Source of the DNA: an uncultured Spirochaetales bacterium
GTDB lineage: Bacteria > UBP6 > UBA1177
Reading direction: 5' to 3'
Assembly (NCBI GenBank): GCA_902774115.1
Contig: CACYHH010000004.1
Location: forward strand, 124,001 to 188,000
Length of the DNA stretch: 64,000 nucleotides
Shown here: positions 1 through 64,000 of the stretch, one piece after another
How the letters are laid out: every line of letters begins with the position of its first letter
How positions within the stretch are numbered: the first letter of the stretch is position 1
The notes under the pieces: model-generated
What the model saw: the letters and a program-made list of their open reading frames with translations, nothing else
What the model was told of the DNA's origin: nothing
The model's database searches: none
Position numbers and translations under genes: made by a program

Positions 1-137
1 AGCCCCATCGCATCGTCAGCCAATGCAAAATAGGTCTTTGTCTCACTTTCGAAAAGATCAGCCGATTTATATATGTAGATTCCGGCACAGCAGGAACAAA
101 AAATAAAGAAAATACCTATTTTAAGCGCCCTGTTCAT
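1..137 (-). CDS. mlaD: MlaD-like MCE substrate-binding protein, N-terminal fragment
   Basis: Partial gene that runs off the left edge; about 45 residues are visible. It starts at the ATG at 137, overlapping the mlaF stop as ATGA. The visible part begins MNRALKIGIFF, a single hydrophobic segment at about residues 5-23, followed by a lead-in ending TYFALADDAMG. MCE/MlaD proteins have this layout: one anchor helix, then the MCE domain whose first strand reads roughly tyF..a.GL. Known role of the family: the periplasmic lipid-binding hexamer of the Mla ABC transporter. The identification rests mainly on position after mlaE and mlaF, since the MCE core lies outside the window. Confidence 0.7.
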   Translation of the reverse strand, partial: MNRALKIGIFFIFCSCCAGIYIYKSADLFESETKTYFALADDAMG

Positions 138-898
138 AACTGCTCCCCGCCGATTCCCCTGAACGAATTGGAAATAAAATGCTGCATGACTTCATGTTTT
201 GAAGCAAGCGCCTCGCCGGGCGTTCCGCAGAACTGGATTAGGCCGTCATAAAGCAGCGCGATTTTGTCAGCATGTCTGAAAACCGAAGCGATATCGTGAC
301 TTATAACGACACAGGTCATATTAAGTTCCTTGTTTACCATATCAATCAGCGCGTCAATGCTTTCAGCCAAGATCGGATCAAGCCCCGTCGTAGGCTCGTC
401 AAAAAGGACGATCTTAGGTTTTACGGCAATAGCACGCGCCAAACCCACCCTTTTCCTCATGCCGCCGGAAAGCTCCGACGGGAACTTTTTCTCCGTTCCG
501 GGAAGCCCTACCAGCTCAAGCAGTTCCGCGACTCGGACCGAAAGCTCTCTGCCGTTTTTCAGCCCGAGCTGCTCGACAAGAGGAAACTTTATATTATCCT
601 CAACCGACATAAAATCAAAAAGCGCCGCATCCTGGAAAAGATAACCTATATTTTTTCTTATTTCCAGAAGTTCTTCCTTGTTCATTTTCGTAATATCGGA
701 ATCGCGGAAAAAAATCTCCCCTGAATCTGGTTTCAGAATGCCGATAATATTTTTCAGAAGAACACTTTTTCCTGTTCCGCTCTTGCCGATCACTGCGGTA
801 ATGCGCCCTTCACCGATGTCAAGATCGACTCCGTTCAGGATCTTGTGTTCCCCGAAAGATTTATAAAGGTTGCGGACTCTTACAATTGAGTTTTCCAT
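134..898 (-). CDS. mlaF: MlaF-type ABC transporter ATPase
   Basis: Cytoplasmic ATPase of a phospholipid (Mla-type) ABC transporter that exchanges lipids between inner and outer membranes. The protein has a Walker A GKSGTGKSV near the N-terminus, Q-loop GYLFQDAALFD, the signature LSGGMRKRVGLARA and Walker B IVLFDEPTTGLDP, with an H-loop SHD. GLDPI followed by a regulatory C-terminal tail is typical of MlaF. The start is chosen at the ATG at 898, which overlaps the mlaE stop as TAATG and has GGGA just upstream. An in-frame ATG at 913 would add five residues (MLGNV). It overlaps mlaD by ATGA, so mlaE-F-D are almost certainly one transcript. Confidence 0.92.
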   Translation of the reverse strand: MENSIVRVRNLYKSFGEHKILNGVDLDIGEGRITAVIGKSGTGKSVLLKNIIGILKPDSGEIFFRDSDITKMNKEELLEIRKNIGYLFQDAALFDFMSVEDNIKFPLVEQLGLKNGRELSVRVAELLELVGLPGTEKKFPSELSGGMRKRVGLARAIAVKPKIVLFDEPTTGLDPILAESIDALIDMVNKELNMTCVVISHDIASVFRHADKIALLYDGLIQFCGTPGEALASKHEVMQHFISNSFRGIGGEQL

Positions 899-1668
899 TA
901 CATTCCCAAGCATCTGATGAACAAAAAAGTCATTACGTAGTCAGCGACAAGAATGGCAACCGTCGAAATAACGACCGCTGCAGTAGTTCTTCTGCCGACA
1001 CCTTTAGCGCCTCCGCTAGTCCGAAGACCGTGATAGCAGCATATAACCGTCACTATGAAACCGAAGACCGCCGCTTTGATGAGCCCGGTCCAGATGTCGT
1101 CCGGATCAACGTAAAAATACATTGTGCTCAAGTACGCCACGCTGTTGACGTTCATAACATGCGCCGCAACGAAGTAACCGCCGTAGACTCCGACTGCATT
1201 TGCAATGGCCGTCAGCGCGGGGTAAGTCAGTATCGAAGCGAAAATACGCGGCACAACAAGGTAGCGCAGAGGACTCACCGCCATAGTTTCCATCGCCGCA
1301 ATCTGCTCCGTGACCTTCATACTTCCGATTTCAGCCGTCATAGCCGAACCGTTCTTAGCAATCAGGACTATTGCAGTGACAACCGGAGCAAGCTCTCTGC
1401 TCATCGCAATCGCCACGGCCGCCCCCGCAAAAGTCTCGGCGCGGAAAATATACATGATATTGATGAGCTGCAAAGCTAAAATCATACCTGTCGTAAAAAC
1501 AGAAAGAGCAACTATCGGTATAGACTGAATCCCTATCCTTTCAATATGCTCCGCAATCTGCCCGATCCTGTACGGCGGCACGAAAAGCCAGCGGCAGCAC
1601 TCCCCGAGGAAGCGCATAAAATCATTTAAGCTGCGGATAAATTTATTAAAAAAAGTCAGCAATTTCAA
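898..1668 (-). CDS. mlaE: MlaE-type ABC transporter permease
   Basis: Inner-membrane permease of the Mla lipid transporter. The 256-residue length and the core region with ELAPVVTAIVLIAKNGSAM, then an EQIAAMETMAVSPLRYLVVPR segment (shown here in parts), match the MlaE/permease family, where the EQ..A...M motif contacts the ATPase. About five hydrophobic segments are visible. The listed start is a TTG at 1668 with AGAAGG only a few bases upstream; an internal ATG at 1617 (MRFLGEC) is a shorter alternative. First gene of the mlaE-F-D operon, divergent from rpmH. Confidence 0.9.
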   Translation of the reverse strand: MKLLTFFNKFIRSLNDFMRFLGECCRWLFVPPYRIGQIAEHIERIGIQSIPIVALSVFTTGMILALQLINIMYIFRAETFAGAAVAIAMSRELAPVVTAIVLIAKNGSAMTAEIGSMKVTEQIAAMETMAVSPLRYLVVPRIFASILTYPALTAIANAVGVYGGYFVAAHVMNVNSVAYLSTMYFYVDPDDIWTGLIKAAVFGFIVTVICCYHGLRTSGGAKGVGRRTTAAVVISTVAILVADYVMTFLFIRCLGM

Positions 1669-1758
1669 ACCTTCTCAAAAAACCTGCTTCCCAAAAGCCC
1701 GTTACCTTAATAAATTTAAAGAAACCTTGCAAGAAATCCCTGAAATATATCTTAAAAT

Positions 1759-1786
1759 TTGACTTTTGGGAATTTCTGAGTATGCT
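1759..1786 (+). promoter_or_regulatory. sigma-70-type promoter for rpmH operon
   Basis: TTGACT at 1759-1764 and TATGCT at 1781-1786 with a 16-bp spacer, about 40 bases upstream of the rpmH start. No dnaA gene or DnaA-box cluster is visible beside it. Confidence 0.6.
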
Positions 1787-1827
1787 GTCGCGGTTTTTTG
1801 GTTTAGGTCATTTTTAGGGAGATTGTT

Positions 1828-1977
1828 ATGAAAAGAACATATCAGCCGAGCAAAATTTCGAGAAAAAGAACTCACGGCTTCAGAAAAAGAATGAGAACCG
1901 CTGACGGCAGAAACGTCATCAAAGCACGCAGAAAAAAAGGCAGAAAGCTTCTTTCAGTTGCTATATTTGAAAAGTAG
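1828..1977 (+). CDS. rpmH: Ribosomal protein bL34
   Basis: 49-residue, very basic protein of the large ribosomal subunit. It begins [14 protein letters not shown] and continues with the invariant HGFRKRM and [10 protein letters not shown] segments of bL34, at normal family length. The start ATG follows AGGGAG. It heads the rpmH-rnpA-yidD-yidC cluster, a widely conserved order. It was identified from its translation because it is shorter than most gene-length cut-offs. Confidence 0.97.
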
Positions 1978-1991
1978 TCGGCGAAAATCTT

Positions 1992-2351
1992 TTGGTTTTT
2001 TCTTTTTCCAAACAGGATAAAATCAGAAAAGGTCATGATTATTTCCGGTTGAAAACTTCTGGAAATGTTTTTAAGACCAAACTGCTTGTCTTCAACTTCA
2101 TGGAATCTGACAGAATGAGACTCGGTCTTATCGTCACGAAAAAAGTCGGTGATTCCGTCACGAGAAACAGAACAAAAAGGTGGATACGCGAGGTTTTCAG
2201 GCTCAACCGCGCCGCGTTCGCAAAACCGCTCGATTTAGTGATAATTCCGAGAAAAAGCGAGTTCACTTTCGAGGATATCAAGCGGGATTTCCTCTATTTT
2301 GCGGAGAAATTCAATGGCAAAGTTTCTGATATTTCTCGTCAGTCTTTATAA
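1992..2351 (+). CDS. rnpA: Ribonuclease P protein component
   Basis: Protein subunit of RNase P, which helps the catalytic RNA remove 5' leaders from tRNA precursors. The family signature [13 protein letters not shown] is present in mid-protein, preceded by [12 protein letters not shown]. The N-terminus [18 protein letters not shown] matches the start of other RnpA proteins. The start is a TTG at 1992 with only a weak ribosome site, 14 bases after the rpmH stop, so translation is probably coupled to rpmH. The 119-residue length is normal. Its last 38 bases overlap yidD. Confidence 0.93.
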
Positions 2352-2526
2352 AAAATTCCTTTCGCCCTACTTCGGCGGGCAGTGCAGATTTTACCCGACA
2401 TGTTCGACCTACATGATTCAGGCAATCGAAAAATACGGAGCTTTCAAAGGTCTGGCTTTGGGAATATGGCGGATCCTGCGCTGCAATCCTTTCAACAAAA
2501 ACTGTGGTTACGACCCTGTAAAATAG
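2314..2526 (+). CDS. yidD: Membrane protein insertion efficiency factor YidD
   Basis: 70-residue protein that assists YidC/Sec membrane insertion at the inner face of the membrane. Diagnostic features are an amphipathic N-terminus ([18 protein letters not shown]), then [10 protein letters not shown] and the C-terminal [14 protein letters not shown]. The start ATG at 2314 has GGAGA six bases upstream; a TTG at 2299 in the same frame lacks this. It starts inside rnpA (38-base overlap) and ends 9 bases before yidC. Confidence 0.95.
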
Positions 2527-2535
2527 GAGTTTGAC

Positions 2536-4128
2536 ATGAACAAAAACTTCATAATCGCAATGGTCCTTTCTGTAGCGGTAATGTTCATCTGGAGCGAGTT
2601 TTTCGCCCCGAAACCCGATCCTGAAGCTGTAAAAAAACAGCAGGAGCAGGCTGAACAGGCTGAAAAATCGGCTGACGGCGCACCTAAAAACATAATCGTC
2701 GCCGAAAAACCTGCCGCAAACGCGGATGTCGCGACAGCGCAGCTCACTGCGGACAAAACCAACCCCGAAAAAACGGGAAGCATTGCGAACGAAGCTCTTG
2801 AACTCACCTTCTCGACTTTAGGCGGAAAAGTCACCAAATCGCTCATCACCGAAGAGAGATACAGATCGAAAGAAGTCGATCTTTCAGTTGGTCTCGCTCA
2901 GGGCGCGTACTTTCCGGCAATGAGCTCCGTTTTCGGAGAAGAACCCGCTTACGAACTCGCTTCGCAGAGTGCCGGTTCCGTCACTTTTGTCTATGAAAAT
3001 CAAGGTGTTACCGAGCAGAAAACAATAACTTTGAAGGACAATTTCAATATCACGGTTGCAAAAACGATAGTCAACAACGGCGAAAACGCAGTCGAATGGA
3101 CTCCGGCGGTTTCTTTCGATTCGCAGTTCGAAAACTCCGACATTCTTTCGTCCTACAACAAAAAATTCAAAATTGTCGCTCAGAACGCCGACGGAAAGTT
3201 CGACGAACTCGAAGACAGCGGCGACATCAAGGACTTTTTCGAAGCAGGAGATTCAGTAAACTGGATAGGAGTGAACTACGGCTACTTCATTTTTGCGGTG
3301 ATCTCACCGGAAAACAGGCTCCACGCTGCGGCAGAGATCGATTCCAAGAAAAACCTTTCGCGCTTCACCGCGACGGCTGAAAAAATCATCGTAAATCCGG
3401 GCGAAAGCGTAACAAAAGAGTTTTCGCTTTACTACGGCACGAAAGAGCGCGAACTGCTGAAGCATAAAGAGCTCGGCCTTGAAAAAACCATCACTTTCGG
3501 CTGGACTTCGTTCCTCGCAGAGCCGCTTCTTCTCGCACTCAACTTCTTCTACGGCTTCCTCGGGAACTACGGTCTTGCGATAATCCTCCTCACGATCGTC
3601 GTAAAACTTCTGCTCTGGCCGCTTTCGAATGCAAGTTACAAGTCGATGAACAAAATGAAGGCGCTTCAGCCCAAACTGAAAGAACTTCAGGAAAAATACA
3701 AGGACGACAAGGAGACGCTGAACAAAGAAACGATGCTTCTCTACCAGAAAGAGAACATCAATCCGCTCGGCGGGTGCCTTCCGATGTTCATCCAGATGCC
3801 GGTTTACATCGCGCTTTACTACATGATCCAGAACGCGGTCGAGCTCTTTAACGCGCCCTTCCTGCCGTTCTGGCTCACTGACCTTTCCGAGAAGGACCCG
3901 TACTACATCATCCCGATCTCACTCGGTGTCATGATGCTTCTCCAGACAAAGTTCACACCGCAGACTGCTGACAACAAGCAGGCGAAGATAATGATGTACA
4001 CAATGCCGATAGTTTTCACCTGGATTTCGCTCATGCTTCCGAGCGGAATGACCCTTTACTGGTTCGTGAACACGCTTCTCGGTATCGCGCAACAGTTCTA
4101 CATCAACAAAAAATACAAGAACGCGTAA
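2536..4128 (+). CDS. yidC: Membrane protein insertase YidC
   Basis: 530-residue inner-membrane insertase that works alone or with SecYEG. An N-terminal membrane segment (about residues 5-23) is followed by an Ala/Glu/Gln-rich linker, a periplasmic beta-domain (about 75-320) and the conserved five-helix core (about 335-525). The core has the cytoplasmic hairpin KALQPKLKELQEKYKDD and the motif NPLGGCLPMFIQMPVY. The start ATG follows AGGAG. Long periplasmic domains of this kind are typical of Gram-negative YidC. No Jag or MnmE gene follows; the next gene is inositol-phosphate synthase. Confidence 0.97.
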   Translation: MNKNFIIAMVLSVAVMFIWSEFFAPKPDPEAVKKQQEQAEQAEKSADGAPKNIIVAEKPAANADVATAQLTADKTNPEKTGSIANEALELTFSTLGGKVTKSLITEERYRSKEVDLSVGLAQGAYFPAMSSVFGEEPAYELASQSAGSVTFVYENQGVTEQKTITLKDNFNITVAKTIVNNGENAVEWTPAVSFDSQFENSDILSSYNKKFKIVAQNADGKFDELEDSGDIKDFFEAGDSVNWIGVNYGYFIFAVISPENRLHAAAEIDSKKNLSRFTATAEKIIVNPGESVTKEFSLYYGTKERELLKHKELGLEKTITFGWTSFLAEPLLLALNFFYGFLGNYGLAIILLTIVVKLLLWPLSNASYKSMNKMKALQPKLKELQEKYKDDKETLNKETMLLYQKENINPLGGCLPMFIQMPVYIALYYMIQNAVELFNAPFLPFWLTDLSEKDPYYIIPISLGVMMLLQTKFTPQTADNKQAKIMMYTMPIVFTWISLMLPSGMTLYWFVNTLLGIAQQFYINKKYKNA

Positions 4129-4130
4129 GA

Positions 4131-4162
4131 CCTCACCCAACCCTCTCCAATGTGGCGAGGGC
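4131..4162. repeat. REP-like palindromic element after yidC
   Basis: CCTCACCCAACCCTCTCC followed by GGCGAGGG, three bases after the yidC stop. The CCCTCTCC / GGCGAGGG arms can pair imperfectly. The sequence resembles the CTCACCC...CCCTCTCC intergenic elements common in many bacterial genomes. Only one copy was noticed here, so the repeat status is inferred. There is no U-tract, so it is a poor terminator. Confidence 0.35.
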
Positions 4163-4341
4163 TTCAATGTTTTGTAAAAATTCTTTACATTTTACTTTTT
4201 GAATCACGAAAACTTAAAGATTTTTGCCTTTTTTCCGATTTAAAGCGCTTTTTTGCGAATGGCACAACTTTTGCTTAATCTCCCCGCTTTTAGTTTTTTA
4301 AAGCTCGATTTATTGACCTTATATTTTTTGGAGGAATTAAA

Positions 4342-5670
4342 ATGACAGCACGTGAAATTAAGCCTGCTGACGGCAAAATGTTGGTTTTCTTTGTTGGTAT
4401 GGGTGCAATCACATCCACAGTTCTCACCGGTATCTTCAACATCAGAAAAGGACTTCACAAACCGATCGGCTCACTCACTCAGATGGGACACATCAGACTT
4501 GGCAAAAGAACGGAAAACCGCTCTCCGCTCATTAAGGAATTCGTTCCGCTTGCAGACATCAACGACCTTGAATTCGCAGGCTGGGATATTTTCACAGACA
4601 ATATGTACGAATCGGCTAAACACGCTGCAGTAGTACGCTCGGAAGACCTTGAACCGGTCAAAGACGAAATGCTCGCAATCAAACCGATGAAGGCTGTTTT
4701 CAACCACGAATGGGTTAAAAAACTTGACGGTCCGAACGTAAAAACCGGCAAAAACTACATGGATCTCGCTCATCAGCTTATGGACGACATCAAAAACACG
4801 ATGAAGGAAAAAGGCTGCTCGAGAGCAGTTATGGTCTGGAACGCTTCGACTGAAGCTTACCACAAACCGTGCGAAATCCACAATACGCTTGCTGACTTCG
4901 AAAAGGCTATGGAAGACGGTTTCCATCCTGAAGTTGCTCCGAGCCAGGTTTACGCTTACGCTGCACTCAGCATGGGTCTTCCCTACATCAACGGTTCGCC
5001 GAACTGCACAGTTGACAACAGAGCGATCCAGGAACTCGCAAACAAGATGAAGATGCCTATCGCAGGAAAAGACTGGAAAACCGGTCAGACCCTGATGAAG
5101 ACGATAATCGGACCCGGACTCAAACTCAGAATGCTCGGCCTCAACGGCTGGTTCTCGACCAACATTCTCGGAAACCGTGACGGCGAAGTTCTTGACGATC
5201 CGGCTAACTTCAAGAGCAAAGAGGTTTCGAAGCTTTCCGTTCTCGACACCATTCTTGACGCTAAAAACTATCCGGAACTTTACGGCAACTACTACCACAA
5301 AGTAAGAATCAACTACTATCCGCCGAGAGGAGACGACAAGGAAGCATGGGACAACATCGATATTTTCGGATGGCTCAACATGCCGATGCAGATCAAAGTA
5401 AACTTCCTCTGCCGTGACTCCATACTTGCAGCTCCGGTCGTTCTCGATACACTTCTCTTCATCGACCTTGCAAGAAGAGCAGGAATGTACGGAATCCAGG
5501 AATGGATGAGCTTCTACTTCAAGTCCCCGATGGTTGCTGAAGGTCTCTATCCGGAACACGATGTTTTCATCCAGCACACCAAACTCAAAAATACGCTTAG
5601 ATACATGATGGGCGAAGAACTTATCACGCATCTCGGCAACGAATACTACGACTACTCGAAAGAAGACTAG
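4342..5670 (+). CDS. ino1: myo-Inositol-1-phosphate synthase
   Basis: Converts glucose 6-phosphate to 1L-myo-inositol 1-phosphate using NAD. The 442-residue protein starts with an NAD-binding segment FFVGMGAITSTV, and has the family motif YINGSPNCT and the catalytic-site stretch GKDWKTGQT, equivalent to the GDDFKSGQT of other synthases. The C-terminal half has NYYPPRGDDKEAWDN and LDTLLFIDLARR. The start ATG has GGAGG eight bases upstream. It stands alone, with a 213-base leader region upstream and a terminator downstream. No CDP-inositol or phosphatidylinositol synthase is in the window, so the fate of inositol (lipid, compatible solute or other) is unknown. Confidence 0.92.
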   Translation: MTAREIKPADGKMLVFFVGMGAITSTVLTGIFNIRKGLHKPIGSLTQMGHIRLGKRTENRSPLIKEFVPLADINDLEFAGWDIFTDNMYESAKHAAVVRSEDLEPVKDEMLAIKPMKAVFNHEWVKKLDGPNVKTGKNYMDLAHQLMDDIKNTMKEKGCSRAVMVWNASTEAYHKPCEIHNTLADFEKAMEDGFHPEVAPSQVYAYAALSMGLPYINGSPNCTVDNRAIQELANKMKMPIAGKDWKTGQTLMKTIIGPGLKLRMLGLNGWFSTNILGNRDGEVLDDPANFKSKEVSKLSVLDTILDAKNYPELYGNYYHKVRINYYPPRGDDKEAWDNIDIFGWLNMPMQIKVNFLCRDSILAAPVVLDTLLFIDLARRAGMYGIQEWMSFYFKSPMVAEGLYPEHDVFIQHTKLKNTLRYMMGEELITHLGNEYYDYSKED

Positions 5671-5696
5671 TTTTTTAACCGCTTCTACTTTCTAAA

Positions 5697-5722
5697 ACGG
5701 GGGCTTCGGCTCCCGTTTTTTT
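5697..5722 (+). terminator. Rho-independent terminator of ino1
   Basis: Stem ACGGGGGC, loop TTCG, stem GCTCCCGT (one G-T pair) followed by a run of T residues, 27 bases after the ino1 stop. Confidence 0.88.
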
Positions 5723-5756
5723 ATCCAATGATTTCAGATAATAATACAAAAATATC

Positions 5757-5784
5757 TTGCATTATTATTTTTTCATACTATAAT
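5757..5784 (+). promoter_or_regulatory. sigma-70-type promoter for EPT-repeat lipoprotein
   Basis: TTGCAT at 5757-5762 and a perfect TATAAT at 5779-5784, spacer 16 bp, about 65 bases upstream of the start codon. Confidence 0.65.
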
Positions 5785-5851
5785 ATTTCGGTTTTTTTTA
5801 AAGGTGGCAGAAATTTACGGTTTTATATTGAATGTTTTAATGGAGAAAAAG

Positions 5852-6544
5852 ATGAAAAAAGTATGTTTTATTTTTGTGCTTTTCACGACAATGTTCCTTA
5901 TGTTCGCTTGCGGAAAAGGTTCCGAATTATTGGAAGGCGGCGTAACTGGAGACGAAAACAACACATCGGATACTGAAGCAACCGATCCGGCTGACACAGC
6001 TGACTCAGAAGCAACCGATCCGGCAGCAGATACCGATGATCCGAACAGCCAGGATGAGCCGACTGAACCGACCGAACCGACTGAGCCGACTGAACCGACC
6101 GAACCGACTGAGCCGACTGAGCCGACTGAACCGACAGAGCCGACCGAGCCGACCGAACCGACTGAGCCGACTGAGCCGACTGAACCGACAGAGCCGACCG
6201 AACCGACTGAACCGACTGAGCCGACCGAACCGACTGAGCCGACTGAACCGACTGTAGTTGATCCGTGCAATCCGAACAAGTGCCTTGAAGACGAACATTC
6301 AGACGGCGTCTGCACTATTGAAGAAGATTCATATTCCTGCGGTTGCAAAAACGATATTCTTGGCAACGAATATATGTGGTACGAGGATAAATGCCACATG
6401 GTCGTAACTCCTGATCAATGCCGCATGTTCGCAGAAACAGTTGCCGATATAATCGGTGGAGTTCCCGATTGGGTTACTGATGTTGTAGAGTGGGTCTGCC
6501 ACTGCTTCACGGAAAATGAATGTGTAATCACTTGGGAATGGTAA
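5852..6544 (+). CDS. Lipoprotein with 22 EPT tripeptide repeats
   Basis: Predicted surface lipoprotein of 230 residues; function not recognised. The start is the ATG at 5852, with GGAG six bases upstream, giving MKKVCFIFVLF... and lipobox FMFAC-type cleavage before Cys at about residue 20. After the signal comes an acidic Asp/Thr linker, then exactly 22 consecutive Glu-Pro-Thr units (6056-6253). These are expected to form an extended rigid stalk. The C-terminus is a Cys-rich head whose DPCNPNKCLEDEHSDGVC stretch resembles the EGF-like repeats of the lipoprotein cluster at 15145-20871, ending in a His/Cys/Trp-rich tail. It is flanked by a promoter and lies alone between ino1 and the HlyIII gene. 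Confidence 0.82.
   Translation: MKKVCFIFVLFTTMFLMFACGKGSELLEGGVTGDENNTSDTEATDPADTADSEATDPAADTDDPNSQDEPTEPTEPTEPTEPTEPTEPTEPTEPTEPTEPTEPTEPTEPTEPTEPTEPTEPTEPTEPTEPTEPTVVDPCNPNKCLEDEHSDGVCTIEEDSYSCGCKNDILGNEYMWYEDKCHMVVTPDQCRMFAETVADIIGGVPDWVTDVVEWVCHCFTENECVITWEW
6056..6253 (+). repeat. 9-bp minisatellite coding (Glu-Pro-Thr)22
   Basis: Twenty-two 9-bp units of the form GA(A/G)CCGAC(T/C/A). The third positions vary and groups of units recur in the same order, which suggests growth by unequal exchange of multi-unit blocks. Length change in whole units keeps the frame. Confidence 0.95.
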
Positions 6545-6582
6545 TTTCCTGTTTTTAACTTTTTTAATTTCCTTCAAACTCC

Positions 6583-6610
6583 TTGACATAAAATTTTTCA
6601 GCTGTAATTC
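6583..6610 (+). promoter_or_regulatory. sigma-70-type promoter for HlyIII/sbcDC genes
   Basis: Consensus TTGACA at 6583-6588 and TAATTC at 6605-6610 with a 16-bp spacer, 31 bases upstream of the HlyIII-type gene. Confidence 0.6.
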
Positions 6611-6641
6611 TTAGCCGTTACTGAATTTTCAGGAGGCAGCA

Positions 6642-7265
6642 ATGGATCACGAAGAAAAAAAATACTCTCCCGGCGAAGAATTTCTTAACGCTTTCAGTCA
6701 TGCGTTCGGTGCGCTTTTCGCAATTTATGCAATGGTAATGCTGGCTTACAAATCAAGCACTTCCATGCAGAGCGCTACAACTGCGATCTACAGCGCAATG
6801 CTTTTCATCTCGTTCCAGTCATCGACCTGCTACCACGCAATGACGAACGAAACCGCTAAAAAAGTCTTCCGCAGAATTGACCACAGCGCGATTTATCTAT
6901 TGATTGCAGGCACTTACACTCCGATGCTGATGCTTGTTCTCGATATCCCCTACTCGATCATTTTTCTCGTCATGATATGGTATTTAGCACTCACCGGAAT
7001 AGTTTTTTCCTGCCTCACGCTCAAATTCAAGCGCCTCTCTACCGGACTTTACGTCCTTATGGGCTGGCTTTCGGTATTCATGCTCTACTCTCTGTGGACG
7101 AAAGGGCTTTACACAACGATGGGGTACCTGATTTCAGGCGGAGTCATCTACACTGCCGGAAGTTATTTTTACCTTTCAAAAAAGAAATATTTTCACGGGA
7201 TATGGCACTTTTTTGTCCTTTTCGGCGCAATCCTGCACTATCTGGCGATAGTTTCGCTGCTGTAG
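6642..7265 (+). CDS. Hemolysin III (HlyIII/PAQR) family membrane protein
   Basis: 207-residue seven-helix membrane protein. Family marks are FLNAFSHAFGALFAI near the N-terminus, SSTCYHAM, the RRIDHSAIYLLIAGTYTP segment and a C-terminal HGIWHFFVLFGAILHYLAI. The His residues of these segments match the metal site of PAQR proteins. The start ATG follows AGGAGG. Despite the name, most bacterial members are not proven haemolysins and act on membrane-lipid homeostasis in ways not settled. It lies 25 bases upstream of sbcD on the same strand. Confidence 0.9.
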   Translation: MDHEEKKYSPGEEFLNAFSHAFGALFAIYAMVMLAYKSSTSMQSATTAIYSAMLFISFQSSTCYHAMTNETAKKVFRRIDHSAIYLLIAGTYTPMLMLVLDIPYSIIFLVMIWYLALTGIVFSCLTLKFKRLSTGLYVLMGWLSVFMLYSLWTKGLYTTMGYLISGGVIYTAGSYFYLSKKKYFHGIWHFFVLFGAILHYLAIVSLL

Positions 7266-7290
7266 ACACAACTTTCTTTGGAGAAATAAA

Positions 7291-8550
7291 ATGAAATTCA
7301 TTCACACGGCAGACTGGCATCTGGGAAATTCTATGCATGACATAGACCGGATCGAAGAGGTGCGCGCTTTTTTCAAATGGCTTAAAGATCAGATCAATGA
7401 ACAGAAAGCGGAAGCTCTCGTCGTTTCAGGCGATATTTTCGACACGATAAATCCGCCTGTGGCGGCAAGGCGCGAATACTACAGATTTTTAGCATCTCTG
7501 CTCGACACCGGCTGCAAAAATGTCATCATTGTCGCAGGGAACCATGATTCCGCGCCGCTGATCGATGCTCCGAAAGATCTGCTCGAAGCACTCAATATCC
7601 ATGTTGCAGGTACTCTTTCTGACATTCCGGTCGAAAGATGCGTTTTTGAATTGAAGGACTCTGAAAACAATACCTGCGCAGTCTGTGCCGCAATTCCCTT
7701 TGTCCGGGAGGCAGAATTGAGGGAATTTGCAACCGAAGACGAAAATTTTGCCGACGACTCTTTCAAAGAGCTTTACAGACAGGCTTACGAAGCCGCAGAC
7801 TCATTGCGCGCCGGGAAAAATATTCCGATTATCGCTACGGGTCATCTCTATGCCGCTAATCTGGAGGGAAGACTTTCGGAGATTGACTGCGGCACAAAAA
7901 CAGACGACGGCACAAAACGCATTGATTTAGTCGGAAACTTAGGCGCGATAAATGTCTCTGTCTTTCCACCGGAATTTGATTATGTCGCTCTGGGGCACAT
8001 CCACTATACAACACGAGTCGCAAAAAATGACCGCATCCGTTACAGCGGCTCCCCCTTCATCCTCGGGTTTGATGAAGTAAACATAAGGCGCGGAGTCCTT
8101 CTCGCCGATGTTCAACGCGGATGCACGCCGCATGTGACACAGTTTGAAGTTCCGCCATTCTTTGATTTCAAACGCATCGAAGGAACGGTTGAAGAAATAA
8201 AAGCTGCGATGGCATCTCTCTGCCTGAGGAATTTCGAGCGGAACACATATATTGAAATCGCATACGATGTTGAAATCGGAAAAAACATTCATGACGCGCT
8301 GGCAGAATTAGACATAAATCCGCCTCTGCACATTGTGAGCTGGAAACCAAGGTTCCGCAGCGGACGGCATTATGACTCGACCCTGGAATCCTTCGGAGTC
8401 TCCGATGTAACCGAGCTCAGCGAAGAAGACGTTTTCAAGACTCTTATTCTGAGCCGGACCGGGCTCGATCCGGAAAGCGGCGAGGCAAAACAATGTCTCG
8501 ACGAATACCTTCCGCTTTTTAAGGAAATAGCGAACGAGGCAGAACAATGA
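7291..8550 (+). CDS. sbcD: SbcD exonuclease subunit (Mre11-like)
   Basis: Metallophosphoesterase subunit of the SbcCD nuclease, which cuts hairpins and protein-blocked DNA ends. All phosphoesterase motifs are visible: ADWHLG, SGDIFD, GNHDS, a GHLY segment and ALGHIHY. The 419-residue length is normal for SbcD with its capping domain. The ATG follows TTTGGAG. The stop overlaps the sbcC start as ATGA, so the two subunits are translationally coupled. Confidence 0.95.
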   Translation: MKFIHTADWHLGNSMHDIDRIEEVRAFFKWLKDQINEQKAEALVVSGDIFDTINPPVAARREYYRFLASLLDTGCKNVIIVAGNHDSAPLIDAPKDLLEALNIHVAGTLSDIPVERCVFELKDSENNTCAVCAAIPFVREAELREFATEDENFADDSFKELYRQAYEAADSLRAGKNIPIIATGHLYAANLEGRLSEIDCGTKTDDGTKRIDLVGNLGAINVSVFPPEFDYVALGHIHYTTRVAKNDRIRYSGSPFILGFDEVNIRRGVLLADVQRGCTPHVTQFEVPPFFDFKRIEGTVEEIKAAMASLCLRNFERNTYIEIAYDVEIGKNIHDALAELDINPPLHIVSWKPRFRSGRHYDSTLESFGVSDVTELSEEDVFKTLILSRTGLDPESGEAKQCLDEYLPLFKEIANEAEQ

Positions 8551-11273
8551 AAATATTGGAACTGAAGTTCAAAAACATAAATTCCCTCTACGGCGAATGG
8601 AAAATCGATTTCACCGACGAAAACTACCGCAGGAACCGCAATATTTTCCTGATTCACGGTCCCACAGGTTCAGGCAAAACAAGTATTCTCGACGCTATAA
8701 CGCTTGCGCTTTACGGCAAAACCGCAAGACAGAAAATCATCAACAAAGGCGATGCAGGGAACGAAGTCATGACGCGTGAAACAGGCAATTGTTATTCGCG
8801 CATCACCTACGAAACCGAGGATGGCGTCTATATTTCCGAGTGGTCGCAGCGACGTGCACGGAACAGCGCTTCAGCCGCACTGAAAGAACCGGAGTATTCA
8901 ATCAGAGAAAAAAACGGAGAAACGATTTCTTCGGGAAAAGCCTCTTACAACGCTCTGGAAAAGGCGACAATAAAAATCGTAAAACTCGATTTCAACCAGT
9001 TCTGCCGTTCCGTCATGCTCGCCCAGGGCGAATTCAACAGATTCCTTGACTGCGGAGAGAAAGAACGCGCCGAAATTTTAGAAAAACTGAACCGAAGCGA
9101 ACGCTACAGAGATATTGCGGTCAAAATCGCGGAGCGCTCAGATGCGGAAGAAAAGAAATGCCTGACGATAAAAACCAGACTCGACGCCCTGTCAGGCAAT
9201 ATTTTGAGCGATGAGAAACTCAACGGTTTACGTATAGAGCTTGATGAAAATCTGAAACAGCAGCTGGAACTGAACCGGCAGAAGGAAATTTTGAAGAAAG
9301 ATCTCATGTGGTATACGGAGTTCGATTCGAAACAAAAAGCTGCGGAAGAGTCAAAACAGGCTTTCGACGAAGCAAAAGAACGAAAAAACCGCTTTAAGGA
9401 AAAAGAGGAATTTCTCAAACGGGCAGAGCAGGCCGAGTCGTGCAGAGTCCTGTACACCGAACTGAAAATCATGCGCAGCGACCGGGCAAAAGACATTTCC
9501 GCACTTAACACTGTCGGGAAAGAACTTCCGGCAAAAGAAGAAAGTTACAAAAATTCCTTGGAAAAGCTGCAAAAAGAACAGGGCGTCAGGCAGCAGTTGA
9601 GCATTGAGCAGGAAACACAGCTTATTTTATGGAATGAAGTAAACAGCCTTGACTCGGATATAAAATCAATAGAAACGCTGATTTCACGGGACGAAAAGGA
9701 TCTGGAAAATCACAGACATAATGAGAAAAAACTGAAAGACGACTTGGCCGGATGCGAGAAAAAATCCGCAGCCTTGGCAGAATTATCAAAAACATGCGAT
9801 GAACTCGCAAAAAAAATCATTGAAAAAGAAGCCGGAATTGCAAAAATTTTTGCCGATGAAGGCCTTTTTCTTGCAGGCCAACTCGAACTCCGCCTTAAAC
9901 CGGGCGATATCTGCCCCGTCTGCGGAAACAGCTATCACCGCACCTGCACGGCGGAACCCGGCGATTCACATTTTCACGCAGCAGTCTCGAATTTAAAGCA
10001 GCTGAGCGACGAACGCGACAAACTGCTGAAAGAACAGGAGTCCGTAAGAGACAGTGTCAGAAAATCCGGGTCTGAACTTGAATACTGGCAGACAGAAAAA
10101 ACAAAACAGCTTGCAGATGCAGCGAAAGAGATTGCAGAAAAAGAAAAAAAACTTTCGGAACTGAAGAAAAACTGCGGGGATATGAGAACTCTCCGCAAAG
10201 AAAAGTTCGCTGACAAAAACGTTTCCGAAGAAGAAACGAAATTTTTCAAACAGATCCGTAGCAGTGAAGAAAAGATAAGACATCTTACAGAAACCAAAGA
10301 CAAACTTTCAAAAGAACTCACCGCTCTGCAGACGAACCGAGGAACTCTTCTTCTTCGTATAAACGAGCGCGGGACCCGCTTGAAAGAAAAAGAACTGGAA
10401 TTTCTGACATTGATCCGGGAGAAGAATTTTGCAGATGAAAAAGAATTTCTCGCTTCCCTTCTTGAACCGGACGAATTCAGCTCACTCTGCGAACAGCGGA
10501 AAAAAGCAGAGAACGAATTCAATTCCGCTCAGAAAGATGCGGAAAAAACGGAAGCCGTTTTCAAAGATTTTGCCGGAACAAAAAGACCTTCCATGCCTGA
10601 CAGGGACGAATGCATAAAGGAAACGGACGAAATCGAAGAAAAAATCGGCATACTGAATCAGAATCTCGGAAAAATAAACCAGCAGATCAGAGAGAGTGAA
10701 AAAAACGGAAATGCGGCGCGTGAAATTCAAAAAGAATATGAGAATCAGAAAAACATCTGTTCAAAGTGGGAACAGATGAGAAAATGGATCGGCAACAAGG
10801 ACGGCTCTACATTTTCCGTGTTTGTCCAGAGCCTTACTTTCAGGCGGCTCATCGCGATTTCCAACAAATATCTTCATCAGATGAAGGAGCGCTACACCCT
10901 GACTGCAAAAGGCGATCTCGACTTTCAGATCGAAGATGCGAACTTCAGCGAACCTCGCAGCATCTCAAATATTTCAGGCGGAGAACGCTTTCTTGTAAGC
11001 CTTTCGCTCGCCTTGGGAATAGCGGAATTTGCAGGCCGCAACATAAAAGTCGATTCGCTTTTTCTGGATGAAGGTTTCGGAACACTGAGCGGGCCTGAAC
11101 TTTCCAACGTTCTCGACACACTCAAGTTGATGCAGAAAAACGGCAAAATGCTCGGCATAATCTCACACCTTCCCGCCGTTATCGATGCAATCGAACAAAA
11201 AATCGAAGTCGTTCAAGTCCCGGGCGGTCACAGCATTTTAAGGGGTGACGGCATCGAAAGCCTGAACAATTAA
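8547..11273 (+). CDS. sbcC: SbcC ATPase subunit (Rad50-like)
   Basis: SMC-family ATPase of 908 residues, partner of SbcD. Walker A GPTGSGKTS is at about residues 35-43, the zinc hook CPVC at about residue 455 at the tip of two long coiled coils, and the signature NISGGERFLVSLSLALG is near residue 810, followed by Walker B SLFLDEGFG and an H-loop SHL. It is somewhat shorter than the E. coli protein because the coiled-coil arms are shorter. The HlyIII promoter probably serves it. Confidence 0.95.
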   Translation: MKILELKFKNINSLYGEWKIDFTDENYRRNRNIFLIHGPTGSGKTSILDAITLALYGKTARQKIINKGDAGNEVMTRETGNCYSRITYETEDGVYISEWSQRRARNSASAALKEPEYSIREKNGETISSGKASYNALEKATIKIVKLDFNQFCRSVMLAQGEFNRFLDCGEKERAEILEKLNRSERYRDIAVKIAERSDAEEKKCLTIKTRLDALSGNILSDEKLNGLRIELDENLKQQLELNRQKEILKKDLMWYTEFDSKQKAAEESKQAFDEAKERKNRFKEKEEFLKRAEQAESCRVLYTELKIMRSDRAKDISALNTVGKELPAKEESYKNSLEKLQKEQGVRQQLSIEQETQLILWNEVNSLDSDIKSIETLISRDEKDLENHRHNEKKLKDDLAGCEKKSAALAELSKTCDELAKKIIEKEAGIAKIFADEGLFLAGQLELRLKPGDICPVCGNSYHRTCTAEPGDSHFHAAVSNLKQLSDERDKLLKEQESVRDSVRKSGSELEYWQTEKTKQLADAAKEIAEKEKKLSELKKNCGDMRTLRKEKFADKNVSEEETKFFKQIRSSEEKIRHLTETKDKLSKELTALQTNRGTLLLRINERGTRLKEKELEFLTLIREKNFADEKEFLASLLEPDEFSSLCEQRKKAENEFNSAQKDAEKTEAVFKDFAGTKRPSMPDRDECIKETDEIEEKIGILNQNLGKINQQIRESEKNGNAAREIQKEYENQKNICSKWEQMRKWIGNKDGSTFSVFVQSLTFRRLIAISNKYLHQMKERYTLTAKGDLDFQIEDANFSEPRSISNISGGERFLVSLSLALGIAEFAGRNIKVDSLFLDEGFGTLSGPELSNVLDTLKLMQKNGKMLGIISHLPAVIDAIEQKIEVVQVPGGHSILRGDGIESLNN

Positions 11274-11317
11274 ATTTCCACCGCATTATGATTTTAACCG
11301 TCATACCGCTTCATTCC

Positions 11318-11345
11318 TTGATTTTTCAACAAGTATTTGTATAAA
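11318..11345 (+). promoter_or_regulatory. sigma-70-type promoter for 11415 gene
   Basis: TTGATT at 11318-11323 and TATAAA at 11340-11345 with a 16-bp spacer, about 70 bases upstream of the start. Confidence 0.55.
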
Positions 11346-11414
11346 AACCGCGCTTTGTCTGCATGGTTTTATGAGCAGGAATTTTCAATATGAAATAAGT
11401 TTTCGAGGTGAAAA

Positions 11415-11837
11415 ATGAACAGGATTTTTACGGTCATTCTGCTGGCGGCAGCAATAGTTTCGCTCGTTTCCACCGGATTCAGTCTGAAAAAAGTCTTTTC
11501 GATGGAAGAAGAGATCGCTCAGCTGAAAGCAGAAAAAATCGAGCTGATGCAGGAGCAGGAAGAATGCCTTGCCTACAAGGAAAAGTCGCTCAGAAAAGAA
11601 CTCGTCACGAAGTATCTCGATTCCATAATGGTGCTTCTCAACAAGATGGAAAAAGGCTATGAACCGACCAGAGAAGACAGTGAAAATTTTTACGAGAGAA
11701 CCGATTTCATTGCAAAGAACATCAATTCAGTCGCAGTTTCGCAGGAAGAGACAAACCTTGTACTGACCTTTATCGATTCGGCGAAAAAAACGTTCGAAAC
11801 AAGGATCATGACAGTGCCGGAAAAGGATAAAGAGTGA
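11415..11837 (+). CDS. Small membrane-anchored coiled-coil protein
   Basis: 140-residue protein, no family recognised. It has one N-terminal membrane segment (about residues 5-27), then a charged helix rich in Glu/Lys (MEEEIAQLKAEKIELMQEQ) that should form a short coiled coil, and a helical C-terminal half ending KDKE. No Cys in a lipobox position, so it is probably anchored by the helix rather than by lipid. A GAGGTG site precedes the ATG and a promoter is visible upstream. It sits 68 bases before the FHA gene on the same strand. Confidence 0.72.
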   Translation: MNRIFTVILLAAAIVSLVSTGFSLKKVFSMEEEIAQLKAEKIELMQEQEECLAYKEKSLRKELVTKYLDSIMVLLNKMEKGYEPTREDSENFYERTDFIAKNINSVAVSQEETNLVLTFIDSAKKTFETRIMTVPEKDKE

Positions 11838-11905
11838 ATTTTCTTGAAAATAAATTCTTATTATAGTATAGGGCGGTGTTTTTGAACCTTTGACAGGAGA
11901 TTTTT

Positions 11906-13099
11906 ATGGGCAAATACAGCAATTTGGTAAAAAACATCGGGAATGACACGGATAAAATCAAATTCACGTTTATAAAGGGAAAATACTCCGGCGGTGAATT
12001 TTCCATCCGCGAAGGGCAGAAACTTTCTATCGGCAGAGACATTTCTTCCGATGTCGCGATCGTTGATTCGAAAGTCAGCCGCAACCACGCTTCGATAACG
12101 GCGCGCGACGGCAAACTTTTCATCGAAGACCACAACAGCACGAACGGAACTTATGTAAACGGCGAAAAACTGAGCCCCTCGACTGCAACAGAACTCAAAA
12201 TCGGATCAAACTTTTCAGTCGGAGATTCAACGATCCTTGTCGGCGACGGAGCTGCTCCTGACGAAAACGCACCTGAAATTTCTTTCAAGGAAAACAGTTT
12301 CACAAAATCCAGAAAAGTTCAGGAAAAAACAATCCCTGAAACAAAGATCGAGACACCGGAAGAAGACGAAGAAGAGGCTTTCACTCTCGACGAATCCCTT
12401 CAGGTTATAACTACCGACAATCAGCCGGAACCCGAAAAAGTGAATATCGGCAGACTCAACCTCAAGAAAACGACAAAATCTGATATCGAAAAAGACAATC
12501 TTGCACATGCAAACACTTCTTCTACCGGCAGCCTTTCTGCAATGGATGTTGCTGATCTGCTCAAGATACTGGCTCAGTCGTCTTCCGCAGGATATCTCAA
12601 GCTCAATATAACTTCACCTTTCGCGGAACAGATCGAAGTTACGATCAGCACGACCGGAATAGTTGCATGCGAATCGATCACTAACAAGAACTTTGCACAG
12701 GAAAAAGCTCTCTCCCGCGCACTTCTTGCAAAAGACGGCGAATATTCGTTCAGAATCGACAACGCGCCGAAAGACGAAGTTGCAAACAGACAGCTCGAAG
12801 ATGTTTTCATGGAGATTTCCAACCAGAAAGAAAACCTCACCAAATACAGAGATATCGCAAATCACGGCAGACTTGAGTTCGCAAATCCGATCAAAGGCAA
12901 ACTTTCCGATCTTTCGAAAACCGAACTTGACACGCTTCAGTTCATGGTAAATTCCAAAGAAGTCATCACATACCTCAATGCTTTTCCGGATAACGACGAC
13001 TTCATCCTTATGTCGGAAATCGCAAAATACCTTGATTTGGGCATCATTTCCACCGGCAAAAAATTCGATACACTTTCTGACGACATTCTCGATTTTTAA
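11906..13099 (+). CDS. FHA domain protein with DUF4388-like domain
   Basis: 397-residue cytoplasmic protein likely to bind phosphothreonine peptides. The FHA domain lies at about residues 24-112 and keeps the key positions GRD, SRNHAS and NSTNGTYVNG. A Glu-rich linker follows. At about residues 205-300 is a domain starting GSLSAMDVADLLKILAQS with SAGYLKL, matching the DUF4388 (PATAN-like) pattern seen with FHA and response-regulator domains in Myxococcota and relatives. The ATG follows AGGAG. No kinase lies nearby, so the phosphorylated partner is unknown. Confidence 0.85.
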   Translation: MGKYSNLVKNIGNDTDKIKFTFIKGKYSGGEFSIREGQKLSIGRDISSDVAIVDSKVSRNHASITARDGKLFIEDHNSTNGTYVNGEKLSPSTATELKIGSNFSVGDSTILVGDGAAPDENAPEISFKENSFTKSRKVQEKTIPETKIETPEEDEEEAFTLDESLQVITTDNQPEPEKVNIGRLNLKKTTKSDIEKDNLAHANTSSTGSLSAMDVADLLKILAQSSSAGYLKLNITSPFAEQIEVTISTTGIVACESITNKNFAQEKALSRALLAKDGEYSFRIDNAPKDEVANRQLEDVFMEISNQKENLTKYRDIANHGRLEFANPIKGKLSDLSKTELDTLQFMVNSKEVITYLNAFPDNDDFILMSEIAKYLDLGIISTGKKFDTLSDDILDF

Positions 13100-13102
13100 A
13101 AA

Positions 13103-13861
13103 TTGATCCTTCCGAATCAGACAAAAGTTATCTATATTTGGGGAAATCCCCTTGATTTTTCGCTTTCACCGTTTTTTCAGGAACACTGCGCGATTCTTTC
13201 CGGGAACCGCATTCTCTACAAAATTTTCAGAGGAAGCGCGGAAGAGTTTCTGCAACTTCTGAAAAATGAAAGATGTATCGGTGCAAACGTCACAATTCCG
13301 CATAAAATCGAGGCTCTGAGCCTTTGCGCCAAACTCACTGAAAAAGCTCAGAAGGCAGGAAGCGTAAACACGATTTTTAAGGCATCGGGAAAAATCATCG
13401 GTGACAATACTGACGGCGCAGGTCTCGTAAAATGGCTTAAAATCAAAGGTGAGAATCTTGAAAGATGCGAAATTTTAGGCAACGGCGGCAGCGCGAGATC
13501 AATTGCAGCGGCACTTTCTGAAGAGAAATGCAGAATCACGATTTTCGGCAGAACAGAGAAAGGCTGGGAAAAAAATTTCGGCATTTTCAAGCCTCTTTCG
13601 GAATGGAAAGACGACTTTCTGACTATAAGCACCCTGCCATTCGAAGTTGAAGGCAGAAATGTGGTAACGATCGGATATTCTTCAGGAAAAATCCCAATTG
13701 ATGCTACCATGATGCTTGCATTTCAAGGCTGGCTCGGAGCACAGAGATGGTTTGGAAATACTCTTCCGGCAGAAGATTTTGCAAGAATTGTGAAGCTTCA
13801 TGCAAAAGCACAGTCTAATCAAGGACTTATATTGAATTTAGCGAATAAAAATGAGATTTAA
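13103..13861 (+). CDS. aroE: Shikimate dehydrogenase
   Basis: Reduces 3-dehydroshikimate to shikimate with NADPH in aromatic amino-acid synthesis. The substrate motif GNPLDFSLSP is at about residues 14-23, GANVTIPHK (catalytic Lys) is near residue 60, and NTDG precedes a nucleotide-binding loop GNGGSARSIA. The C-terminal Q.WLGAQRWFG segment also fits. The 252-residue length is slightly short. The start is a TTG at 13103, three bases after the FHA stop, without a good ribosome site, so translation may depend on the gene before. It overlaps the next gene by 11 bases. Confidence 0.85.
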   Translation: MILPNQTKVIYIWGNPLDFSLSPFFQEHCAILSGNRILYKIFRGSAEEFLQLLKNERCIGANVTIPHKIEALSLCAKLTEKAQKAGSVNTIFKASGKIIGDNTDGAGLVKWLKIKGENLERCEILGNGGSARSIAAALSEEKCRITIFGRTEKGWEKNFGIFKPLSEWKDDFLTISTLPFEVEGRNVVTIGYSSGKIPIDATMMLAFQGWLGAQRWFGNTLPAEDFARIVKLHAKAQSNQGLILNLANKNEI

Positions 13862-15038
13862 TCAGTTTTTGGGAAACATTCTTTCAACCGCTCTGGAAAG
13901 GCAGTCTGAAGGCGACAAATACGACATTCTGCTGAACTCTGTCTTCAAGGAAAAAAGGCTCGGAAAGCGCGACAGGATCTGGGTTTCAGACCGTTTTTTC
14001 TTCTACTTAAGGCACAAACTTTTTTTCGATGAAGTCTCGGAAAATTCTGAAATCTGCGCAAAAAACATTGCGATGGTTTTTGAAGATGAACCCGATGAAA
14101 TTTTGAGCGGAAAAATAGAGATTCTGCAAAAAAACGGAACTTACGACCAACTTTTCAACGAATCTTTCCCTGAATTTTTATCCAATGAAATCAGAGCTTT
14201 ATATGGCAAAAACGCTTTCGAATGGTTCAATTCAAAGGCAAAGACTCACCTGCGTACCAATTTGGCAGGAATTTCGCGGGAGGAACTTTCGAAAAGGCTT
14301 GAAAACGAAGGTTTCGTCAATTCTCCTGCTCCGCTCTCCCCTGCCGGAATAATTCTCGAGCCCACAAACAAAAGCCTTAAAAATATTGAGCTTTTTGAAA
14401 AGGGATCCTTTGAATTTCAGGACGAATCGAGCCAGCTTGCTTCGCTTTTAGTGAACAGAAACACTAAAACCCTCCTTGAACCGTGCGCCGGCGGCGGCGG
14501 GAAATCGCTTTCGATAGCCTCATTTTTCAAAAACATCGAAATCACGGCAAGCGATTCCAGAACCTATCTTTTTAAAGAGATCAAAGAGCGTGCGGCACGC
14601 GCCGGAACAAGAATCAAAACAGCCGGATTTCAGGATATAAGTGACAACTTCGATACCGTTTTCATCGACTCTCCGTGCAGCGGAAGCGGAGTAATCAGGC
14701 GCAACCCCGGAGACCGCTGGAAAATAGACGAAAAAATGCTTTCAGACCTCAACAATTTGCAGAAAGAACTCATTCAGAAATTCTCTGAAAAGGTGAGAAC
14801 CGGAGGTGAACTTATTTATGTCACATGCAGTTTTCTTAAATGCGAAAACGAAGAAATCATCAAAGATTTTCTCAGTAAAAACAAAGACTTTTCTTTGATT
14901 CCGGCAAAAGGACGCCTTCTCGAAAATCTCGGAAACGAAGAACTTCTTTCCGAAATCACGGAGGGAAATTTCCTCAAAATCGAACCGATGCACGAACGGG
15001 ATTTAATGTTCGGCGCGGTTCTTACCCGCCGCCGCTAA
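13851..15038 (+). CDS. rsmB: RsmB/NOP-family rRNA cytosine-C5 methyltransferase
   Basis: SAM-dependent methyltransferase of 395 residues, most like RsmB (16S rRNA m5C967). The SAM loop LEPCAGGGGKSLSIASF is at about residue 205, motif IV DSPCSGSGVIRR carries the PC cysteine, and motif VI TCSFLKCENEE carries the catalytic TC cysteine. The N-terminal region of about 130 residues would correspond to the NusB-like RNA-binding domain but is divergent. Assignment among RsmB-like paralogues is not certain from sequence alone. It overlaps aroE and is probably co-transcribed with it. Confidence 0.8.
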   Translation: MRFNQFLGNILSTALERQSEGDKYDILLNSVFKEKRLGKRDRIWVSDRFFFYLRHKLFFDEVSENSEICAKNIAMVFEDEPDEILSGKIEILQKNGTYDQLFNESFPEFLSNEIRALYGKNAFEWFNSKAKTHLRTNLAGISREELSKRLENEGFVNSPAPLSPAGIILEPTNKSLKNIELFEKGSFEFQDESSQLASLLVNRNTKTLLEPCAGGGGKSLSIASFFKNIEITASDSRTYLFKEIKERAARAGTRIKTAGFQDISDNFDTVFIDSPCSGSGVIRRNPGDRWKIDEKMLSDLNNLQKELIQKFSEKVRTGGELIYVTCSFLKCENEEIIKDFLSKNKDFSLIPAKGRLLENLGNEELLSEITEGNFLKIEPMHERDLMFGAVLTRRR

Positions 15039-15144
15039 TTTTGTCGATATATCGTTATACCGAAGCGGCGAATCGAAATTATTGAAATTTTTCTCAAAAT
15101 TCCTAAAATATAACGTTTTTTATTTGTCGCCTCAGGAGATCCTC

Positions 15145-16482
15145 GTGAAAAAACTCCTTCTTTTCCTTATCGCTTTGACATTTCTTGCCGTTTCGTGCAG
15201 CAGTTCGAAAAAAGCGGAAAACGATGCAGACATTCTGCCGGATGAGGATGCTGTCGACGAGGATTCGTCCGAAGAAGAACAGCTTGAAGATGACGAAGAA
15301 TCATCCGCGCCGGACGAAGATCTGCCTCTCGAAGAAGCGCTATGCAAGCCTAACCCTTGCAAAAACATGGAACACTCCAACGGAACATGCGAATTTGACG
15401 GAGACAAAAGCTACGTCTGTCACTGCGAAGAAGGTTTCTACTGGGAGGATTACAGGTGTACAGGACCATGCGACGGCGATCCGTGCAAAGATGTCGCTCA
15501 CTCGACTGGATGCTACGCGATAGACAGGGAAACTTACTCATGCAAATGTGAAGAAAATTATTTCTGGGAAGAGGGAAAATGCTTTGATCCGTGTGATGAC
15601 GACCCGTGTCCCGCCCATTCGACTTGTTACTCGGGATGGCATTACGGTGAAATTTACTATGACTGTTTATGCAAAGACAATTACTTTGAAGCAGATGACA
15701 GCTGCGTAAGTCCGTGCGATCCCAATCCATGCCAGGGAATATCGAATTCCACAGGAAAATGCGAGGCAAAAAATAAAAACGACTATTCGTGTGTATGCAA
15801 TGAAAACTATGTTTTCAGCAAGGGGCAAGGATGCATCAGTCCGTGTGACGGAAATCCCTGCGCCGGACGCGAAAACTCGACAGGAATATGTCTCACAATC
15901 AGCGAAAGCAGCTATTCATGCAGCTGCCAAGACGGTTTTGGATGGTCGGGAGCATCGGAAGGATGCACATCGATCCCTGAATGCAGCTCATCGAATACAG
16001 AACTGTGCAAAGATTCCTCAAGCGGAATTATGTGGTCGTCACTTTCAGAAGATGGCGCAATGCCCGGATATCCGGAATTTGACCCGTCCCTTGTCACATT
16101 CACCCAAGCCGGAAATTACTGCAAAAATCTGAAACAGGGAGGTTTCACAGACTGGCGGCTTCCGACAATAGACGAACTCAGGACTCTGGTTGTAAACTGT
16201 CCGAAAGTTGAAAGCGGCGGAGCATGCAAAGTCAGTGAATCAACAAACTGCCTTTCGCTTTCATGTTACTCTGAGGAAAATTGTGTATGTCAGGGAGAAA
16301 ACGACTATGCTGTATTCAGCAAATTCGGATATGAGCAGTACGGCCTGTACTGGTCTTCCTCTGCCAAAACAGAAAACGGTGAAAAGTTTGTCTGGGGCCT
16401 ATTGATGACCGGTGACGCTGCACTTGTAACAGCTGATCCTGAAGAAGATTATCTCGCCCAGGCCCGCTGTGTCCGCAAATAA
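15145..16482 (+). CDS. EGF-like/DUF1566 Cys-rich lipoprotein
   Basis: Predicted surface lipoprotein of 445 residues. The start is the GTG at 15145 with GGAG seven bases upstream; the resulting leader MKKLLLFLIALTFLAVSC is nearly identical to that of the ATG-started paralogue at 17972, which supports the choice. After lipobox Cys18 comes an acidic linker, then five EGF-like modules of the pattern PC-x-x-x-PC-(K/A)...H/NST...C...YSC-C-ENYFW. The C-terminal third is a DUF1566-like domain with the marks LCKDSSSGIMWSS, GGFTDWRLPTIDELRTL and a final ARCVRK. Function unknown; the modules suggest an extracellular binding or adhesion role. Confidence 0.85.
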   Translation: MKKLLLFLIALTFLAVSCSSSKKAENDADILPDEDAVDEDSSEEEQLEDDEESSAPDEDLPLEEALCKPNPCKNMEHSNGTCEFDGDKSYVCHCEEGFYWEDYRCTGPCDGDPCKDVAHSTGCYAIDRETYSCKCEENYFWEEGKCFDPCDDDPCPAHSTCYSGWHYGEIYYDCLCKDNYFEADDSCVSPCDPNPCQGISNSTGKCEAKNKNDYSCVCNENYVFSKGQGCISPCDGNPCAGRENSTGICLTISESSYSCSCQDGFGWSGASEGCTSIPECSSSNTELCKDSSSGIMWSSLSEDGAMPGYPEFDPSLVTFTQAGNYCKNLKQGGFTDWRLPTIDELRTLVVNCPKVESGGACKVSESTNCLSLSCYSEENCVCQGENDYAVFSKFGYEQYGLYWSSSAKTENGEKFVWGLLMTGDAALVTADPEEDYLAQARCVRK

Positions 16483-16493
16483 CGGAGGTCTTT

Positions 16494-17972
16494 ATGAAAA
16501 ATTTCATCATCTTGCTTACTATTTCGATATTTCTGCTTGCTTCGTGCGGCAATTCAAAGAAAACAGAAAACAATGATGCCGACATCGACATTCTGCCAGA
16601 TGAAGATATCTGCGACATTGACGAACCCGATGACAACGACGAAGAGAATGAGAATAATAATGATAACGATACCGGTTCTAACGTGGAAGATGACGTCGAA
16701 ATTGATGACGCCGAAACCGATGATACCGAAACTTACGGTCTGCCGAAGTGCAGTCTTCAGGGTAAAACTCCGTGCTACGATCCTTCATCAGAGCTTGTAT
16801 GGTCGTCTTTGTCCACTTACATGACTCATGACGAAGCCGTTATTTACTGTTACAATCTTGAAGAAGGCGGTTTTGCAGACTGGCATTTACCGGATATCGA
16901 CGAACTCAGAACCCTTGTCAGGAAGTGTACGCCGCTTGAAACAGGCGGCAAATGCAGAATCAGCGAAAAAGAAGAGTGTTTGTCCCGTGAAAACTGTTAT
17001 GATGAATATGCCTGCGCCGAGGCATGTTCCGGGAAACAGGACGTAATATTCAGCAAGCTTAACGACAATGTCGAATTGTGGTCAAATTCGAAGCGCACTG
17101 ACAGCACAGACCAGTTTTGGACAATAATGTTCCATATCCCTGAAATATACTATGAATATGACAGCTATAAAATGTATGTCCGCTGCACAAGAAGCGTTCA
17201 TTCGAGCGGAGAATCCGAGGGAGTGGAAACCAGAACCGCTGAATGCACCGGACTGCCGGAAAATGCGCAGTGGAACACTGTTTCAAGTATTACGCAGACC
17301 TGGAGCGGCATTGAATGGGAACCTGATACAGCAGGCGTATTTAATGAAGAACCGACAACAGAAAACTGCCGTTTCAAATGCGTTGACAATTACTTCTGGA
17401 TGATCTGGGATATTTTCTACAATCAGGAACGCGGAGAATGTGTGCCGGAGTGCGGCAAAACAAGCGCATCCGTCTGCGTCTACCCGGAAACAAGAATATT
17501 TTACGACAAAGATTCCGGAATGTTGTGGTCTGCCCAGGCAGATGAATCAGTTTACATACAAAACAACGGGACAAGGTGGGAAAATGCCGTCGCTTACTGT
17601 GAAAACCTCGTTACAGGCGGATACGACGACTGGCATCTGCCGAATATCGACGAACTGAGAACTTTGGTAAGGAACTGCCCTGGAACAGAAACAGGCGGCG
17701 CCTGCAATATAAGCGAAGTCAACGGTGAACTCTCTGAAATGAATATCAAGGACGAATGTGCAGGCTGTGCCGCTGACAAAGACTACACCGGCAAATACAG
17801 CAGACTGGGAGACAGACAGTTTACTCTCTGGTCTTCGTCTGTTGCCGAAAGAACTTACGTTTCTTCCGACCGGTTTATCTGGGGTTTTGATTTTTACCGT
17901 GCAGGCCCTAGTATGAGTAATGAAAATTTCGGCGGCGGATTTTATGTCCGCTGCACAAGAAAGGCTGAATAA
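16494..17972 (+). CDS. Lipoprotein with two DUF1566-like domains
   Basis: 492-residue predicted lipoprotein, paralogous to its neighbours. The signal MKNFIILLTISIFLLASC gives a lipobox Cys18, followed by a long Asp/Glu/Asn linker. Two DUF1566-like domains, at about residues 85-240 and 335-490, each have a MWSA/VWSS strand, a GG(F/Y)xDWHLPxIDELRTL segment and a C-terminal VRCTR. Each domain has its own pairs of Cys. It lacks the EGF-like arrays of the other cluster members apart from a short Cys-containing spacer. The ATG follows GGAGG. It starts 11 bases after the previous gene and its last base is the first base of the next, so the cluster is one transcript. Confidence 0.85.
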   Translation: MKNFIILLTISIFLLASCGNSKKTENNDADIDILPDEDICDIDEPDDNDEENENNNDNDTGSNVEDDVEIDDAETDDTETYGLPKCSLQGKTPCYDPSSELVWSSLSTYMTHDEAVIYCYNLEEGGFADWHLPDIDELRTLVRKCTPLETGGKCRISEKEECLSRENCYDEYACAEACSGKQDVIFSKLNDNVELWSNSKRTDSTDQFWTIMFHIPEIYYEYDSYKMYVRCTRSVHSSGESEGVETRTAECTGLPENAQWNTVSSITQTWSGIEWEPDTAGVFNEEPTTENCRFKCVDNYFWMIWDIFYNQERGECVPECGKTSASVCVYPETRIFYDKDSGMLWSAQADESVYIQNNGTRWENAVAYCENLVTGGYDDWHLPNIDELRTLVRNCPGTETGGACNISEVNGELSEMNIKDECAGCAADKDYTGKYSRLGDRQFTLWSSSVAERTYVSSDRFIWGFDFYRAGPSMSNENFGGGFYVRCTRKAE

Positions 17973-19285
17973 TGAAAAAACTCCTTCTTCTCCTTATCGC
18001 TCTGATATTTTTAGCCGTTTCATGCAGCAGCTCGAAAAAAGCGGAAAACGATGACAATGCCGTTCTGCCTGATGAAGATATAACGGATATTGATGAAAAT
18101 GATGAAGATGCAGAATCTTCCGGCAATGATGCAGATGTCGATGAAAATCCGTGTGAAAAGATGGCAAATTCCACCGGAGAATATTTTGAATATTATGATT
18201 ATGACAACGGTGCCGAAAAAAAATATAAATGCTTGTGTCTTGAAGACTCTTTTCAATTAAAACCGGGTTGCAGAAAAATAAGTTACGCCAATATCTGCAC
18301 GGAAGTTAAGAAATGCTATTCTGCATGGGAAGAAATTGAATGCCGTGAGGAGGGCAAAGAGTTTTACGGTCAGGATATCCAATATGCAAAATTAGGGTAT
18401 TGCATCAAAAAAGATTTTTCGAGATACAATACTGTCAGAGATGAACCGACTTATTTCGACAATAACCTTAAAATAGAATGGACGGATAAAATTTCAGATA
18501 AAACCTACAATTGGTATGACGCTATGGGGTACTGCAGGAATCTGAAATACGGCGGTTACGATGACTGGAGAGTCCCTCTTCCTCAGGAACTGCTGCTTGC
18601 TTACAATACTTTTAAAATGTCTAACCAGTCAGGGATTTCTCTGTGGTCGGACCAGCTGCTGGCAAAGGAAGACGATTCATACGCATGGACGATCGATCCG
18701 AGAACCATGAAGTTAAGCTATGCCCGGAAAATGGAAGAGAACAATGTGCGCTGTGTCCGAGGCGAACCGATAGATGTCGCTTCTTCATTCAAGCCTGTCG
18801 ACACTTATCTGACAGTGGATTACAAAAACGGGCTTATGTGGAGCACCGCAAACTTTACCCGCGACAAAATGTGGAACGAAGCCCTTACCGAGTGTGAAAA
18901 TTCCACAGCAGCCGGTTTTAGCGACTGGCGTCTTCCCAACATCCATGAGCTTGCAACTCTGTTGAATTTTGAAAAAGACGGTCCTGCTTCGGATTTTCCA
19001 TATCCTGAAGACATCCCGGTTTATTTCTGGTCATCGACGACTCTGACATCCAACATAGGGGAATCTCCCGGAGTAACCATTTACAGGTCCGGGGAAATAA
19101 AAAATCTTTATAAAGGCGGTGTAATTGACAACGAACATAACTTTAACCGCGTCGTCTGCGTCCGAAACGAACTTTGCAGGGAAAATATTTCTGGAACGGT
19201 GAAAAATGCGTTGAATCGCCATGCAGCGGAAATCCGTGCGAAAAAGATGAACATTCCGACGGACTCTGCCATTTTGAAAATGTAA
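17972..19285 (+). CDS. DUF1566 lipoprotein, 5' part of a frameshifted gene
   Basis: 437-residue reading frame with leader MKKLLLLLIALIFLAVSC (lipobox Cys18), acidic linker and two DUF1566-like domains (about residues 140-270 and 275-400; GGYDDWRVPLP and GFSDWRLPNIHE). The reading is normal to VCVRNELC. After 19175 the frame becomes non-homologous (ending ...PTDSAILKM). The -1 frame continues instead with GKYFWNGEKCVESPCSGNPC, a perfect EGF-like module. This and the next entry are therefore most likely one original gene of about 966 codons. One extra G in the GGG run at 19179-19181 would restore it. Confidence 0.8.
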   Translation: MKKLLLLLIALIFLAVSCSSSKKAENDDNAVLPDEDITDIDENDEDAESSGNDADVDENPCEKMANSTGEYFEYYDYDNGAEKKYKCLCLEDSFQLKPGCRKISYANICTEVKKCYSAWEEIECREEGKEFYGQDIQYAKLGYCIKKDFSRYNTVRDEPTYFDNNLKIEWTDKISDKTYNWYDAMGYCRNLKYGGYDDWRVPLPQELLLAYNTFKMSNQSGISLWSDQLLAKEDDSYAWTIDPRTMKLSYARKMEENNVRCVRGEPIDVASSFKPVDTYLTVDYKNGLMWSTANFTRDKMWNEALTECENSTAAGFSDWRLPNIHELATLLNFEKDGPASDFPYPEDIPVYFWSSTTLTSNIGESPGVTIYRSGEIKNLYKGGVIDNEHNFNRVVCVRNELCRENISGTVKNALNRHAAEIRAKKMNIPTDSAILKM

Positions 19286-20871
19286 GCACTTATTCCTGCG
19301 GATGCGTTGAGAACTATTTCTGGAATGGCGTTAAATGCGTCAATCCGTGCGACACAGATCCGTGCAAAAACATCAAACATTCAAATAAAAAATGCAAACC
19401 GCGTGACGACTGGCGCTACACCTGCGGCTGCGAGGAAGGTTTCTGGTGGTGGGGACAGAACAAAGGCTGCATTGAAAGAAAGCCGGATTTGGCACATATC
19501 TGCACCGGTCAGACCAAGTGCTATGACAATGAAAAAGAGATCGAATGTCCGGCAAAAGGAGAAGAGTTCTACGGTCAGGATGCACAGTACGCAGATCTCG
19601 GCTACTGCGCGCCGCCGAACTACACGGTTGAGAGGAAAGTCGAAAACGAACCTGTGGTGATCGATAACTACACAGGACTCAGCTGGCAGCAGAAAGTCTA
19701 TGTTCCTGAAACATATATCGGGTGGAAAACATACTTAAACTACTGTGAAAATTCGAATTACGGCGGTTACGACGACTGGAGAGTGCCCGGTGTCTGGGAA
19801 TACAAATCCATTATGGATTTCGGCAGATACCATCCGAATGTCGATCCCGAATACTTCCCCGACACTCCGCCTGAATATTTCGTAACTTCCGTTTACTACC
19901 GTTATGACTGCGGCGAACCTCATTACCCTGTACCGGCGACATGGGTCTACCTTGTAAATTTCGATCATTTCGACACTTTTCTCCGAGAAGGCTGTGCGAA
20001 TGACCCTCCGTTCAATTTGCCTGTCCGCTGTGTCCGAGGTAAAGCCGAAGGAACCTCTCTGTCTAAAATCGCCTATTCATACGATGTTACCGTCAGTATT
20101 GATAAAAAATTCAATATTTTGATGACATCATGGGATTTCTATGCTCCTTCCCAAAAATGGGCAGATGCTTTAGATTACTGCGAGAATCTGACTTATGCGG
20201 GGCTTTCCGGCTGGAGACTGATGAACATAAGGGAAATCCACTTATTCAGCGGCGGGCAGCCGTCAACAAGCGAAGCTTATGATCCCACAAAAGCTATGGG
20301 ACCGATATGGAAAGAGATAACTTTCGAAGATGTACGCTGCATAAGGGACAACCCCTGCAAAAGCGATGAAGTCTGGTTTGAATCCAAGTGTATGAAAAAT
20401 CCGTGCGTGAACAACCCGTGCGGCAAGAAAACCAATTCCGACGGAGCGTGCCAGCCGATAAATGAAGAACTCTACTCATGCCGCTGCGATGATTTTTATT
20501 ACTATTGGAATGCCGAAAGCATGAAATGCGTCGAATCATGCAAAAAGGGACCGTGCAAATACATCGAACATTCCGATCAACAGTGCTATGAAGATGACCC
20601 TAAAGGCTACAGATGCGGCTGCGATGAAGGATACACTTGGGATTTTGACTCAAAAAAATGCCTTGACGATAACGAAACTGGTGATGACGACAGCGGGAAT
20701 CAGGAAACCGACAATGATTCAAATCCTGACACAGACACAATTGAAACGCCAGATGAAATTTCGGATGCTGACTCAACAGAAACACCGGATATCGATGCCG
20801 ACAACGATGCCGTTTCCGATACGGATATTGCTGAAGTAGCAGATGAAACACCCGATTCCGATGGAATTTAG
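19174..20871 (+). CDS. EGF-like/DUF1566 lipoprotein, 3' part of a frameshifted gene
   Basis: 565-codon open frame that lacks a signal peptide and a ribosome site; its only nominal start is a TTG within the previous frame, so it is probably not translated on its own. Domains in order: two EGF-like modules, a long DUF1566-like domain (about residues 95-290, GGYDDWRVPGVWEYKS), a second degenerate one (about 305-410, GLSGWRLMNIREIH), two more EGF-like modules, and a Thr/Asp-rich acidic tail of about 65 residues. The acidic tail at the C-terminus is unusual because in the paralogues such segments sit after the lipid anchor. The stop directly abuts the stop of the convergent gene. Confidence 0.75.
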   Translation: MQGKYFWNGEKCVESPCSGNPCEKDEHSDGLCHFENVSTYSCGCVENYFWNGVKCVNPCDTDPCKNIKHSNKKCKPRDDWRYTCGCEEGFWWWGQNKGCIERKPDLAHICTGQTKCYDNEKEIECPAKGEEFYGQDAQYADLGYCAPPNYTVERKVENEPVVIDNYTGLSWQQKVYVPETYIGWKTYLNYCENSNYGGYDDWRVPGVWEYKSIMDFGRYHPNVDPEYFPDTPPEYFVTSVYYRYDCGEPHYPVPATWVYLVNFDHFDTFLREGCANDPPFNLPVRCVRGKAEGTSLSKIAYSYDVTVSIDKKFNILMTSWDFYAPSQKWADALDYCENLTYAGLSGWRLMNIREIHLFSGGQPSTSEAYDPTKAMGPIWKEITFEDVRCIRDNPCKSDEVWFESKCMKNPCVNNPCGKKTNSDGACQPINEELYSCRCDDFYYYWNAESMKCVESCKKGPCKYIEHSDQQCYEDDPKGYRCGCDEGYTWDFDSKKCLDDNETGDDDSGNQETDNDSNPDTDTIETPDEISDADSTETPDIDADNDAVSDTDIAEVADETPDSDGI

Positions 20872-22044
20872 CTATCCCTCAAACAGCCTGATGATTTCCT
20901 GAGCTGCCTTGCGGCCTGAAGATATTGCTTCGACGATCGTGGAGCCGCCTGTTTTGCAGTCGCCGGCATAGACAAGTTTCGCGTTGTCGTCGCTCTTCGT
21001 GTCGGAGCGGCTTCCGACCGCGCGGATAATGAGATCGAAGTAAGGAAGTGAAACTGACGAATTTTCAAGCGGGACCCACTTTTCGCCGTCAAAGAAGTTG
21101 CGTCTTACGGTGAGACAGAGTTTGTTTCCGATTTTTTCTATTTTTTCGGGGCTTGTCATGCCGCAGAGGTCGATTTTGTGATTGACGAGGTCAAGGTATT
21201 CCGCTTTCGATATGCGCATGTCCGAAATGCGGCGTCTGACGAACATTTCGACCGATGCCGCACCGTTTCTCATTGCCGTTGCTGCGCAGTCTGCCGCGAC
21301 GTTTCCGCCTCCGATGACCGCGACATGACCGTTCGTCTGGAAATCTTCCGGATGGTAGAGGAAATCGGTGTATGAAACGCTGAGTTCTTCTCCCGGGATC
21401 TTGAGTTCAAGGCAGTTGGGCTCGCCGGTCGAGACGATCACGGCGTCGAAACGGTTTAGAAGCTCGACTGTGTGGCTCACTTTCGCGTTGAGTTTCAGCG
21501 TAACGAGGTCGTTGTTGCTGATGAACTCGTAGTCGCGCTCTATTACTTCGTGAGGTAGCCTGTTTTCGGGAATCATGCAGAGTGCGCCGCCGATTTCGTG
21601 ACGACCTTCATAGATCGTAACTTTGAAACCGTTTTTGACAAGAAGCGCAGTCGCCGCAAGCCCGGCAGGCCCTGCTCCGACGATAGCGACAGTGTGACCG
21701 TTGTGCGGAAGCGAGACTTTTTCGGGATGATCGACCCTGAAATTGTGCAGGATCGTCGCCTGGACTCTCGGAATGTTGACCGGAAAGTCGATTCCCGAGC
21801 GTGTGCAGGCTTTCATGCAGAATTTGTCAGGGCAGATGAGGCCGCAGGTCTGTCCCATCGGGTTGACACGCGTAATTGCCGCCACTGCCTCGTCCCACTC
21901 CTCAGCCTTTGAATACTGGATGAACTCGCGAGGATTGCAGCTAACGGGGCATGCAGTCATGCAGGGCTGGGTTTTGCAGTTGAGACATCTTTTCAGCTCC
22001 TCGCGAAGCTGGATCTTGGTGAGATAAAGCGATTTTTCGGACAT
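20872..22044 (-). CDS. PreT/GltD-like Fe-S FAD oxidoreductase
   Basis: 390-residue flavoprotein related to the small subunit of glutamate synthase and to PreT of NAD-dependent dihydropyrimidine dehydrogenase. The N-terminal domain has two Cys clusters (CLNCKTQPCMTACPVSC and CGLICPDKFCMKAC) expected to hold 4Fe-4S centres. An FAD loop VGAGPAGLAATALL and an NAD(P) loop IGGGNVAADCAATAMRNG follow, and the C-terminus has the FAD-contact GDCKTGGSTIVEAI. It is shorter than GltD (usually about 460 or more). No large subunit (GltB or PreA) is adjacent, so the electron partner is unknown. No good ribosome site is seen; it lies 23 bases after the dehydrogenase gene. Confidence 0.8.
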   Translation of the reverse strand: MSEKSLYLTKIQLREELKRCLNCKTQPCMTACPVSCNPREFIQYSKAEEWDEAVAAITRVNPMGQTCGLICPDKFCMKACTRSGIDFPVNIPRVQATILHNFRVDHPEKVSLPHNGHTVAIVGAGPAGLAATALLVKNGFKVTIYEGRHEIGGALCMIPENRLPHEVIERDYEFISNNDLVTLKLNAKVSHTVELLNRFDAVIVSTGEPNCLELKIPGEELSVSYTDFLYHPEDFQTNGHVAVIGGGNVAADCAATAMRNGAASVEMFVRRRISDMRISKAEYLDLVNHKIDLCGMTSPEKIEKIGNKLCLTVRRNFFDGEKWVPLENSSVSLPYFDLIIRAVGSRSDTKSDDNAKLVYAGDCKTGGSTIVEAISSGRKAAQEIIRLFEG

Positions 22045-22067
22045 GATTTTTTTGTTAAAAAATGATT

Positions 22068-23198
22068 CTACTTAAGTGCGTTTTTAAGGATTTCTTCAGC
22101 AACTTCGAGCGTTTTTGCCGTTCCGCCAAGGTCGTATGTTACAACTTTGCGCTCTTTGACTGTAAGCTCGACACCTTTCTGGATCCTTGCCGCCATTTCG
22201 TGCTCGCCCAGGTATGTGCAGAGCATTTTTCCTGCAAGGATCGTAGCCATCGGGTTGACTTTATACATGCCGGTATATTTCGGTGCACTGCCGTGAACAG
22301 GCTCGAAAACAGCGTAGTTCGAACCGATGTTGCCGCTGTGAGCAAAGCCGAGGCCGCCTACAAGCTGGCTGCAGAGGTCGCTGATGATGTCGCCGAAAAG
22401 GTTTTCAGCAACAAGAACTTCATATTTTTCGGGGCATTTTACAAGCCACATTCCGATTGCGTCAACGTTGTCGAACCATGCGGTGATCTCAGGATATTCA
22501 GCAGCGATCTTCTCGAAAACTTCGACCATAAGTCCGCCGGTCTTTCTGAGAACGTTCGGTTTTTCAACAAGTGTGACTTTCTTCTTTCCGAACTTTCTTG
22601 CGTGCTCGAATGCTGCGCGGATGATCCTCTCAGCGCCCTTTCTCGTGATGATCCTTGTCGAGATCGCAAGATCTTCTCCCGGAGTATCCATGAAGAATTT
22701 CATCTTCGGCGAATCCTTTGCAAGAGCAGCTTTGAGCTCGTCGCTTACAGGACCGTATTCAACACCGGCATAGCTGCCTTCAGTGTTCTCTCTGAAAACC
22801 GTGATGTTGATGTCTTCCTTTCCGTTGAGGTTGAGCGGGTTGCCCGGAATAGCGATGTTCGGTCTTTCGTTGCAGTAAAGGTCGAATTCCTGGCGGAGTC
22901 TGACTATCGGAGAAAAATATGTGAGACCTTTGTCGCGAAGTTCGGGAATAAGCTCGTTCTTAGCCTCTTTCTGCGGTTTTGACGTGATTGCGCCGAAAAG
23001 AGCGGCATCAGTCGTCTTCATCATATCAGTCGTTCTTTTGGGAAGCGGATCGCCCTCTTTGCACCAGAATTCCCAGCCGATGTCGCCGTGAATGTATTCA
23101 GCATCAAGTTTAAGACCGTCGAAAACGATCTTTGCAGCTTCCATAACCTCTTTTCCAACGCCGTCACCCGGCAGCCAAGCGATACGATACTTTGCCAT
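22068..23198 (-). CDS. Isocitrate/isopropylmalate dehydrogenase family enzyme
   Basis: 376-residue beta-decarboxylating dehydrogenase. LPGDGVGKEV is at the N-terminus, the substrate motif is FRENTEGSYAGVEYG, and the metal and cofactor sites are seen in DNVDAIGMWLV, LFGDIISDL and EPVHGSAPKYTG. The RENTEG signature points to NAD-type isocitrate or homoisocitrate dehydrogenase rather than LeuB, which reads RELTGG here. The exact substrate cannot be fixed from the sequence. The ATG follows AAAGGAG. First gene of a two-gene unit with the PreT/GltD-like flavoprotein. Confidence 0.83.
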   Translation of the reverse strand: MAKYRIAWLPGDGVGKEVMEAAKIVFDGLKLDAEYIHGDIGWEFWCKEGDPLPKRTTDMMKTTDAALFGAITSKPQKEAKNELIPELRDKGLTYFSPIVRLRQEFDLYCNERPNIAIPGNPLNLNGKEDINITVFRENTEGSYAGVEYGPVSDELKAALAKDSPKMKFFMDTPGEDLAISTRIITRKGAERIIRAAFEHARKFGKKKVTLVEKPNVLRKTGGLMVEVFEKIAAEYPEITAWFDNVDAIGMWLVKCPEKYEVLVAENLFGDIISDLCSQLVGGLGFAHSGNIGSNYAVFEPVHGSAPKYTGMYKVNPMATILAGKMLCTYLGEHEMAARIQKGVELTVKERKVVTYDLGGTAKTLEVAEEILKNALK

Positions 23199-23384
23199 GA
23201 TTTTCTCCTTTTTTTAAAAATTATTAAAAAACTCAGACAGTGAATGAACTTCAAAAGCGAGTGATTTTACATTCTGATTTTTTTTGGTCAAACAAAATTG
23301 ATTTTATTCAGCATATTTTTCGAAATGAAGCTGCATAGGTCATCAGCGCTTGTTTTCTATAAACTCGTTGCTTTTTTCAGAGAA

Positions 23385-23430
23385 CCGTTCCGTTTTTCGT
23401 CTGATTTTGGACGAAAATCCAATATTTTGG
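23385..23430. repeat. Shared upstream hairpin motif, copy 1
   Basis: Lies in the 312-base gap before the ORF6N gene. It contains TTTTCGTC (23394-23401) and its exact complement GACGAAAA (23410-23417) around an 8-base loop. The surrounding CCGTTCCGTTTTTCGTC and TTTTGGACGAAAATC recur with few changes at 33388-33450 upstream of the DUF4143 gene. The rest of the gap holds the dehydrogenase leader and the promoter below; nothing else was seen. Confidence 0.7.
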
Positions 23431-23469
23431 TAACACACCCATTTAATACAAAGATACACTAAAAAATAT

Positions 23470-23498
23470 TTGATAAAACTCTCTTAACATATTATTAT
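23470..23498 (+). promoter_or_regulatory. sigma-70-type promoter for ORF6N gene
   Basis: TTGATA at 23470-23475 and TATTAT at 23493-23498, spacer 17 bp. Transcription should begin near 23505, only about six bases before the ATG at 23511, which favours the ATG at 23532 as the start or a leaderless message. Confidence 0.55.
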
Positions 23499-23510
23499 TG
23501 ATTTGCAGAA

Positions 23511-24524
23511 ATGTTTTATTATGGTAAAATTATGGAATGCGAAATTATAATTAATAGCGAAAACGATTTGAGATCAAAAATCTACACAATCCGCGGTATG
23601 CAGGTGATGCTGGATTTTGACTTGGCTGAAATTTATGGTTACACAACCAAACGTTTTAATGAGCAAGTCAGGAATAATATTGAAAAATTTGATGAAGATT
23701 TCAGATTCCAGCTGACTTGGGAGGAGTTAGAAATAATATCATCATTGCGTTCAAGGTCGAAAATTTCGACCTTGAACACAGGGCGCGGCAGCAATGTTAA
23801 ATACCTTCCTTACGCCTTTACCGAGCAGGGAATCTATATGCTGATGACTGTTCTTCGCGGCGATCTGGCAATAAGACAGAGCAAAATTCTGATCCGGCTT
23901 TTCAAAACGATGAAGGATTTCATCATCGAACGTGAAGATCTTATCGGTTATAACGATGTTGCAAAACTTGCGATCCAGACTTCGCAAAACACCAAAGACA
24001 TTGCCTTAATTAAAGAAAACATGGCAACAAAAACTGATGTTGTCAAAATCATTGAAGATTTCAGTAGCAGCGAAATAAAAAAGGATTTTCTCTTTTTGAA
24101 CGGAAAATCTGTTGAAGCCGATCTCGCTTACCAGCAGATCTATGCCGAGGCAAGAGAAACAATTTTTGTGATTGACAACTATATCAGCTTAAAAACGCTT
24201 GTTCTGCTCAAATCGGTGCGGGAAAATATAAAAATCACAATATTTTCTGACAATATCCGTCATGGCTTACACAAACAGGAACTTGGTGATTTTATTAAGG
24301 AATATCCTCATGTCGAGCTCTCTTTCAAAATAACTGACGGTATTTTTCACGACCGTTATGTAATTCTTGATTTCGGCACGAAAAACGAAAAAATCTATCA
24401 CTGCGGAGCATCATCTAAAGACGCAGGAAAAAAAGTCTGTACAATTTCAGCAATCACGGACAATGCCGTTTATAAGCCGCTGATTAAAAAATTATTGAAA
24501 AATCGGGAACTTGTTTTGGGTTAA
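23511..24524 (+). CDS. ORF6N domain protein with PLD-like C-terminal domain
   Basis: 337 residues (330 if the ATG at 23532 is used). The N-terminal ORF6N (KilA-N-related, DNA-binding) domain is at about residues 20-110, with KIYTIRGMQVML and YAFTEQGIYML. A helical linker follows. The C-terminal domain (about 195-335) has the HxRx4D motif HDRYVILD followed by HCGASSKDAGKK, a phospholipase-D-like half-site in which the usual Lys of HxKx4D is Arg. Such a pairing suggests a DNA-binding nuclease or regulator. ORF6N proteins are common in prophages and accessory regions. A second copy of the C-terminal domain is at 63448-64000. Its final codons are inside the 24-bp repeat at 24495. Confidence 0.8.
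   Translation: MFYYGKIMECEIIINSENDLRSKIYTIRGMQVMLDFDLAEIYGYTTKRFNEQVRNNIEKFDEDFRFQLTWEELEIISSLRSRSKISTLNTGRGSNVKYLPYAFTEQGIYMLMTVLRGDLAIRQSKILIRLFKTMKDFIIEREDLIGYNDVAKLAIQTSQNTKDIALIKENMATKTDVVKIIEDFSSSEIKKDFLFLNGKSVEADLAYQQIYAEARETIFVIDNYISLKTLVLLKSVRENIKITIFSDNIRHGLHKQELGDFIKEYPHVELSFKITDGIFHDRYVILDFGTKNEKIYHCGASSKDAGKKVCTISAITDNAVYKPLIKKLLKNRELVLG
24495..24518 (+). repeat. 24-bp direct repeat, left copy
   Basis: Perfect match to 34996-35019. Here it encodes the end of the ORF6N protein (LKNRELVL). Similarity extends a few bases on both sides with single mismatches (24490-24520 against 34991-35021). Confidence 0.85.
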
Positions 24525-24609
24525 GCCGCTGTCGCGTTGGCATTGAATTGATGTACGAAGTTAGATTATGACATAATAGATAATATTTTTCCGAAGGTAT
24601 ATGTGCTTC

Positions 24610-25341
24610 TTACAATACCAAATCCAATTCTGCTTTTATATCATCAGGCGCCAAGGAATTAACACAAGCAATAGCGCATGCTGAAAATGGAGCATCCGCT
24701 GAAACAGCCTCTTTAAGTTGTCGAATACAGGATTTTCTTGTTATGTCACTGGATTTATATTCAGCCAGAATTTTATCAACATTATCCCATATTTTTTTTC
24801 GCGAATCTCCTAATTTCTTCCAATTATATATTTTTTCTGAAACTTCCAACCTCGTTTTATTTTGTTCGTTTCCTGGATCAACAGGAAGTACCCGATTTCC
24901 CATAAACGTAATTAGTGCTACATCTTCTCGCACACATGGATCAATCAATAAAGGTATCTCTGTTTCGTTTCCATACTCTGTCAATAATGGGCTATCCTTT
25001 GCTAATGGGAAAAAACAGCCTTTTCCGCCTTCACCAGTTTTTCTATTCGCATATACACAAGACACTCGGTAATTATGAGGATCATTTTTTAACCAATGAT
25101 ATCCACAGTCAGCCAAAGGTTCATTGTAATTATATTGTTCAAATTGCCTCACCTTTTGTTTTGGTCTAAAATGATCAATATGTGCATCTTGACCAATCAA
25201 TTTCACTTCAGTGTACCAGCACTTGTTATGAAAATGCTTTCTAAAATCCTTTTTGAGTTTTTTATTTTTCCACAATTCACTAGAATTTCCCCAAGCATTT
25301 TGTTTAGTAAGAATTAGTTTTTCCAAGTCAATGTATCTCAT
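24610..25341 (-). CDS. HNH endonuclease, PtuB-like
   Basis: 243-residue protein with an HNH core: CWYTEVKL, then HIDHFRPKQKV at about residues 54-65 and a later YRVSC/N segment. The HxDHFRPK pattern is that of the TIGR02646/PtuB group of nucleases found with an ATPase in Septu and retron Ec78 defence loci. It overlaps the ATPase gene by ATGA, so the two are made together. Inference: it is the effector that degrades nucleic acid when the ATPase senses infection. The gene is visibly more AT-rich than the flanking core genes. Identity as a true PtuB is not proven. Confidence 0.68.
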   Translation of the reverse strand: MRYIDLEKLILTKQNAWGNSSELWKNKKLKKDFRKHFHNKCWYTEVKLIGQDAHIDHFRPKQKVRQFEQYNYNEPLADCGYHWLKNDPHNYRVSCVYANRKTGEGGKGCFFPLAKDSPLLTEYGNETEIPLLIDPCVREDVALITFMGNRVLPVDPGNEQNKTRLEVSEKIYNWKKLGDSRKKIWDNVDKILAEYKSSDITRKSCIRQLKEAVSADAPFSACAIACVNSLAPDDIKAELDLVL

Positions 25342-26894
25342 GCTTGATCCTCATAAAGAGTGGATATTATTTCTTTTATTTTTTTTCGACGTTGTTGGAT
25401 TTCTTTGAATGAAAGATATTTCTTTGCAAAGAATTTAGATTTTTTGAATATTTGCATAAAATCGTCATAAAGAAAATCTATTGAATTATAAGAAATAGGT
25501 AAAGCTCCTAGTTTTTCTGTTAATTCTCTGAGCTTATCTTTTTCGCTCTCAGAAGCTTCTCCGTTTATCAACTTTAAATATAATTTCTGCCGTTTAATAA
25601 AATCTTTTCTCGTTTGTTCATCATAAGATGTTTCAAGTCCATAATACTCACTTTGCAGCAATCCGTCTATTCCTAAACCTTCGGTATTTTCTGAAGGTTC
25701 AACAACTTTCGCCTCATCATTGTTAAGAGTGAAAATTTTAATGAAATCTTTGTTTACTCCATTAATGACAAGCGGATCGTGCGTTGCTATAATTGCTTGG
25801 GTATTAACAGCTCCTTTTAAGCAATTATCAATGATTTCTTTTATTTCATATTTCCATTTAGGATTCATGTGCGCATCCGGTTCATCCATTAAAACGAGAC
25901 AATCTTCGTTTTTGCACACACCAAGCATACCCAGCATCTTGATCAGCTGGCGCTGTCCTTCACTCATATTGCTTACTTTAACTGAGGTATCTCCGAAAGG
26001 TACGGTCACCTCATAGCACGCATCAAATAGTGAGTGTAACTTTTCGAAAAATCCAAAGAGAGCAATAGAATCAGCACCAATTTCTTCAAGGTTGCTGAGC
26101 GTAAAATATCCCTTGCCAGCATCCGTATATTTGAACCCACGGCGGAAATAATCAGTGAAGCGATGGTCTATAAAATCTGCAAGATAATACAATCGTGTAG
26201 GGTAATCATCATCAAAATGCTCATTACCAAAAAGTCTCTCGACTTTATCCAGATTAACACAGACATCAACATATTCAATCTTTGAAAAGTGACATTTTTC
26301 CCGTAAATATCCTTTCTCAAAAGACTCATGGCCTGCAAGAATAGATAAAAGGTAGATTGGCGTCATCGCTTCGTCGCAGTAGTTGTATTTTCTCTTTGGA
26401 AAATATGGATTTTGAGTGACTGTGTCGTCATTCATGAACTTCTGGAAAAAAAGAATCGTTGAGCGGCATTCCTTTATATACTGATTATTAATCTGGCGGA
26501 TCTTACTTACGAGTTTATTGTTAGCACCGGAGTAGAACGCTACAATCCTTTGTGGGAACACCCGCCTTTTAGACATGACGGTTCTGATCAGCTTATAGCT
26601 TCCCTCATAAACCTTTGAGCCTGCTTGAAGACGATATCTGTGCCCATCCTTTGTGATTTTGTGCGGTGTTTGCGCATACTCGTAGTTGATTTCATAGTTA
26701 TAATCAATCCTATTTTCGATTGCAGGAGAATTAAAAGACATTAATATTTCGAGAACAGCGTCAATCATAGTTGACTTTCCGGTGCCGTTTTCTCCAATCA
26801 ATATGGTCGAGCTTCCGCCATCTACTGTAGAAAATGAAATGCTAAAATCAACCAGACAAAGATGATTGTCAATCTTCAGGCTTTTGATCTGCAT
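25338..26894 (-). CDS. AAA ATPase, PtuA-like (Septu-type)
   Basis: 518-residue SMC/ABC-like ATPase of the OLD/PtuA style. Walker A GENGTGKST is at residues 34-42, the signature-like NMSEGQRQLIKMLG lies near 320, Walker B is CLVLMDEPDAHMNP and the H-loop is IIATHDPLVI. The middle region is helical and divergent. No TOPRIM domain is apparent, which separates it from OLD nucleases, and the HNH gene overlaps its stop. It starts five bases after hsdS, so it belongs to the type I restriction operon. The Septu assignment rests on ATPase-HNH pairing and length. Confidence 0.7.
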   Translation of the reverse strand: MQIKSLKIDNHLCLVDFSISFSTVDGGSSTILIGENGTGKSTMIDAVLEILMSFNSPAIENRIDYNYEINYEYAQTPHKITKDGHRYRLQAGSKVYEGSYKLIRTVMSKRRVFPQRIVAFYSGANNKLVSKIRQINNQYIKECRSTILFFQKFMNDDTVTQNPYFPKRKYNYCDEAMTPIYLLSILAGHESFEKGYLREKCHFSKIEYVDVCVNLDKVERLFGNEHFDDDYPTRLYYLADFIDHRFTDYFRRGFKYTDAGKGYFTLSNLEEIGADSIALFGFFEKLHSLFDACYEVTVPFGDTSVKVSNMSEGQRQLIKMLGMLGVCKNEDCLVLMDEPDAHMNPKWKYEIKEIIDNCLKGAVNTQAIIATHDPLVINGVNKDFIKIFTLNNDEAKVVEPSENTEGLGIDGLLQSEYYGLETSYDEQTRKDFIKRQKLYLKLINGEASESEKDKLRELTEKLGALPISYNSIDFLYDDFMQIFKKSKFFAKKYLSFKEIQQRRKKIKEIISTLYEDQA

Positions 26895-26899
26895 AGTAT

Positions 26900-28555
26900 T
26901 TACACCTGCTTTATAAGCGTATAACTCCCGTCATCATTCTTCTTGAGGATTTTCTTTTTCTCCAAAGATCGGAGCACCTCCATCAGCTCAAACTTCTTAG
27001 AGCTAATGGACATGATTTGTCTAATAGGAATAGCTGTAGTATCTGCTTTATAAAACAGTTTAATAACATCCCGCTCCATTGCCGTATCGAGTTTGCCATC
27101 TATCTCAACTGGAACAGAGACCTTTTTCTTTACTGGTTTATGCTCACTTTTATTGGCGTTGGCTTCGACAAGAATTGCTTTCAATAGTTCAATCGCACTC
27201 TCATCTTTGGGATCATTAGTTCCCAATTCTCCACGGAAGGCGCGGGAGAGGATGGATTTTTTCATTGAGTCAATATGATCAATCACTTGCAGTGCATTGT
27301 CTTTAGCATTCATATCATTATCAAGTATGGTTTTTATTATGGAAACAATCTCTTGCTGCTCTTCAATCAATGGCAAACGGAATGAAAAGGCTCCAATCTT
27401 CTTTGCATTAATATTTGATTGGTTCACACCATCACTTTTCACTTTGTTACAATATGCCCTGGCTTCAGGCGAATTAAGAATATAATTTAAATATTCTCCT
27501 ATTACCCTGTTATGGTCATAGTCCAGCTTAATCAAATAACCAGCAAATATAGCAGGGTATTCGCCACGATAGATAGCTGTCTTCCCTACCAGTTCAGGGC
27601 TGTTTGTCCTATTAAATAATACATCGCCGGGCTTTAATCTATATTTTTGGTTATCATCCACATCATTAGAATACACAAGACTTGTCCAGTCGATTTCTCC
27701 TTGTTGAAGATTCCCCATTCGGATTACAACGACTTCCCCGGAAGATTCGGATTTTTTTGCCGTTCCATATTTTAATGAACTGCAAATAGATTCGATAGTA
27801 ACAGCCTCATCATCTGAAAGAATTCCATTTGCCTTTCTCCACTCTGCTGTCAATTCCCCCGTAAATGCTTTGTGTAGAATCGCAGCTTTGCGATCCTCAA
27901 AGCCATCCACAACGGCCTGGGCTTTTTCCCTGGCTTCATCCAGTTTTGCAAACAGACTTTCGATACGGTCAACAATGCGTTGTTGTTCGGAATATGGTGC
28001 CAGGGGAATTGGACAATTCCCGATTATCTCAAGCGTGAGGTTTGGAATAGAAGTGACTTTTGTTTGCGATAAGAGCATTTTTTGAATAAGAGGGTTATCC
28101 AAAGACAACTTAATGTATTTATATAACGTTAATTCACTTACTAAGCGAACAAAACAAACCGCTTGATTTGTATTCAGTGGCAAATCACATTTTCTTACCA
28201 AACCGGTTTTTCCTAATGTTCCGGCAATAGAAACAAGCAGGTCATTTTCTTGTAATATTGAGCGTTTTAGAAATCCTTTATGCATTTCATTTGAGATATG
28301 CATGATGTTTTCATGGGATATTGTTCCATCATCACAGATATTCTCCACGCGAAGATAATTCACGCCTGTATCAGTATAAGCATTTCTACCACCTTGCGGG
28401 GTTGTTCCTTTTGAAATAATCGAAGATATGGATGATAAAAAAACCCATCGCCAATTATCCGGAATGGAAAAAGGTTGCTCAATATCTGGCACTAACATTG
28501 ATTCCAGTTTTTCTTCCGGCGTAAGCGCATTATCTTTTTTTGCTGTTTTTGCCAT
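26900..28555 (-). CDS. hsdS: Type I restriction specificity subunit HsdS
   Basis: Determines the DNA target of the type I enzyme. 551 residues with two target-recognition domains (about 30-195 and 235-405), each followed by a helical spacer (QQRIVDRIESLFAKLDEAREKA in part, and QQEIVSIIKTILDN). The first half begins with IPDNWRWVFLSSI, as is usual. Unusually, after the second conserved helix there is a further Lys-rich linker and a 65-residue domain (about 487-551, IPIRQIMSISSKKF ... KKILKKNDDGSYTLI) that looks like a winged-helix fold. Usual HsdS proteins end near residue 400-450. One base separates it from hsdM. Confidence 0.9.
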   Translation of the reverse strand: MAKTAKKDNALTPEEKLESMLVPDIEQPFSIPDNWRWVFLSSISSIISKGTTPQGGRNAYTDTGVNYLRVENICDDGTISHENIMHISNEMHKGFLKRSILQENDLLVSIAGTLGKTGLVRKCDLPLNTNQAVCFVRLVSELTLYKYIKLSLDNPLIQKMLLSQTKVTSIPNLTLEIIGNCPIPLAPYSEQQRIVDRIESLFAKLDEAREKAQAVVDGFEDRKAAILHKAFTGELTAEWRKANGILSDDEAVTIESICSSLKYGTAKKSESSGEVVVIRMGNLQQGEIDWTSLVYSNDVDDNQKYRLKPGDVLFNRTNSPELVGKTAIYRGEYPAIFAGYLIKLDYDHNRVIGEYLNYILNSPEARAYCNKVKSDGVNQSNINAKKIGAFSFRLPLIEEQQEIVSIIKTILDNDMNAKDNALQVIDHIDSMKKSILSRAFRGELGTNDPKDESAIELLKAILVEANANKSEHKPVKKKVSVPVEIDGKLDTAMERDVIKLFYKADTTAIPIRQIMSISSKKFELMEVLRSLEKKKILKKNDDGSYTLIKQV

Positions 28556-28556
28556 A

Positions 28557-30020
28557 TTAATCCTCTTCTTTCTGAAGGGCTTTTAGTTCTCTCACTACAC
28601 TTCTCAGCAAATCCGCCGCTTCCTCGAGCTGAGCAATGGCTTCTTCTCCGCTTTCGATAGGATCTGGCAATTCATCATAATCCTTGACGGAATCATCCCG
28701 GAGCAAGCCAAGATCTAGGCTGTCATCATGTTCTTTTTCAATTTCTTCTCGGGTGAATTTGCTCCACCTTTCCCCTGTGCGTTTGCTAGGATCGCGGTAA
28801 CCTTCCATGAACTCGTCGAAATCACTCTTGCGCAAAGGACGGGTTTTACCGAATCCATCCTGATTTGTACGCAGGTCATAATAAGCGATTTCTTTCGTAT
28901 TCCCTTTTTCCGTCGTGCCGCGGGTGAAAAACAAAACATTGGTTTTTACGCCCTGCGCATAGAAAATACCGGTTGGTAAACGCAGAATGGTATGCACATT
29001 GCAGAAATTCATCAGTTCCCGACGTACACTGGTGCCGTCACCGCCGACAAACAGCACATTATCCGGCAAAACTACAGCGCAACGAGCCTTTCCGTTCGCT
29101 TTAAGGCTGCGGTATATGACTTGCAGAAAATTCAACTGCTTGTTGGACGTGCGGAAAGAAATATCATCCCTGGTCGGACGTTCGCCGCCTTTCTTTGTAC
29201 CGAAAGGCGGATTGGTCAGAACCACATCGAACTCTTTGAACTTTTTGGCGTTGGAAGAAAGAGAATCCATACATTCGATGTCAGCAGAAACATTGTGCAG
29301 ATAGGCATTCATCAAAGCCAGCCGGTGCGCATCCGGCACCAGTTCCACGCCGCCGAAACTATGTTCAATCTGATTTACTTCTGTATCGGTCAATTCATAG
29401 AAAGACCTGCCTTTCGTTGCAATTCGATAGGCAGCAATCATAAAACCAAACGTACCGCAGGCAGGGTCGAAGCATTTTTCGCCAAGCTCTGGCGCAATCA
29501 GTTCAGCCATCACATCGATCAGCACGCGAGGCGTGAAATACTGACCTGCACCCGATTTCTTTTCATCGGCGTTTTTCTGCAACAATCCTTCGTATAAATC
29601 GCCCAAACCCTCATTTTTAGCATCATACCAGTCCAATTTGTTGATTTCTGTTATGATTTTTTTCAGATTGCGCGGTTCATCTATGCTGGATACGGCTTTC
29701 ACATAAATCCGGCTGATCTCGTTCAATGGTGCAGAACCAAGCTCTGTTAAAAGGGCATTATAATATTTTTTCAGTTCAAGCCCTTCCAGCTTCGTCAGAT
29801 TTTCCCATGAATACTTAACAAGTGCCTCGAATTGTTTTTTCTGTTCTTCATCTAATTTTTGAACAGCATCAATGAGCTTCTTTTCCGTTCCGGTTTCATA
29901 AATCATTTTAAGGAACAAAATATAAGTCAGCTCCGTTACATACTGATGATATGTGATTCCGTCATCTCTCAGAATGTTGCAGAGATTCCATAGTTTTTGA
30001 ACGATGTCTTGTGTACTCAT
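28557..30020 (-). CDS. hsdM: Type I restriction-modification methyltransferase HsdM
   Basis: DNA adenine methyltransferase of the type I complex, 487 residues. The N-terminal helical HsdM domain is at about 1-150, with GQYFTPRVLIDVMAEL leading to the SAM motif DPACGTFGF at about 185-193 and the catalytic NPPF at about 270-273. The C-terminal part carries ARCAVVLPDNVLF and VKTNVLFF. Its start overlaps the hsdR stop as TAATG. It both protects host DNA and forms the core of the restriction complex. Confidence 0.95.
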   Translation of the reverse strand: MSTQDIVQKLWNLCNILRDDGITYHQYVTELTYILFLKMIYETGTEKKLIDAVQKLDEEQKKQFEALVKYSWENLTKLEGLELKKYYNALLTELGSAPLNEISRIYVKAVSSIDEPRNLKKIITEINKLDWYDAKNEGLGDLYEGLLQKNADEKKSGAGQYFTPRVLIDVMAELIAPELGEKCFDPACGTFGFMIAAYRIATKGRSFYELTDTEVNQIEHSFGGVELVPDAHRLALMNAYLHNVSADIECMDSLSSNAKKFKEFDVVLTNPPFGTKKGGERPTRDDISFRTSNKQLNFLQVIYRSLKANGKARCAVVLPDNVLFVGGDGTSVRRELMNFCNVHTILRLPTGIFYAQGVKTNVLFFTRGTTEKGNTKEIAYYDLRTNQDGFGKTRPLRKSDFDEFMEGYRDPSKRTGERWSKFTREEIEKEHDDSLDLGLLRDDSVKDYDELPDPIESGEEAIAQLEEAADLLRSVVRELKALQKEED

Positions 30021-33000
30021 TATGCTGCTCCCTCATAAATATATGTATTCAGTTCCCGGATCAGATCTGTCAGTTTACCGTCGAATTTTTTATCGAAACG
30101 TGAGAAACCGCCATCCTTCATAAACGCAGGGGCATCAAATGTTTCACGATTCAATATACTTTCATGAAGCATATAAGTTTTGATTTTTTCCAGCATATCC
30201 AGTTGTATCTTGCTGAAGTTATGTGCTGTTATCAGTTTTGCGAAAGCTGCCTTGATACGGTCTTCATGGTTCACAATCGGTGTTTTCAATACTGCCTGAC
30301 GAACATAGGAAATAATATCTGCGATGATCTCTTCGTTTTTTACCTTACTCATTGCTTTATTGAGATTAATTTCAGAAAACTTCTCTTTGTCCAAAATCAG
30401 CTTCAATTCCCGCAGTTGCGCACGTGTCATATTGCTTGGTTTAGTGCAGGCAATACGGATAGCTTCGATTTTATCCTTGTTCTCGTTTATAAAAGTCGTA
30501 AATGATTCCAGATAATCCTCTGGTTTATCTGTTTTTCCATAACCACGTGTGGTTTCATACAAGGTATCTTCTTTATCTGAGTGATAAACAAAAGATTTCT
30601 GACCATGAAGACCGTCGACCCAAAGCAGAAAATCATAATCGGTGTGACAGCGTTGAATAAAAGCTTTCTCGGTATATCCTTTCAGTTCTTTGACATAAGA
30701 TTTGAGATTGCCGCCATCAAGATATTCTGAAACCTCATACTTCTGTTCTTCTGTAAGACAATGGTTTTTCTGCTGAAGCTTTGCCAAAATACTATCTTTT
30801 ACTGGCTGTTTGCTTGTTTCACTCGGACGAAAAAGATCCTGCAACAGCTCCTCCATCGTCTTCTGGACAGAAACAGACTTCATACCGTTTCCTCCGTCAA
30901 GGCCCTCAAATATTTTGACAGCATCAAAAATATTGAAATGCGTTTTCCTGATTTCCGGACAGAGTCGTGTGGCACGTCCCAACATTTGCTCGAACAAAAT
31001 ACGGCTGTTAACCTTCCTCATAAAAACCAGATTGCAGATAGCTGGCACATCAATACCGGTTGTCAGCAAATCAACGGTCACAGCAATATTGGGATATTGA
31101 TCGTTTTTATATTTATTGATGATCTGCAGGATTTTCTTTTTGTTGCCGCCGGCAGTTTTCCCGGTAATCTTCATAATGGCATCATTGGAAACCCCATAAG
31201 ACTCATATATATTGCGGAGCACATCAACGATTTGATCTGCGTGAGCATCGTTAACTGCAAAAATCAGTGTTTTTTCCTTACCTTCAGGGTTCAGATAATT
31301 GGATACTTCTTTAAGAACTTTGTAGGTATGATCCGGAAGAATGATCTTTTTGTTAAACTCAGAAACATCAAAATCCAGCTCATCCTTCATAACAGAGCTA
31401 TCCAAAATTTTGTTAGTATTTGGATCATAAATTCCAATAGGTTCTCCTACTTCGAATTTAGCCTTGTTTTCAATGAAATCTGTGTTGATTTTATATGGCG
31501 GATCGTAATCCACCAGCCAGCCGTCGATAACAGCTTCCCGATAACTATAGGTAAACACTGGCCTTCCAAAAATTTCTGTCGTATGAAGCGCAGGAGTTGC
31601 AGTTAAAGCAATTTTAACAGCATCGAAATACTCAATTACCTGCTTGTATTTGCTAATATAATCATCCTGACTGCAATAAAGCATTTCTTCATCCGTCATT
31701 TCCTGATCCAGAATATATCCGCGGTGCGCCTCGTCTACAATAATCAAATCGAATGAGCCGGGCGTTAAATCCGGTTTATCTGAAAGAATTGTCCTTTTTA
31801 ACAGACCTTGAACCGTTGATATGCTTACCTTTGTATCAGTATCTATGGTGTGATCATCGATATCGCTGATTGAATAAATTTTATCCAAGGAGAGCAGGTC
31901 TTTCAGCTTGACATCATGGAATGTGTCCATGGCCTGTTCGCCAAGAGAGACACGATCAACCAGAAAAAGAATTCTGCGGAAGCGTTTGGATTCAAGCATT
32001 TTATAGATAAGACCAAGAATAGTTCGCGTTTTTCCAGTTCCCGTTGCCATCGCAAGCAATGCGGTCGGTTTACCCTCTAAAATAGCTTCCGTAGCTTTGT
32101 TGATAGCTTCGATCTGATAATCTCTCAGGTTAAGTCCGGCAGGATCCGTCATAAAACTATTGTCGGCCGATTCAAGTTTTTCATTTGCCTTTTGAATATC
32201 CTGATCCAATCTGGCTTTCATGTCTTCAGGGCTGAACCAATTTCGGATGGGATAAGACAGATTAGCCTGATTTCTGACATCCAAGAACCATATCCCCGAC
32301 TTTGTTCGTAGTTGCTCTAAAAAAGCACGCCCATTGGACGCAAAGAGAAAAGGAACCCGATAATTTCCCCATTGTCCAATGGTATAAGAAAAATCCTCCT
32401 CTCTGATATGGGAAGCATAATCCTTTATTTGAACATCAATAGTGGATGCTACATCTTCTGACACTTTCTTTGCGTCCATCATCGCAACCAGTTTTTCTCC
32501 GATGAAGAAAGCATAGTCTGCGTAACCGTGATCCTGAAAAGCAGAATTGGTAGGCCATTCGCTGATCGCAATATTCCGTCCTTTGATAGGGCGTGTTCCT
32601 TTACTGTAGCGGAGATTCTTGGTATCTACTTCCCAACCGGCTTTTCTGAGCTGATCATCAATAAGGCGGCGTGTCTGGGCTTCTGTCCAGTTCATCATGG
32701 AAGAAACTTTTTCGGACTGTTTGATTCGTTCGATTTTCGATGTTCCGGAAGCTGCTGTTGAAACTGCTTCCAATTGCATTGAGAGTTCGGCGATCCGCTG
32801 TTCCTGCTGTTTGATTATCGCTTCAAAATCATCACGACATTTATCTTCCGGCATGACAAATTCGGATACGGCAAAATTCCAATCACCGTAAGTTTTCATA
32901 AACCAAATAGCGATGTTGTAAGCCATAGATAAAAGAGTTTGGGCATCTTCGACAGAATCTGAACCAGCATGCACAGCTGAATTTCTCTTTTTACGCAATA

Positions 33001-33256
33001 AATAAAGCGTATTGTCAACATCCATAGGCAAAAGACCGGCACGTTTCAGCAAACGAATACGATTTGCATGAGTATTATCTTGTTTTGGTTCAGAAATTCC
33101 TTCAAACAGCATAATTTCCTGAACCATACGCTCAGCAAATATCCCGATCTTATAAATGCAGGCATTCGGGTCTGAATATAAATAGCTTTCAGCATTTGCT
33201 CCTATTTGAGCTAACGCAGGCCAATATCTGTCAAGAAAAGTAAAATTTGATTTCAT
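30020..33256 (-). CDS. hsdR: Type I restriction endonuclease subunit HsdR
   Basis: ATP-dependent translocase and nuclease of 1078 residues, EcoEI-like. A DUF4145-like helical domain is at about 25-115. The nuclease site is seen around 247-264 (ADYAFF ... MMDAKK, the D...DxK of PD-(D/E)XK), the helicase Walker A ATGTGKTR at about 403-410 and the DEAH box at about 508-511, with later helicase motifs to about 800 (including LLTTGIDVP and GRATRL). A helical C-terminal domain would contact HsdM/S. The ATG follows GAGGTGG. First gene of a five-gene unit whose gaps are five bases or less. Confidence 0.95.
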   Translation of the reverse strand: MKSNFTFLDRYWPALAQIGANAESYLYSDPNACIYKIGIFAERMVQEIMLFEGISEPKQDNTHANRIRLLKRAGLLPMDVDNTLYLLRKKRNSAVHAGSDSVEDAQTLLSMAYNIAIWFMKTYGDWNFAVSEFVMPEDKCRDDFEAIIKQQEQRIAELSMQLEAVSTAASGTSKIERIKQSEKVSSMMNWTEAQTRRLIDDQLRKAGWEVDTKNLRYSKGTRPIKGRNIAISEWPTNSAFQDHGYADYAFFIGEKLVAMMDAKKVSEDVASTIDVQIKDYASHIREEDFSYTIGQWGNYRVPFLFASNGRAFLEQLRTKSGIWFLDVRNQANLSYPIRNWFSPEDMKARLDQDIQKANEKLESADNSFMTDPAGLNLRDYQIEAINKATEAILEGKPTALLAMATGTGKTRTILGLIYKMLESKRFRRILFLVDRVSLGEQAMDTFHDVKLKDLLSLDKIYSISDIDDHTIDTDTKVSISTVQGLLKRTILSDKPDLTPGSFDLIIVDEAHRGYILDQEMTDEEMLYCSQDDYISKYKQVIEYFDAVKIALTATPALHTTEIFGRPVFTYSYREAVIDGWLVDYDPPYKINTDFIENKAKFEVGEPIGIYDPNTNKILDSSVMKDELDFDVSEFNKKIILPDHTYKVLKEVSNYLNPEGKEKTLIFAVNDAHADQIVDVLRNIYESYGVSNDAIMKITGKTAGGNKKKILQIINKYKNDQYPNIAVTVDLLTTGIDVPAICNLVFMRKVNSRILFEQMLGRATRLCPEIRKTHFNIFDAVKIFEGLDGGNGMKSVSVQKTMEELLQDLFRPSETSKQPVKDSILAKLQQKNHCLTEEQKYEVSEYLDGGNLKSYVKELKGYTEKAFIQRCHTDYDFLLWVDGLHGQKSFVYHSDKEDTLYETTRGYGKTDKPEDYLESFTTFINENKDKIEAIRIACTKPSNMTRAQLRELKLILDKEKFSEINLNKAMSKVKNEEIIADIISYVRQAVLKTPIVNHEDRIKAAFAKLITAHNFSKIQLDMLEKIKTYMLHESILNRETFDAPAFMKDGGFSRFDKKFDGKLTDLIRELNTYIYEGAA

Positions 33257-33387
33257 CTTACCACCTCATCCGTTGGATAATAGCTGAAAGCAATATATAA
33301 ATCAATCAGTTACCCTTTTTTCTAAATTCCCACATATTTTGAGTGTTTTACAATATTTATTTTCATGATTTTCTCATTTTCATCCAA

Positions 33388-33450
33388 CCGCTCCGTTTCT
33401 CGTCCGCTTTTGCCGATTTTTGGACGAAAATCAACCGTTTTGGACGAAAA
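33388..33450. repeat. Shared upstream hairpin motif, copy 2
   Basis: In the 386-base gap between hsdR and the DUF4143 gene. CCGCTCCGTTTCTCGTCCG matches 23385-23403 with few changes, and TTTTGGACGAAAA occurs twice here (33418-33430 and 33438-33450) and once at 23405-23417. TCGTCC pairs with GGACGA, so the hairpin is kept although the loop is longer. Confidence 0.65.
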
Positions 33451-33520
33451 AACTGTTTTAACTGCCTCAAAAGTCAAGCAAATAAATTTGTTTTTCAGGA
33501 AATAATATCGTCAAATTTCA

Positions 33521-33629
33521 GGAATTTTGTGAGAAATCAACAGAAAATAGCCGGAATTTTGTGAAAAAACAAATCAAAAAATACTGGAATTTTGTGAAAA
33601 TTATGCTAAAAATGACAGGAATTTTGTGA
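33521..33629 (+). repeat. Four iteron-like 12-bp repeats upstream of DUF4143 gene
   Basis: GGAATTTTGTGA occurs exactly four times: 33521-33532, 33553-33564, 33586-33597 and 33618-33629. The start-to-start distances are 32, 33 and 32 bases, close to three helical turns, so all copies face the same side of the DNA. The last ends 13 bases before the ATG at 33643. The intervening sequence is unrelated between copies. This looks like an operator or protein-binding array. Confidence 0.8.
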
Positions 33630-33642
33630 TGAGAGGTCAAAA

Positions 33643-34992
33643 ATGCAAAAGCCGCTTTACAGAAAAATCGATGATTTTCTTATTGAATGGAAGAAAAATC
33701 CTGACAGACTTCCCCTTATTGTCAAAGGTGCCAGGCAAGTCGGAAAAACTTTCTCGATCAGGAATTTTGCCAAATCCTACAGGCATTTTGTCGAAATAAA
33801 CTTCATCGAAGAACCTAAGTATAAAAATATTTTTTCAAGCGGTTACTCACCCGATTCGGTCATAAAGGAAATCTCGCTGCTGAATCCTGATTTCAAGTTT
33901 GTTCCGAAAGAAACTTTGATTTTCTTTGACGAGATGCAGGCCTGCCCAGACTGCGCCTCATGCCTGAAATTCTTTAAAATCGACGGGCGGTACGATGTAA
34001 TCTGCTCCGGTTCCATGCTCGGAATAAACTACAACGAAGTGACTTCCGTAAGTGTCGGCTACAAGATAGATTTAGAGATGCATTCCCTTGATTTTGAGGA
34101 ATTTCTCATTGCGAAAGGTTACGCGGAAAGTCAGACCGGAACAATTCTGCAACACATGGAAAATACTGAGTCTTTCAGCCAGGCTGAATACGCGGTCTGG
34201 AATGAAAACTTTATGGAATACATGATTCTGGGCGGAATGCCGGCTGTTGTAAAGAAGTTTGTCGGTCAGAAAAATTATTCTGGAACGCTCGATCTTCAAA
34301 AGCAGATTCTCGCAGCCTACAAAGAGGACATAACAAAATATGCCTCCGGCCTTGATAAAGGCAAAATCGTCAATGTTTTCGACAATATTCCCGTTTTTCT
34401 GGCGAAGGAAAACAAAAAATACCAGATATCCAAAATCGCTGTCGGAGCGAGAAACCGCGAGTATGCCGGAACAGTCGAATGGCTCCGTGATGCCGGAATA
34501 ATCAACATCTGCCACTGTCTCGAAACACCGGAACTGCCGCTGAAAGGCAACTACAAAGTAAATGATTTCAAGATTTATTTCCGCGACACAGGGCTTTTGA
34601 TCGCCTCACTGGACGATGAAGCTCAGGCAGATCTGCGCCGTAACAGAAATTTCAACATATACAAAGGCGCGGTTTATGAAAATGTTGTCGGAGACATTCT
34701 GAAAAAACAGGATTACGATCTTTTTTACTATAAAAATGAAAAATCGACTCTCGAAATGGATTTTTTCGTCCGTGATGCAGACTCACTGATTCCGGTCGAA
34801 GTCAAAGCACAGGACAGCGCTACCGTTTCTCTGAACAATCTTGTCGAAAAAGAGAAGTATCACGACATAAAATACGGAATAAAATTCTGCGGCAGAAACA
34901 TCGGATTCAACGGAAAGATCTATACTTTTCCGCATTTCTGCGCTCCATGGCTCAAAAGATGGATTTTTGAGACTAAAATTTCGAAGAAATAA
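33643..34992 (+). CDS. AAA ATPase with DUF4143 C-terminal domain
   Basis: 449-residue protein of the widespread ATP-binding/DUF4143 family. Walker A KGARQVGKTFSIRNFA is at about residues 25-40, Walker B LIFFDEMQACPDC near 91, and an arginine-type segment CSGSMLGI follows. The C-terminal DUF4143 part ends in TLEMDFFVRDADSLIPVEVKAQ-like residues, where the spaced Glu/Asp and EVK match a PD-(D/E)XK nuclease core. The function of the family is poorly known; it is common in accessory regions and in multiple copies per genome. The ATG follows GAGAGG. Preceded by the four repeats and followed four bases later by the 24-bp repeat. Confidence 0.85.
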   Translation: MQKPLYRKIDDFLIEWKKNPDRLPLIVKGARQVGKTFSIRNFAKSYRHFVEINFIEEPKYKNIFSSGYSPDSVIKEISLLNPDFKFVPKETLIFFDEMQACPDCASCLKFFKIDGRYDVICSGSMLGINYNEVTSVSVGYKIDLEMHSLDFEEFLIAKGYAESQTGTILQHMENTESFSQAEYAVWNENFMEYMILGGMPAVVKKFVGQKNYSGTLDLQKQILAAYKEDITKYASGLDKGKIVNVFDNIPVFLAKENKKYQISKIAVGARNREYAGTVEWLRDAGIINICHCLETPELPLKGNYKVNDFKIYFRDTGLLIASLDDEAQADLRRNRNFNIYKGAVYENVVGDILKKQDYDLFYYKNEKSTLEMDFFVRDADSLIPVEVKAQDSATVSLNNLVEKEKYHDIKYGIKFCGRNIGFNGKIYTFPHFCAPWLKRWIFETKISKK

Positions 34993-34995
34993 TTG

Positions 34996-35019
34996 TTGAA
35001 AAATCGGGAACTTGTTTTG
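34996..35019 (+). repeat. 24-bp direct repeat, right copy
   Basis: Perfect match to 24495-24518. It lies four bases after the DUF4143 stop and reads, in the frame used by the ORF6N gene, LLKNRELVLS then TAG, so it is a remnant of the 3' end of a second ORF6N-type gene. Confidence 0.85.
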
Positions 35020-35026
35020 AGCTAGC

Positions 35027-35689
35027 TCATTTTTTCATTCTTACCTTCAGCTCGTTTCTGACTTTTTCCAGATCACCGCAGGAAAGCAGAGGCATAAGAT
35101 CATCTATTTCTTCTATGCTTTTATCCCACCATTTGAACTCAAGCAGCAGTTCAGTCAGCTCGTCGTCAAAGCGTTTTTTTACGACCCGGCACGGGTTGCC
35201 CACTGCAACAGTATAAGGCGGAATATCCGATGCCACTACCGAATTCGCCCCGATAATAGCTCCGTCACCGATATGAACACCCGGCATCACAGTTGCATTC
35301 TGGCCGATCCACACATCATTTCCGACGATAGTGTCGCCTTTGAGTGGTAGCTCTTCTGTTACCGGCGCAAGGGCGTTTCCCCATTTTCCGCCCATTATGT
35401 AAAACGGATAAGTAGTCACGCAGCCCATTCTGTGGTTGGCACCGTTCATCACAAACTCGACACCCTTTGCTATTGCGCAGAACTTGCCGATGATCAGTTT
35501 GTCGCCGATAAAACCGTAGTGATGCGTTACATGTTTTTCGAACTGGTCTGCACCGTTCACGTCATCGTAATAGGTGAAATCACCGACAATGATATTCGGA
35601 TTTTTCACAACATTCTTGATATAGCAGAGACTTGGAATCTTCGGATTCGGGAAAGCCTCATCAGGACTAGGTGTTTGTCTGTTTGCCAT
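35027..35689 (-). CDS. Vat/CatB-family xenobiotic O-acetyltransferase
   Basis: 220-residue left-handed beta-helix acetyltransferase. The start is the ATG at 35689 (MANRQTPSPDEAFPNP), with GGAG eight bases upstream. The catalytic His is seen as His86 in MNGANHRMG, the same context as in VatD. Hexapeptide repeats run through GNDVWIGQNATVMPGVHIG and end with PYTVAVGNPCRVVKKRF, and a helical C-terminus closes the protein. Known members inactivate streptogramin A or chloramphenicol, but many homologues act on other substrates, so resistance is not shown. It is directly beside the right end of the putative island and downstream of the Cys-rich gene. Confidence 0.82.
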   Translation of the reverse strand: MANRQTPSPDEAFPNPKIPSLCYIKNVVKNPNIIVGDFTYYDDVNGADQFEKHVTHHYGFIGDKLIIGKFCAIAKGVEFVMNGANHRMGCVTTYPFYIMGGKWGNALAPVTEELPLKGDTIVGNDVWIGQNATVMPGVHIGDGAIIGANSVVASDIPPYTVAVGNPCRVVKKRFDDELTELLLEFKWWDKSIEEIDDLMPLLSCGDLEKVRNELKVRMKK

Positions 35690-35726
35690 TTGTAACTCCG
35701 TTATTAAAACTGGAACTTTATCTCTT

Positions 35727-36092
35727 TCAATCCTTTCTGATCTGGAACCGGCAATGTTCCGCTCCACGCAATATAGTTTCCAAAATCTCCACCTCAAATT
35801 TGCTGTCCGGTTCCATACAGCTGAGAATAAACAGGATGCTTTGTCTGCTACATTCGCATTGCTCCGGGTCAGTAACCTTGCCGGACAAAACTTTCGGACA
35901 AGTGCATTTTTCATAGCCAAGCTCGTATTTATGGCCGGGTTCGATCACCTTCCCGAAGTATCCGTTTCCGTTCATAGCCCCGCCGTAAACTCTGTCCAGA
36001 TCGCCGTTGCAGGCCCGATAGAGTTCCATTTGTGCAGGGAGAACACGGTCTTTCACACAGGTTACGGCCTGTTCATAATACTTGTCTTTCAT
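35727..36092 (-). CDS. Small conserved Cys-rich protein, function unknown
   Basis: 121-residue soluble protein, no family named with confidence. The N-terminal half is helical (MKDKYYEQAVTCVKDRVLPAQ). A central CTCPKV and CECSRQS give four closely placed Cys able to bind metal, and the C-terminus ends EVEILETILRGAEHCRF. The C-terminal pattern recalls the L-2-amino-thiazoline-4-carboxylate hydrolase-like domain, but the match is only by shape. The ATG follows GGAG. It precedes the Vat-like gene by 37 bases on the same strand and they are likely co-transcribed. Confidence 0.72.
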   Translation of the reverse strand: MKDKYYEQAVTCVKDRVLPAQMELYRACNGDLDRVYGGAMNGNGYFGKVIEPGHKYELGYEKCTCPKVLSGKVTDPEQCECSRQSILFILSCMEPDSKFEVEILETILRGAEHCRFQIRKD

Positions 36093-36173
36093 AAATTCTC
36101 CTTATCTACAAAGTTGTATTTTGCATTCAGCACCAATTCTTTATCTTTTAAATCCGGTGATTTCAGAGAAAAG

Positions 36174-37283
36174 CTACTCGTCTTCGTCGCTGCCGGAGAA
36201 CTCTTCGACGCTCTGGCCGAGAAGAAGCGCGTTCTGATAGTGGATGAGCGGGTCGATGATCATGTCGAGCGAGCCTTCCATGATTTCATTTATTCTGTAA
36301 AGAGTGAGTTTGATCCTGTGGTCGGTGACACGCCCCTGCGGAAAGTTGTAAGTTCTGATTTTTTCAGATCTGTCGCCGCTTCCTACAAGGCTTCTGCGCT
36401 GCGAACTGACCTCTTGATCGCGTTTTTCACGCTCGAGTTTGAGAAGTTTCGCTTCCAAAACTTTCATCGCTCTCGCACGGTTCTGGATCTGGCTGCGCTC
36501 ATCCTGCATAGCAACGACGATTCCGGTCGGGATATGGGTGATTCTGACCGCGCTGTCTGTTTTATTGACGTGCTGACCGCCTGCACCGCTTGAACGGTAG
36601 ACATCGATTTTGAGGTCTTTTTCATCAATCTGGACTTCGTCGATTTCGTCAGCCTGAGGAAGAACCGCGACCGTAATTGCCGAAGTGTGGACTCTGCCCT
36701 GAGATTCGGTGACGGGAACACGCTGAACTCGGTGAACGCCGCCTTCGTATTTGAGCCTGCCGTAGACATCGTCGCCCGAAATTTCGGAAATGACTTCCTT
36801 GATCCCTGCACCTTCCGCCGTGCTGATCGACATGATTTCGACTTTCCACTTGTTGAGTTCGGCGTAACGGCAGTACATGCGGTAGATTTCTTCTGCAAAA
36901 AGAGCCGCCTCGTCGCCGCCTGTTCCGGCACGGATTTCAAGAATCGCGCTTTTTTCGTCAAGCGGATCTCTCGGAAGAAGGAGAACGTTGAGTTCGTCGG
37001 TGATCGCGTTGTATTTTTCCTCGAGTTCAGGAAGCTCCGCCTTGATCATCTCGATAAGTTCCGGGTCTTTCTCGATAGAAAGCATCTCCTTCTGGTCTGC
37101 GATTTCGCGCTCGAGTTTGTCCCATTCGAGATAGTTGTCGACGATTTTTTTCAGGCGTTTGTATTCACGCATGAGCTTCGTGTATTTTTTCACGTCGCCG
37201 ACAGTTTCCGGCTTTGCGATTTCTTTCTCGATGTTCAGAAAACTTTTGTGAATCTCGGCAAGTTTGTCTTTGATTTCAAGCAT
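36174..37283 (-). CDS. prfA: Peptide chain release factor 1
   Basis: Releases finished peptides at UAA and UAG. 369 residues at normal length, with the recognition tripeptide PVT at about 190-192 (RVPVTE, RF1 type) and the catalytic GGQ at about 235-237 in [16 protein letters not shown]. The start is the ATG at 37283 (MLEIKDKL) with AGAGG upstream; a longer frame from 37319 crosses the terminator of rpmE and is rejected. No PrmC methyltransferase gene follows. It lies downstream of rpmE but is separated from it by a terminator. Confidence 0.96.
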
Positions 37284-37297
37284 CGGTTCCTCTTGAT

Positions 37298-37339
37298 AAA
37301 AAAATCCCGCCAATCTCACAAAAAAGGAAATTGACGGGC
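37298..37339 (-). terminator. Rho-independent terminator of rpmE
   Basis: On the minus strand, CCCGTCAAT pairs with ATTGGCGGG (one G-T) and is followed by ATTTTTTT. It lies between rpmE and prfA. Confidence 0.8.
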
Positions 37340-37361
37340 TTTAAAACTGAAAAAAGCAGAG

Positions 37362-37583
37362 CTATTTTTTGCCTGCGTAGGTGTCTCTTTTGTACTTCGC
37401 GTTGAATTTTTCGATTCTGCCTGCGGTGTCGACGATTTTTGTCTTACCGGTGTAGAACGGATGGCAGTTCGAGCAGATTTCTACGTTGTAGCCTTCTTTT
37501 TTAGTGGAACGGGTAACATATTCCGCTCCGCATGAACACTTGACCGTTATAACTTCAAGCTTCGGATGGATTTTGTCTTTCAT
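37362..37583 (-). CDS. rpmE: Ribosomal protein bL31 (zinc form)
   Basis: 73-residue ribosomal protein. It starts [19 protein letters not shown] and has the second Cys pair in [11 protein letters not shown], so this is the four-Cys zinc-binding form. The ATG follows AAGGAG. A promoter lies just upstream and a terminator just downstream, so it is its own transcription unit. Confidence 0.97.
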
Positions 37584-37625
37584 TTCTAACTCCTTAAAAA
37601 ATCATGGAACAAAAAAATCGCGGGT

Positions 37626-37653
37626 ATAGTAATCAAATAAATAAAAAAAGCAA
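37626..37653 (-). promoter_or_regulatory. sigma-70-type promoter for rpmE
   Basis: On the minus strand, TTGCTT at 37653-37648 and TACTAT at 37631-37626, spacer 16 bp, about 43 bases from the start. Confidence 0.5.
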
Positions 37654-37677
37654 GTTATTTTTACACATTCCTGTTTC

Positions 37678-38400
37678 TCAATCCGTTTCAAGCAGTGTTC
37701 TCACAGCGTAGCTTGCAAGCATAAGCCCCGCCGCCTGCGGAACAAAAACCGTCGAACCCTGAGTTTTGCGGATCCTTCCCGGATTTTCGTTGTTTTCTTC
37801 ATCGTTTTCTATCGGATCACACGGAATTTCACGGCTGAAAACGACAGGAAAATGCCGTTTCACGCCACGATTCCGAAGTCTTTTGCGGACAAATTTCGCC
37901 AGAGAGCAGACATCGGTCTTCCAGATGTCGGCAAATTCAAGTTTCTCGGGACAGATCCTGCCGCCCGTTCCCATCGAGGAAATAAAGTTTCCGCCTCTTT
38001 CCAGAAGAGCGATTATCAGATTGACTTTCGGATTCAGGCTGTCGATCGCGTCAATGTGAAAATCAGCGTCAAGAACCATCGAAACAGCATCGTTTCCGTG
38101 CATAAAATCTGAATAAACTTCAATATTTACATCAGGGTTTACCGATTTAGCGCTATTCAGAAAAACATCACTTTTTTTCATTCCGACATTTGTTTCGAAA
38201 CCGAAAATCAGCCGGTTCAGATTAGATTCGCTCACAGTGTCGAAATCGACCGCCTTAATCGTTCCGACCCCGCTTCTCACAAGCGCCATCGCAGCGGCAG
38301 CCCCTACTCCGCCGAGACCGTAAACGGCTACCGTTGAATTTTTGAGTTTTTCGACTCCGGATGCACCGAAAATGATTTCGTTTCTTTCGGAAAAAGACAT
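37678..38400 (-). CDS. tcdA: tRNA threonylcarbamoyladenosine dehydratase (TcdA-like)
   Basis: E1-like (ThiF/HesA family) ATP-dependent enzyme of 240 residues that cyclises t6A37 in tRNA. Nucleotide loop VYGLGGVGAAAAMALVRSG is at about 26-44, followed by FDTVSESNLNRL, IDAIDSLNPKVNLI and SMGTGGR. The C-terminal VPQAAGLMLASYAVR helix is typical of TcdA/CsdL. It lacks the CxxC pairs of MoeB/ThiF. A short acidic Asn/Glu insertion is present near residue 203. It directly abuts dnaJ and ends the chaperone operon. Confidence 0.85.
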   Translation of the reverse strand: MSFSERNEIIFGASGVEKLKNSTVAVYGLGGVGAAAAMALVRSGVGTIKAVDFDTVSESNLNRLIFGFETNVGMKKSDVFLNSAKSVNPDVNIEVYSDFMHGNDAVSMVLDADFHIDAIDSLNPKVNLIIALLERGGNFISSMGTGGRICPEKLEFADIWKTDVCSLAKFVRKRLRNRGVKRHFPVVFSREIPCDPIENDEENNENPGRIRKTQGSTVFVPQAAGLMLASYAVRTLLETD

Positions 38401-39558
38401 CTACTTATTGAACCATTTTTTGATTTTTTCGAGATAATCCTTCAAAGTCGGACGTTCCTTTATCTCTTTTTCAAACTCTTTGAGCTTCATGATCGCCTCT
38501 TTGTGGGCATCGGAAAGATTTCTCGGCACTTCAAGCTTGAAAATTACATAAAGAACACCTCTGCCGCGACCGTGGACATCGGGGAAACCTTTGTCTTTAA
38601 GCCGCATTTTCGTATTCGGCTGGGTTCCCGCCGGAAGAGTCATGTCAACCGGTCCGTCCATCGTCGGGACTTCGATTTTGTCACCCAAAGCTGCCTGCGA
38701 ATAAGTTATCGGAATTTCTACTAAAATATCGTTTCCTTCTCTAACAAAAAGATCGTCGTTCTTTACCCTGACCTCGACATAAAAATCGCCGCGAGGTCCG
38801 CCGTTGAGTCCTGCGTTTCCCTCGCCTGCAACACGGATCTGCATACCGTCGGCAATACCTGCCGGAACTTTGACTTCGAGTTTTTTGCTCTCTTTAAGGA
38901 ATCCTGTTCCGTGACAGTGAGTGCAGGGTTTTTCAATGATCGTTCCTTCGCCGTGGCAGGTCGGACAAGGCTGTGAAATCGAAAAGAAACCGTTGCCGCT
39001 CCTGAGCTGGCCGCTTCCTTTGCAGGTCGGACACGCCTTTCTCGAACTTCCCGCTTCAGCTCCTGTTCCGTTGCAGAAGTGACATGCCGAAGAGCGGTTG
39101 AACGAAACTTCTTTTGAAACGCCGGTGTAGGATTCTTTGAAAGTAACCACTATTTTCGAAACTAAATCGGTGCCCTGCTGAGGCATGTTTCTGCCGCGTC
39201 TTCTGCCGCCGCCGAAAATATTGTCGAACATATCGCCCAAATTGTCGAAAGCACCGCCGCCGCCGAAGCCTGCGTTTTTGAACATTTCCGACAAATCGAC
39301 TCCGTCAGCGCCTGCACCGCCGAAGCCTCCTTTAAGCCCGTCTTCGCCGTACTGGTCGTAAATCTGACGTTTTTCAGGGTCGGAAAGAACTTCGTTGGCC
39401 TCGTTCACCTTTTTGAACTTTTCTTCGGCTTCCTTATCGCCCGGATTTCTGTCGGGGTGATATTTCAACGCCATTTTTTTGAACGCTTTCTTTATCTCTT
39501 CGGGTGACGCCGTTCTCGAAACACCGAGTATTTCGTAATAATCCTGCTTGCCAGCCAT
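38401..39558 (-). CDS. dnaJ: Chaperone DnaJ
   Basis: Hsp40 co-chaperone of 385 residues. The J domain (1-70) has HPD, the Gly/Phe-rich region runs to about 125, and four CxxCxGxG zinc motifs lie at about 160-225 ([32 protein letters not shown]). The substrate-binding C-terminal domains follow. Standard type A architecture. Fourth in order after grpE and dnaK with 58 bases to dnaK, and abutting tcdA. Confidence 0.97.
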
Positions 39559-39616
39559 AACGTTAAAACTCCGTAAGTCACAAAAAAAGTGCCGGACTTG
39601 CGTCCGGCGTCAAAGT

Positions 39617-41563
39617 CTATTTCTTTTCGGTGAAGTCAGCATCGACGACATCGTCATCGTTTTTGCCCGGATTGTATTCGCCCGGATTCGGCTCGCCGGT
39701 TCCGCCTGCGCCGCCCATTCCGCCGAAACCGTCCATCGGGTTGGCACCGTTTGCCGAAGCCGATTTGTAAACCGCTTCCGCAAGTTTGTAGGCAGCCTGG
39801 TTGAGATCGTTGATAGCCGTTTCGATTCTGGTCGCATCATCGGTAGCCGAAGCATCGCGGAGATCCTGAAGTTTTGCTTCGATAGCAGCTTTGTCGTCCG
39901 CACTTACCTTGTCGCCGTATTCTTTAAGCGATTTTTCGGTCGTGTAGATCAGCTGTTCCGCGTTGTTCTTGGTTTCGATGAGTTTCTTTCTCTTCTCATC
40001 TTCTTCCTTGTTCTTCTCGGCTTCGTTGACCATTCTTTCGATCTCTTCGTCGGAGAGTCCGCTTCCCGCCTTGATGACGATCTTGTTCTCTTTGTTGGTT
40101 CCGAGGTCTTTCGCGCTTACGTTAAGAATACCGTTGGCATCGATATCGAAACTTACTTCGATTTTCGGAACACCTCTCGGAGCCGGCGGAATGTCCTTAA
40201 GTTCGAATTCGCCCAGAAGTTTATTCTCGTTGGCTATCGTTCTTTCGCCCTGGAAAACTCTGATCTGAACGCCCGGCTGGTTATCGACAGCAGTCGAGAA
40301 AGTCTCTGTTTTCTTGGTCGGGATCGTGGTGTTTCTCGGGATAAGTTTCGTGAAAACGCCGCCCAGTGTCTCAATACCGAGTGAAAGCGGAGTTACATCG
40401 AGAAGAAGAATATCCTTTACATCGCCTTTCAGAACGCCGCCCTGAATTGCGGCACCGATCGCAACGACTTCATCGGGGTTGACACCTTTGTGGAGCTCTT
40501 TCTGGAAGAACTCTTTTACAAGTCTCTGGACTATCGGCATACGAGTCATACCGCCGACCATTATGACTTCGTCGATATCGTTGACGGTAAGTTTTGCATC
40601 TGCAAGAACCTTTTTGCAGGGTTCAAGAGTTTTTCTTGCCAGGTCTTCAACAAGGCTTTCAAGTTTCGCTCTCGACATCGTGATGTTAAGGTGTTTAGGA
40701 CCTGTAGCATCAGCGGTGATGAACGGAAGGTTGATGTTGGTTTCCATAGTCGAAGAAAGTTCGTGTTTAGCTTTCTCGGCTGCTTCTTTAAGTCTCTGAA
40801 GCGCCATCGGGTCGTTCGAAAGGTCGATCCCCTGCTCTTTCTTGAATTCGCTTACCAGAAACTCGATTATTCTCTGGTCAAAGTCTTCACCGCCGAGGAA
40901 TGTATCACCGTTTGTCGAAAGAACTTCGAAAACGCCGTCGCCGAGTTCAAGAATTGAAATATCGAACGTACCGCCGCCCAAATCGTAAACAGCGATCTTC
41001 ATATCCTTTCCTTTGTTGTCTACGCCGTAAGCAAGCGCTGCAGCGGTAGGCTCGTTTATGATACGGAGAACGTTAAGTCCTGCGATTTTGCCGGCATCTT
41101 TCGTAGCCTGTCTCTGCGAGTCGTTGAAGTAAGCAGGAACCGTGATTACTGCATCCGTGACTTTCTCGCCCAGATACTCTTCAGCAGTTTCTTTCATTTT
41201 GCTGAGGACCATAGCAGAAATCTGCTGCGGGCTGTACTCTTTGTCCTCGATCTTTACCCATGCATCGCCGTTTGCAGCTCTGACGATCTGGAACGGAACG
41301 ACCGTTTTCATCTTCATGACTTCGTTGGCTTCATACTTTCTGCCGATAAGTCTTTTGATTGAGTAAAGAGTTCTCTGCGGGTTCGTGATCGACTGTCTTT
41401 TTGCAAGCTGACCGACCAGTCTCTCGCCTTTGTCAGTGAACGCTACGATACTCGGAGTGGTTCTTGAACCTTCCGAATTTGCGATGACCTTAGGCTCTCC
41501 GCCTTCCATGATACTTACGCAGCTGTTGGTCGTACCAAGGTCAATACCGATAACTTTTCCCAT
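39617..41563 (-). CDS. dnaK: Chaperone DnaK
   Basis: Hsp70 chaperone of 648 residues. The start is the ATG at 41563 ([14 protein letters not shown]) with GGAGGA upstream. The actin-like ATPase has [26 protein letters not shown] and VGGMTRMP. The interdomain linker reads [10 protein letters not shown]-like ([11 protein letters not shown]). A Gly-rich tail ends near DDDVVDADF, the common DnaK C-terminus. 20 bases separate it from grpE. Confidence 0.98.
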
Positions 41564-41583
41564 AATCTCCTCCAATTATAATG

Positions 41584-42408
41584 TTAACAATTACCGTTTT
41601 CTTCTGTATTTTCCGGCTCATCAGCAGTTTCTTCAACTGTTTCAGCCGGTGTTTCGTCTATCTTTTCTCCGCTTCCTTCTTCAGCTTTTTCCGCGGGTTC
41701 TTCAGGTTTCGTAGCAGGGATGCCGCTTGCAACTACAACCATCGCAGGTCTGATAACTCTGTCGTGCAGTTTGTAGCACTTTACATACTCTGCAACGATC
41801 TCGTTTGCCTCTTTTCCGTCAACGTTTATCATGCTCATAGCCTGATGTATCGAAGGATCGAACTTCTCCCCGATGCTGCTGATGCAGACCAGACCATGCT
41901 TGCCGCAGACATCGTCGAACTTCGAAGCAAGATGCCTGATCCCCTGAATGAAAGGATCGTTTTCAGACTCTTCATTCTTCGGAATAAATTCCATAGCCTT
42001 GTCGAAATCATCCTTTACAGTAATAAAATCCTTAAAAAAGTCTTCAACTGCGAATTTTATCTTTGAACGGAACTCGTTTTCGATCCTCGTTTTCTGATTT
42101 CTGTTTTCTGCAACCAGCGATTTTACGTTTCCTTCAAGTTCCGCGATTTTTTCGTCTTTGAGTTTTATCTGCTCATCAAGTTTTGCGAGTTTTTCTTCAA
42201 GTTCTTTAATTTCCTTGTGAGCCTTTTCATCGCCTTTACCGCCGAATTTATTGAAAAATCTTTTCTTTTTCGATTTTTCGTGTTCGCCGAGTTCATTGGC
42301 AAAAGCCTGAAGAGCGTTTCCGGCATCGGAAAGATTTTCATCGATCTCTATCGCACCGTTATTTTCGTTCCCAAGCTCTTCCCTATATTTTTTTTCTTCT
42401 TCAGTCAT
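41584..42408 (-). CDS. grpE: Nucleotide exchange factor GrpE with acidic tail
   Basis: Releases ADP from DnaK. The start is the ATG at 42408 (MTEEEKKYREEL), with GGAGGGG upstream, giving 274 residues. That is long for GrpE (usually about 180-220). The long coiled coil is at about 60-125 and the beta-wing at about 165-235, with IHQAMSMI and VIRPAMVVVA. The extra length is an N-terminal charged region with KSKKKRFFNKFG and a Glu/Pro/Thr-rich acidic tail of about 40 residues ending in Cys. First gene of grpE-dnaK-dnaJ-tcdA. Confidence 0.95.
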   Translation of the reverse strand: MTEEEKKYREELGNENNGAIEIDENLSDAGNALQAFANELGEHEKSKKKRFFNKFGGKGDEKAHKEIKELEEKLAKLDEQIKLKDEKIAELEGNVKSLVAENRNQKTRIENEFRSKIKFAVEDFFKDFITVKDDFDKAMEFIPKNEESENDPFIQGIRHLASKFDDVCGKHGLVCISSIGEKFDPSIHQAMSMINVDGKEANEIVAEYVKCYKLHDRVIRPAMVVVASGIPATKPEEPAEKAEEGSGEKIDETPAETVEETADEPENTEENGNC

Positions 42409-42475
42409 AACCCCTCCAAAGGCCAACCACCTGAAATCATTAAACTCTCAATCCGAATGAGCCTCAAAGCACGCT

Positions 42476-42505
42476 TTTATATAAAGACGGTTTCCGCAAA
42501 GTCAA
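42476..42505 (-). promoter_or_regulatory. Promoter of the grpE-dnaK-dnaJ operon
   Basis: On the minus strand, TTGACT at 42505-42500 and TATAAA at 42481-42476 (spacer 18; a TATATA at spacer 16 overlaps it). No CIRCE inverted repeat (TTAGCACTC) and no sigma-32-like pair was seen in the 145-base leader, so heat control is not evident from the sequence. Confidence 0.55.
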
Positions 42506-42553
42506 CGGTCAGAAATCAAAAAATTTTTCAGGCATGGAAAAATTACGCCGGTA

Positions 42554-43849
42554 TCAATCCTGCCTCAGAGCTTCCGCAGGGCTTAGTTTCGCCGCTTTTC
42601 TGCCTGGATAGACCGCAGCGATGACAGTTAGAACAAGAGAACCGGCGATTGCCGCGATAAACGTGAGAGGTGACATGTCGACCGGGATTGTTTCGATGTA
42701 ATAGACATCCTGCGCGACTTTGACCGGCATATCGCTGAGTATCAGGCAGATGACCGTGCCTGCGATTCCGCCGAGCAAAGTTCCGAAAAATCCGATTATG
42801 ATCCCGTCGAGCATGAATATTTTCATTACCGATTTTGCCGAATAACCGCCGGCGCGCAGGATAGCGATCTCCTCTCTTTTCCCCATAACGAGCATGATGA
42901 GCGCCGAAACGATATTGAACGAAGCGACGAGCGCGATAAAACCGATAATCAGGAACCATACGATTTTTTCCATTTCGAGCGCTGAAAAAAGAGGTTTGTT
43001 CATGTCACGCCAGTTTTTGACGACGATTTTATCTCCCAAATCTGCTTTTACAGCCTTTTCAGCTTCATCTATCCGCTTCATATCCTTGAGTTTTATCCCG
43101 AGATGATCGATGCTTTTACCCATTGAAAAAAAGTTTTGCGCGTTTTCAAGCGTGATGTAGGCATAGTTGAAATCGTATTCGTAAAGCGAACTGAAAAATA
43201 TAGCCGCAACCTGAAAAGTCTTTATCTGCGTTTTCGGTCCGGCAATTCCCATTTCGCCTGTCGGGGAGATGATTTTCACTTTGTCGCCGATGTCTATCCC
43301 GTAATATTTCGCAAGCTCGACTCCGATCGCAATTCCCTGAAAGTTTTCGGGTTCTATCTCCCCTTTTTTGCCGCTGAACTCCTGAACTGATTTGCGTTTT
43401 TCAATGATTTCAGGGCATTTGTCGGGATTTAAGAGGCAGTTCATCGAACCTTTCTGGATCTGCTGCGGAAAAAGCATCGCGTTTCCGACAGTTGCAGGAT
43501 CGACACCGTTTATCACGAGCCCGTTAAGTTCGTCGCTAACAGAAATGATGACATCCCTTGAAATTACGGGAGTGACACCGGCAATTTCCGGATTTGCTGA
43601 AAGTTTCGCCATTTTCGGGGCATAATCTTCAAGTTTTCCGCTTTCAGTCGTTACGAGCAGATGAGTCTTGGCACCTAAAACCGTGGCTCGCATCTTGTTC
43701 TGAAGGCCGTCCATTATCGACTGCACCGTAATCAATGCAGCTACGCCGATTGCAATTCCGAGAACACAGATCAGAGTTATGACGCTCAGAAAACGTGTTC
43801 TTCTCGAATTCCAGAGATAGCGCAAACCTATAAAAGTTTCAGCTTTCAA
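42554..43849 (-). CDS. LolC/LolE-type lipoprotein-releasing ABC permease
   Basis: 431-residue inner-membrane protein. The N-terminus IGLRYLWNSRRTRFLSVIT and first helix, then a large periplasmic domain (about 50-265), then an FtsX core of three helices (VWFLIIGFIALVASFNIVSAL, split here as seen, and later SPLTFIAAIAGSLV with AVYPGRKAAKLSPAEALR at the end). The order and the C-terminal signature match LolC/LolE, which pass lipoproteins to LolA. No LolD ATPase gene adjoins it. It overlaps the EI24 gene by 11 bases. Confidence 0.88.
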   Translation of the reverse strand: MKAETFIGLRYLWNSRRTRFLSVITLICVLGIAIGVAALITVQSIMDGLQNKMRATVLGAKTHLLVTTESGKLEDYAPKMAKLSANPEIAGVTPVISRDVIISVSDELNGLVINGVDPATVGNAMLFPQQIQKGSMNCLLNPDKCPEIIEKRKSVQEFSGKKGEIEPENFQGIAIGVELAKYYGIDIGDKVKIISPTGEMGIAGPKTQIKTFQVAAIFFSSLYEYDFNYAYITLENAQNFFSMGKSIDHLGIKLKDMKRIDEAEKAVKADLGDKIVVKNWRDMNKPLFSALEMEKIVWFLIIGFIALVASFNIVSALIMLVMGKREEIAILRAGGYSAKSVMKIFMLDGIIIGFFGTLLGGIAGTVICLILSDMPVKVAQDVYYIETIPVDMSPLTFIAAIAGSLVLTVIAAVYPGRKAAKLSPAEALRQD

Positions 43850-44822
43850 TTATTTCTCCCTCTTTTTCAGGCTCATCTCCCCTTTCGGCACAGGCAAAAT
43901 TCATCGTTGCATGAACAACGAAAACGGGGAACAGGAACGCCGTAAATATCGTGTTTATAACCGGAACAAACGATATCAAAGTCGGCAGAAGTGCCGTTTT
44001 AAGCGTAAGCGCAGGGTGAAAAACAAGCCATTTAGCCTTGCTGACAAAATTCCAGCGTCTTCTCGAAGTGACGAAATCAAAAATCAGAAGCGCGTTCATG
44101 AAAAAGCAGAAAATCAGTGCTGCCACCTGCCCCAAAACGGGAACAAATCCGACAAAAAACGCAATAACACCAAGCAGGAATACGGCAAGAGTTACTTTTA
44201 AAGCCTGCTTCACATCCTCAATCACCCCTTCCAGCGAAAGTTCGGAGTCGTCTTTCGGTTTCCCGAAGTAAATATCCTCAGCAATCATCGAAATGAAGGA
44301 GTAAAGCGGCGAAGTGAGGGCATAAGCAAGGATAAACGAAAAATAAAACGAAAGCACATTTACTACAATTTTGAATAAAAACGCACTGCACACTTTCAAA
44401 GCGTGATAAATTTTGGAAAACAACTCGTCAGCTGCCGGTGCAATCTCAAAAAAATCAAGAGTTTTCACTGTAACGAAAGAAGTTAAGCGGTGATAGAAAA
44501 AAAATGTAAGAACCATCATTATCAAAATCACGCCGATCGAAGCCAGAAAAAGTTTTCCGCTTCCGAGAATTGCTTTGAAAGCCTGAAAAACAGAGATTCC
44601 GCCTTTCATATCGGACGAAGTTTTCTTAACAAATTCTATAGCCTGCTCTTTTTTTGTCTTTCGAATTTCTTCCTCGGTTTTCTCTTCCGCAAAATCCGGC
44701 TGCGGCACAAATTCAGGCTTTTTCGATTTTGCCATTTCAGGCTTTTTGCGCGGTGCATGAAGCTCCTGAATCAGTTTTTCAGTTGATTCTTCCGATGCTG
44801 ATTTCACGTTCGTTTTCTCCAT
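43839..44822 (-). CDS. EI24-domain (CysZ-like) membrane protein
   Basis: 327-residue membrane protein. A charged N-terminal 85 residues precedes about six hydrophobic segments. The stretches LTSPLYSFISMIAEDIYFG and FVPVLGQVAALIFCFFMNA and a final LISFVPVINTIFTAFLFP match the EI24/CysZ family pattern. CysZ is a sulfate channel; the substrate here is unknown, and the long cytoplasmic N-terminus is not typical. The ATG at 44822 lies inside tsaE; an ATG at 44735 (MAKSKK) is a shorter possibility. Confidence 0.75.
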   Translation of the reverse strand: MEKTNVKSASEESTEKLIQELHAPRKKPEMAKSKKPEFVPQPDFAEEKTEEEIRKTKKEQAIEFVKKTSSDMKGGISVFQAFKAILGSGKLFLASIGVILIMMVLTFFFYHRLTSFVTVKTLDFFEIAPAADELFSKIYHALKVCSAFLFKIVVNVLSFYFSFILAYALTSPLYSFISMIAEDIYFGKPKDDSELSLEGVIEDVKQALKVTLAVFLLGVIAFFVGFVPVLGQVAALIFCFFMNALLIFDFVTSRRRWNFVSKAKWLVFHPALTLKTALLPTLISFVPVINTIFTAFLFPVFVVHATMNFACAERGDEPEKEGEIIES

Positions 44823-45225
44823 TGCCGAATCTTATTTTTATTTCAATTACCGGGCGGTGCGCTTCCCAGCACTCCCTGAACATATCTGCCCATTCAACAA
44901 TCGTCACCGAATTTTCAGCCTTCAGATACTCCGGAAAATCGGCGACATAAAGCTCGTCAACAGACGAAATCCGGTAAAAATCCCAGTGATAAATATCGAA
45001 TTTTCCTGAATATTTTTTCATTATAACAAAAGTCGGGCTCGAAACCTTTTTCCGATCTACTCCAAGGGCTTCGCAAAGAGCGCCTGTAAAAAAAGTCTTT
45101 CCCGCCCCAAGATCACCGTCAAAAACAATCAGCTCGCCGCCCATCAGTTCACCTGCCAGTTTTTCTGCAAGGCTGATAGTTTCGGCTTCGTTTTTCACAA
45201 AAAAAGTCTCTCTCTTTTCAAACAT
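44779..45225 (-). CDS. tsaE: tRNA t6A biosynthesis ATPase TsaE
   Basis: Small ATPase of 148 residues required with TsaB/TsaD for t6A37. Walker A FDGDLGAGKTFFTGALC, SSPTFVIMKKY and the IYHWDFYRI segment are diagnostic (usual forms: GDLGAGKT, SPTF, HxDxYR). The ATG at 45225 follows AGAGAG, one base after the nnr stop. The region overlapping the EI24 start encodes its C-terminus. Confidence 0.92.
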   Translation of the reverse strand: MFEKRETFFVKNEAETISLAEKLAGELMGGELIVFDGDLGAGKTFFTGALCEALGVDRKKVSSPTFVIMKKYSGKFDIYHWDFYRISSVDELYVADFPEYLKAENSVTIVEWADMFRECWEAHRPVIEIKIRFGNGENEREISIGRIN

Positions 45226-45226
45226 T

Positions 45227-46687
45227 TTATCTCTCTGTAAGTGCAATCATTTCAACAAGTTTTTCAATATCGTGCGTCACCGCGCTGAAGCGTTTTTCGA
45301 GTTCGATACCTGCCGCTCTGTGCCTTGCCACAGCATTGACGCAGCCTTCGAAAAGTTCAGTTTGCAGAGTTTCGAAAGCAACTATTCCGGTAAGCGCATC
45401 CCCGCTGCCGCCGAAAGCAAGTGCCTTTGCCCCTGCCGGAACGATGACAGTTTTTTCGCTGTTTCGCACGAAAGTTGCATGGCTTTTTGCTATGAGAACA
45501 TGATTTTTTTCAAGCGGAAATCTCTCGACAAGACTGATCCACGGTTCATTCCTGTCAGCTTTGAGAAAGCGCCTGATCTCGCCCTGATGCGGCGTAAAAA
45601 CAACTTTTTTATCTTTTAAAATCTCAGCAACTTTTCTGTTTTCAGGCATAATGTCGAACATTCCGGCATCGACCACGATTACGCCGGCGAAATCTTTCAG
45701 AATCCCGAAATCGAACGGAATTTCCGAAAGTCCGGGACCGATAACAAGTGCCTGGAATCTGTGGAGTTCGTTTTTGAGTTCAGCAACGTCAACAAGCATG
45801 AGTCCCGGCATTTTCCCGGCGATGGAAGGAAGAAAACCTTTTTTAAAAGCAGCCGTCACAAGCCCGCCGCCTGAGGACATAAACGATTTTGCGGAAATTA
45901 TCGAAGCGCCGACTTTTTCAACATCTCCTCCGATAACAAGCAGGTGCCCGTTGCGGTTTTTGAAGCCGTCGATCGGAATTTCTCTGTTTCTGACTTCCGG
46001 ATTTTCTTCAACAAAGTATTTAAAATCATTATTTTTTTCTTTAACAGCAGAAATATGACCGAGGATAATTTGCCCCGACCTTTCCGCGCCGCTTCCCGCA
46101 AAAAGACCTGTTTTGTAAATCCCCATCGTAACAGTGAGATCGGCTTTCACGGCATCACCCAAAACCGCGCCGGTATCGCACTCGAGGCCTGTCGGAACAT
46201 CGACAGAAACGACGAATTTTTTGTCAGCAGGATATGAATTTATGAATTCGACAGACTCTTTGATTTTCCCCGAAATTTCGCTTCTGAGCCCTGTTCCGAG
46301 CATTGCGTCCACGAAAAGGACTTTTCCCAAAACATCTTTAAAATCAATTAATTGCACTTTTCCAGGCATCATCAGGCGGTTAGCCCATGCAGAATTTTCA
46401 GGAATCTTGTTCTGCTCCTTAAATTCAGCAGTTTCAACTAAAAAAAGCGGCATTTCAGGCACTCTGTCGGCTAAAATCCGAAGCAGCGCGAAACCGTCGC
46501 CGCCGTTACCGCCGTTACCAGAAAATACGACGATTTTTTCAGGTTTCCACTCGTTAATAACACGCTTCACCTCGATGAAAAGCGAGAAAGCGGCGTTTTC
46601 CATCAGAATCAGAGAGGGGATCCCCGCCTCCATCGCCTTTTTGTCGAAAGCCCTTGAATCTGCCGTTTTTCCTGCCGGAACTCTCAT
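45227..46687 (-). CDS. nnr: Bifunctional NAD(P)H-hydrate epimerase/dehydratase
   Basis: 486-residue repair enzyme for hydrated NADH/NADPH. The N-terminal epimerase (YjeF/NnrE) has ADSRAFDKKAMEAGIPSLIL at about 9-28, GNGGNGGDGFALLR and PTGLECDTGAVLG. The C-terminal ADP-dependent dehydratase (NnrD, carbohydrate-kinase fold, from about 225) has GHLLVIGG, VIGPGL, VFTPHQGEIRRFL, and GGSGDALTGIVA with the catalytic Asp. The start is the ATG at 46687 (MRVPAGKT) after GGGAGG; a longer frame from 46741 has no such site. Confidence 0.94.
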   Translation of the reverse strand: MRVPAGKTADSRAFDKKAMEAGIPSLILMENAAFSLFIEVKRVINEWKPEKIVVFSGNGGNGGDGFALLRILADRVPEMPLFLVETAEFKEQNKIPENSAWANRLMMPGKVQLIDFKDVLGKVLFVDAMLGTGLRSEISGKIKESVEFINSYPADKKFVVSVDVPTGLECDTGAVLGDAVKADLTVTMGIYKTGLFAGSGAERSGQIILGHISAVKEKNNDFKYFVEENPEVRNREIPIDGFKNRNGHLLVIGGDVEKVGASIISAKSFMSSGGGLVTAAFKKGFLPSIAGKMPGLMLVDVAELKNELHRFQALVIGPGLSEIPFDFGILKDFAGVIVVDAGMFDIMPENRKVAEILKDKKVVFTPHQGEIRRFLKADRNEPWISLVERFPLEKNHVLIAKSHATFVRNSEKTVIVPAGAKALAFGGSGDALTGIVAFETLQTELFEGCVNAVARHRAAGIELEKRFSAVTHDIEKLVEMIALTER

Positions 46688-46824
46688 TTTCGCCTCCCGA
46701 AAAATGCACGTAACATTATTAAATTTAGCGGAATCTTTCAAGAAAACTTAAGTTTTTGAGATAATTGTCGGAACAAATCAACATTTTCCGCTCTTATTTT
46801 AACGACTGTTTTTTTTCATCGATA

Positions 46825-46853
46825 TTGAAAAATAATTAAAGACCGTATATAAT
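46825..46853 (+). promoter_or_regulatory. sigma-70-type promoter for 46893 lipoprotein
   Basis: TTGAAA at 46825-46830 and TATAAT at 46848-46853 with a 17-bp spacer, about 40 bases before the start. The region 46688-46892 is the divergent promoter area shared with nnr. Confidence 0.7.
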
Positions 46854-46892
46854 CCGATGTTTATTGTTATGCAGATCATGCAGAGGGAAACC

Positions 46893-48035
46893 ATGACTAA
46901 AAAATCGTTTCTGGCACTTGTTTTAGCAGTTTTTCTTGTTTTCATGCTTGCCGCCTGCGGAAACGGCAAAAACAAAGAAAAATCTGAAAAACCTGACACG
47001 GGAGACACTGACACTGCAACCGTCCCTGACACAGAAACGGCTGAAACCTGTGACACTGAAGTTGTTTCTGATGCAGATCCTGCGGAAGTTGAAGACACTG
47101 AAGTTGGTCTGGACTCAGATCAGACCGAAATTGATGATTCAGAATCTGGGAATGTCACACAGGACGGATGCACGATAAAATCATCTTTCGGAACCCGATC
47201 CGTAAAAAGAGATATTGCCGAAACCTGCATCAAAGAAATTGCCAAAGCTGATGCTGCACAATGCAGTTGGAATTACAAAAATGAAAAAGTAACTAACAAA
47301 CATATTACATACTTGCAGAGACTCGAAATCACTTTCGGCAAAGAATGCAAAGACAAAAAAGGGGATGAGACCGTTGAATGTCCAGATTTTATTCCGGAAA
47401 CTTTGAAATTGGAAAGCCTGTCGGGATGTGATGTCTATAGTATTGACCCGCATACTAATTGTTTGGCTCCGTGCGCGGATATCTATTTTTCAACAGGCGA
47501 CGACACTTTCCACACTGTTTATGTGGGTGATGAATCTGGAGAACATCCTTTCATAAAATCATCGGATTCGATCAAAGAAGCATCGTTATTTACCTATATG
47601 ATTTTTGGCTTGAGCTACGCGTGGTTCAGCTGGTCAGAAAAGAGTGCGGACGGCACTGAAACAGCAAAAGAAGTAGTGGTCTTCAGGAGAATTGTTGATC
47701 CGGTCACAGGTGAAGGTGAAGAGGAAGAAGTGCCTGACGAAGATATACTCCCGGCGCAGTGCGAGGACAGTGAAGGAAGAATGTATACGGAAGACGATCT
47801 GATTTCTGACGGATGCGGAACTCTGATCTGTTCAGAAGAAGGTTGGAAAGTTTACGAAGCCTATGGTGGAAAGAGCTGTTATGACGGATGTGATCCTGAA
47901 TCACCAACTTCAATGAAATACTGGCCTTGCCCGGATGGTAGTGATCTTGAATGGTGTATATGCGAAGAAGACGCAGAACACGGCTCAAAAAGGACTTGCA
48001 TTGACAGGATCGATCTCAACTGTCCGGCTGAATAA
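46893..48035 (+). CDS. Acidic-linker lipoprotein, function unknown
   Basis: 380-residue predicted lipoprotein. The start is the ATG at 46893 (MTKKSFLALVL) after AGAGGG; lipobox LAAC. An Asp/Thr/Glu-rich linker of about 65 residues runs to about residue 95. The middle domain (about 100-270) has several Cys and no recognised fold. The C-terminal part (about 285-380) is Cys-rich with CEDSEGRMYTEDDLISDGCG, CDPES and WCICEEDAEH. The composition resembles the DUF1566/EGF lipoproteins elsewhere in the window but without their DW-LP signature. Confidence 0.78.
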   Translation: MTKKSFLALVLAVFLVFMLAACGNGKNKEKSEKPDTGDTDTATVPDTETAETCDTEVVSDADPAEVEDTEVGLDSDQTEIDDSESGNVTQDGCTIKSSFGTRSVKRDIAETCIKEIAKADAAQCSWNYKNEKVTNKHITYLQRLEITFGKECKDKKGDETVECPDFIPETLKLESLSGCDVYSIDPHTNCLAPCADIYFSTGDDTFHTVYVGDESGEHPFIKSSDSIKEASLFTYMIFGLSYAWFSWSEKSADGTETAKEVVVFRRIVDPVTGEGEEEEVPDEDILPAQCEDSEGRMYTEDDLISDGCGTLICSEEGWKVYEAYGGKSCYDGCDPESPTSMKYWPCPDGSDLEWCICEEDAEHGSKRTCIDRIDLNCPAE

Positions 48036-48127
48036 TTACACTATGGCGGAAGATGATTGTTTTTCTTGATTAAACCGCTTTCTAAAGCCATAATTGCCCG
48101 TTTTTAAGGTGTTTTGGATCTGACATC

Positions 48128-49990
48128 ATGATCACCATTGAAAAAGTCCTCAGATTTGTTTCGGCTTCAACGCTTGCCGCGACGATTATTTTTACAGTTA
48201 TTGTCGTAGTTAAAGAACTCACGAAGCCGAAAGATATTCTTGAACGAATCAAAAAAGAGCATTGTGCCTCTGTTTCGGAGCTTGAGGAAGCACCTTCTTT
48301 TGAATATACCCACGCTATGAAATATTCCGAAAGTGAGTGCGTTTTTGTTCCAAGTTCCCTGCGCGGAAAAACCAATTTTACTTCTGCTCTCTTTAACTTT
48401 CGCAGACTTGATGCTTTCGACTATCTTTTTGCCGGTAAGAGCGGGATCCTGCTTAAAAAAACTGAAAAGGAAACTGATTCCGTCACTTCCGCTATCTATC
48501 AAGGATTTTTGCCGAAAAGACGCATTGATTTTATGAAAGATGAAGCCGATTTCATCATCAAATGTTTCCGCAATGAAAAGTGCCCGGACAGTGTTCCCGA
48601 CAAAAAGCGCACGGTTACGGCGACGGCTCTCGATATTAACGGAAACGTAACGATGTCGGTAACTTACGAAGACGAATTTATCTCCGCCACAGCAAAAAAT
48701 CTGAAAAAACTTTTTAACGAGATAGCGAAGATCAAAAAACTCGATTTGGCAAAACTTCGCCTCATTCTCTACTTCCATTCAGAATACGCCTACTTAGAAG
48801 ATAAAAGTGACAAGTATTTAATTTCATTGCCAAAAAGCGGTGTTGACGGACTTTATCTGAAATCCCGCGGCGCAAAGATCAGGCTTCTTCCTTGGGAATA
48901 TTCGACAAATCCTCTTTCAGTCCTCGACAGAAAAGGCTCGCAGTACGGGCTTGACAAAAATGAATACCAGAAAGATGTCGCTTCGGTCTATTTTTACAGA
49001 ACGACGCAGTTTTCCGAAAATGACGGGAACGCGGAGCCGTGGTTTGACGGTTCTTCGCTGCAAAAAAACGACTATTCGCCGAAATTTTCCCTTCATCTCA
49101 TCTCCAAACACTTAAAAAACATCCAGCGTGAAGACGGCTCTTTCCCGACCGAGCTCGAAACTTCGGACGCAAAAGAAAAAAACGCGAAAGAATCTCTCCT
49201 CATGCAGGCTTACTCAGCTGACGTCCTTTTCAGAATGGCTGAATACCTTGAAGATCCTGCTCTTGCCGAAGCGGCTGAAAAAGCTTTGAAATATGTCCTT
49301 GAAAAAGAGGAAAAAGAGGATGCGGCAACAGCCAAATTAGAAGCCCTGATGTTGAGGCAGAAAAAAGAGACAGGTTACCATTATCAGTTTTTTGATTTCG
49401 ACCGCACCGAAAAGGCAATAACTGCAAACTTCATATATTCCGGCATTTTCATCGAAGCGTTTTCGCTCCTTTCGAAAGATAAAAACAAGGATGAAAAAAT
49501 CGTTGAACTGTTGAAGAAGGCGATATCTCTTTTTGAAAGCGCAAGTACCGAAAACAAAATGCGTTTTATCGGATATCTTGCTGATTTTACTCCGGAAAAA
49601 GAAAGTGCTTCATATAAAGCGATGAAAGATTTTTTTGCTTCGCAGACCGCTTTTCTGAAAGAAATGACCTTCGACGATCGTGATTTCTGGTATGAAGAAG
49701 GAGCTTTTACAACCGACAAAAGCAGAAATTTTCCAGACATTTCACTTTCACTGCTTCTTGCAGACGGCTTGGTGAAAGCGCTTATCAATGGACTTATTGA
49801 CAGAGAAACAGGTTTGCGTGGTTTTGGCTTCATAACAAAACTTATCGTCAGCGGCGACGACTTTCCTAACTGGGGAAGCGTAAAGGCAAAAGCCAAAATC
49901 CAAGGCGGCGTCCGTGCTTCCAACCGCTCGAAATCGGTCAAACTTTCAAACACACTGCGCGCTGCATCTTACTTTACCTACATAGAATAG
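48128..49990 (+). CDS. Large membrane-anchored protein, function unknown
   Basis: 620-residue protein with an N-terminal membrane anchor (about residues 9-28) and a long soluble portion, probably periplasmic. The first half (about 60-300) is mixed alpha/beta with RLILYFHSEYAYLE. The second half (about 325-615) is nearly all helical, with a repeat rhythm and HLISKHLKNIQREDGSFPTE and YLEDPALAEAAEKALKYVL. That pattern suggests an alpha/alpha-toroid of the kind found in glycosidases and prenyl cyclases. No catalytic motif was recognised. It ends nine bases before the YkgJ-type gene. Confidence 0.78.
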   Translation: MITIEKVLRFVSASTLAATIIFTVIVVVKELTKPKDILERIKKEHCASVSELEEAPSFEYTHAMKYSESECVFVPSSLRGKTNFTSALFNFRRLDAFDYLFAGKSGILLKKTEKETDSVTSAIYQGFLPKRRIDFMKDEADFIIKCFRNEKCPDSVPDKKRTVTATALDINGNVTMSVTYEDEFISATAKNLKKLFNEIAKIKKLDLAKLRLILYFHSEYAYLEDKSDKYLISLPKSGVDGLYLKSRGAKIRLLPWEYSTNPLSVLDRKGSQYGLDKNEYQKDVASVYFYRTTQFSENDGNAEPWFDGSSLQKNDYSPKFSLHLISKHLKNIQREDGSFPTELETSDAKEKNAKESLLMQAYSADVLFRMAEYLEDPALAEAAEKALKYVLEKEEKEDAATAKLEALMLRQKKETGYHYQFFDFDRTEKAITANFIYSGIFIEAFSLLSKDKNKDEKIVELLKKAISLFESASTENKMRFIGYLADFTPEKESASYKAMKDFFASQTAFLKEMTFDDRDFWYEEGAFTTDKSRNFPDISLSLLLADGLVKALINGLIDRETGLRGFGFITKLIVSGDDFPNWGSVKAKAKIQGGVRASNRSKSVKLSNTLRAASYFTYIE

Positions 49991-49999
49991 CGGGGAAAA

Positions 50000-50518
50000 A
50001 TGAACTTTTTTAAATGCACTGCATGCGGAAGCTGCTGCTCGGGCGACGGATCGGTCTTTTTATACCCCGAAGATGTCCGGAGTTTAGCCGAAAACTTTAA
50101 AATGACGCTTCAGGAATTTATCGACAAATACACCGATTTCATCATTCTGGAATACTGCGAAGAGGGCTCTTCTTTTTCCTATCTACCTTATATCGTTATG
50201 AAAAAAGAGAACGACGCCTGCATTTTTTTAAAGTCGAAAAGATGTTCCATCCACGATTTCAAGCCGTTCCAGTGCAGAAACACTCCTTTTGTCAGCGAAT
50301 TTTTCACCGATGACGAATGGAGAAAATATTTAATGAAACACTGCCCCGCGCTTATGAAACTGAAAGAAGAGGATCTTGAACAATACCGGCCGATGGCGCA
50401 GGTTTCGGACGAAAAAAACAAGAATTACGAATTCATTTTGAGGCAGAATGCCTATAGTCTTGAAAAAATTCTTGGAGTAACTCTGCCGGAACCGAAAATC
50501 ATTCCTGTCGAGTCTTAA
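50000..50518 (+). CDS. YkgJ-family cysteine-cluster protein
   Basis: 172-residue protein of the putative zinc- or iron-chelating CxxCxxCC family. The N-terminal cluster CTACGSCCSGDG is followed by YPEDVRSLAE and later CIFLKSKRCSIHDFKPFQCR. The family is thought to bind metal; its function is unsettled. The start follows GGGG. Its last 20 bases overlap the convergent etfA gene. Confidence 0.88.
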   Translation: MNFFKCTACGSCCSGDGSVFLYPEDVRSLAENFKMTLQEFIDKYTDFIILEYCEEGSSFSYLPYIVMKKENDACIFLKSKRCSIHDFKPFQCRNTPFVSEFFTDDEWRKYLMKHCPALMKLKEEDLEQYRPMAQVSDEKNKNYEFILRQNAYSLEKILGVTLPEPKIIPVES

Positions 50519-51491
50519 AAAATTTCTCAGCCGAAGCAAGCCACTCTTCGGCGTCCATAACAAAACCGACATCAGAATAATTGAATATTTCCGCAGATTT
50601 ATCAACATTAACTGCAACAATGAAGCCGCTTGATTTCATTCCGGCAAGATGCTGCACCGCACCGGAAATGCCTATCGCGAAATAAATTTCAGGCGTGATG
50701 GTTTTGCCCGACTGACCGACCTGACGAGGCTGTTCAAGCCACCCTTTCTCGACGATTTTTCGAGAGCATGCGAGCACTCCGCCGATACTTACGGCAAAAT
50801 CACCGAAATGTTTGAGAAGTTCTTGCGAAGAAACGCCGCTGCCAACAGAAACCACGACAGAGGCATCTTCTATTTTTGCAGAATTACCTGTAATTATTGA
50901 GTTTTCCTTAAGTTTCAAAACTCTTTTCGCAAGTTCTGCGAAATCGTTTCTGACTATATTTTTCTCAAAATTTTCAGTTTTATACTCTCGTTTTTTGAAA
51001 ACCGACGGACGTGCCGTCGCCATCTGCGGCAGAGTCGAAGGAGAAATTATGTGAGCCATGATGTTGCCGCCAAGCGCAGGTCTGATCTGAACGAGACGCC
51101 CTTCAGCATCAATATCGAAATCGGTGCAGTCAGCGGTAATTCCGCAGTGAAGGCGCGCCGCGACTTCCGGAGCAAGAACTCTGCCGTAATCAGTCGCCGG
51201 GAAAAGGACAATTGAAGGCTGAATGTCGGAAATTATTGAAGAAACTGCCGAAACATCAGCTTCAAGTTCAAAAAATCCGGCTTTTCTGTGGGAAAGCACA
51301 AAAACTTTGTCGGCTCCGAAATCCCTCAAAACCGAAACATCAAAGTTTTCATCGGCACAAACAAGTGCAATAACTTTTTCACCTGTTTTTTCAGCAAGAG
51401 AGCGCGCCGCGCCCAAAAGTTCGAAAGTCACATTTTTGAAAGAACCGTCCGTTTCGACTGAGCAAAGAACTGCAATTCCTGAGTTTTTCAT
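50499..51491 (-). CDS. etfA: Electron transfer flavoprotein alpha subunit
   Basis: 330-residue FAD-binding ETF subunit. The C-terminal FAD domain is clear: VVSVGSGVSS near 210, then the motif PRQVGQSGKTITPEIYFAIG and GISGAVQHLAGMKSS. The N-terminal domain has LFPATDYGRVLAPEVAARL. Usually paired with EtfB, but no etfB is adjacent; miaB precedes it with a TAATG overlap. An etfB elsewhere in the genome or an unusual partner is needed for function. Confidence 0.92.
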   Translation of the reverse strand: MKNSGIAVLCSVETDGSFKNVTFELLGAARSLAEKTGEKVIALVCADENFDVSVLRDFGADKVFVLSHRKAGFFELEADVSAVSSIISDIQPSIVLFPATDYGRVLAPEVAARLHCGITADCTDFDIDAEGRLVQIRPALGGNIMAHIISPSTLPQMATARPSVFKKREYKTENFEKNIVRNDFAELAKRVLKLKENSIITGNSAKIEDASVVVSVGSGVSSQELLKHFGDFAVSIGGVLACSRKIVEKGWLEQPRQVGQSGKTITPEIYFAIGISGAVQHLAGMKSSGFIVAVNVDKSAEIFNYSDVGFVMDAEEWLASAEKFFKTRQE

Positions 51492-52798
51492 TAAATTTTC
51501 TCGCCGCGCATTGTGTTTTCAAGGATTTCGACAACTTTGACTGGAACGATTTTCCCTTTGTCAGAAGAGGTTGAACCCGCAATGTGAACGATCAGGTTGT
51601 GTTCGCTGCGCCCCATGAAAGTGTCGCCTTTCGGGCTTGCCGATTCGACTAAAACATTGACGGTTCTGCCTAAATATCTGCCGCGGACATCTTTCAATCT
51701 TCTTTTTTCAAGATCCAGGAGCTCGTTGAGACGGGCGAATTTCTCCTCTTCAGGCACATCGTCAGCCATTTTTTCGGCTTTTGTGAAAGGTCTCGGCGAG
51801 TAGTTGAAAGCGAAGATCGAATCATACCCGACCAGATCGACCAGTTTCATAGTGTCTTCAAACTCTTCTCGCGTTTCACCAGGGAAACCTACGATAAAAT
51901 CGCTGCTTAAAGCAATATCCGGGCAGTATTTGCGGGCAAGTTCCATCTTTTCAATATAGTTTTCAACAGTATAACGCCTGTTCATCAGCTTTAAAATACG
52001 GTTGTTTCCCGACTGAGCCGGAAGATGAAGATACGGCATAAGATTGGGAATTTCGCCGAATGCTCTTGCAAGTTCTTCGCCGAAATCCTTCGGATGGCTC
52101 GTTATGAAACGGATTCTTTTCAACGCAGTTTTTTCAGAAATTTCGTGCAGAAGAGCCGCAAAAGTCCTGCCGGTTTCGGGATCTTTGTAACTATTGACAT
52201 TCTGACCGAGCAGAGTGACTTCCTGTATGCCTGAATCGACAAGTCTTTGAATCTCTTCAAGAATAACCGCACTTTTTCTGCTGATTTCGCGACCTCTTAC
52301 AAACGGAACGATGCAGTAGCTGCAAAAGTTGTTACAGCCGTGCATAACGGTGACATACGAAGAATACGGGCTGAAAAAACTTCCTTTCGACCTTGCCGGA
52401 AAAATCTCCTCGCGCTCAAGCGAATCGGCTTTGTTCGACACGAACGGGAAAACTCCTCTTTCGGCGACATCCGGGATCATATCTTCCGCTCCGGGACCGA
52501 AAACTCCGTCAATATAAGGGATTTTCTCGATTATTTCGCCACCTAACTGCTGGGCGACGCAACCCATTATAAAAATCCTCGTTCCTTTGGATTTTTTCTG
52601 CGGCAGATAACGCCCTGCACAGCTGTAAAGTTTGAGAAGCGGCTTTTCGCGCACACTGCAGCTGTTTATTATGATAAGTTCGGCTTCTTCAGCATTTTCG
52701 GTATATTCCCAACCTTTTTCGGCAAGCATAACGGCAACACGCTCGCTGTCATAAACATTCATTTGACAACCGAATGTATGAATGAAAAATTTCTTCAC
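51491..52798 (-). CDS. miaB: tRNA-2-methylthio-N6-isopentenyladenosine synthase MiaB
   Basis: Radical-SAM methylthiotransferase of 435 residues. The start is the GTG at 52798 (MKKFFIHTFGCQMN), with GGAGGAG upstream. N-terminal auxiliary cluster Cys are in FGCQMN, NSCSVREK and GCVAQ. The radical SAM CxxxCxxC is CNNFCSYC at about residue 150. A C-terminal TRAM domain ends the protein (VNVLVESAS to IVPVKVVE). The FGCQMN form is typical of MiaB rather than RimO. Confidence 0.96.
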   Translation of the reverse strand: MKKFFIHTFGCQMNVYDSERVAVMLAEKGWEYTENAEEAELIIINSCSVREKPLLKLYSCAGRYLPQKKSKGTRIFIMGCVAQQLGGEIIEKIPYIDGVFGPGAEDMIPDVAERGVFPFVSNKADSLEREEIFPARSKGSFFSPYSSYVTVMHGCNNFCSYCIVPFVRGREISRKSAVILEEIQRLVDSGIQEVTLLGQNVNSYKDPETGRTFAALLHEISEKTALKRIRFITSHPKDFGEELARAFGEIPNLMPYLHLPAQSGNNRILKLMNRRYTVENYIEKMELARKYCPDIALSSDFIVGFPGETREEFEDTMKLVDLVGYDSIFAFNYSPRPFTKAEKMADDVPEEEKFARLNELLDLEKRRLKDVRGRYLGRTVNVLVESASPKGDTFMGRSEHNLIVHIAGSTSSDKGKIVPVKVVEILENTMRGEKI

Positions 52799-52814
52799 AA
52801 CTCCTCCAAAAAGC

Positions 52815-52844
52815 AAAAAAAAACGGGGGAAAACCCCCGTTTTT
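52815..52844 (-). terminator. Terminator of the Kelch-like lipoprotein gene
   Basis: Minus strand: ACGGGGG, loop TTTT, CCCCCGT and then nine T. It lies 20 bases after the stop at 52864 and just upstream of miaB. Confidence 0.9.
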
Positions 52845-52863
52845 AATCAAAGCAGACTAACGG

Positions 52864-54567
52864 CTACGGAACTGCGTAGCTGCCTACCTGGTAAACATAT
52901 CTTCCGCCAAGCATGAAAACCTGACCGAGAGCATCAACAGCAACAGGACCGTCAACTATTTCGGCATCGCTATCAGGATCCTGGTTTTCATCCATCAGAC
53001 TGTCTTTAACAGAAGATGAGAAAACTTCTATACCGAGGTCGGAATCTTTAACTCTCTTTACCTGAAGAACGAAAACAACCTGACCGGTTGCATTTCTCTT
53101 CGTTCTGTCGATTTCTTTGGTACCGCAGTTTACCGCAACATATTTAATAACATTCTTTTCTTCCGAACCGAGAAGAGCGGCCGAAGGTCTTGAACATTCA
53201 TTTGCAGTTCCGTTCTTATCATAAACGAGAGAGTTTTCGCCGTTTTCACTGAAAACGAAAAGGCTCGGGTTCTGAACCCAGGAATAATTGTCTTCTTCGC
53301 CGTCACGAAGGTAACCGCCAAGAACCGCAACAACCGTTTCGTCTTCTTCTCTATCATCCATAACAACGCTGACTGCTGCGGGAGAAATAAGACCTTTTGT
53401 CGTCAGATCAGCATCATCGCCGCCGTTTCTGTCAGCAACTGCCATAGGCGTGGAGACACCCTGCGTTACGACTTCAGCGAAATTTTCACCAAGAACCGGA
53501 GACTCTTTACCTTCTTTCTTATCGGTCGATCCACCGATTACCAAAATTCTCGGAGTTACGGTTTTAACACCGTTTTCATCAATGTTAACTATTGAAACAT
53601 CAGCAATCGCATGATTGCAGCGACCCTGTTTCAAAGTTGCAAACTGTTCAGAGACAACGCTTCCGGTTTTTGCCGAAACTTTGTAAACGACGTTGGAAGC
53701 GCCGGAATCAGTGCAGCCGCCAACGATATAGACATCACCGTCGATCGTGATCGCTTTTGCCTTAGTCATAGCCGGAGCACCGAGAGGAAGCGAATCATAT
53801 TTATCGGATTTAGGATCATAAACCCAGACAGAATCGTTGAGAGAGTCATCTTCAGTCATTCCGAGACCGACAACAACTTTTCCGGTTTCACTTCCGTCGT
53901 CCATAAGAGCGACAACGTGATCATAAAGTTCTTTAGGAAGATCTTTTCCTTTTTTGGAAAGTGACTGCATATCAAACACAACCGCTTTTTTAGAAATTTC
54001 TTCTTCTTCAAGATCATAACCGCCGGCCATATAGATTCTTCCGTCTTTGAGAGCAACAGCCGCAGAACCTTTTGAACCGCCGTCATCGAAATATGATTCA
54101 AGAGAACTTTTGTCACTGTGACTTCTGTCGGAAACAACTCTTGCAAAATCGCCGACCGGAGCAAGGAAAATGCTGACTTCGTAATTATTCTTGTCATCAT
54201 AAAGAATGCCGTCGATACCACCGGTAAGTTTCAGCTTTTCGTTTGAATTCGTAACTTCGACAAAGAAACGGTAGTAAGCACCTTTCTTAAGAGATCTGAT
54301 GAACTCTTCCTTACCGCCTTTATCACTGTTGACTTTTATAAGAGTACGATCCGCATAGACATATTCATCGGCAATGTTGGATTTGGAATAAATCGACAGC
54401 ATGACCTGATCTGAGTCAACTATGCTGAAAGTATTGTCATCACTATCTTCATCCTGTTCTATAGGGAGTCTCAATGTGATTTTGAAATCACCGGTATTAC
54501 CCGAATCACACGCTACAAACAAAAACGCCAAAGCGAATGCCAAAGAGAGAAAAAGCAATCTCTTCAT
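52864..54567 (-). CDS. Kelch-like beta-propeller lipoprotein
   Basis: 567-residue lipoprotein. The start is the ATG at 54567 (MKRLLFLSLAF) after GGAGG; lipobox Cys after FLFVA. An N-terminal beta-domain (about 25-130) precedes Kelch-type blades: GRIYMAGGYD, then VVVGLG, GDVYIVGGCT, RILVIGG, VVAVLGGY and a final QVFMLGGRYVYQ. These give about six blades of a secreted propeller. Possible roles are binding of carbohydrate or protein at the surface; nothing more specific can be said. It lies 10 bases after the small membrane protein gene. Confidence 0.83.
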   Translation of the reverse strand: MKRLLFLSLAFALAFLFVACDSGNTGDFKITLRLPIEQDEDSDDNTFSIVDSDQVMLSIYSKSNIADEYVYADRTLIKVNSDKGGKEEFIRSLKKGAYYRFFVEVTNSNEKLKLTGGIDGILYDDKNNYEVSIFLAPVGDFARVVSDRSHSDKSSLESYFDDGGSKGSAAVALKDGRIYMAGGYDLEEEEISKKAVVFDMQSLSKKGKDLPKELYDHVVALMDDGSETGKVVVGLGMTEDDSLNDSVWVYDPKSDKYDSLPLGAPAMTKAKAITIDGDVYIVGGCTDSGASNVVYKVSAKTGSVVSEQFATLKQGRCNHAIADVSIVNIDENGVKTVTPRILVIGGSTDKKEGKESPVLGENFAEVVTQGVSTPMAVADRNGGDDADLTTKGLISPAAVSVVMDDREEDETVVAVLGGYLRDGEEDNYSWVQNPSLFVFSENGENSLVYDKNGTANECSRPSAALLGSEEKNVIKYVAVNCGTKEIDRTKRNATGQVVFVLQVKRVKDSDLGIEVFSSSVKDSLMDENQDPDSDAEIVDGPVAVDALGQVFMLGGRYVYQVGSYAVP

Positions 54568-54577
54568 AAAACCCTCC

Positions 54578-54967
54578 TTACTTATTATCCCATTCAATAG
54601 TTTTGCCGTTAGGCTCAGAGGTTCTCGTTCCGTAGTAGATACCTACTGCGGCACCTGCGATAACGACAACAGCTACCGTAGCGATGAACCAAGTTTGTTT
54701 GTAAAAAGGAGTAGACTGTGTTTCAGCCATAGACTCTTCTTTGTCGTCGTCAGCTTTGTCGTTGACATTGCCTTCAAAGTAGAAATTGTCACCGACTTTA
54801 AGGTTGACACCTGACGGCTGTTCCTGTTCCTGCGCCGGTGCCTGACCCTGTTCCTGTTCTTGTTCCTGAACCTGTTCTTGTTCTTCTTCCTGTTCTTCCT
54901 GAGAATAAACCGGAGAAACCAAACTTACGATCAAAACCATAACAAGCAATTTTGAAAAAAACTTCAT
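54578..54967 (-). CDS. Gln/Glu-rich exported protein with C-terminal membrane segment
   Basis: 129 residues. A cleavable-type signal (MKFFSKLLVMVLIVSLVSPVYS) is followed by a Gln/Glu low-complexity stretch (about 23-50), a short folded segment with VGDNFYFEGNV, and a hydrophobic helix at about residues 92-112 near the C-terminus. Its topology places the repeat region outside the cytoplasm. Ten bases upstream of the Kelch-like lipoprotein, with which it is probably co-transcribed. Confidence 0.75.
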   Translation of the reverse strand: MKFFSKLLVMVLIVSLVSPVYSQEEQEEEQEQVQEQEQEQGQAPAQEQEQPSGVNLKVGDNFYFEGNVNDKADDDKEESMAETQSTPFYKQTWFIATVAVVVIAGAAVGIYYGTRTSEPNGKTIEWDNK

Positions 54968-55068
54968 GTCGCTAACCCTATAAAAAATTGTCCAAATTAC
55001 ACCTAAAACAATCAGCGGCGGTGTTTACCAAATTTTGCGCCGTCAGTCAAACTTTTTTTTTTGAGCCG

Positions 55069-55434
55069 TTATTCATTTTCAAAAACAAAAATTTTCCTAA
55101 TATTTTCAGCTGTTTTAGTTTCAGCATCCGAATTATGGCGAAATTCTTTCCTCATATAAAGCGTGGCAAAATCGACATTATTTCTGCTGCCTGCATTTTC
55201 TTTCGGTGAAAAAATTGAAGGAAGTTTTCCGACGATCCGTTCGTGCCGGGCGCGGACTTCATCCTCCGAAAAATTTTCTCCCGCCGGAGAATTGAAAGAA
55301 AAAACTGCTCCGTCTGACGAAGAAACAGAAGTACTGATCTTAAAAACCGCTCCCGAAGGAACAAGTTCCGTGTGTACGCTGAATTTCAGACCCGATGCTG
55401 ATATTTCTGAATCAAAAGAAGGAAAATCCGACAT
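55069..55434 (-). CDS. Small hypothetical protein downstream of rpoZ
   Basis: 121-residue soluble protein, not recognised. Ser/Glu-rich first half and a helical Lys/Arg-rich second half (EDEVRARHERIVGKLPSIF). No signal peptide or Cys motif. Its start overlaps the rpoZ stop as TAATG, so it is coupled to rpoZ. A longer reading frame on the opposite strand overlaps it, but the coupling supports this strand. Confidence 0.62.
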   Translation of the reverse strand: MSDFPSFDSEISASGLKFSVHTELVPSGAVFKISTSVSSSDGAVFSFNSPAGENFSEDEVRARHERIVGKLPSIFSPKENAGSRNNVDFATLYMRKEFRHNSDAETKTAENIRKIFVFENE

Positions 55435-55700
55435 TAGTCTTCATCTTGACTGCGGATGTATCTTGAAATTTTGCGGCGGCGGTGGAAATGTTTCTTCTGC
55501 TTGTTCGCCGCATAACCAAGTTCGATTTTACCGGCACTGACTTCACGCAGAGCGATGATCGGCGGCTTGTTGCCTTTCGTGTTGGCAATAAGCGGCTCCG
55601 CTCCGTCAAGAAGCTGGCGCGTCCTTTTTGCCGCAAGAATTATAAGTTCCATTCTGTTCGGAACTTTTTCGAGACAATCTTCAACTGTTACTCTTGCCAT
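55434..55700 (-). CDS. rpoZ: RNA polymerase omega subunit
   Basis: 88 residues. The start is the ATG at 55700 ([19 protein letters not shown]) after AAGGAG. It has [16 protein letters not shown], then [17 protein letters not shown], both normal omega features, with a basic tail. It has its own promoter upstream. Confidence 0.94.
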
Positions 55701-55733
55701 GAATTTCTCCTTCAAACAAAAAAAATCCGCGAT

Positions 55734-55761
55734 AGTATAGTGATATTTTTCTGAAAATCAA
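55734..55761 (-). promoter_or_regulatory. sigma-70-type promoter for rpoZ
   Basis: Minus strand: TTGATT at 55761-55756 and TATACT at 55739-55734, spacer 16 bp. Confidence 0.6.
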
Positions 55762-55774
55762 TTTTTCGGAATAT

Positions 55775-56806
55775 TTACGCGAAATAACTCTTCGGAATTT
55801 CGACTCTCTCGGCTTTGTCGGTCTTCACGATTCTGCCGACGACGTATCTGTCTGAGTTTTCAAGCAGTGCATCGACCTGCTCCGGCGGCACGATCAGCAT
55901 GAAACCCGTCCCGCAGTTGAAAGTAGTGAACATTTCGCGCTCGCTGAGATCGGCGCATTTTCTGAGCCATTTGAAAACCGGAAGCACTTTGAAATCGCCG
56001 TCGATGAGGGCGCCGAGACCTTCAGGAATGACTCTCGGGATATTTTCGTAAAAACCGCCGCCTGTGATGTGGACCATGCCGCGGATATCGAATTTTTTAA
56101 GCAGTTCGAGAACTTCTTTTACGTAGATTCTTGTCGGTTTCAGGAACTCTTCGGCGACCGTGCAGCCGAGCTCTTCGATTCTGTCATTCACATTGAGCCC
56201 CATTTTTTCGAGGACGATCTTTCTGACGAGCGAATATCCGTTCGAGTGGACGCCTGTCGAAGGAATTCCGACAATAACGTCGCCTTCTTTTATCTTTGAA
56301 CCGTCGATTATCTTGCTTTTGTCAACTACACCGACATTGAAACCGGCGAGATCGTATTCACCTTCCGCATAAAATCCCGGCATTTCGGCAGTTTCTCCGC
56401 CGACAAGAGCGCATCCTGCCTGACGGCAGCCTTCCGCGATACCGGTAACAACTTCCGCGCCGACTTCGCTTCTCAGTTTGCCCGTTGCGAAATAGTCAAG
56501 GAAAAAGAGCGGTTCCGCGCCGCCGACAATGACGTCGTTTACGCACATCGCGACGAGGTCAATGCCGATCGTATCGTGTTTGTCGGCAAGAAAAGCGAAT
56601 TTGAGCTTCGTGCCGACACCATCGGTCCCGCTGACTAAAACGGGTTCCTTGATCCCTTCCGGAATCGAAACGAGCGACGAAAATCCGCCGATAGCGGCAA
56701 GAACTTCGGGACGCATGGTTTTTTTAACGATAGGTTTGATCTTGTCAACCATCGCCGCACCTTCGGCAATATCGACACCGGCATTTTTGTAATTGATTTC
56801 GGACAT
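55775..56806 (-). CDS. purM: Phosphoribosylformylglycinamidine cyclo-ligase
   Basis: AIR synthetase of purine synthesis, 343 residues. The start is the ATG at 56806 (MSEINYKNAGVDI) with GGAG upstream. Family marks: YKNAGVDIAEG, LVSGTDGVGTKLKFAF, GGETAEMPGFY, GIPSTGVHSNGYSLVR and HITGGGFYENIPR, in order. No other purine gene adjoins it; it has its own strong promoter. Confidence 0.97.
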   Translation of the reverse strand: MSEINYKNAGVDIAEGAAMVDKIKPIVKKTMRPEVLAAIGGFSSLVSIPEGIKEPVLVSGTDGVGTKLKFAFLADKHDTIGIDLVAMCVNDVIVGGAEPLFFLDYFATGKLRSEVGAEVVTGIAEGCRQAGCALVGGETAEMPGFYAEGEYDLAGFNVGVVDKSKIIDGSKIKEGDVIVGIPSTGVHSNGYSLVRKIVLEKMGLNVNDRIEELGCTVAEEFLKPTRIYVKEVLELLKKFDIRGMVHITGGGFYENIPRVIPEGLGALIDGDFKVLPVFKWLRKCADLSEREMFTTFNCGTGFMLIVPPEQVDALLENSDRYVVGRIVKTDKAERVEIPKSYFA

Positions 56807-56836
56807 CTTTTTCTCCACAAATAAAAAATCCGGCGG

Positions 56837-56865
56837 AATATATAAAACCGTTACGCGTTTTGCAA
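56837..56865 (-). promoter_or_regulatory. sigma-70-type promoter for purM
   Basis: Minus strand: TTGCAA at 56865-56860 and TATATT at 56842-56837 with a 17-bp spacer, about 30 bases before the start. No purine riboswitch or PurR-like box was recognised. Confidence 0.65.
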
Positions 56866-56911
56866 ACTTTATGCGGCACTATTTGAAAAAAAGTTCGTTA
56901 TTTTCACAGAG

Positions 56912-58951
56912 TCAGAATGTTTCATAGGAATATGTTCTGGTTTCCTTTCTTTCCTTGTCGTCATTCGGATATTCCTTTCCGGCGGAAACCGGATAACCGT
57001 CTTCGTCGTATTCTATTTCCATATTGTATCGCTGCGCACCTTTATTATACTTCTCGGACACAAGGTTGCCGTTTTCATCGTATTTGTAGAAAGTACTTCC
57101 CCATTTAAACCACGTTTTTTTCCTTATATCCGAATCTCCCCGGTATTCGTAAACATGTCCGTTGTCACTGATGACTCTGCCGAGCGAATCGTACTCAGTG
57201 TACTGGACTGACATAGATCCTATATCAGGATTTTCTTCATTCCAGCTGCCTGCCGAGCGTATTTCAACAAGCCTGTCCTTTTCGTCGTAAATATAGATCT
57301 CTATCCTCTTTTTCGAGACAGATTCCGCCGCAGTTTCATCGTAATAGTCCCTCAGAATTTCATATGCCCTCGATTCTTTCAATTTTCCCGTCCCGGTATA
57401 TTTGAAATAAGTGACATCGACCTGTTTTTTCCACTCAGATGTATAGATCTCGACCCAGACCTGAACAGGATCGTCATATTCCTTTCGTTTTTCGGTCATA
57501 CGCCCGAGACCGTCATGTTCGTATGTATAGGAATAGGATTTGCACTTTTCTTCATTATTGCAGACAATTTCTTTCTTTATCTCACTGCTGTTGTCATAGA
57601 AAGTCCGTGTTGTCCTCTCATACACCTCTCCCGAATAACCGATCCTGTTATATCCGGTCTCGCGCCCTTTCTCGTCGTAGATCCTTTCCTCAGCTTTTGG
57701 ATTATAATAATCCCAATCACAAGTTGACCTGGAACCGTCATCGTCGAAAGTTGTGACTTTCCGCTTCAGAGAGCCGTCGGGATAGTATTCTCTTTCCTCG
57801 TCGATAGTCACCAGATTTCTTTCGTCCGGACTTGTCATTATCCTGACCGGGCGCATTTTTTCATCATAAAAATATTCCTTCTCATATTTCCGCTTGTGCC
57901 AGGACCATGCAGCGTTATCGCAATTCATGTAGTATTCGTAAAGATCGTGACGGCTTTTAAGCAGAAGTCCGTCTGAATAGTCGTATGTTATCCTTTTTTT
58001 CGCCGTCATATCGATAGCTGTCATATAATAGGGAATAAAACCTCCGTAATAGTAAACTGCGGCATCATTGCCGTTTTCATCAAACTCTTTGGAAATAAAG
58101 TGACGTTGTTTTTCGGCGACATTTCCTTTTTCGTCATAAGAATAATTGATTTTTTCATGCATCTCGAGACCAGCTGAGATAGTGTCTCCGTTGATGTTAA
58201 TGCTCTCTGCAACTGCATAGTCTTCCGAAAGATATTCCGCATCCTCTTCGGAAAAATCGCGGAAAAAGGGGACTGCTTTTGCGACTGCACTCCTTCTTGT
58301 TTTCTGCTTTATCCTGCCGTCTTTATCGTAGAGGTAGCTGACGCATCCCGTTTCTCTTCCTTCTTCCAATTTTCCGACACACATTTTTTTGATTGTTCCG
58401 TCATCGTTGAATTCATAGGAAAAACGCTGACATTTTTCCATTATTTCACCGTTTTTGCTCCGTTTGCAGATTTGTTTCACATTTCCTTTATCGTCGTATT
58501 TGTAGGATCTGCCCAGATGTTTGCCGACCTTGCCGTTAGGATAGAGGTAATATTTACTCTCAAATTTGATGCGGCAGTTGTTATCGTACCAGCGGTCTAT
58601 ATAGTACTCATAGCTGTTTGCACTGTAATCATATTCATCGACCGAGACCGTTTCGTGGACAAGCAGTTTTTTTCCGAAACACTCCTGAATCAGAGAAAAA
58701 TCGTCTATCTCGTCCTCTTCGTCATCATTTGTTTCTTCATCAATGTCTTCAACGCTCTCTTCATCTGATTTTTCTTCTTCGTCCGGAACGATATCATTAT
58801 CCTCAGAAGCATCATTTTCCGGATCGGCAGTTTCAATGTCTCCGTCCGTCATGACATCTGAATCACTGACTGTTTCCTTTTTCGGGCCGCCGCATCCGGC
58901 AACAAGAAGCGAAATTGAAAGAATCACGCAAACTGCAAAAATTTTCTTCAT
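56912..58951 (-). CDS. YD-repeat-like lipoprotein
   Basis: 679-residue lipoprotein. The start is the ATG at 58951 (MKKIFAVCVIL) after GGAGG; lipobox VAGC. An acidic Asp/Glu linker (about 25-85) precedes a series of tyrosine-aspartate repeats such as YDDKGNVKQ, YDEKGNVAEKQ, YDEKGRETGY, YDSLGRVISDNG and YDENGNLVSEKY. These are the YD/RHS-type repeats that build beta-shells in RHS and teneurin proteins. No RHS core box or toxin tip follows, so it appears to be a short, non-polymorphic relative or surface protein. Convergent or tail-to-tail position is not informative. Confidence 0.83.
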   Translation of the reverse strand: MKKIFAVCVILSISLLVAGCGGPKKETVSDSDVMTDGDIETADPENDASEDNDIVPDEEEKSDEESVEDIDEETNDDEEDEIDDFSLIQECFGKKLLVHETVSVDEYDYSANSYEYYIDRWYDNNCRIKFESKYYLYPNGKVGKHLGRSYKYDDKGNVKQICKRSKNGEIMEKCQRFSYEFNDDGTIKKMCVGKLEEGRETGCVSYLYDKDGRIKQKTRRSAVAKAVPFFRDFSEEDAEYLSEDYAVAESININGDTISAGLEMHEKINYSYDEKGNVAEKQRHFISKEFDENGNDAAVYYYGGFIPYYMTAIDMTAKKRITYDYSDGLLLKSRHDLYEYYMNCDNAAWSWHKRKYEKEYFYDEKMRPVRIMTSPDERNLVTIDEEREYYPDGSLKRKVTTFDDDGSRSTCDWDYYNPKAEERIYDEKGRETGYNRIGYSGEVYERTTRTFYDNSSEIKKEIVCNNEEKCKSYSYTYEHDGLGRMTEKRKEYDDPVQVWVEIYTSEWKKQVDVTYFKYTGTGKLKESRAYEILRDYYDETAAESVSKKRIEIYIYDEKDRLVEIRSAGSWNEENPDIGSMSVQYTEYDSLGRVISDNGHVYEYRGDSDIRKKTWFKWGSTFYKYDENGNLVSEKYNKGAQRYNMEIEYDEDGYPVSAGKEYPNDDKERKETRTYSYETF

Positions 58952-59035
58952 TTTTACCTCCACGGCGGTTCAAAAAATCCTATTATTATCAAATTTTTAA
59001 ACAAAAACACAAGTTTTCTGCAACAACAAAAAATA

Positions 59036-59063
59036 TTGAAAAACTTTCTCCTTCCCGTATATT
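59036..59063 (+). promoter_or_regulatory. sigma-70-type promoter for udk-nth
   Basis: TTGAAA at 59036-59041 and TATATT at 59058-59063, spacer 16 bp. Confidence 0.6.
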
Positions 59064-59090
59064 AGTGCGTCATTTTTGAGGGAGGTGAAT

Positions 59091-59729
59091 ATGCCGCTTT
59101 TTATCGGGATCGCAGGCGGTTCGGGTTCAGGAAAAACGACCGTTGCAAAAAACATCAAACAGGCTTTTTCAACGGATGAAAGAGTCGTAATCATCGAAAT
59201 GGACAGCTATTACAATGACTTGTCTGACAAAACCCTTGAGGAGCGTGAGAAAAACAACTACGACGTTCCCGCTGCCATCGACTTTCCGCTTCTCAGGCAG
59301 CAGTTGCAGGATCTCAAGGCCAACAAAGCCGTAAACAAGCCGATCTACGACTTCGTGACACACTCAAGAAAGCAGGAGACCGAGCTTATCGAACCGGCAG
59401 ACATCATCGTTCTCGAAGGAATCATGACTTTCCACGATGAAAAAGTGCGCGACATGCTCGACATCAAAATTTTCGTGGACACAGACGCAGACATCCGTCT
59501 CATGCGGAGGATCAGGCGAGATATGGAGCAGCGCGGACGTTCGTTTGAAGAGATCCGCGAGCGTTATTTCACAATGGTACGCCCCGCTTACCGCGATTTC
59601 GTAAAGCCGACGATGCGTTTTGCAGACTTAGTCATTCCTGAAGGCGGACAGAATTCAGTCGCGATCGACATCATCGTTTCAAAGATCTCACACTGGCTCT
59701 TAGATAAGGAAAGATCTTCAAAAAAATGA
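59091..59729 (+). CDS. udk: Uridine/cytidine kinase
   Basis: 212-residue pyrimidine nucleoside kinase of the salvage pathway. The start is the ATG at 59091 (MPLFIGIAGG) after GGGAGGTG. Walker A GGSGSGKTTVA is at residues 9-19, with IIEMDSYYNDL (substrate Asp), YDVPAAIDF, YDFVTHSR and the lid region RLMRRIRRDMEQRGR. It is normal in length and overlaps nth as ATGA. Confidence 0.95.
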   Translation: MPLFIGIAGGSGSGKTTVAKNIKQAFSTDERVVIIEMDSYYNDLSDKTLEEREKNNYDVPAAIDFPLLRQQLQDLKANKAVNKPIYDFVTHSRKQETELIEPADIIVLEGIMTFHDEKVRDMLDIKIFVDTDADIRLMRRIRRDMEQRGRSFEEIRERYFTMVRPAYRDFVKPTMRFADLVIPEGGQNSVAIDIIVSKISHWLLDKERSSKK

Positions 59730-60376
59730 GCAAAAATACGAAAATTCAAACCGACAAGGCGTTCGCAGCACTGAGAATCTGGGTAAAAGAGCTTGACTAT
59801 GCGCCTGTCATTGACCTGATGGCGGCCGGACACAACTCTCCGTGGAAACTCCTTGCTTCTACCATGCTTTCGGCACGGACCAAAGACGCTGTGACGACAA
59901 AAGCATCGCGATCGCTCTTTTCACGCGCCGATACTCCCGAAAAAACGGCGGAACTTTCAGTCGAAGAGCTCGCGGAACTCATCTATCCCGTCGGATTTTA
60001 CAGAACGAAGGCGGAAAATCTCAAAAAACTTGCCCAGGACATTGTTGAAAGATTCGGCGGTGAGGTTCCGCAGACACTTGAAGAGCTTACAACCCTTCCC
60101 GGAGTCGGCGTGAAAACTGCATCGCTCGTTCTCATCAAGGCTTTCGACAAATACGAAATCTGCGTCGATACGCATGTTCACCGCATTTCGAACATGTGGG
60201 GACTCGTCGAGACTAAAACTCCCGAAGAAACGCGTGTCGAACTCAAAAAAAATCTCCCGAAAAAATACTGGAAAGAAATAAATCAGGAACTTGTCACGCT
60301 CGGCCAGACTGTCTGCAGGCCGACAAAGCACGAATGCGAAAAATGCCCAGTGAAAGGGCTGTGCCCTGCTGAATAA
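59726..60376 (+). CDS. nth: Endonuclease III
   Basis: DNA glycosylase/AP lyase of 216 residues that removes oxidised pyrimidines. The helix-hairpin-helix motif LPGVGVKTA has the catalytic Lys and VDTHVHRI the catalytic Asp. The C-terminal 4Fe-4S ligands are Cys-x6-Cys-x2-Cys-x5-Cys in CRPTKHECEKCPVKGLC. It is translationally coupled to udk. Confidence 0.96.
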   Translation: MSKNTKIQTDKAFAALRIWVKELDYAPVIDLMAAGHNSPWKLLASTMLSARTKDAVTTKASRSLFSRADTPEKTAELSVEELAELIYPVGFYRTKAENLKKLAQDIVERFGGEVPQTLEELTTLPGVGVKTASLVLIKAFDKYEICVDTHVHRISNMWGLVETKTPEETRVELKKNLPKKYWKEINQELVTLGQTVCRPTKHECEKCPVKGLCPAE

Positions 60377-60424
60377 TTCTTTTGCCGCCGCCTGTCATCG
60401 TTACGACGAAACGACGTGACGACG

Positions 60425-61402
60425 TTACGGCAAGTTTTGCGCCGGCGCGTCGACACTAATGTTTTTCACCCAGATCCAGATAAAACCGATGACTGTTGTC
60501 GGAACAATCTGCGCTGCATGGAGTATCAGAGCGACCGCCATCCGCTGTTCGTAAGGAACATTGAACGATTCAAGAGCAAACACTATCGCCCCCTGAAAAA
60601 CGCCGAGTCCTGCCGGTGTCGGGGCCGCAAGCATTCCAAGATTCGCGGCGCAGAGCATGACGAGACAGCCGACAAACGGGATCTTTACGCCGAAAGCAGC
60701 CGAGATCAGGAGATAAACCGCAAGTTCAAACGCCCAGACAGCGAGGCTCAAAGAGAATGTCGCAACGATTTTTTTCCATGAGTCAAGCGAAGCCGCACCT
60801 TTCAGGAATTTTTCTGAAAAATCGAAGAAAACAGAGAGGATTTTCGGCGATTTTCTTCTTAAAAACACAACAAATTCAAGTGGTTTTGATGAAAACGCAG
60901 CCGATAGAGCAAAAACGAAAAGGAGTGCAAAGAAAAGCGACGCACCCCATGCCAGAGTTTTCATATTTTCCTGAAAAGGATAGAAAAAAAGAGTCGCAGA
61001 AAGAATCAGAGCAATCGTAAGTCCGTCAAAAACGCGCTCGACAAAAACCGAAGCAAAAGCCGCCGGAATACTGATTTTGAACAGTTTCCCCGCGATCGCA
61101 GCGCGGACGATCTCTCCGATGCGAACCGGCAGAACGTTGTTAACCGCATAACCCGCGACAATCACGGGAGCAAGCTCGCGGACTTTGAAGTTTCCGATAT
61201 GTCTGAGCAGCACTTTCCAGCGCAGAGCACGGACTGAGAAAGCGGCAAGATAAACCAGAACACCGCATAAAATCAAAAGTTTATCACCTTCAGCCAGATA
61301 TTTTTCAAAAAGCTCGAAATCAAGTTTTCTGAAAAGAAGGAAAAAAAGAACTGCGACAATAATGAAACTTATTGCGATTTTCAGATTTTTTTTGAGAGCC
61401 AT
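60425..61402 (-). CDS. LPG-synthase TM-region / flippase-like membrane protein
   Basis: 325-residue membrane protein of the UPF0104/lysylphosphatidylglycerol synthase TM (MprF/AglD-like) family. It has about eight hydrophobic segments. The family marks are RALRWKVLL near 60, GYAVNNVLPVRIGEIVRA and a C-terminal PTPAGLGVFQGAIV. Without the catalytic C-terminal domain of MprF it is likely a lipid flippase or a glycolipid-pathway helper. It is convergent with nth. Confidence 0.83.
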   Translation of the reverse strand: MALKKNLKIAISFIIVAVLFFLLFRKLDFELFEKYLAEGDKLLILCGVLVYLAAFSVRALRWKVLLRHIGNFKVRELAPVIVAGYAVNNVLPVRIGEIVRAAIAGKLFKISIPAAFASVFVERVFDGLTIALILSATLFFYPFQENMKTLAWGASLFFALLFVFALSAAFSSKPLEFVVFLRRKSPKILSVFFDFSEKFLKGAASLDSWKKIVATFSLSLAVWAFELAVYLLISAAFGVKIPFVGCLVMLCAANLGMLAAPTPAGLGVFQGAIVFALESFNVPYEQRMAVALILHAAQIVPTTVIGFIWIWVKNISVDAPAQNLP

Positions 61403-61406
61403 ACAA

Positions 61407-63377
61407 CTATTTTACAGCAAGAACCGCAGCCGTCTGTGCGGGAAGTTCGATTTCAAGCGTTCCGTCGCCCGAAACCGTGTAACTTTTGCCTTCCGAGCCG
61501 GGGAAAACATTGACCAGATTCGTTCCGCCGTTGAAATTCGTCTTCATGACAGCGCCTTCGAACGAAGTTTTTGATGCGTGGTTTTTGTTCGTATTGATGA
61601 CGACAAGCATCCTTTCGTTTTTGTAAACTCTTTCGAAAGCGAGGATTCCGGCATCGCTCTCTTCACCGACATGGTCAGTCGACCAGACGATATTCAAATC
61701 GCCGCGTCTGAGCGGAGCGTATTTCGCACGGAGTGCCGAAACACTTGAAATATGGCGGAAAGTCTCGTTTTCAGTGTCGTAATTGCTTGTCCAGAGAGCT
61801 TCGCGGTTTGCAGGATCGTTACCGCCGCTGAAATTCTGTTCGGTTCCGTAGTAAATGCAGGGAATTCCGTCCATCGTGAACATCAGAGAAAGTGCATTTT
61901 TAAGAGCGTTTTTGTCGGGCTGCTCGTAGAGGAAGCGCGGAAGATCGTGGTTATCCATGAAGTTTACCATGATTCTCTGCGGGCTGAGGACGTTCCCGTC
62001 GGCATCCTTCACGCCTGAAACCGTGCCGTAACGCGGCGATTCGCCCTCTCCGAGAGCAGATCCGTCGCGGTGTTTGTTCCATCTTTCGTTGAAAAGCCCT
62101 TCGAAATTCTTTGTTGCGTTACCCCACTTAAAAATAGAATCAAATACCTGAAATTTCTGGGAAAAATAGAAAACAGAATCCATCTCGTCATTCTGCGTGA
62201 AGCTGCCAAGAAGAACATCGTCGCCGTCAAAAGCCTCACCGAAAATGAAGAAGTTCTCTTTGCCGATACTTTTCGCATAGTTTCTCATCGCCGGAGTGAA
62301 AACCTGCCAGAACTCGTGCTCGACATGCTTGATCGTATCGACACGGAAACCGTCGATATCAAGCGCGCCGATCCAGTACTGGAAAACCGAAATAAGGGCG
62401 TTCTGGACATCTGATCTTGTGGTGTCAAGGTCCTTGAGACCACCGGGGAAATCGCCTTTTACAACCTGATAGCGGCTGTCCCATGTGACAGTTCTGCCCA
62501 TTCTGTTGTACCAGTCGTCGTTGTGGAACTCTGCCGGTTCAGGCGGAACACGGTTGATTTCAGGCATATAGACCCATTTTATCGGCGCGACACCCGACTC
62601 TCCGGCATCGGAGAAAGAGCGGATTTTGCGCGGATCGAAGTCGGGATCCCATTCGCTGTAGCGGACAATTCCCATTTTCTGCGGATACTCCTCGTTTTTG
62701 CATCTCCAGACGCAGTTGGCATAGCAGTCATTGCCTTCGGGAAGCCACGAAATGCTTTCGCGTGAATATTCCTGAGAGCAGATCTGATTTTTGACAGCTT
62801 CGTCTTCAACTCCCGTAATGTGACCGCAGTAAGCGTCGCATGTCATGTCGCTGCCCATGACCATCTCGTCGGGCTGATCGTTCTTGTTCATGTCATAGTA
62901 GAAAAGCTGACCGACGTGGTTCGCAACGATATCGAGAATGACTTTTATATTGTTTTCGTGGAGAATCTGAATCATTTCGCGCAGTTTTGCCAAGTCTCCG
63001 AAGTGCGGGTTTACCGCCTTGAAATTCTGCGTCCAGTAGCCGTGGTATCCTGCGATTCCCGCGTCCGAATCGACGTTTTTGACGACCGGACTGATCCAAA
63101 GCGCCGTCACACCGAGCTTTTTAAGGTAGTCGATGTTGTCGATTATACCCTGAAAATCGCCGCCGTTCCACGATGTGAGCGATTTTTTGTTGACGTTGTA
63201 GTTGTTGTTCACGTCGCCGTCGGCAAAGCGGTCGGTGATAAGCTGATAAATAACCTCGTCGCGCCAGTCAGTGACATGGTTCGTGATTTCTATCGGCCCT
63301 TCGACTTTGCCCGTGTCAACGCACGAAACCAGAAAAGCCGCAAAAACAAGAGAAAAAACAGTTGTAAATTTATTCAT
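61407..63377 (-). CDS. GH13 alpha-amylase-type lipoprotein
   Basis: 656-residue secreted glycoside hydrolase. The start is the ATG at 63377 (MNKFTTVFSLV) after GGAGAG; lipobox LVSC with Cys19. All GH13 motifs are present: DIVANHVG, DGFRVDTIKH with nucleophile Asp347, FGEAF with acid Glu381 and FMDNHD with Asp478. The C-terminal beta-domain ends near the stop. A Cys-bearing insertion (about 175-235) occurs in domain B. Substrate: alpha-glucan or maltodextrin is likely, but not provable. It ends four bases before the flippase-like gene starts and is probably co-transcribed with it. Confidence 0.92.
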   Translation of the reverse strand: MNKFTTVFSLVFAAFLVSCVDTGKVEGPIEITNHVTDWRDEVIYQLITDRFADGDVNNNYNVNKKSLTSWNGGDFQGIIDNIDYLKKLGVTALWISPVVKNVDSDAGIAGYHGYWTQNFKAVNPHFGDLAKLREMIQILHENNIKVILDIVANHVGQLFYYDMNKNDQPDEMVMGSDMTCDAYCGHITGVEDEAVKNQICSQEYSRESISWLPEGNDCYANCVWRCKNEEYPQKMGIVRYSEWDPDFDPRKIRSFSDAGESGVAPIKWVYMPEINRVPPEPAEFHNDDWYNRMGRTVTWDSRYQVVKGDFPGGLKDLDTTRSDVQNALISVFQYWIGALDIDGFRVDTIKHVEHEFWQVFTPAMRNYAKSIGKENFFIFGEAFDGDDVLLGSFTQNDEMDSVFYFSQKFQVFDSIFKWGNATKNFEGLFNERWNKHRDGSALGEGESPRYGTVSGVKDADGNVLSPQRIMVNFMDNHDLPRFLYEQPDKNALKNALSLMFTMDGIPCIYYGTEQNFSGGNDPANREALWTSNYDTENETFRHISSVSALRAKYAPLRRGDLNIVWSTDHVGEESDAGILAFERVYKNERMLVVINTNKNHASKTSFEGAVMKTNFNGGTNLVNVFPGSEGKSYTVSGDGTLEIELPAQTAAVLAVK

Positions 63378-63447
63378 GAGTCTCTCCAACAAAAAAACGC
63401 GGTTTTATAGCAAAATCCCTGAAAATGGCAAGAAACTAATTGATTGA

Positions 63448-64000
63448 TTACTTCAAAAATGTTTCTGTTTGAGGCAGTAGTTTTTCCATAATCGGATAAA
63501 TCAAAGTTGTATCCTCGAATTTATTTATGGCACAAACTTTTTTCCCGGCATCTTTGGACGAAGCTCCGCAATGGAACACTTTTTCATCACTTGTTTTGTA
63601 GTCGATGATGATGAATCTGTCGTGACATTCCGGATTTGGTTTTACTGAAAGACGCGGATATTGGGAGTTAAAATCCTGAACCTCTGATTCCGTTAAAAAT
63701 CCTTTTTTGCCGTTTCCGTTCCGCGTAAACAGAAGCACTTCGACACCGGGTTTCTTATGTTTCAAAAGATTCAGCGTTTTGATATTCACATAATCGTCAA
63801 TCACATAAATGCTTTTGTTAGCCGTGCGGTAAATGTCCGTATATGCGACATCGGCTTCAAATTTCTGCCCTTTGTACACAACGAAATTCTTAAATTCAGT
63901 ATTGTTAGCAAAATTCTCGTTGATTTTATCTATGTTTTCGCAGATTTTTTTGATTTCGGCATCACTTTTTTGCTGTTTTTCCGCAATAGTCAGCACGGAA
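63448..64000 (-). CDS. PLD-like protein fragment, ORF6N-linked family
   Basis: C-terminal part of a gene that runs off the right edge; about 182 residues are visible. A helical linker (EIKKICENIDKINENF) precedes a domain homologous to residues 195-335 of the 23511 protein: GQKFEADVAYTDIYRTA, YVIDDYVNIKT, the HxRx4D motif HDRFIIID and HCGASSKDAGKKVC. The N-terminal half, presumably a DNA-binding domain such as ORF6N, is not in the window. The stop region does not carry the 24-bp repeat of the other loci. Confidence 0.78.
   Translation of the reverse strand, partial: SVLTIAEKQQKSDAEIKKICENIDKINENFANNTEFKNFVVYKGQKFEADVAYTDIYRTANKSIYVIDDYVNIKTLNLLKHKKPGVEVLLFTRNGNGKKGFLTESEVQDFNSQYPRLSVKPNPECHDRFIIIDYKTSDEKVFHCGASSKDAGKKVCAINKFEDTTLIYPIMEKLLPQTETFLK

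Follow-up and report, generated by a model that had tools for sequence, protein, structure and literature searches.

The DUF4143 ATPase gene in the 64-kb stretch of DNA analyzed here (the window) is directly preceded by four exact copies of the word GGAATTTTGTGA, at spacings of 32, 33, and 32 bp. Arrays of the same design, each with a word specific to its gene, precede related genes in several phyla, which suggests that the encoded protein controls its own gene. On the sequence data presented below, the array is probably the operator through which the protein, an ATPase with a predicted winged helix-turn-helix and a nuclease domain, acts on its own promoter.

The Defense Locus in the Window

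The window derives from an uncultured rumen bacterium with a genome of 2.5 Mb. Its initial annotation named a DUF4143 ATPase and an ORF6N gene, and Pfam analysis bears out both calls (PF13635 and AAA_14 in the product of the former; PF10543 in the product of 23511-24524). The features of the region are as follows:

22068-23198: dehydrogenase gene (isocitrate/isopropylmalate-dehydrogenase-like)
23372-23420, + strand: 5' element upstream of ORF6N, with a hairpin at 23403-23419
23511-24524, + strand: ORF6N-domain gene (PADLOC PDC-S05), without a repeat array (Pfam PF10543, PADLOC, array scan)
24610-33256, - strand: block of Septu-like and type I restriction-modification (RM) genes, inside segment 23309-33483
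24610-25341 and 25338-26894, - strand: Septu-like PtuB and PtuA (Pfam, PADLOC)
26900-33256, - strand: type I RM genes hsdS, hsdM, and hsdR (Pfam, PADLOC)
33374-33450, + strand: 5' element with hairpin GATTTTTGGACGAAAATC (33415-33432), absent before DUF4143 in L036, L089, G004, and G012
33521-33532, + strand: first array copy, exact GGAATTTTGTGA
33553-33564, + strand: second array copy, spaced 32 bp from the first
33586-33597, + strand: third array copy, spaced 33 bp from the second
33618-33629, + strand: fourth array copy, spaced 32 bp from the third; its end is 13 bp away from the start codon
33643-34992, + strand: AAA_14 and DUF4143 ATPase gene (PADLOC PDC-S01; Pfam, PADLOC, alignment, AlphaFold2)
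34987-35019, + strand: ORF6N 3'-end remnant behind DUF4143, 31/33 identical to 24486-24518
35027-35920: hexapeptide acetyltransferase gene
36174-37319: prfA

The Septu-like pair, the type I RM system, PDC-S05, and PDC-S01 apparently form one defense island. The PtuA/PtuB pair (24610-26894) lies directly downstream of the hsdR-hsdM-hsdS operon on the same strand.

A Private Repeat Array Precedes the DUF4143 Gene and Many of Its Paralogs

The four phased repeats (33521-33629) fall within the interval that was initially assigned to the DUF4143 locus, and went unmentioned there. An exact-word search of the source genome returned five copies of GGAATTTTGTGA. Four make up this array, and nowhere else in the genome do two copies lie close together. 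A blind array scan of the window detected no array besides the one at DUF4143.

The source genome contains 16 DUF4143 matches. Applying a strict definition of an array (at least three copies of an 11-mer, with no more than two mismatches per copy and a spacing of 31-34 bp), we identified one at 10 of these 16 paralogs. At L018 the array lies outside the scanned stretch; the spacing is 23 bp at L009 (four copies) and 20-21 bp at L021 (three copies). The paralogs have words of their own (for example GGAAAAAGTGG, TGCTTTTTCGTG, GGCGCAAACGTG, GATTTGGTGC, and GCGCTAAGCTGT), and the spacing is usually exactly 33 bp. At one paralog (L008, G000:C6:168556-172038), copies of the word are found before the start and also after the stop codon.

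Array searches covered the window, 716 kb of flanking sequence, and, for exact words, the genome. The blind scan of the 716 kb of flanks yielded 16 arrays, most of which adjoin another PDC-S01 gene or a remnant of one. In L066 (848-960), four copies of CGAAAATGTG stand before a PDC-S01-like gene of which just the opening codons (ATGGACTTGCTTAAAAGG) are present; this array is apparently an orphan whose gene was lost. The arrays differ from CRISPR arrays, which have long near-identical repeats and unique spacers, in that their word of 12-20 bp is present in three to five copies and always at the promoter.

The Array Is Widespread and Diverges With the Protein

A strict array was present at 102 of 158 PDC-S01/DUF4143 loci, many of which are near relatives of one another, and at none of 790 shuffled upstream regions or 155 within-gene stretches. 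None of 11 ORF6N upstream regions carried an array in a looser scan. Together, these controls rule out that the array is a general trait of AT-rich upstream sequences. The spacings within strict arrays are narrowly distributed (32 bp, 143 times; 33 bp, 96; 34 bp, 6; 31 bp, 4). Arrays were found in at least six phyla (Bacteroidota, Bacillota, Actinomycetota, Chlamydiota, Pseudomonadota, and that of the window), in hosts including Prevotella and other Bacteroidales, Selenomonadales, Lachnospiraceae, Collinsella, Criblamydia, Vibrio coralliilyticus, and Glaesserella. Three of the array-bearing contigs were deposited as phage.

Because many loci are near relatives, a tree is a fairer measure than the locus count. 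In the protein tree, all 94 array-bearing proteins fall within one clade of 111, and the array label requires 11 changes, vs. 40.9 in shuffles. Most of the exceptions in this clade retain two copies at the right distance. The canonical clade comprises 30 rows without a 31-34 bp array, including the source-genome paralogs L006 and L007, so that this mode of action does not extend to all DUF4143 ATPases. A member of the same clade that was added later (L207) has three copies at 32 bp; the canonical group is therefore not wholly without arrays. Among the scanned proteins, those matching PADLOC sub-models 04786, 04788, and 04792 have arrays, and those matching 04790 do not. Within 04790, the subgroup of L009 carries three to seven copies, spaced 22-23 bp, at each of 11 loci, with words such as GAATTTGTAT, CGCCAAATTA, and AATCAAAATC (L009, L196-L206).

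Word similarity tracks protein identity, with a value of 0.87 at identities of at least 80% and 0.35 below 30% (Mantel rho 0.26, 0/2000). Rapid switching of the word between near relatives was considered and set aside, as the upstream regions in question have a common core that had been picked up in shifted frames of a longer word.

The Array Is in Register With the Promoter in Bacteroidota

Of 50 Bacteroidota loci, 36 have the -7 box of the phylum, TAnnTTTG, close to the array, vs. 10% in shuffles. Measured from the last GTGA, the position of the box is -19 in 27 of the 50 loci and -20 or -21 in seven; in six it is -51, which is one period further up. Given this register of the -7 box and the known promoter spacing, the last copy is expected to lie on the transcription start and the preceding copy on the -33 region. 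The last copy extends into a TATAAT-like box in Selenomonadales (e.g., L056). At L149 and L190 the word is reversed (ACACTTTT) and the 33-bp period is the same, which argues for recognition of double-stranded DNA.

The Protein Combines an ATPase With a PD-(D/E)XK Nuclease

The window protein matches the PADLOC model PDLC04786 (PDC-S01) over residues 5-439 of 449 (E 1.7e-149). It has traits of PDC-S01: a full-length profile match, a P-loop ATPase fused to PD-(D/E)XK, and a setting in a defense locus, with type I RM, PtuAB, and PDC-S05 as neighbors. In an alignment of 34 sequences, the Walker A (G34, K35, T36) and Walker B (D96, E97) residues are invariant, as are the PD-(D/E)XK residues E346, D373, E386, and K388. 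Pfam identifies AAA_14 and DUF4143 only, and a Rep initiator domain was not found.

The AlphaFold2 model of the protein is of good quality overall, with a pLDDT of 88.5 and a pTM of 0.89. Helices and strands of the model suggest a winged helix at approximately residues 239-313; a stretch modeled with pLDDT below 50 (residues 256-272) falls in part of this region. A sequence search of the PDB gave no solved relative. The best solved neighbors in Foldseek are the archaeal ATPases 2qen and 2fna, at low TM (0.44/0.54), followed by ORC/Cdc6, CED-4, and STAND proteins, also at low TM. DNA-bound Orc1/Cdc6 is among the hits (2qby and 2v1u, E about 1e-5, TM about 0.3). Windowed identity along the protein did not single out a localized specificity region.

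Probable Autoregulation and Alternative Readings of the Array

Autoregulation is the best supported explanation, because the sites are private to the gene, are in helical phase with a period specific to the subgroup, are transferred together with the gene, diverge with the protein, and are in register with the promoter. We propose that the DUF4143 gene is a self-contained, single-gene defense candidate, encoding an Orc1/Cdc6/STAND-like ATPase with a putative winged helix and a PD-(D/E)XK nuclease. The gene travels with a private cis array over its own promoter, in which three to five copies of a 12-20 bp word follow one another in direct orientation. The period is characteristic of the subfamily: 32-33 bp, or about three helical turns, and 23 bp in another subgroup. 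Binding of the encoded protein to the array would be cooperative, on one face of the helix, and would repress transcription of its own gene; the potentially toxic ATPase-nuclease would be kept low until infection or DNA stress removes it. We infer the protein as the binder, the sign of the regulation, and the trigger. Operators that overlie a promoter usually serve repression, and activation may be an alternative.

A gene-private, promoter-registered array with a period specific to the subfamily offers a handle on such genes. It points to what the protein probably binds, and each paralog comes with its own probe DNA and a promoter suited to a simple reporter assay. The array is, in addition, a mark at the DNA level for finding PDC-S01-type genes and their remnants.

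A possible, if rather unlikely, extension is that the array is more than an operator and serves as a loading or sensing platform on which the Orc/STAND-like ATPase assembles. Loss of the complex, through a phage DNA-binding protein or through replication or degradation of the DNA, would then release or activate the nuclease. The fixed helical phase and the multiple copies fit an assembled oligomer, the different periods of the subgroups (23 vs. 32-33 bp) suggest protein geometry, the nuclease residues are intact, and the predicted fold is near those of Orc1/Cdc6 on DNA and of STAND filaments; autoregulation, however, fully explains the position and register of the array over the promoter. Tentatively, then, the promoter might act as both operator and infection sensor, with the protein assembled on the array, the word and the protein co-diverging, and the period set by the geometry of the protein.

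Binding of the array by the ATPase is itself deduced, and a host regulator could occupy the sites instead. We consider this improbable: the same architecture recurs with gene-specific words in several phyla, the word is private within the genome and diverges with the protein, and no regulator gene moves along.

At unrelated loci, three relatives of the DUF4143 gene (L037-L039) have no DNA in common with the window except the stretch that runs from the array through the end of the gene. Its own repeat array is what moves with DUF4143 between unrelated loci. This shared unit, and the 16 DUF4143 matches in the source genome, would also fit a minimal mobile or homing element, in which the repeats are the ends of, or the target for, the ATPase-nuclease's own movement. 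We give this reading little credence, as the array is nearly always one-sided and always at the promoter, and neither a target-site duplication nor an excised form was found. That the repeats, which lie near the start codon, act in the mRNA leader as an attenuator or in translational control is very unlikely, considering the reversed word at an unchanged period in L149 and L190 and the position of the upstream copies in Bacteroidota, which precede the -7 box and so lie outside the transcript.

Shared Flanks Reflect Rearrangement at the Dehydrogenase-prfA Site

The initial annotation had pointed to an upstream hairpin motif and a 3' sequence common to the ORF6N and DUF4143 loci, and both similarities are real. 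The 3' share (24486-24518 vs. 34987-35019) is identical at 31/33 positions (E = 2e-9 for the two regions). As had been claimed, it is coding in ORF6N, where it encodes the C-terminus LLKNRELVL, and non-coding at DUF4143, where it lies 3' of the stop codon. The 5' share (23374-23409 vs. 33377-33412) is identical at 29/36 positions (E = 4e-4), with a common TTTTGGACGAAAA after it. The hairpin is small, GATTTT(T)GGACGAAAATC, and lies at 23403-23419 and 33415-33432.

Collecting the copies of these flanks across the source genome gave the 3' core at two places and the 5' element at three. The 21-nt core of the 3' share has exact matches only at the two places in the whole genome, and three weaker matches lie within ORF6N-type or other coding sequence. 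The third copy of the 5' piece (G000:C2:240147, 83% over 54 bp, E = 7e-10) is on another contig, where its neighbors are a second gene of restriction type and a hexapeptide acetyltransferase paralog. The surrounding region (L035, G000:C2:238647-241700) comprises the 5' element, the restriction-type gene, which ends in NANATAA, a RelB/DinJ-like antitoxin, and the acetyltransferase paralog, which is near-identical to the gene at 35027-35920. The NANATAA end recurs in the window, where it forms a remnant behind ORF6N.

Comparison of same-genus genomes clarifies the history of the site between the dehydrogenase gene and prfA. The interval is empty or nearly so in five of them (G001, G005, G006, G009, and G010), contains other genes in G002 and G008, and holds ORF6N, Septu/RM, and DUF4143 in the window. 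In G011, the 5' element and ORF6N are joined to the acetyltransferase gene, and the joint is the 33-mer (L153: window 24518 to 34991). Since the 3' end of ORF6N in G011 joins the acetyltransferase gene through this very 33-mer, the 33 bp behind DUF4143 are a true remnant, the leftover 3' stump of an ORF6N gene. In G004 and G012, the sequence compared stops within the 33-mer that follows the DUF4143 gene and covers its first bases; L036 and L089 have the same junction with the whole 33-mer. In these four the 5' element is missing, as is the segment 23309-33483 with the Septu/RM block. Other arrangements are found in UBA1196 (L105), where ORF6N is directly followed by the 5' element and DUF4143, and in L040, with the order DUF4143, acetyltransferase, 5' element, ORF6N.

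The states of the site in the genus and the remnant therefore indicate an insertion hotspot, and stepwise gains, deletions, and remnants at a chromosomal hotspot are the ordinary explanation for window positions 23200-36170. The shared flanks are rearrangement debris, consisting of remnants left by copies of ORF6N and of the 5' element, at the variable dehydrogenase-prfA site. The proposal that DUF4143 sits in the shell of an ORF6N locus stands in so far as the gene occupies a site that holds ORF6N material in relatives and is followed by an ORF6N remnant; the common cassette frame does not. Exchange of cassettes between common flanks, to which the two real similarities and the varied cargo listed at this site across the genus would point, is exceedingly improbable, as the two shares travel separately (L036, L089, G004, and G012 have the 3' remnant without the 5' element) and occur only two and three times in the genome. 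A search for the integron integrase TIGR02249 gave no match over the cut-off, and weak matches were as in all 14 control genomes. A cassette system was rejected in view of the flank counts, the empty sites, and the lack of an integron integrase over the cut-off.

Comparison With Known Systems

PDC-S01, an ATPase fused to PD-(D/E)XK, is described as the fourth most common predicted defense system across prokaryotes, and validation is pending for most PDCs (PMC12988326). It is also reported as the most frequent single defense locus in cattle rumen genomes (PMC13356809). PDC-S01 is an abundant, predicted, and unvalidated defense candidate. The window gene resembles it in matching PDLC04786, in lying in a defense island, and in combining ATPase and PD-(D/E)XK as given in PMC12988326. 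A repeat array is not mentioned in the available parts of PMC12988326 and PMC13356809, and the array marks only some of the PADLOC sub-models. In the open-access papers searched, we found no published description of the array.

Like integron gene cassettes, the window site accommodates varied genes at one position, but it lacks both an integrase over the cut-off and a recurrent recombination site beside many genes (the core of the 33-mer is present at two places and the 5' element at three). Partition operators of the parC/ParR type consist of phased direct repeats over a promoter and mediate autoregulation. The array shares the phased direct repeats over the promoter; ParR, however, is a small ribbon-helix-helix protein, whereas here there is one large ATPase gene.

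In iteron-controlled plasmids, direct repeats spaced by whole helical turns lie beside the gene for the replication initiator and overlap its promoter. The likeness extends to the phased direct repeats next to the gene, an initiator-like protein, and the overlap with the promoter. The window gene, in contrast, has no Rep domain and is chromosomal, the 16 DUF4143 matches of the genome have different words, and the period is 23 or 32-33 bp. Archaeal Orc1/Cdc6 genes, which lie beside origin repeats, encode a possibly related ATPase-winged-helix fold (2qby, 2v1u) and are likewise found next to putative binding sites. Unlike these, and with only a low TM to them, the window type adds a nuclease domain, is horizontally mobile, and shows no sign of origin function.
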